Virus record (IMG/VR): IMGVR_UViG_3300024294_000080
Location: 1 to 20,555 of that record
Origin: a virus
Reading direction: 5' to 3' (one strand)
DNA: 20,555 nucleotides
Shown here: one piece after another, positions 1-20,555 of the stretch
How the letters are laid out: each line of letters begins with the position of its first letter
Position numbering within the stretch: the stretch's first letter is position 1
The notes under the pieces: generated by a model
What the model saw: only the letters and a program-made list of their open reading frames with translations
What the model was told of the DNA's origin: nothing
The model's database searches: none
Position numbers and translations under genes: made by a program

Positions 1-1
1 T

Positions 2-508
2 GTCGGTGAGGCAGAGGCGAATAGAATTTCTACTCAGGCTGCCACACGAGGGACTGCGGTCCATAAACTAGCAGAAGATTATATCGACAATGTTGAAGGA
101 TGGTCCAAAGGCGCTATGCCTGCAAACATTGCTTCGTTTAACGATCTTAAAACAATTTTGGACAAACGTTTAGATAATGTTTGGTTCCAAGAAGAATTTC
201 TATATAGTGATCGCCTTAAGTGTGCGGGACAAGTAGATTGTATTGCAGAGTTTGATGGTCAACTATCTATCGTTGATTTTAAAACCTCTCGCAAACCAAA
301 AAAGGAAGAATGGATTACAAGTTATTTTATCCAAGCATCTTTCTATGCCGCAGCGTTTTATGAACGTACCGGCATACCAATTAAACAAGGCGTGATTCTG
401 ATTACCGTGGATGGTTCAGAGCCTCAAGTTTTTAAAGTAAACACGTATGATTATTTAGAACACTTCTTAAAGGTACGTAAAGAATATAAAAAGCAAAAAG
501 GAATTTAA
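2..508 (+). CDS. PD-(D/E)XK family exonuclease, 5'-truncated by the window edge
   Basis: The frame is open from base 2, so the gene begins before the window; 168 residues are visible. They carry the pattern of a RecB/Cas4/MGME1-type nuclease core: an RGTAVH motif (visible residues 16-21), acidic residues in a QEEF segment (about 64-65), Asp in GQVDC (about 79), the D-x-K pair in DFKTS (92-94), and the Gln/Tyr of a QASFY helix (111-115). These are the usual metal-binding and catalytic positions of the fold. The family acts on DNA ends or single strands in replication and recombination. The exact role here is inferred, since the N-terminus is missing. The ATG at 116 is internal and not the start, because RGTAVH lies upstream of it. 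The stop is one base before the next ATG (510), so the two genes are co-transcribed. Confidence 0.8.
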   Translation, partial: VGEAEANRISTQAATRGTAVHKLAEDYIDNVEGWSKGAMPANIASFNDLKTILDKRLDNVWFQEEFLYSDRLKCAGQVDCIAEFDGQLSIVDFKTSRKPKKEEWITSYFIQASFYAAAFYERTGIPIKQGVILITVDGSEPQVFKVNTYDYLEHFLKVRKEYKKQKGI

Positions 509-509
509 T

Positions 510-740
510 ATGATTGATAGAAATAAAATGATTGAAGCAATGCGTTCACATGCGCAAGGTCACATTGATAAACATAAAATGAATGTTGAAGTATATCTTG
601 CAAACCCTGCAGGTATTGGTGAACATCCTGACGTGTTTGAAGCAATGGAAGGTGAGATGCTTGAGATGGCGAAATACCACGATGTATTGGATATGATTTC
701 AATTCACTTTAAAGAACCACAGGAGCCACGTGTAGTTTAA
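510..740 (+). CDS. Conserved phage hypothetical protein, 76 aa
   Basis: I cannot assign a function. The protein is short, soluble and largely helical in appearance, with a His/Lys-rich N-terminal helix (SHAQGHIDKHKMN), a central NPAGIGEHPDV turn and an acidic second helix (EAMEGEMLEMAKYHDVLDM). From memory, the pattern 'AQGHIxKHKxNVEVYLxNPxGIGEHxD' recurs in small proteins of marine T4-like phages. That suggests a conserved but uncharacterised family, and no search was run. The ATG starts one base after the exonuclease stop, with AAAAAGGAA in the end of that gene as a plausible ribosome site. The stop is three bases before the -35 of the next promoter. Confidence 0.7.
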   Translation: MIDRNKMIEAMRSHAQGHIDKHKMNVEVYLANPAGIGEHPDVFEAMEGEMLEMAKYHDVLDMISIHFKEPQEPRVV

Positions 741-743
741 CTA

Positions 744-772
744 TTGACATTTACTACAAAGTGTGATATATT
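744..772 (+). promoter_or_regulatory. Early sigma70-type promoter P1
   Basis: TTGACA (744-749) and TATATT (767-772) are separated by exactly 17 bases. The box is followed by GATTCTAA (GATTC at 773-777) and then by the AAAGGAG ribosome site of the 55-residue gene at 798. It is one of four promoters in the plus-strand block with the same -35, spacing and -10. The -35 sits three bases after the upstream stop codon. A near-consensus box needing no phage factor suggests host sigma70 use early in infection. Confidence 0.85.
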
Positions 773-797
773 GATTCTAAATTAAAGGAGAATCATT

Positions 798-965
798 ATG
801 GTTGAAGTAGCACACGATATTAAAATTATTGAAAATGCGTTAATTGCATTTAATGAAGGGGCAGCTGATGAAAAATTTGCTGCCCTTTGGAGTTTGGAAA
901 AACTCTTAATAGAGAAAAAGGATATGTTGTCAGAATTTGAATTACTTGAAGCTTCTTGGAAATAA
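798..965 (+). CDS. Small hypothetical protein, 55 aa
   Basis: This short ORF starts at an ATG with an AAAGGAG ribosome site (784-790) seven bases upstream, and is driven by its own promoter P1. The product begins MVEVAHDIKIIENALIAF and ends in FELLEASWK. It looks like two amphipathic helices around a Gly/Ala turn (NEGAADEK), is mildly acidic, and has no membrane segment or Cys cluster. I do not recognise the family. A strong promoter, a strong ribosome site and first position after the promoter are typical of small early phage proteins that bind host targets, but that role is inference. The TAA stop is also the first three bases of the 35-bp repeat that precedes the next promoter. Confidence 0.72.
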   Translation: MVEVAHDIKIIENALIAFNEGAADEKFAALWSLEKLLIEKKDMLSEFELLEASWK

Positions 966-997
966 TTTGAAATTAAATCAAATTAACTATTGACATT
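963..997 (+). repeat. 35-bp repeat, copy 1, with palindrome upstream of P2
   Basis: This 35-base stretch is identical to 2275-2309. It begins at the stop codon of the upstream gene and runs through the -35 of the promoter. It holds a perfect inverted repeat, TAATTTGA (963-970), seven-base loop, TCAAATTA (978-985), which ends four bases before TTGACA. The stem is all A/T except one pair and no T-run follows, so it is a poor terminator. Its position centred near -52 would suit a DNA-binding regulator. Confidence 0.8.
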
Positions 998-1018
998 TGA
1001 TGTCGAATCGGTTATATT
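990..1018 (+). promoter_or_regulatory. Early sigma70-type promoter P2
   Basis: TTGACA (990-995), 17-base spacer, TATATT (1013-1018), followed by AGAATCAA (GAATC at 1020-1024). The -10 block GTTATATTAGAATCAA (1011-1026) is identical to that of P3 (2323-2338), while the 13 bases between the -35 and -10 blocks differ. It drives the gene at 1046. Confidence 0.85.
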
Positions 1019-1045
1019 AGAATCAACAAATAAGGAAACTATATT

Positions 1046-1387
1046 ATGACAAAATTTGACAAAACAAAATTCAGCTACCACGGTGGATACTTAACATACC
1101 AAGGTGACTATGAAGGTCGACCAGTATGGGAAGCAGAACCACGTATCCATCCTTCAAACGTTGGTAAAGGTAAAGACCTTTTTATCGCTCGGTTCAAACA
1201 TAAAGGACCAATTACAAAAGCTAAGTTTCTTAAAGAACTTATTGCTAATCACACAGTTGAAGATTATGCAAATGCTTACATGTTTGGAATGACTCCTCAC
1301 GCGATCCTTGCTAACAAAAATCCTGAATGGCATGACAAACTAATGGGTGAGTCAATTGCTAAAATGAAAAAACTAATGGGAAGGTGA
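1046..1387 (+). CDS. Conserved phage hypothetical protein, 113 aa
   Basis: First gene after promoter P2, with a TAAGGAAA ribosome site before the ATG. The product is basic. Its N-terminal part is rich in aromatics (FSYHGGYLTYQGDYEGRPVW), followed by a Gly/Lys segment leading into LFIARFKHKGPITKAKFLKEL and a helical C-terminus ending in Lys/Met-rich sequence. The arrangement 'F(I/V)ARFKHKGP...FLKxLIxNxTVEDYxxAxxxGxTPxxIL' is, from memory, common in small uncharacterised proteins of T4-like marine phages. No enzymatic motif is visible. The stop and the next ATG are separated by one base, indicating coupled translation with the gene at 1389. Confidence 0.7.
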   Translation: MTKFDKTKFSYHGGYLTYQGDYEGRPVWEAEPRIHPSNVGKGKDLFIARFKHKGPITKAKFLKELIANHTVEDYANAYMFGMTPHAILANKNPEWHDKLMGESIAKMKKLMGR

Positions 1388-1388
1388 T

Positions 1389-1973
1389 ATGAATATATTT
1401 GTATTATCAGAAGAGCCGCGCGAAGCGGCTCAGATGATGTGTGACAAACATTGCTCAAAAATGATCGTTGAAGCAGGTCAAATGCTCTCTACTGCGCATC
1501 GTATGCTTGACGGTTATATGGAAAAACGCTTATCCAAATCAGGTAAACGTATGGTAAAATACTATGTCCATAACAGTGGTAATATGGAAGAAATTTTATA
1601 CAAAGCTGTTCATCATGCTCACCCTTGCACAGTATGGACAATGGCATCCAAAGCTAATTACATATGGCATTACGAACATCTTTTAGGCTTATCAGATGAA
1701 TTTCAGTTACGATACAAGAAGAGCCATATGACTATAAATAAGCTAAAGGATATTCTTTCCACGCCGCCTACAAACATTCCTGACATAGGTCTCACTGAGT
1801 TTCCTCAGGCTATGAACCATTATCCAGAATGTAAAGTTGAAGGCGATCCGGTACAAGCATATCGTAATTATTACCATGCAGCCAAAGAGTTTGCTGTATG
1901 GCAAAAAGGTAGAGTAGAACCATATTGGTGGGAAGGGTTTAAAGGGTATCCACTTGAAGTACATAATCATTGA
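1389..1973 (+). CDS. Conserved phage protein, 194 aa; possible pyrimidine-dimer glycosylase-like fold
   Basis: The N-terminal half has a run of conserved-looking features: MNIFVLSEEPREAAQ, MCDKHCSKMIVEAGQML, then HPCTVWTMASKANYIWHYEH and LSDEFQLRYKK. The C-terminal part has CPP-like (STPPTNIPDIGLTEFPQAM) and QAYRNYY motifs ending in Trp-rich sequence. I recognise the pattern from uncharacterised proteins of cyanophages and other marine T4-like phages. The order 'DKH/K-R...HP...W...N..W' loosely resembles the Pyr_excise (endonuclease V/DenV-related) family, so a DNA repair role is possible but weakly supported. The ribosome site AAGGTG overlaps the end of the upstream gene. A six-pair GC hairpin (1414-1430) sits 25 bases into the coding region. 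The 3' end overlaps the next gene by 20 bases. Confidence 0.75.
   Translation: MNIFVLSEEPREAAQMMCDKHCSKMIVEAGQMLSTAHRMLDGYMEKRLSKSGKRMVKYYVHNSGNMEEILYKAVHHAHPCTVWTMASKANYIWHYEHLLGLSDEFQLRYKKSHMTINKLKDILSTPPTNIPDIGLTEFPQAMNHYPECKVEGDPVQAYRNYYHAAKEFAVWQKGRVEPYWWEGFKGYPLEVHNH
1414..1430 (+). other. GC-rich hairpin in the start region of the 194-aa gene
   Basis: AGCCGC (1414-1419), loop GCGAA, GCGGCT (1425-1430): a perfect six-pair stem in otherwise AT-rich DNA, starting 25 bases after the ATG at 1389. It encodes residues around PREAA. It may be incidental to coding or may slow early translation. Confidence 0.4.
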
Positions 1974-2277
1974 TCCAAACGAAGGCGTATTTTTAGGAAC
2001 TCGTGAACATATGCAACACGAGGGAATTGGTATGCTTTTCTCTGCTCATAACTTTTTAGAATTAACTCAGGCGGTTTCGTGGAAGAAACGTAAAGATGCC
2101 TTTGAGTACATGCACAAATATATTAGACCACATTTAAAACATTCTTTTGTGGCTGAAATTGAATCTTATTCTGATACAGATTATGTTTCAATATACGATA
2201 TATGCAAATCTGGTTATGGAGACCATGGTACAGAAATGATTGACTCATTACCAATGCCAAATAATACCGTACATTAA
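1954..2277 (+). CDS. Conserved phage hypothetical protein, 107 aa, TTG start
   Basis: The frame opens at a TTG (1954) and gives MKYIIIDPNEGVFLGTRE, a beta-strand followed by a turn that looks like a genuine N-terminus. The first in-frame ATG (2011) would remove that strand. AAAGGG (about 1940) lies upstream as a ribosome site. The rest mixes helix (WKKRKDAFEYMHKYI) with an acidic, Tyr-rich segment. I recognise the 'IIxDPxEGVFLGT' opening from small marine phage proteins of unknown function; no catalytic motif stands out. It overlaps the upstream gene by 20 bases in another frame, implying coupling. Its TAA stop begins the second copy of the 35-bp repeat. Confidence 0.65.
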   Translation: MKYIIIDPNEGVFLGTREHMQHEGIGMLFSAHNFLELTQAVSWKKRKDAFEYMHKYIRPHLKHSFVAEIESYSDTDYVSIYDICKSGYGDHGTEMIDSLPMPNNTVH

Positions 2278-2309
2278 TTTGAAATTAAATCAAATTAACT
2301 ATTGACATT
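2275..2309 (+). repeat. 35-bp repeat, copy 2, with palindrome upstream of P3
   Basis: Identical to 963-997. The inverted repeat is TAATTTGA (2275-2282), loop AATTAAA, TCAAATTA (2290-2297), followed by the -35 at 2302. As in copy 1, the first three bases are the stop codon of the upstream gene, although the two upstream genes are unrelated. Confidence 0.8.
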
Positions 2310-2330
2310 ATATCATTTATATGTTATATT
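2302..2330 (+). promoter_or_regulatory. Early sigma70-type promoter P3
   Basis: TTGACA (2302-2307), 17-base spacer, TATATT (2325-2330), followed by AGAATCAA (GAATC at 2332-2336). It precedes the DUF932 gene with a leader of about 40 bases ending in a ribosome site AAAGGAA (2364-2370). Confidence 0.85.
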
Positions 2331-2376
2331 AGAATCAATAACAAAACTAAATAAACAATATATAAAGGAATATAAA

Positions 2377-3330
2377 ATGGCTCACGAATTAGAAATGGTT
2401 AACGGTCAAGCTCAAATGGCATACCGTGAAAGTAAAGGTCTACCTTGGCATGGTCTTGGTACACCAGTAACAGATGATATGACACCACAAGAAATGATGA
2501 AAGCCGCAGGACTTGATTGGTCGGTTGAAGAAGTAGAATGTTTTGCACCATGGAAAGGTGAAAATATTGCTACAGGAACGAAAACACTTATTCGTTCAAC
2601 TGATGGAAAAGTATTAACAAATGTAGGTAAAAATTGGAACCCAGTTCAAAATGCCGACGCTTTTGACTTCTTTACTGAATTCGTATCAAATGGCGATATG
2701 CAAATGGATACCGCAGGTTCTCTTAAAGATGGGCGTTTGGTATGGGCATTAGCCGATGTACGAGATGGATTTGAATTATTTGGCGGAGACGAAGTAAAGG
2801 GTTATTTACTATTCTCTAATCCACATGTGTACGGTAAATCAATCGACATTAAGTTCGTTATGGAACGCGTTGTATGTAACAATACATTAGCCGTAGCTTT
2901 GAACGAAAAAAATCAGCCATCAGTACGTGTAAGTCACCGTTCGGTATTCAACCCAGATAGTGTAAAAGAAATCCTTGGTATTGGTCACAATAAAATTGAC
3001 GAATTCAAAAAAGCCGCGGAGTTCCTTGGTTCAAAACGTTACACTGATGAAAAACTTACAGAGTTTTTTGGCGTTGTATTTGGAAAATCAACAAAAGAAA
3101 AAGAAACTTTGGCTCGTAATGCTAAAGAAGCAATGTCTTTAGTTGAAAACCAACCAGGATATGAATATGCGCCTGGAACTTGGTGGAATGCTTATAATGC
3201 TGTTACATATATGACTGACCATAACTTAGGTCGTTCAGCTGACTCTCGTATGGCATCAGCATGGTTTGGTGGAAACGCAAAACGTAAGGTCGATGCATTG
3301 ACTACCGCGTTAGATATGGCTGATGCTTAA
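2377..3330 (+). CDS. DUF932 family phage/plasmid protein, 317 aa
   Basis: The product starts MAHELEMVNGQAQMAYRES and continues into LPWHGLGTPV, the opening typical of the DUF932 (phage/plasmid-like TIGR03299) family. It then has the family's body: 'GKVLTNVGKNWNPVQNADAF', 'GRLVWALADV', 'LLFSNPHVYGKS', 'RVVCNNTLAVAL' and a C-terminal helical region with 'ARNAKEAMSLVENQPG' and 'WWNAYNAVTYMTDH'. Length fits the family. The biochemical role of DUF932 proteins is unknown; they are frequent on phages and plasmids. The start chosen is the ATG at 2377, seven bases after AAAGGAA. An upstream in-frame TTG at 2302 lies inside the -35 box and cannot be the start. It has its own promoter (P3) and overlaps a 30-codon membrane ORF by eight bases. 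Confidence 0.85.
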   Translation: MAHELEMVNGQAQMAYRESKGLPWHGLGTPVTDDMTPQEMMKAAGLDWSVEEVECFAPWKGENIATGTKTLIRSTDGKVLTNVGKNWNPVQNADAFDFFTEFVSNGDMQMDTAGSLKDGRLVWALADVRDGFELFGGDEVKGYLLFSNPHVYGKSIDIKFVMERVVCNNTLAVALNEKNQPSVRVSHRSVFNPDSVKEILGIGHNKIDEFKKAAEFLGSKRYTDEKLTEFFGVVFGKSTKEKETLARNAKEAMSLVENQPGYEYAPGTWWNAYNAVTYMTDHNLGRSADSRMASAWFGGNAKRKVDALTTALDMADA

Positions 3331-3415
3331 ACCAAAACAAATTATCGCATGGGGATTAGCCTTAGGGCTATTCCTCATTATATTAGATCCTTTAATAATT
3401 ATTCGTGGAATATAA
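3323..3415 (+). CDS. Putative 30-aa single-pass membrane peptide
   Basis: An ATG inside the last codons of the DUF932 gene (8-bp overlap) opens a frame encoding MLKPKQIIAWGLALGLFLII followed by LDPLIIIRGI. Two Lys then a run of about 20 hydrophobic residues fit a single membrane segment with a positive N-terminal end. No strong ribosome site is visible, so translation would depend on re-initiation after the DUF932 stop. It fills the gap before another membrane-protein gene at 3419. It is short and could be chance, but the clean hydrophobic profile and tight packing favour a real gene. Confidence 0.5.
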   Translation: MLKPKQIIAWGLALGLFLIILDPLIIIRGI

Positions 3416-3418
3416 CAA

Positions 3419-3775
3419 ATGAACTACACAATACTTTACATTGCCTTTCACCTTGCCGGAATAGGTGGTTACCAATATACCGGCGACAGTTATTATTTAA
3501 TCCTTAGCGCAATGCCTATACTTTATGGGTTGTTTCAATATGTTAAAGTAAGCGTTTTAGTTCTTAGTCCTGCATGGGATGTTGAATTATCATACGCTGA
3601 CCATGTTCCTGTTAATTGGAAATTTCTACATAACGCAGTTATGGCACTATCAACATACTTAATATGGCAAGCTGGTTATCAGTTTTTTGCCGGCATTGTT
3701 TCTTTATATATATTTGTAGTGGTTAGCTCATTATTAGTTACAGAGTCTAACATTAATCTCGGAGACAAGGAATAA
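3419..3775 (+). CDS. Polytopic membrane protein, 118 aa
   Basis: Three or four hydrophobic segments are visible: about residues 2-18, 26-49, 70-87 and 89-108, separated by short polar loops (YQYTGDSYY; WDVELSYADHVPVNW) with an acidic tail (NLGDKE). I do not recognise a family, and no holin, antiholin or transporter motif is evident. It could be an inner-membrane protein involved in superinfection exclusion or host takeover, but that is only a guess from type and early-region position. It starts three bases after the stop of the 30-residue membrane ORF, and the kinase gene follows after a three-base gap, so the genes form one operon from P3. Confidence 0.65.
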   Translation: MNYTILYIAFHLAGIGGYQYTGDSYYLILSAMPILYGLFQYVKVSVLVLSPAWDVELSYADHVPVNWKFLHNAVMALSTYLIWQAGYQFFAGIVSLYIFVVVSSLLVTESNINLGDKE

Positions 3776-3778
3776 TAA

Positions 3779-4204
3779 ATGAAGATTTTAATATTTGGCT
3801 TGCCAGGTTCTGGTAAAACTTGGCTTGCTGAACGATTACAAAAAAGACTAGAATGCGCTTGGTTCAATGCAGACGAAATACGCCGAATGGCTAATGACTG
3901 GGAGTTTTCAGAAGCTGCTAGGTATCGCCAAGCGCATCGAATGGCGTCTATTGCCAACAATGAAAAGTATCACGATCGTACAGTTATATGCGATTTTGTT
4001 TGCCCGACTGAAGTTACGAGGGCAATCTATGATGCTGACTATACAGTTTGGATGGATACTATTTCCCGAGGTAGATTTGAAGATACAAACGATATGTTTG
4101 AAACGCCTGACAAAGTAGACTACCATGTAGAAAAATGGTTTGATAACACAGATGAAGCTTTAGCTGATGCTATTGAAAGACATATAAGGATTAACAATGT
4201 TTGA
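3779..4204 (+). CDS. P-loop kinase, adenylylsulfate-kinase-like, 141 aa
   Basis: The Walker A motif GLPGSGKT is at residues 7-14. It is followed by FNADEIRR (29-36), matching the 'DGDxxR' substrate loop of APS kinases, then a helix with 'FSEAARYRQAHRMASIAN' resembling 'FSxxDRxxNIRRxxEVA', and DFVCPTEVTR near the 'SPxRxxR' position. At 141 residues it is shorter than cellular CysC (about 200). APS kinases phosphorylate adenylyl sulfate; many phage members have unknown substrates and may phosphorylate a sugar, nucleoside or polyol. A ribosome site (AAGGAA) precedes the ATG. It overlaps the next gene, an HxGH nucleotidyltransferase, by eight bases, which suggests sequential steps in one pathway: phosphorylation followed by nucleotidyl transfer. 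The substrate cannot be read from the sequence. Confidence 0.75.
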   Translation: MKILIFGLPGSGKTWLAERLQKRLECAWFNADEIRRMANDWEFSEAARYRQAHRMASIANNEKYHDRTVICDFVCPTEVTRAIYDADYTVWMDTISRGRFEDTNDMFETPDKVDYHVEKWFDNTDEALADAIERHIRINNV

Positions 4205-4604
4205 TTATAAGAAGCCAACAGTACAGATGTTGGGAAGATGGCAGCCATGGCATGATGGACATACAGAGCTATTTAAACGAGCTCACTCTGTTACAGGTCA
4301 AGTTGTCATTATGATACGTGATGTATTTAACTTTGACGGTGATGCTGGTGCTGGTCGTACTGTAGCACAAGACGATAACCCTTTTGGTATTATTGACGTG
4401 ATTGCTAATATTGAAAAAGGATTAGCCCCACATGGTTTTTACAATGGAAACCAATATCTTATACTAGAGGTTCCTAATATTGTCGATATTAGTTATGGCC
4501 GTGGTGTTGGATATACATTCACTGAACATGATTTAGGTAAAGATGTACATGATATATCTGCAACTAAGATACGTAAACAAATGCGAGAAGATGGAAAACT
4601 CTAG
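4197..4604 (+). CDS. Nucleotidyltransferase of the HxGH (cytidylyltransferase/NMNAT) superfamily, 135 aa
   Basis: The N-terminus GRWQPWHDGH (residues 13-22) is the HxGH nucleotide-binding motif, and ISATKIRKQ (120-128) is the C-terminal ISxTxIR motif of this superfamily, which includes NMN adenylyltransferase, phosphopantetheine adenylyltransferase and glycerol-3-phosphate/choline-phosphate cytidylyltransferases. These enzymes join an NMP from ATP or CTP to a phosphorylated substrate. Between them is an insertion with Gly/Asp-rich loops (NFDGDAGAGR). Length fits a minimal catalytic domain. It is translationally coupled to the upstream kinase, so the kinase product may be its substrate. Which nucleotide and acceptor it uses is unknown. 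The stop codon touches the -35 of promoter P4. Confidence 0.78.
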   Translation: MFDYKKPTVQMLGRWQPWHDGHTELFKRAHSVTGQVVIMIRDVFNFDGDAGAGRTVAQDDNPFGIIDVIANIEKGLAPHGFYNGNQYLILEVPNIVDISYGRGVGYTFTEHDLGKDVHDISATKIRKQMREDGKL

Positions 4605-4633
4605 TTGACATTTTTGATATAATGGTATATATT
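4605..4633 (+). promoter_or_regulatory. Early sigma70-type promoter P4
   Basis: TTGACA (4605-4610), 17-base spacer, TATATT (4628-4633), then GATTCTAA (GATTC at 4634-4638), as in P1. The -35 begins directly after the TAG of the nucleotidyltransferase gene. It drives ligase, the gapR-like gene and the 248-residue gene, which are packed with one-base overlaps. Confidence 0.85.
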
Positions 4634-4658
4634 GATTCTAACAACGAAGGATTATATA

Positions 4659-5795
4659 ATGGAAATAGTTAATACAACAGAAGAACTTTATAAACGTGAC
4701 TCTAAAGGAAAGATTAGATTTTATCGTGGCGAAGTTGGCCAAGAAAATGGTAAGTATTATAAACGTGCCGTAACAGGTCTAAATGATGGAAAACTTGTAG
4801 AGTCAGGTTGGCGAGAAGTTGAACAAAAGAATATCGGCAAAGTAAACGAAACATCGTTACATGAACAAGCATTGGCTGAAATAACAGCAGATGCTAAAAA
4901 GAAATCAGATCGTGGTTATTTTAACGATATTAATAAAGTTGATACTTACGATAAAATTAAACCGATGCTTGCTTCTAAACATGAAGATGCTAAATATGAT
5001 TTTGAAAATAAAACATATTACACGCAGCCAAAGCTAGATGGTATTCGTTGTATTGCAAAATCTGATGGATTATGGACCAGAGCAGGTAAAGAGCTTATAA
5101 GTGTACCTCATATTAATGACGAATTAAAAACATTCTTTGAAAAGTTTCCTGATGCTATTTTGGATGGTGAGTTATATAACCACGAATTACGTGAAAACTT
5201 TAATAAGATTACTTCTTTAGTTCGTAAAACAAAACCAGAACCTTGGGATATAAAAGACTCAGCAAGATTAGTAGAGTATCATGTATATGATGTTATTAGT
5301 CATACTGGTGTATTTTCTGAACGTATGGATTGGATTACTGAACAAGCTGAAGGTATTCCTAAGTTTACCAATTCAGTTATACTCGTTGAAACTCAACAAA
5401 TTTACAATCAAAATATGATGGACGATATTTATGGCGCATACCTTGAAGATGGATTTGAGGGCCAAATGATACGAATTGATGATGTATACCAAATGAATAA
5501 ACGTTCTAAATTCTTAATTAAGCGAAAAGAATTCCTTACTGACGAATATGATGTAATTAAAATTGAGGAAGGAAAAGGTAATTGGTCTGGTCATATCAAA
5601 AGATTTGTTATGCAAACAGAAAATGGACAAGAATTTGGTGCAGGGGTTCGTGGTACTCAAAAGGTATTAAAGGATCTATTTGAAAATGGACCAAATCCAG
5701 ATTGGTGTACCTTGAGATATTTTTCACCGACACCTGACGGCATTCCACGTTTCCCAGTTGTTATTGACTGGGGAGTAGGTAAAAGAGAAGACTAA
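4659..5795 (+). CDS. ATP-dependent DNA ligase, 378 aa
   Basis: It seals nicks in DNA using ATP. Nucleotidyltransferase motifs are in order: motif I KLDGIR (residues 125-130, K125 being the adenylated lysine), motif III LDGELY (168-173), IIIa around YHVYDV (207-212), motif IV EGQMIR (267-272) and motif V FLIKRK (285-290). A C-terminal OB-fold-like region follows. The first ~95 residues (GKYYKRAVTG, GWREVEQKNIGK, then a Lys-rich helix) form an extra N-terminal domain that looks WGR-like and precedes the ligase domain in several marine phage ligases. The start is the ATG at 4659, eight bases after GAAGG; the in-frame TTG at 4632 lies in the -10 box and is rejected. It is unrelated in layout to T4 gp30, although the activity is the same. 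Confidence 0.9.
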   Translation: MEIVNTTEELYKRDSKGKIRFYRGEVGQENGKYYKRAVTGLNDGKLVESGWREVEQKNIGKVNETSLHEQALAEITADAKKKSDRGYFNDINKVDTYDKIKPMLASKHEDAKYDFENKTYYTQPKLDGIRCIAKSDGLWTRAGKELISVPHINDELKTFFEKFPDAILDGELYNHELRENFNKITSLVRKTKPEPWDIKDSARLVEYHVYDVISHTGVFSERMDWITEQAEGIPKFTNSVILVETQQIYNQNMMDDIYGAYLEDGFEGQMIRIDDVYQMNKRSKFLIKRKEFLTDEYDVIKIEEGKGNWSGHIKRFVMQTENGQEFGAGVRGTQKVLKDLFENGPNPDWCTLRYFSPTPDGIPRFPVVIDWGVGKRED

Positions 5796-5830
5796 TGGAT
5801 TTAAAATTTACAACAGCAGGAGACTATATG

Positions 5831-6073
5831 ATGAGTGACACAGCAAGTGTAACAGCGGACGAATTACGTGCGTTTATTGAAAGAATTGAAACCTTGGAAG
5901 AGGAAAAGACAGGGGTTTCTGACCAAATAAAAGATGTAATGTCTGAAGCAAAAGGCCGAGGGTATGAAGCAAAAATCATTCGCAAAATTGTATCAATTCG
6001 TAAACGTAACCGTGACGATGTTGACAATGAAAACGCTATGACTGAATTATACATGGATGCGTTAGGAATGTAA
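5831..6073 (+). CDS. gapR-like: GapR/DUF2312-like DNA-binding protein, 80 aa
   Basis: The sequence VTADELRAFIERIETLEEEK (residues 7-26), followed by DQIKDVMSEAKGRGYEAKII and RKIVSIRKRN, and ending YMDALGM, matches the GapR (DUF2312) family closely across its length. In Caulobacter GapR (about 89 residues), a dimer/tetramer with a coiled coil and basic helices binds AT-rich, overtwisted DNA ahead of polymerases and stimulates topoisomerases. Two starts have good spacing from AGGAG (5818-5822): ATG 5831 (chosen, gives MSDTASV) and ATG 5828. An upstream in-frame ATG at 5795 overlaps the ligase stop and would add an unrelated leader. The gene lies in the ligase operon, consistent with a role in replication or nucleoid handling. 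The family is characteristic of Alphaproteobacteria and points to the host. Confidence 0.9.
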   Translation: MSDTASVTADELRAFIERIETLEEEKTGVSDQIKDVMSEAKGRGYEAKIIRKIVSIRKRNRDDVDNENAMTELYMDALGM

Positions 6074-6819
6074 TGCGGCCTCAATACGAAATAACTGTAC
6101 CTTATTATCAACAGCAAGAATCAAATGAGCCACAACTCAATTCAGCTGAAGATGGGCATCGTTATGCGATGTTTGTTAAGGGTAACGACCATTTAATCGA
6201 CGGACGAACTTATTGTTTCCAAGACGAAGATGGTAATTACGTCAGTACTTTCGTAAGCCAATATTCTGATATTATTGAACAGAACCTAGAACCGCGTGTA
6301 AAGGAGGGTGTACTTGCTTTACACGCAAAAGGTTATTTAACTTTTACCAGTTGCCAAGGGCATGACGACTCAAAGCACAGGTATATTGGAGTAGTGTTTA
6401 ATAATAAAGAACAAAAGAAAGAATTTATTGAATCAGTGGATAAACTTAATTGTGGTATCCATTGGTACGATAATTCAATAAACAGTGTTGAAAGACCGTG
6501 CCATGAAATACCTTGGTGGTCAGAAGGTGGTATAACGTTACACATTGTTTATGACGACCAAAAATATAACGAAGCACCACAACAAAGACGTAGAAATAAA
6601 CCATATACTGATTCAGAACTCACTAAATTTTGGAATATACAAACCAATCGTAACTATACTCATTATGAATGTATAGTGTTTTCGTTTGGTTATCCAATGG
6701 TAGAGAAAAGTATATGGCATAGAATACACAGGTGGTTATTCTATAAACAAGATAAGGTCGAAAAGTCATATGAAGACTTCCTATCTAAAGCGTCATATCT
6801 CCCAGACTATCTTGCATAA
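6073..6819 (+). CDS. Conserved phage hypothetical protein, 248 aa
   Basis: Last gene of the P4 operon; its ATG overlaps the gapR-like stop by one base (TAATG). Central features are EGVLALHAKGYLTFTSCQGH (residues 77-96), then RYIGVVF (103-109) and PWWSEGGITLHIVY. Cys94, His96 and nearby Asp/His residues could form a metal or active site, but I know no function. From memory the 'LxxxGxxTxxSCxGHxxxxxRYIxVxF' pattern recurs in unannotated marine phage proteins. The C-terminal ~80 residues are basic (QQRRRNK; WHRIHRWLFYK). No membrane segment. It ends seven bases before the hairpin that separates it from gene 23 on the opposite strand. Confidence 0.65.
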   Translation: MRPQYEITVPYYQQQESNEPQLNSAEDGHRYAMFVKGNDHLIDGRTYCFQDEDGNYVSTFVSQYSDIIEQNLEPRVKEGVLALHAKGYLTFTSCQGHDDSKHRYIGVVFNNKEQKKEFIESVDKLNCGIHWYDNSINSVERPCHEIPWWSEGGITLHIVYDDQKYNEAPQQRRRNKPYTDSELTKFWNIQTNRNYTHYECIVFSFGYPMVEKSIWHRIHRWLFYKQDKVEKSYEDFLSKASYLPDYLA

Positions 6820-6844
6820 AAAAAGGGAAGCCCGAAAGCTTCCC
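6818..6844 (-). terminator. Rho-independent terminator of the late transcript, after gene 23
   Basis: Read on the minus strand: GGGAAGC (6844-6838), loop TTTCGG, GCTTCCC (6831-6825), then a run of seven T (6824-6818). A seven-pair stem plus T-run is a textbook intrinsic terminator. On the plus strand the T-run becomes an upstream A-run and no T-run follows the stem, so it should stop only minus-strand transcription. A second, weaker stem (TATCG/CGATA, 6852-6866) lies between it and the gene 23 stop. Confidence 0.88.
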
Positions 6845-6874
6845 CAGTTAGTATCGTTAACCGATATCTTATAT

Positions 6875-8191
6875 TTAGAACAAGTTGCTCACTAATACAC
6901 GACGGTAGTAAACGTTTGTGTCTGCTTCAAGTTCTCCAGGAGGTGTTCCTTGAGTTGCGCCTTTAGCGAATGGGTTTGATACCATGCCGTAACGTGTCTT
7001 AAAGCCGATTTTTGGTTGGAAAGAATTCTCACCAACTGCACGAACCATTTGTAACGGCACATATGGGCAATAGAATAGACCAGCATCGAATGATGATGAA
7101 CCTTTATATCCTACTACCATGTAGTTAGCGCCTGCATATGGGTCGATATACACTTTATAACGTCCGTTAAGAACACCAGCGAATGTATTGCCTGTGTCGT
7201 CAACGTTCAATGAGTTAGAGTTAAGAGCTGGAGTATAATCTAGTACACCCGCCATTTGAAGTGCTGAAGCAACATCAGATGAACAGATAACCATGTTACC
7301 TTTCCCACGTCTTGTTCCTTTAGCAATCGCGTTAGCTTCTTGCTCGATTTGGAACATAAGACCTTTGAACTTCTCTACTGACCAACGACCGTTAGCATCA
7401 ACATCTAAGTCGAATGTGCCTGGAGTAGCTGTTGCAGCTGCACCAACAACCGCGTTTGTGTAGATTGTACGAACTAATTCACGGTTGATTTCCACTAGGA
7501 TTTCAGACTGTAAGATGTTCGCTAGTTCTGTTTCAGCATCTAGACCGTGTACGGCTTTAAGATCCTGAGCAAGCTCTGTTGTGTATTCAGCTTTTAAAGC
7601 TCTTGACTTAGCTGCTACTGTAACTTTTTCGATTGAGAAAGCCATTTCAGCGAATGCATCACCTGTTGAACCAAGTGCTTCAGCAGCTGCTGTATCCATA
7701 CCAGTACCTGTTGTTACAGATGCTTGACCTGGAGCATTTGAAGAGTGAGTTCCTGCACCAGAGAATGAAGTATCAGCTTCGTTGTAGAATACTTCGTTTG
7801 CAGCTGTTTGGTTAGTATGTGTTGAACGCATTGCAAAGATAAGTCCTGTTGGACCTGTCATTGGCTGAACGCCAGCAATATCGTATGCGATCAAGTTTGG
7901 CATCGCACGACGTACTAAAGAAATAAGTACTGGGTCGTAACCAGCTGTTGGACCGCCTGCAGCAGAAGTAGAAGCGAAACCGCCTGTGCCTACATCGTTT
8001 GCAGCTGTTTCAGAAAGTAAGCCTGTCATGTTAGCAGATAAGTCGCCTGACTCTGCTAAAGCTCGTTCTGTGTTTTCAAGAATAGTAGCTGTTACGCTTT
8101 TCTTGTGGTTGTCTGTAATAGCAGAAAAAGAGGAATGCTCCAAGATTGGACCCCATTTTTCAACTAATGCTTGATAGTTTGACTGAGTCAT
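6875..8191 (-). CDS. 23: Major capsid protein gp23
   Basis: Forms the hexamers of the T4-like head. The 438-residue product starts with the family's helix (YQALVEKWGPILEHSSF) and contains VRRAMPNLIAYDIAGVQPM (about 92-110) and PTGLIFAMRS, diagnostic of gp23, plus the C-terminal FKTRYGMVSNPF. T4 gp23 is 521 residues, so loops are shorter here. Maturation by gp21 cuts after an (I/L)-x-E site; LLSE followed by TAAND (E61) is the best candidate and would leave about 377 residues. A ribosome site AAGGAG (8207-8202 on the minus strand) and a late promoter at 8226-8233 precede it. It is the last gene of the late block before the terminator. Confidence 0.96.
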   Translation of the reverse strand: MTQSNYQALVEKWGPILEHSSFSAITDNHKKSVTATILENTERALAESGDLSANMTGLLSETAANDVGTGGFASTSAAGGPTAGYDPVLISLVRRAMPNLIAYDIAGVQPMTGPTGLIFAMRSTHTNQTAANEVFYNEADTSFSGAGTHSSNAPGQASVTTGTGMDTAAAEALGSTGDAFAEMAFSIEKVTVAAKSRALKAEYTTELAQDLKAVHGLDAETELANILQSEILVEINRELVRTIYTNAVVGAAATATPGTFDLDVDANGRWSVEKFKGLMFQIEQEANAIAKGTRRGKGNMVICSSDVASALQMAGVLDYTPALNSNSLNVDDTGNTFAGVLNGRYKVYIDPYAGANYMVVGYKGSSSFDAGLFYCPYVPLQMVRAVGENSFQPKIGFKTRYGMVSNPFAKGATQGTPPGELEADTNVYYRRVLVSNLF

Positions 8192-8225
8192 TAGATTCTA
8201 TCTCCTTGTTGATTTATTCTGGATA

Positions 8226-8233
8226 TATTTATA
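8226..8233 (-). promoter_or_regulatory. Late promoter for gene 23
   Basis: The minus strand reads TATAAATA, the exact T4 late promoter -10 recognised by the gp55 sigma factor. It lies 35 bases before the gene 23 ATG, within the 67-base gap after gene 22, followed by the ribosome site. Confidence 0.85.
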
Positions 8234-8258
8234 AAAGTTATGTTTTTCATTGGGTTAC

Positions 8259-9218
8259 TTAGTTACGGTTCAAATACGCTGAAAGAGCATTGATCGTTGA
8301 GTGCTCAGAAAGTGGTTGTTTCACTTCTGTGTCTTCTGTGATAATTGCTTCTTCTTCAGTTACTTCCTCAACTACTGGTTTCGCTTTTTTGAAGAACGAT
8401 TCCTTTAGTGTCGCAAGGTCTGCTTTGTAGCTGTCAACATCATCGAAAGCAAGCTTTTCTGATAGTACTTTAAATCTTTCTTGTTCTACAAGTGTAAGAC
8501 CTTCAGTCATTTCAGCAAAAACGCCTGATGCAGTTTGAGCATCAGCAGCTTTTTTAAGCTCAACATTCTCAACAATCGCCTTATTAGCGTCTGCTCTTAA
8601 TGTTTCAATTTCTTCTTCCAAGCCAGCAACAACGTCTAGAGTTTCCTCATCAACATCAATGTTGTGCTCTTCGAATAGGCCTTTAAGACCATCCATTAAC
8701 GACTCCGCCATTTCTACCTTAATACCAGCTTCAATAGCAATTTCGTTTTCTGACATCCACTCTTCTACAACGTAGTCAAGATATGAGTCAAGGTTTTCTA
8801 ACATCTGTTCAACTGATTCATCAAGTGCAGTTTGCATTGATGCTTCTAAAACTTCTGTTTTCTCAACGATAACTGCATCAGCTTTTACTGTTGCCGCTTC
8901 GTTAACCGCAGCTTCGAATACCATAGTTGCTTTAGCTGTAAATTCTTCCGACAAATCCATGCCTTCGAAAATAGTCGCGATTGACTCCGCTACTTCAATT
9001 ACTTCTTCTACGATTTCATCAGTTTCTACTTCTGATTCTTCCGCTTGCATTGGTGCTGCTGCAACTTTATCGGCTGTTGGATCAACCTTTTTGTTTACAT
9101 CAGCTTTCTTCTTTTTATGTACGCCGCCTGCTGGTGTCGCAGGATCCATAACTTCTGCGGCAGGTACGCCTGCTCCGCCAGATTTTTCGACGAACTTTTC
9201 GTCTAAGTCATTTGACAT
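8259..9218 (-). CDS. 22: Prohead core scaffolding protein gp22-like
   Basis: Position between the protease (21) and the capsid (23) identifies this as the major scaffold. The 319-residue product is strongly acidic and helical, with long Glu/Ala-rich coiled-coil stretches (about residues 60-290), a low-complexity Lys/Pro N-terminus (VHKKKKADVNKKVD) and a short basic tail ending YLNRN, as in other gp22 proteins. T4 gp22 is 269 residues. It forms the core around which gp23 assembles and is then cut up by gp21. Sequence identity to T4 is not expected in this fast-evolving family, so the assignment rests on composition and synteny. AGGAG lies eight bases before the ATG, and a TATAAATA box lies upstream (9259-9266). 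Confidence 0.88.
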   Translation of the reverse strand: MSNDLDEKFVEKSGGAGVPAAEVMDPATPAGGVHKKKKADVNKKVDPTADKVAAAPMQAEESEVETDEIVEEVIEVAESIATIFEGMDLSEEFTAKATMVFEAAVNEAATVKADAVIVEKTEVLEASMQTALDESVEQMLENLDSYLDYVVEEWMSENEIAIEAGIKVEMAESLMDGLKGLFEEHNIDVDEETLDVVAGLEEEIETLRADANKAIVENVELKKAADAQTASGVFAEMTEGLTLVEQERFKVLSEKLAFDDVDSYKADLATLKESFFKKAKPVVEEVTEEEAIITEDTEVKQPLSEHSTINALSAYLNRN

Positions 9219-9258
9219 ATGTTCTACTCCTTTTATTAGATACTTTTTATCTAAGTAT

Positions 9259-9266
9259 TATTTATA
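9259..9266 (-). promoter_or_regulatory. Late promoter for gene 22
   Basis: The minus strand reads TATAAATA, 41 bases before the gene 22 ATG, in the short gap after the gene 21 stop (9273). Confidence 0.85.
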
Positions 9267-9272
9267 ATAATA

Positions 9273-9971
9273 TTATTTTTCAGCTTTTCTAAGTGAGTTC
9301 ACAAAACGCTCGAATAATTCAGACGCGGTGCCTTCATCAATTTTAGTGACAACTCGTCTGATTTGCTTTTCTACTACTTGTTGTATTTCTTCAATAACCT
9401 GTTCAATAGGTTCCTGAGCAATCCAGTTACCTGAGGCTATATCGTAATAGTATTCAGCATTTTCCATAATACCATTTACAAAACACTGTGGTCCAGATGG
9501 GTCAGTTACGATGTCGACAGTGGCTAAGTGAAAGTCATTTTGTACTTCCATAATTCCATCTCTCGTTGCTTTAACTGAACCTAATCCGCGGGTAGATACA
9601 CCGATCTTAACACCCTCGTCCATAAATGTTTTGACTATCTCACCCATTGGTGTACCAAGAATTTTGGCTTTACCAGTAAAGTTTGATCCCTCTCGTTTCA
9701 TCTCTGTAATAAGATGAGACACACGATCGCCATTGATTGTAGGTCCGTCTGGGTGACCTAATTCGCCTAGCGCTCGCTTTGTTTCTACAAAGTCAGTATT
9801 GTATCTGACCATTTCTTTTTCTAAAATCTGCGACGGATAAATTCTTCCGTTGCGATTCTTAATATCACCTTGCATAAAGATACCTTCGATGAAATGAGTT
9901 TTCTTACCCGTTTCTTCGTTTAATTCTACAGCAACAGCGCATTCTTCTACAACTTCTGTTATTAATCTCAT
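9273..9971 (-). CDS. 21: Prohead maturation protease gp21
   Basis: Serine protease that cleaves scaffold, core and capsid proteins during T4-like head maturation. The 232-residue product has the family signatures: GIFMQGDIKNRNGRIYP (about 30-46), GELGHPDGPTIN with His73 as likely catalytic His, and KIGVSTRGLGS with Ser126 as likely nucleophile, then DIVTDPSGP. T4 gp21 is 212 residues; the extra length is a charged helical C-terminus (about 185-232), which may be an autocleaved or scaffold-binding tail. AAGGAT stands eight bases upstream of the ATG. A late promoter (9994-10001) precedes it and overlaps the end of the upstream gene. Confidence 0.94.
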   Translation of the reverse strand: MRLITEVVEECAVAVELNEETGKKTHFIEGIFMQGDIKNRNGRIYPSQILEKEMVRYNTDFVETKRALGELGHPDGPTINGDRVSHLITEMKREGSNFTGKAKILGTPMGEIVKTFMDEGVKIGVSTRGLGSVKATRDGIMEVQNDFHLATVDIVTDPSGPQCFVNGIMENAEYYYDIASGNWIAQEPIEQVIEEIQQVVEKQIRRVVTKIDEGTASELFERFVNSLRKAEK

Positions 9972-9993
9972 ATCTTAGATCCTTTGTTTTTTC

Positions 9994-10001
9994 TATTTAT
10001 A
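9994..10001 (-). promoter_or_regulatory. Late promoter for gene 21
   Basis: The minus strand reads TATAAATA, 23 bases before the gene 21 ATG. It overlaps the TAA stop (9997-9999) of the upstream 563-residue gene, so the stop codon is part of the promoter box. Confidence 0.85.
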
Positions 10002-11688
10002 ACGCTTCTCGGGCAAATCCTACGATCTCTTTAAACCCTGCTTCGTCTTTCATCATTACCTTTTCCATATCTCTACGGTTTTTAGCATTGAGATTTTTAT
10101 AAAAAGAATTTAAAAGTTTAGCATCTTGGTTAGATACCTTTACATTTTTACCATTCTTTAATCTCAGGTTTCCCATTTTAACAGCTTCGTCTAACATTTC
10201 AGTAAAGCCTTCACCTACAAGTTTTCTCACAGCTCGGTTAATACCCATAGACCTGTTAACAGATTTCTTTTTATGCTTATGCATTAAATCAAATTGTTTA
10301 TACATATCTTTGTCTTTATCAGCCATTACTCCAGCATCTTTGTGGTGTGTAGCAAGATTATCCTGCGTTTCTTTATTGCTGTGAGCTTTTTTAATATAAC
10401 TGCCAAGAGTTTTCTTGTCAAGTTCATTAATTTTTGCTTCCGATTTATTTTTCTTATAATCGTTAATATTATGGCCAGGAGGTACGTCTCCTCTCCAGTG
10501 GCCTACCACAGGAATATCTTTATTAACAGAGTTTAAATGTTTTTCAGCATCTTCTCTAGTTTTAAAATCTTTACCAACTCCGTCATCAGGGTAGTGACCT
10601 TTTTTATGTACTTTATATAATGGGTTGGTAACACCGTCGCGCCCATAACGAGGATAGCTGCTTTGACGAGTTTCACTATTGTTGGTATACACTTTACTAA
10701 TTTTGTGTGTTTTACCATCTTGAAATGCTTCGTTTGTTCTAATAACATCTTGGCCGCGATCGTCAGTTCTATCAGATCTAAGCTTTTTCATAACTGTACG
10801 AGTTTTACCATCTGGTCCTGTTTGAGTAACCATATGTCTCATTGCAGAGGAAGTCGTTTCAATTACGTCAACTTCCTCATTTGGCTTTTTTCGCGCACGC
10901 ATAATTGCGAAGTCGTGTCCGTCAATTTTCCCGTTTTTGTTATGGTCAAGTTTTTTCTGTCCACCCTTTAAAGCTTCGTTCCATTTACCGAATGCTATTT
11001 CTGAAACCTTTTCAGTAACTTCTTCTACTTCTTCATTCCTTTTGTTAAAAGGAAATTTAACATCTTTATCAGGAGATCTATTTAAACGATCAAGCGCAGC
11101 TGCCGCCCGTTTTCGTTGATGGAGGATGTCATTACCATGCTGATCAGCCTTGTCATATGCTTTCTCACCCGCGGCATCTCGTTTACCCCTGAATTTATCT
11201 ATATCACGGTTATTAGCGGCCTTTTGCTTAGCAAGGCTTTTTTCTGCCCTATTAAGTTTATTCTTCATCATCATCTTGCCAATACCTTTAAATGGGCCTT
11301 CTTCTAATCCTTCCTTTGGAATATCGAAAGGAGCTTTAGCTAGAGTAACTTTTTTCTTGCCTTCTTTTGATGCAGCAGTAGCTTTATCAAGTGCAGCCTG
11401 TGTAGCCATCTCTTTTGATTCGTTTGCTCTAAATTGACTGAACTTACGACCTTTACGTAATACAGGCTCTTGATCTGGTTTATCACCATAAGCTTGATCG
11501 TAATTAGCTTCATCGTCTTCTTGGTCAGCAGGACGGGCAGCTTTTGGTTTTCCAATATCACCACTGAATTGACTATCAGGTGCTACAGGATGGGGCGCAA
11601 CCTTTTGGTTATGCTGGTCTTTGAAAGCTTTTTCTTCCGAAGACTTCGGTTGAGCAACTTCGCTAAGTATATTTTTGAAAGTTTTCAT
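9997..11688 (-). CDS. Lys-rich prohead core or internal head protein with EF-hand-like loop, 563 aa
   Basis: It occupies the place of T4 genes 67 and 68 (prohead core proteins) between 20 and 21, but is much larger. The N-terminus (MKTFKNILSEVAQPKSSEEK, then HPVAPDSQFSGD) resembles a leader seen in marine T4-like phage proteins. The body is very basic and low in hydrophobics. Residues 247-260 (LDHNKNGKIDGHDF) match a calcium-binding EF-hand/dockerin loop with ligands D248, N250, N252, D256 and D259. Near the C-terminus, INELDKKTLGSYIKKA (420-435) and MGINRAVRKLVGEG (481-494) resemble modules shared among phage core proteins. Several Leu-x-Glu/Ile-x-Glu sites could be cut by gp21. It is probably packed in the prohead core and processed, with fragments perhaps kept with the DNA; this is inference. 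AGGAG precedes the ATG. Confidence 0.78.
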   Translation of the reverse strand: MKTFKNILSEVAQPKSSEEKAFKDQHNQKVAPHPVAPDSQFSGDIGKPKAARPADQEDDEANYDQAYGDKPDQEPVLRKGRKFSQFRANESKEMATQAALDKATAASKEGKKKVTLAKAPFDIPKEGLEEGPFKGIGKMMMKNKLNRAEKSLAKQKAANNRDIDKFRGKRDAAGEKAYDKADQHGNDILHQRKRAAAALDRLNRSPDKDVKFPFNKRNEEVEEVTEKVSEIAFGKWNEALKGGQKKLDHNKNGKIDGHDFAIMRARKKPNEEVDVIETTSSAMRHMVTQTGPDGKTRTVMKKLRSDRTDDRGQDVIRTNEAFQDGKTHKISKVYTNNSETRQSSYPRYGRDGVTNPLYKVHKKGHYPDDGVGKDFKTREDAEKHLNSVNKDIPVVGHWRGDVPPGHNINDYKKNKSEAKINELDKKTLGSYIKKAHSNKETQDNLATHHKDAGVMADKDKDMYKQFDLMHKHKKKSVNRSMGINRAVRKLVGEGFTEMLDEAVKMGNLRLKNGKNVKVSNQDAKLLNSFYKNLNAKNRRDMEKVMMKDEAGFKEIVGFAREAL

Positions 11689-11717
11689 AACTTAACTCCT
11701 AATTTTTTGTTTGTATA

Positions 11718-11725
11718 TATTTATA
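11718..11725 (-). promoter_or_regulatory. Late promoter for the gene between 20 and 21
   Basis: The minus strand reads TATAAATA, 30 bases before the ATG of the 563-residue gene and 20 bases after the gene 20 stop. Confidence 0.85.
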
Positions 11726-11744
11726 TGAATTTGTTGTTCTCATT

Positions 11745-13265
11745 TTATTCTTCTGCCTCTGCTGGAGGATTTTCTTTGGCTTCAGCTTCGATTTGATCCT
11801 TCATTTCACCCATTTCTTCCTCTGACATACGAAGAACGTTACGCAATACCCATTCTCTGGAATAGTATGTGCCAACATGTTCTTCAACTTCACGTAGAGT
11901 ACCGAGTCTTTCTTTTGTAATTTCAGCTTCTTTAAGCTCTTGGAAATAGTTATCCTGCACAAAATCGTAACGAATAGCGTTTTTTATTTCTTTAAATTCT
12001 TCTGGCGTTAAGATACCTTTAAGCACTAATTGTTTTTCAAGTAATGATGTAAAGATTGATGAAAAACGAGCTCTTAGTCTTTTAATGAATTTACTAAATT
12101 TTAATTCATCACGAGTAATTTCTGAAACACGACCAAATGAATACATAGTTTCTGGTTCTAAACGCGATAGCGGAACCTTTAACGATTTGTATAGTTTACG
12201 TTGGAAGTATTGCATATTCGTATCATCTGTTAAACCACCAGCATTTCCGCCTGGCATAGTATCAACTTCTGTTGTACGCTCACCACCACGTCGTGGGAAC
12301 CAAAAGTCTTCGGTCATAGTCATCATTTTACGAGCATCATTGATTTCTCCAGTAGATGAGTCATATTGTAGTTTGTTCTTATGACGAACCATCATATCTC
12401 TTATATACTGCTCAGCTTTTGATTTAGGTAAGTTGCCAACGTCAATGTAGAACACTCGTCTTTCAGGAGCTCGTGTAATAGTGTAAATAACTGTCGCATC
12501 TTCCAACATCCTTAACTGGTTGAGTGGCTTTATTGAAGGATGTAAGTATGATAATACTAATGAATTGTTTTCGTTCATTACGCCTGAAGTAACTCTGGCA
12601 ATAGCGTCCTTAGCAATCTTATATCCTTGAGCAGTACCACCAGAAGAATTACTAGTTTTATTTGAACCAAAACCTGTTTCAGAATACATATAATATTCTG
12701 CTTTTACTTTTTTAACTGGGATACCTGAATGTGGATCCTTTTCACGTTTATCAACTTCACGAATGAGTTTTAATTTACGTGGATCTACATATCGTAATTC
12801 TTTAATCCCTTCTGGGATATTTTCTGGATCAATAATAACGTGATAGTTTAATCGACCATCAACGTAGAATTTTTGAAACGTTTCGTATGCTGTTGTAGAA
12901 AAATCTAATAATGATAATATGCTATCAAATTCTTCTATGACTATTTTCTTAACTTTGTCTGGTAAATCTGTATCGTCCAAAAGAACTTCAACAACTTTAT
13001 CATCTGTATCTACACTAATTGCTTCATTGATTACTTCGTCAACAGCTTGTGCAATTTCTGGCTGGTGTGCTAAACCTCGGTATTTTGATACCAATTCTGA
13101 TTCAGTTTTAGCAGTTCCTTCCATATCCAATAGTGTACTATAGAAGCCACCCATTGCATTACCAACGGTGATAGCTCCATCGTCATTTTGAGGCTCAACA
13201 AAAGAGGAAGGTGTAAAACCCTCCTCTTCAGTGTCTCGTTTAATATCAAAACCAAAAATCTTCAT
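11745..13265 (-). CDS. 20: Portal vertex protein gp20
   Basis: Dodecameric portal through which DNA enters and leaves the head, and the initiator of prohead assembly. The 506-residue product (T4: 524) has the family's recognisable stretches: ESELVSKYRGLAHQPEIAQA and VDEVINEAISVD near residues 57-86, RITSGVMNE-like ITRAPERRVFYIDVGNLPKS (about 264-283), and EDFWFPRRGGERTTEVDTMPGG (about 316-337), then LKFSKFIKRLRARFSSIF. The C-terminus is acidic and rich in Ala/Glu. No strong ribosome site or perfect late box lies in the 19-base gap after gene 19, so it is probably read from the gene 19 or gene 18 promoter. Confidence 0.96.
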   Translation of the reverse strand: MKIFGFDIKRDTEEEGFTPSSFVEPQNDDGAITVGNAMGGFYSTLLDMEGTAKTESELVSKYRGLAHQPEIAQAVDEVINEAISVDTDDKVVEVLLDDTDLPDKVKKIVIEEFDSILSLLDFSTTAYETFQKFYVDGRLNYHVIIDPENIPEGIKELRYVDPRKLKLIREVDKREKDPHSGIPVKKVKAEYYMYSETGFGSNKTSNSSGGTAQGYKIAKDAIARVTSGVMNENNSLVLSYLHPSIKPLNQLRMLEDATVIYTITRAPERRVFYIDVGNLPKSKAEQYIRDMMVRHKNKLQYDSSTGEINDARKMMTMTEDFWFPRRGGERTTEVDTMPGGNAGGLTDDTNMQYFQRKLYKSLKVPLSRLEPETMYSFGRVSEITRDELKFSKFIKRLRARFSSIFTSLLEKQLVLKGILTPEEFKEIKNAIRYDFVQDNYFQELKEAEITKERLGTLREVEEHVGTYYSREWVLRNVLRMSEEEMGEMKDQIEAEAKENPPAEAEE

Positions 13266-13284
13266 TTATTCACTTTCTCATTAT

Positions 13285-13818
13285 TTAAGTAGTTGGAATG
13301 CCGGTGTTACCCTCAACACGCCATAAGTCATATTGGAATGTTACATTAAATTCCTCAATAGTATCAGCTTGTCCCCAATCCATTTGAATTCCATCAATGC
13401 TTACTGGATGCATGCCTTCAAAGATGTATGTTCTAAGAATTGAACCATCTTTACTAAACTGGGTAATTTGCCCAGTTGATTTGTAGTCTTGTGGTAATGC
13501 TCTGGTGTTTGAGTCATGCGAGTTAATCGCGTTTGACCAAGCTTCCATCGCATTTCGTACTGCGAAATCTTCGTCGTTGATTACGGTCACGGACCAATCT
13601 GCGAATGTTCTATCACCGGCATACTTGACCTGACGGCCGAAGTAAGGTACCACGAATTGCCCCACAATGGATTCTGGGATGCCTGCTGAACGTATCATAA
13701 ACGGAGTTTTGATGTCAGCTTCTGGAGCAATTGGGTTAGTGATTTGACATTGGAACAGGGTAGGACGTGCACCGCCACCGACGAGCTCTGATTTGAACTG
13801 GTTGATATTGAATGCCAT
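13285..13818 (-). CDS. 19: Tail tube protein gp19
   Basis: Hexamers of this protein stack to form the inner tail tube. The 177-residue product (T4: 163) opens with FNINQFKSEL and contains FQCQITNP, FMIRSAGIPES, VPYFGRQVKYAGDRTFADW (about 58-76) and the FEGMHPVSIDGI segment near the C-terminus, all typical of the gp19 fold. AGGAG lies eight bases before the ATG. A near-consensus late box (13843-13850) precedes it. It lies between the sheath and portal genes as in T4. Confidence 0.95.
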   Translation of the reverse strand: MAFNINQFKSELVGGGARPTLFQCQITNPIAPEADIKTPFMIRSAGIPESIVGQFVVPYFGRQVKYAGDRTFADWSVTVINDEDFAVRNAMEAWSNAINSHDSNTRALPQDYKSTGQITQFSKDGSILRTYIFEGMHPVSIDGIQMDWGQADTIEEFNVTFQYDLWRVEGNTGIPTT

Positions 13819-13842
13819 TTTGTTTCTCCTATTTTCTATTCT

Positions 13843-13850
13843 TATTTATT
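13843..13850 (-). promoter_or_regulatory. Probable late promoter for gene 19 (7 of 8 matches)
   Basis: The minus strand reads AATAAATA, one mismatch from TATAAATA, 25 bases before the gene 19 ATG and touching the gene 18 stop codon. The position matches that of the five perfect boxes, which supports function despite the mismatch. It may be weaker. Confidence 0.55.
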
Positions 13851-15790
13851 TAAGTTAACTGACCGACAATTTCGTCAAATTCAATACCGGTTCTAGTTGC
13901 AACGAATGTTAATTCGATTACGTTAATAGAACGTGCTGGTTTAATGAATATGCTTGCGCGGAATTTATTTTGGTCAATTACCTCAGGAGTATTAACGGTT
14001 GAGTCACTGATTACTCGGTAATCAATAATACCACGTCTTCCTTGGATATCACGTAAGAATGGATCTACAATGTTTCTAAACTGTGTTTGAGTGAATTCGT
14101 CGTTCAATTCAAACAAGAAGCTTTGAGCTGCAGTAGCAATTGATTTTTCAACCGCGATAAACAACCTACGAACATTTAATCTATCAAACGCAGATGAAAC
14201 ACCTAATCCTGTTTTATCACCAAATAGTACAATACCTTGTCCTACCTGTGACACAACTGGGTTGATGTCTGAACCATACAATAAATCTCTCATTGCTTTG
14301 CTAGGGTTAAACGCTAACTTAACAACATTTTTGATTATACCTTTTCTAAAGCCAGCTGGTGATTCCCATGCTTCAACTCTAGCAGCCAATCCGGCCATGT
14401 CACCATTTAATGGAGTCCAACGATATTTGTCATTGTACTTATCATATCGGTATTTGTATCCACTGTCAATGAATGAATAAGATGAGTTTTGAATTTTATT
14501 ACGATATGCAATTGCATTGGTAAGTTTTGCATTCATTTTAAGCTCATCAACAACAGCTTCTTTAGATGGTGAAATAAATGCAACACAATCTTTTCTTGTT
14601 TCACATATATTAGAAACAATGTAATTTGCTCTTACTGCAGCATCATCGCCTTTACCTTGAAGTACAAAAGCAATGTCGATTTCATTGGCACTTCTTAAAG
14701 TATCTAATGCTAAACCTAATTGACCTAATGTTGCAGTCGTTTCTGTAACCGGTGATGTTGCACCAGCCATTCTTTCGTATTTAGCAATTGCCGTAGATGC
14801 AGTACCAATTGGTGCTGTGTTAGCAATTTTTACCCAAGAGGAGAAGTTTTCAATCACTGTACCATAATAATTGGCAGTACCTTGTGGTGAAACAGCGCCT
14901 ACGGTTGTTGAAATATTTTCGAATTTTTCTAGTATAAATCCTGCAGTACCAGAAATTTCTCCACCTGCGTCAATAACCGCTACGTGAATATTTCCTGCGT
15001 CTGGCTTTTTGGAGAATGTTCCTCCATGTTGCCATTTCTTTTTCATTGATAGTTTAGCTAAATCAGTTTCAGCTAATGTATATTTGTTAAAGAACTCGAT
15101 ATCGTATGAGTATAGAGCAAGGAATTCAGTATTCGCATCGCCTTCAACGGCCTCAGCAGTCACTTCGGTTTCTGTGAATGAGCTAACTCTCATTTCTTGG
15201 TAACCAATTGATTCGTTACCGATTTCTAATACATCGCCTACGGCTAAATCCAGTAGGTTTTGTGTATTAGCTGTTTCAAATTGAACGTTAGAAGAGTTAA
15301 AGTTAATAACCTGATCTAATGTTACGTCTGAAATTTTATTTGTTGGAATTCCTGCTACCGCAACGAATGGATTTTCGAAACCGGTTGAAGATACCCAAGC
15401 AACTTCTAGTGAGTTACCAAGCTCACCTTTATACTTCGCTTCGAAAGCACCGTAGGTACTATCATCTGAAACGACGTCGTTGTTTGCATCAAGTGTGATG
15501 TCTAATGTTGTACTGTTAGCTTCGGTTGAACCATCGTCTGCACGAACAACATACAGTGCATTTGAATATGATAAGTAATCAGCAGCTGTAAAAAATGTTT
15601 CGTAATTGTCATCATTAGGTGCGCCAAAACGGTCTACGAGTTGGTTTTCTGATGATAGCAATAATGGTTCGTTAGTCGGGCCCCACCTAAATACACCAGC
15701 TATTGCAGCAGGTGGATTTGAGATGGCTGGTACTGCCTGAGAAGCATCAACTTCCCGAACTATAACAGAGGGACTTACGGAAAAAGCCAT
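13850..15790 (-). CDS. 18: Contractile tail sheath protein gp18
   Basis: Surrounds the gp19 tube and contracts during injection. The 646-residue product (T4: 659) starts with SPSVIVREVDASQAVPAISN, contains AIAGVFRWGPTNEP (about 29-42), and its C-terminal third has the conserved sheath core: DGDMAGL-type NGDMAGLAARVEAWESPAGF, RDLLYGSDINPVV, GIVLFGDKTG, and LNVRRLFIAVEKSI followed by FEFND-type FELNDEFTQ. The middle domains (about 90-300) are variable and surface-exposed in the family. AAGGAG precedes the ATG. A late promoter is at 15856-15863, leaving a leader of about 60 bases that contains an A-run. Confidence 0.96.
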   Translation of the reverse strand: MAFSVSPSVIVREVDASQAVPAISNPPAAIAGVFRWGPTNEPLLLSSENQLVDRFGAPNDDNYETFFTAADYLSYSNALYVVRADDGSTEANSTTLDITLDANNDVVSDDSTYGAFEAKYKGELGNSLEVAWVSSTGFENPFVAVAGIPTNKISDVTLDQVINFNSSNVQFETANTQNLLDLAVGDVLEIGNESIGYQEMRVSSFTETEVTAEAVEGDANTEFLALYSYDIEFFNKYTLAETDLAKLSMKKKWQHGGTFSKKPDAGNIHVAVIDAGGEISGTAGFILEKFENISTTVGAVSPQGTANYYGTVIENFSSWVKIANTAPIGTASTAIAKYERMAGATSPVTETTATLGQLGLALDTLRSANEIDIAFVLQGKGDDAAVRANYIVSNICETRKDCVAFISPSKEAVVDELKMNAKLTNAIAYRNKIQNSSYSFIDSGYKYRYDKYNDKYRWTPLNGDMAGLAARVEAWESPAGFRKGIIKNVVKLAFNPSKAMRDLLYGSDINPVVSQVGQGIVLFGDKTGLGVSSAFDRLNVRRLFIAVEKSIATAAQSFLFELNDEFTQTQFRNIVDPFLRDIQGRRGIIDYRVISDSTVNTPEVIDQNKFRASIFIKPARSINVIELTFVATRTGIEFDEIVGQLT

Positions 15791-15855
15791 ATTTTTCTCC
15801 TTTATGTATTGAAAACGCGTTAATCTTGTTTTTTTTATCTATTTCTTACTGTTCT

Positions 15856-15863
15856 TATTTATA
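15856..15863 (-). promoter_or_regulatory. Late promoter for gene 18
   Basis: The minus strand reads TATAAATA, 66 bases before the gene 18 ATG and 21 bases after the gene 17 stop. The leader between box and ATG (15791-15855) has an eight-base A-run on the minus strand and no clear hairpin. Confidence 0.85.
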
Positions 15864-15883
15864 AAAAATGGTATTCTATATAA

Positions 15884-17473
15884 TTACAGCACTAAGCCGT
15901 CATCTTCATAATAAAAATCTTCGCCAGTATCAACAAAGCCAAAAGGCAATAATTCTTCCTCAATTTGTTCTTCTGTCTTTTCTCGTAACTTAACAAGTGT
16001 ATTTATGTCAGTCATATCTTTAAAATACGCTTGTTCAACCATCCATGCAAACAGAACAAGGTTCATAACCAAATCGTCGTGAAATCCTGACTCTGCTTCG
16101 TATGAGTTTGCTTTTTTAGAAAAACGGCTAATTTCTTGTATAGTATCATAATCTTGTATAATAAGTTGGTTTTGCTCAATTAGCATTTTAAGCATGCTAC
16201 ATCCAACTGCCTTAACGTTTTTAGTTGTTCTTATTCCATTATCTACTTTTTTACCAAAACCGCCAGTAAGTATTTTACCAGCTCTTCCATTGTTTGTGGT
16301 GTATAATATATTTTCATAACCATAATCCATTAAGAGAACATCAGCAACCTGTTCTCCAATATCGTTAACCTCTATTAAAACAGCAGCGGTATTATATACT
16401 TGTCCTATTCTAAAAACAACTGATGCAAAATCAATTGGTCCTACCATGTTATCTCTAAACATTGCCACTTGTTTATATGGCATCTCTGTAATATCAATTA
16501 CTGAAAAACATGAATAGTCTAAACCTTTACCACGAGCAACATCGACTGTCATAGAATACTGACGATCTTTTATTGGCTTTTCGTATTGTAAAAAACCATC
16601 TTGTTGTCCTATTGGTACTGAATGTAATAACTCTTTTAGTTTCCAACCTGCAATAAGAGTACCAGAACTACCTAGGAACTGACAACAATATTCTTGGTTG
16701 AATTTTTCTTCGTCGTGGTCTAATGCTTCGATTGTTTCCTTGCGCCATTTTTCATCGCGACCCGGAACATCGTGCCACATAACTTCTTCATATTCATAAC
16801 CATTTGTACCTTCTCTTGCGCCAGTACATGTTTTCCAAAAATGGTTTAATCCATTTGGAGTAGAAGTCATTAAAAGTTTTGTTGACTCGCCAGACGAGAT
16901 AGTAGGATAAACAGATGCGAAAAATTCGTCATATCCTTCAATGAATGCAACCTCATCAAGGTATAGAAAATTAACAGACTTACCACGAATAGCACTCGAC
17001 GACGTAGTACCAGCCAAAACTTGACACCCATTTTCAAGTGCAATGTTTCCTTTGTTCCATTCTTCAACCCCTTGTTGCAGCCATTTAGGTAATGATTCAA
17101 ATGCAAGTTTGACTCGAGCCATTACTTCTCGGGCAGCATCACCTTTATTAGCTAGGATAGCAACTGTTTTAAATTCATTAAATAAAACGTAATGTAAAAT
17201 AATAGCCATTGCAGTGGTTGTTTTACCAGACTGCCGAGCCGTCAAAACAGCCAAACGTCTATTATCAGTAATTTTTCGAGTAATATTTTCTTGGTAATCG
17301 TACATTTCAAATGGAACTAATCCCTTATCAACATGTACAATTTTAATATAATTCTTGGCAAAATATATTGGATCTTGCGCACATTTCATATACTCTTTTA
17401 ATAGGTCAGGCGACCATTCTATTTCTTCACCAATCTTTTTAAGATGTTGGTTTCCTAAATAACCGTCACCCAT
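15884..17473 (-). CDS. 17: Terminase large subunit gp17 (packaging ATPase/nuclease)
   Basis: Motor that cuts concatemeric DNA and pumps it into the prohead. The 529-residue product (T4: 610) has an N-terminal ATPase with Walker A TARQSGKTT (78-86), Walker B FLYLDEVAF (169-177, catalytic Glu174) and coupling motif MTSTPNG (202-208). The C-terminal RNase-H-like nuclease has Asp311 in VDVARG, Glu368 in LIEVND and Asp466/467 in GFHDD. All key residues are present. The start overlaps the gene 16 stop by eight bases (ATGGGTGA), so the two terminase subunits are translationally coupled. T4's longer N-terminal extension is reduced here. Confidence 0.96.
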   Translation of the reverse strand: MGDGYLGNQHLKKIGEEIEWSPDLLKEYMKCAQDPIYFAKNYIKIVHVDKGLVPFEMYDYQENITRKITDNRRLAVLTARQSGKTTTAMAIILHYVLFNEFKTVAILANKGDAAREVMARVKLAFESLPKWLQQGVEEWNKGNIALENGCQVLAGTTSSSAIRGKSVNFLYLDEVAFIEGYDEFFASVYPTISSGESTKLLMTSTPNGLNHFWKTCTGAREGTNGYEYEEVMWHDVPGRDEKWRKETIEALDHDEEKFNQEYCCQFLGSSGTLIAGWKLKELLHSVPIGQQDGFLQYEKPIKDRQYSMTVDVARGKGLDYSCFSVIDITEMPYKQVAMFRDNMVGPIDFASVVFRIGQVYNTAAVLIEVNDIGEQVADVLLMDYGYENILYTTNNGRAGKILTGGFGKKVDNGIRTTKNVKAVGCSMLKMLIEQNQLIIQDYDTIQEISRFSKKANSYEAESGFHDDLVMNLVLFAWMVEQAYFKDMTDINTLVKLREKTEEQIEEELLPFGFVDTGEDFYYEDDGLVL

Positions 17474-17912
17474 TTTCAGTATCTTTCAACATTTTTAATA
17501 AATCCGCGGTGGATACAATCAAGTTATTATTTACTGTGTTGGTTTGCGCAGCCTCTTTAGGTGCATTTATTTCTTCTTTTGCAAATTTCTTTTTAGTTGA
17601 AACATCAGCAAAATCTTTATTGGCGTCTAACATCGTTTTCATCAATGTGGATACAACCTCGAATGCTCTTGGTTGTTCTGACTGTTTTGCAATCTCAAGC
17701 ATTTCTCTTACTGCTTCATTTCCGATTTCAATAACACCTTCAATGTTTTCACGAACTTTTGCAAGATCCTTTAGATTCTCGTCATCTACCTCGTCGGTTA
17801 CTATAGCTGGAAGTATTTCTTCAACAACTTCAACTGGCGTGGCAGCTAGCTCTTCTTCTCTAATTTCTGAAAGTGGTCTCAATCCGAGATTTTCAGCTAT
17901 TTTATCATTCAT
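17466..17912 (-). CDS. 16: Terminase small subunit gp16
   Basis: DNA-recognition and regulatory partner of gp17. The 148-residue product (T4: 164) begins MNDKIAENLGLRPLSEI, has an acidic linker (about 20-45), a central coiled-coil region and the conserved KQSEQPRAFEVVSTLMKTML segment (about 77-96), then a Lys-rich and disordered C-terminal part. The ATG at 17912 is chosen, one base after the gene 15 stop (TAATATG). A GTG nine bases further upstream would add three residues but overlaps gene 15. Confidence 0.93.
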   Translation of the reverse strand: MNDKIAENLGLRPLSEIREEELAATPVEVVEEILPAIVTDEVDDENLKDLAKVRENIEGVIEIGNEAVREMLEIAKQSEQPRAFEVVSTLMKTMLDANKDFADVSTKKKFAKEEINAPKEAAQTNTVNNNLIVSTADLLKMLKDTENG

Positions 17913-17913
17913 A

Positions 17914-20025
17914 TTATTCACTCACTATGGTTTTAATAATACCCCAGTTGTCATCAAACTCAATGTCTTGGTATGGAATTGATCCAAAGTCTGGAGACGA
18001 TATAGTTACTGCAGGTGGATTTCTATATCCTAAGCCTGCGTCGGTTATTGTTATTGATTGAATATCCCCGTTATTACCAACATTTGCTATGGCAGTTGCC
18101 TGAGTCGACGTTGGTGCAGAAACATTGATTGCAGGAGCGTTCGCGTAGAACTTCCCTGAGCTATTTATTGTAATTGAGTCTATGACTCCATTTACTAATG
18201 TTGGTGTTAATGAAGCGGCGAATGTTGACGGCGTATCGTCAGGTGCATCAATCGTAACAGCTGGTGCTGTAGCATACCCAGATCCACCAGAAGTAACATC
18301 AATAGAAATTACTTCGCCGTCTGTTGCAGTGATTGTGGCTACAGGAAGATCCTTATCAAAGTTCTTAGTAAATAAATCGCCAGTTCTTGCAGTCGTTGGG
18401 ATCGTATATGGATCACCACTAGATGCAGTAGGCATATCACCGGTTGTTTCCCAAGTTACGTTATCTAAGTATCCAAGGAAGCTTCTGTTAGCTCCATCAA
18501 ATACTGATTCATTACCTTGAGCATCACCAGCTCGATATGTATGTCCTGGGAATGCAACGTTACCTGCACCACGTGTTTCTTGTGTGCCATATAAACCATT
18601 AACGTTAATTCGAATAAGATTTGTATAATGTTCTACTTCTACGTGGTTCCATTGGTTGAGGACCAAATCAGTATCAGAAGTAACAACTGGCGCACCACCA
18701 TATTGGAACCTAACGTTACCTGTATCAGCGGTAAAGAATATTTTTGTAAATGGCGCAAAGAGTACTGACATTGGATTATTACCACCTGGGAAAGAGGTTG
18801 GGTAAATCCAAAACGATACTTTATATCCAGTATTGGAATTAAAATAACCAGAGAATGAATGTAAAGTCGTAACATCGTTTTCACTACTATGAGCTAATGC
18901 ATCATCACCAAACTTAAACTCTGCAGCCACGTTTGGTGGAGGTGCTATTGAAAACGTTGGATTAGTATAAAAATTGCCTGGATTTGATATAGATACGTTA
19001 GCAACAGAGTCGCCACTTAATGTAGCAGTCGCGGTAGCCGTTGTGATAGGGCTATCTGGGAGCCCTACAGACACCGTTGGTAGATTACTGAAGTATCCTC
19101 CACCATCATTGATCGTTATATCAGATACCGCCCCGTTTGTTATCGTAGATGTTATATCTGCGTTTGCTACATCAGGTGCTCCGATAGTAACAACCGTATT
19201 TGCGTTATAGTTTTCACCATCATTAGTTAACGAAATGCTACTTACTGATCCTGTGGTTAAAGCCGATACAGCAGTTGCCGTTTCACCTACATCAGTTATT
19301 GGAGTATTTGCTGATGATAACCCAGGACGAATATCAATACCTTCTAGGAACGGCGAATTAGTATCAGTACCATTGAACATATCAACGTCAACGAATTTAA
19401 TAATCTTTTTCGTTTTCTCTGGCCCAAAGTAATAACCTCTAAGTGTAAAGGTTAGTGTATGTAAAACCATTTGTCTTTCATCAAATGCACCTTCATAAAG
19501 ATCCTCGATTGTTACGCTGTTTAAAACAATAGGTATATCAATAGGATCCAAATCTGGTATCATCTTGGCACCAACAGTCCAGTCTGGTGTAAAGAATGGT
19601 ATAATTTGTTCTAAGATTTTAGTAGCATCTTCTGAATACTTTGTCATAATGTATAAAGAAAAATCTAAATTATATGGTACAGGGTTATATACGTAAGGTC
19701 GAGCGTCATCTGTTTCTGATTTACCACGTTTAATCATTTTACCTGTTGTAGTTAATTTGCGTTGTGGATCATATGAAATGTTGTTTATTTCAAAAGACAT
19801 TCTTGGTAACGTCATAGCAGGACGACGACTGTTAATCAAATCAGGATCTGCAGTTACTCTTGCTAATATTTTTTGATATGGTGCATAGGCTAATGGCACA
19901 ATCATTTCTTTTTTAAGAACACCAGCGTTATCATGTCTTTGGATCTTTAACTGATTAAACAGTGTTCCAAATAACGCTACGTATTTTCTTGTAGTTGAAT
20001 TATAAAAATAATTTGCGATTGCCAT
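17914..20025 (-). CDS. 15: Tail sheath stabiliser/terminator gp15 with repeat-LamG-repeat extension, 703 aa
   Basis: Residues 1 to about 235 match gp15 of T4 (272 aa), which caps the tail tube and sheath and joins the head: NYFYNSTTRKYVALFGTLF, then PRMSFEINNISYDP, VPYNLDFSLYIMTKY, EQIIPFFTPDW and VLHTLTFTLRGYYFGP. The remaining ~470 residues are extra. Three repeats of the form 'G-x-V-x-x-I-x-I-x-x-x-G-x-x-Y-x-x-x-P-x-V-x-I' lie at about 259-285, 298-324 and 338-363. A LamG/concanavalin-like domain follows at about 365-530 (GYKVSFWIYPTSF, NQWNHVEVEHY, FLGYLDNVTW). Three more repeats are at about 570-596, 613-638 and 653-679. The tail DIEFDDNWG is probably the native gp15 C-terminus. The extension is probably an exposed neck decoration with carbohydrate-binding potential (inference). 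AGGAT precedes the ATG. Confidence 0.9.
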   Translation of the reverse strand: MAIANYFYNSTTRKYVALFGTLFNQLKIQRHDNAGVLKKEMIVPLAYAPYQKILARVTADPDLINSRRPAMTLPRMSFEINNISYDPQRKLTTTGKMIKRGKSETDDARPYVYNPVPYNLDFSLYIMTKYSEDATKILEQIIPFFTPDWTVGAKMIPDLDPIDIPIVLNSVTIEDLYEGAFDERQMVLHTLTFTLRGYYFGPEKTKKIIKFVDVDMFNGTDTNSPFLEGIDIRPGLSSANTPITDVGETATAVSALTTGSVSSISLTNDGENYNANTVVTIGAPDVANADITSTITNGAVSDITINDGGGYFSNLPTVSVGLPDSPITTATATATLSGDSVANVSISNPGNFYTNPTFSIAPPPNVAAEFKFGDDALAHSSENDVTTLHSFSGYFNSNTGYKVSFWIYPTSFPGGNNPMSVLFAPFTKIFFTADTGNVRFQYGGAPVVTSDTDLVLNQWNHVEVEHYTNLIRINVNGLYGTQETRGAGNVAFPGHTYRAGDAQGNESVFDGANRSFLGYLDNVTWETTGDMPTASSGDPYTIPTTARTGDLFTKNFDKDLPVATITATDGEVISIDVTSGGSGYATAPAVTIDAPDDTPSTFAASLTPTLVNGVIDSITINSSGKFYANAPAINVSAPTSTQATAIANVGNNGDIQSITITDAGLGYRNPPAVTISSPDFGSIPYQDIEFDDNWGIIKTIVSE

Positions 20026-20029
20026 ATTG

Positions 20030-20555
20030 TTAATCCTGTATAGAAATGTTTTCGCTGAATGGGTCCATTTCAGAGAAGTCTAATATATCATCTGCTTGAT
20101 CCTCAAAATCAAAGTTATTAGCAAGTGGGTCAACACCTTGTAATGATGTAAGAGATGTGACGGTATCTTTTGATGTATCAATGTCTGCAAAGTAATTATC
20201 AATTTCATAATAGCCAGTATCGAATGTTTCACCAGAGTATTCAGCCAATTCGCATCTCATATCATATACTTGTAATGCACCTGTTTGATAGAATACACTT
20301 TCATGTTCAACGTGTTGGATCTTATACATTTTTTGATTGAGTGGCATCCAAATCATTTCGCCTTCAAGTGGACGTAATCGCGTATCTTGTTCACGTGTAA
20401 CGTATTGTTCAAAGGTACGTATAGCAACCGTGAATGTAATTGAGTCACGAATTTGTAAACCAAACTTAGATAAGAAGTCTCCTTCACCTTCAAATCCATC
20501 AACGTTTTTAATGTATACTTCAAAATCATAGTACTTATCAAACGTCGGTAAATCG
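20030..20555 (-). CDS. 14: Neck protein gp14, 5'-truncated by the window edge
   Basis: The frame is open to the end of the window, so the N-terminus lies beyond 20555. About 174 C-terminal residues are visible. They include FLSKFGLQIRDSITFTVAIR, RPLEGEMIWMPL, KIQHVEHESVFYQTGALQVY and ELAEYSGETFDTGYYEID, a pattern typical of gp14, the head-completion/neck protein that binds gp13 and receives the tail. T4 gp14 is 256 residues. The C-terminus is acidic and ends four bases before the gene 15 ATG, fitting the T4 order 14-15-16. Confidence 0.9.
   Translation of the reverse strand, partial: DLPTFDKYYDFEVYIKNVDGFEGEGDFLSKFGLQIRDSITFTVAIRTFEQYVTREQDTRLRPLEGEMIWMPLNQKMYKIQHVEHESVFYQTGALQVYDMRCELAEYSGETFDTGYYEIDNYFADIDTSKDTVTSLTSLQGVDPLANNFDFEDQADDILDFSEMDPFSENISIQD

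Follow-up and report, generated by a model that had tools for sequence, protein, structure and literature searches.

A repeat-LamG-repeat module inserted in the gp15 tail terminator of a marine T4-like virus and its counterparts on the neighbouring neck protein gp14

Neck proteins are usually seen as conserved plumbing that keeps the genome in and lets it out. Why, then, does a T4-type tail terminator contain a lectin-like domain flanked by beta repeats, and where on the virion would such a module be displayed? The question is raised by a window of 20.6 kb (the whole 20,555-nucleotide stretch analysed here), a metagenomic IMG/VR virus record without an isolate. Its gp15 gene for the tail terminator, or tail sheath stabiliser (P0001; 17914..20025, minus strand; PF16724 and phrog_227), runs from 20025 down to 17914 and has 703 codons according to the open reading frame list and translation. 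The initial annotation had given both the length of 703 residues and that of 272 in T4 correctly while omitting the strand, and its placement of gp15 at the head-tail junction was supported. Pfam and PHROGs searches gave the T4-type order gp14-gp15-gp16-gp17 with a T4-like sheath, tube and portal close by. The neck protein gene gp14 (20030..20554, minus; PF11649, E = 4e-20) has its 5' end outside the window, and the small terminase gene gp16 (17466..17921, minus; phrog_445, E = 3e-25) directly follows gp15. The tail sheath gene gp18 (13850..15790, minus; phrog_23, E = 9e-110) is present farther along, as are gp19, gp20 and gp23. With gp15 between gp14 and gp16/gp17, and with these four genes in the same window, the locus is therefore a T4-type head-tail cluster. 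Elsewhere in the window, between the portal (gp20) and the prohead protease region, a 563-aa protein without a PHROG match (9997-11688, minus) contains an EF-hand/dockerin-like stretch (DHNKNGKIDGHDF), to which Pfam Dockerin_1 matched with only E = 0.057.

The first ~235 residues had been described as a normal gp15, and the Pfam, PHROGs, PDB sequence and fold searches all agreed on this for residues 1-228 (19342..20025, minus). PF16724 (T4-gp15_tss) matched residues 6-225 with E = 9.7e-68 and phrog_227 matched residues 4-238 with E = 7e-74, while T4 gp15 was found by the PDB sequence search (E = 4e-20) and by Foldseek with the gp15 model (9mkb, 3.9e-9; 4huh, 4e-8). The confidence of the monomer model was low in the core and in the C-terminal tail, and its pLDDT was mostly above 85 from residue 251.

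The short acidic tail had been counted as part of the addition, a view that the alignments overturned. Residues 683-703 (17917..17979, minus), the region of the motif DDNWGII (SIPYQDIEFDDNWGIIKTIVSE), align with T4 residues 241-251 (DIDPEDWDGTV) and with the C-termini of gp15s that lack the cassette, including YSLIDFADDWDYIV in L091, WTNIDIDDDWGFIT in L089 and PYLQIDPDDDWAYIV in phage phiM19. The tail is thus gp15's own conserved C-terminal strand, displaced by the insert, and by this alignment the cassette is an internal insertion ahead of the native strand rather than a C-terminal extension, held between the presumably hexameric core and the strand. In phages XM1 and 812, the C-terminus of the terminator joins the sheath protein as an additional strand (PMC10457771, PMC12886913), and by analogy the C-terminal motif of the window gp15 would pair with gp18; the region of this strand is absent from the T4 gp15 crystal structure. 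The distance from the core to the C-terminal DD-W/F-G motif was 472-486 residues (median 478) in 68 window-type gp15s. Outside the window type it was 30-50 as a rule, with medians of 50 in the phiM19 group and 31 in 74 relatives of pelagiphage Mosig, and intermediate inserts occurred in the S-SSM7 group (median 119) and in a few singletons. Because the distances vary with such intermediates, the segment ahead of the strand seems, from sequence comparison, to be a site where gp15 tolerates insertions. Other unrelated or smaller inserts or extensions were seen around the C-terminal strand in L103, L104, L106, L278 and the gp15 of L003; L106 has two copies of the window-type beta repeat near the strand, without LamG, and for the L103 extension a BspA-like reading was dropped as Pfam did not confirm it.

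Between core and strand, residues 249-682 form a module of about 434 residues. The proposed layout of three beta repeats, a LamG-like domain and three more repeats was borne out by HMM, Pfam and family alignment, with repeats 1-3 at residues 249-365 (18931..19281, minus), LamG at residues 366-545 (18391..18930, minus) and repeats 4-6 at residues 561-682 (17980..18345, minus; phrog_701, E = 9e-25, best stretch 561-678). An HMM built exclusively on repeats in gp14 of the cyanophages S-SSM7 and Sf-FS3 detected six copies in the window gp15, at residues 257-285, 296-323, 340-363, 570-596, 611-641 and 652-681. Four of these scored 10-33 bits, and the other two, at 6.2 and 2.5 bits, lay near or inside the range of shuffled sequences (best of 500 shuffles, 5.9) and were accepted from the family alignment. 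A DNA repeat search inside the gp15 gene yielded only short, weak families, none matching the six-repeat layout, so that the repeats exist at the protein level only.

For the LamG domain, PF13385 scored 32.2 bits in the six-frame search of the window against a cut-off of 27.6, 27.5 bits on the whole 703-aa protein and 31.9 bits on the isolated domain, and it was matched by all of the 20 aligned relatives (best 7e-17). Modelled with AlphaFold2 (pLDDT 88, pTM 0.88), the domain has the LamG jelly-roll fold and matched pentraxin and laminin-G structures with E-values of 6.5e-7 to 1e-5, including the LG domains of neurexin, agrin and perlecan. A single-sequence PDB search with the window gp15 returned gp15 matches only and missed LamG, which the fold search did recover.

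Since the window is a metagenomic record without an isolate, the extension might be an assembly artefact or a chance fusion in one contig, as the initial annotation had itself allowed. The relatives rule out an artefact, and we regard this explanation as having practically no chance of being right: the same architecture was found in more than 60 complete IMG/VR contigs (695-707 aa, 44-100% identity), four contigs in two metagenome-assembled genomes (MAGs) encode the same protein, and the insert is in-frame and under purifying selection. Among the 80 loci kept from the IMG/VR scan, 63 encoded the window-type gp15 in full (695-707 aa), each with LamG, a uniformity that is partly built in, the set having been retrieved with a cassette-bearing query. 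As for the host, three of the MAG contigs belong to a Rhodobacteraceae bin and one to a Bacteroidetes bin, bins being often contaminated, and the nearest isolates by portal were Sinorhizobium phages (53%).

In the core tree, the 20 cassette-bearing rows formed one clade (96/92), and the cassette-less L091, L093, L094, L102 and L103 formed its sister clade (98/92 for both together). The gp15s of the sister clade are 263-277 aa long with the insertion site empty, as against 695-707 aa with the cassette. Mosig gp15, which also bears LamG, was nested among cassette-less relatives, apart from the window clade; on this tree, the cassette has a single origin in the window clade and Mosig is a separate, independent gain. 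The suggestion that the symmetric layout marks an inserted cassette is half right. Insertion is supported by the cassette-less sister clade and by a LamG common to gp14 and gp15, but the 3 + 3 symmetry was rejected as evidence because it is not general: S-SSM7 gp14 carries two repeats ahead of LamG and three or four behind it, Mosig gp15 has one on each side, and the number in L272 is different too.

The LamG part of the window gp15 matched gp14 of phages S-SSM7, S-SSM6a and Sf-FS3 with E-values down to 7e-15 (tblastn). In these three phages gp14 is about 762 aa long and consists of repeats, LamG and repeats followed by the conserved gp14 C-terminus (DEILDFTERNPFGEF). LamG was found in such a ~760-aa gp14 in 71 of the 72 complete S-SSM7-type loci, and the remaining gp14, of ~610 aa, also has it, while gp15 in this group is 350-369 aa long and without LamG (67 complete genes). 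The window type is the reverse, with LamG in 63 complete gp15s and a short gp14 of 220-239 aa without LamG (64 complete genes), and the two placements were mutually exclusive across the fetched window-type and S-SSM7-type loci. The LamG domains of the window and of S-SSM7 gp14 are about 32% identical, and at this divergence the link between the two families is older than the exchange seen in Mosig. The LamG of Mosig gp15 (532 aa), which is below the reach of Pfam, shares 90% DNA identity over ~570 bp and 87% protein identity with the gp14 LamG of two other loci (L002 10912-11478 for Mosig gp15; L272 4267-4834 and L271 4135-4702 for gp14). The gp14 and gp15 cores of Mosig and these loci share only 42-49% protein identity, and outside LamG the compared loci are similar in DNA over just a single further short stretch. 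Among the relatives of Mosig, with cores up to 90% identical, none of the 77 complete gp15s has LamG. So similar a LamG between such divergent cores, and missing from the relatives of Mosig, shows directly that LamG can move between a gp14 and a gp15 of different phages, in a recent exchange that may have gone in either direction.

In the T4 virion, gp14 touches gp15 residues 203-245 with its C-terminal region (178-256; PMC12270204, preprint). The insertion points adjoin these contact segments, with that in gp15 just before T4 residue 241 and that in gp14 just before the C-terminal motif. By analogy with the T4 contact, insertion in either protein would put the module at nearly the same physical spot, which would explain why either gene can carry it. 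We consider the anatomy, the insertion and the mobility of the module highly probable, and the gp14-gp15 joint would on this view be a common display site for it. Two further genes appeared in these searches. A 2409-aa gene of metaG-MbCM1 annotated as 'gp14 neck protein' (JN371769, L292 957-8186) was among the hits from the viral fold library; it was rejected as gp14 because it does not lie between gp13 and gp15, and it is probably misnamed through the common repeats, a 308-aa gene between gp13 and gp15 being the likelier gp14. Another T4-like contig has a further LamG-bearing ORF that is neither gp14 nor gp15 (L282 2023-4606).

What the module does at this site can be approached through its evolution. 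The dN/dS was ~0-0.2 in the core, the repeats and LamG, with LamG the lowest in several pairs, indicating that the module, LamG included, is used. LamG is also the most divergent region across the family, with a mean pairwise identity of 43% against 70% for the core, a pattern that would suit slow adaptation of a surface part. In one pair, L010 and L011, dS was 0.47 in repeats 1-3, about threefold that of the rest of the gene (0.14-0.17), which suggests recombination inside the cassette.

If gp15 forms a hexameric ring at the top of the tail, just below the head, as in T4, six modules would project where gp14, gp15 and the sheath meet, with one end of each anchored to the ring and the other to the first sheath disc. 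The LamG domains may then serve as auxiliary adhesion sites for glycans of the host or neighbouring surfaces, or for fibres of the phage itself, and the repeats would be rigid spacers. Adhesion is the use that we prefer as the most likely one, though tentatively, and the finding that these repeats and LamG are also present on baseplate and tail-fibre proteins of cyanophages (PHROGs, tblastn and fold search) counts in its favour. Against it, LamG domains also have purely structural roles, and the strength of purifying selection on LamG is unlike what a rapidly changing receptor-binding tip would show. In Anabaena phage A-1(L), moreover, the neck fibre bears a carbohydrate-binding module that did not bind host cells (PMC10966104).

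The low dN/dS would also suit a structural clamp, in which the module reinforces the gp14-gp15-sheath joint and LamG is merely a stable beta-sandwich building block. Such a role is in keeping with the position of the insert directly ahead of the strand expected to pair with the sheath and with that of the gp14 insert before the C-terminal motif, both at the joint, and in Staphylococcus phage 812 separate decoration proteins have such a role. We nevertheless consider a clamp, the main rival, less likely than adhesion: the closest cassette-less relatives, with the same core, do without the module, LamG is the least conserved region of the family, and its recent exchange between distantly related necks fits a self-contained display domain better.

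The initial annotation had also set the extension where T4 instead has fibritin, and the modules might then replace the T4 whiskers and hold or guide the long tail fibres. The location near the T4 collar would suit such docking, and Fibritin_C (PF07921; T4 control E = 2e-34) was not found in the Pfam scan of the window gp15, in the complete genomes of Mosig, S-SSM7, Sf-FS3 and phiM19 or in long window-type contigs, which are fragments. However, phiM19 has no extension and also lacks Fibritin_C, so that whisker loss and cassette gain are not tied together and the proposed substitution is not supported. The whisker anchor in T4 is, in addition, domain III of gp13 and not gp15 (PMC12270204), and fibre docking appears quite improbable.

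Returning to adhesion, a broader and more doubtful proposal is that marine T4-like phages have, besides baseplate and fibres, a third adhesion station at the gp14-gp15 joint, where a mobile repeat-LamG module moves between both neck genes and forms a lectin-like ring at the head-tail junction. A component of the DNA gate and sheath lock would then also be in contact with the surroundings of the virion. A recent LamG exchange is visible in the DNA, and the two adjacent neck genes appear to carry a lectin-like display module interchangeably at one physical spot. This points to a site on T4-type virions where extra domains are tolerated, and it suggests that a single polypeptide both locks the sheath and serves surface display. 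No description of the module on the gp14/gp15 neck joint was found in the open literature searched, which is not proof of absence, and the cultured carriers Mosig, S-SSM7, S-SSM6a and Sf-FS3 make its structure and function testable.

Compared with known systems, the window gp15 shares with T4 gp15 (4huh, 3j2m, 9mkb) the core sequence, fold, gene order and C-terminal strand motif, but T4 has no insert between core and strand. The gp14 (head closure Hc2) of S-SSM7, S-SSM6a and Sf-FS3 carries a homologous module before its conserved C-terminal motif at the same joint, though on gp14 instead of gp15, with two repeats before LamG and more after it and with only the distant LamG similarity given above. 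Mosig (EXVC030M) carries repeat-LamG-repeat on gp15 as in the window, but added after the C-terminal strand instead of before it and with a LamG close to the gp14 type of L271 and L272, not to that of the window. Phage 812 has extra beta-rich material outside its stopper and terminator, formed by the separate neck decoration proteins gp164/gp56 rather than by an insertion, and the accessible portion of that report mentions no LamG (PMC12886913). Finally, the neck fibres of Anabaena phage A-1(L), which end in the carbohydrate-binding module (PMC10966104), and the fibritin whiskers of T4 are extra neck structures as in the window; those are separate trimeric fibres on the ring above, whereas the window phage would carry its display domain inside the terminator itself.
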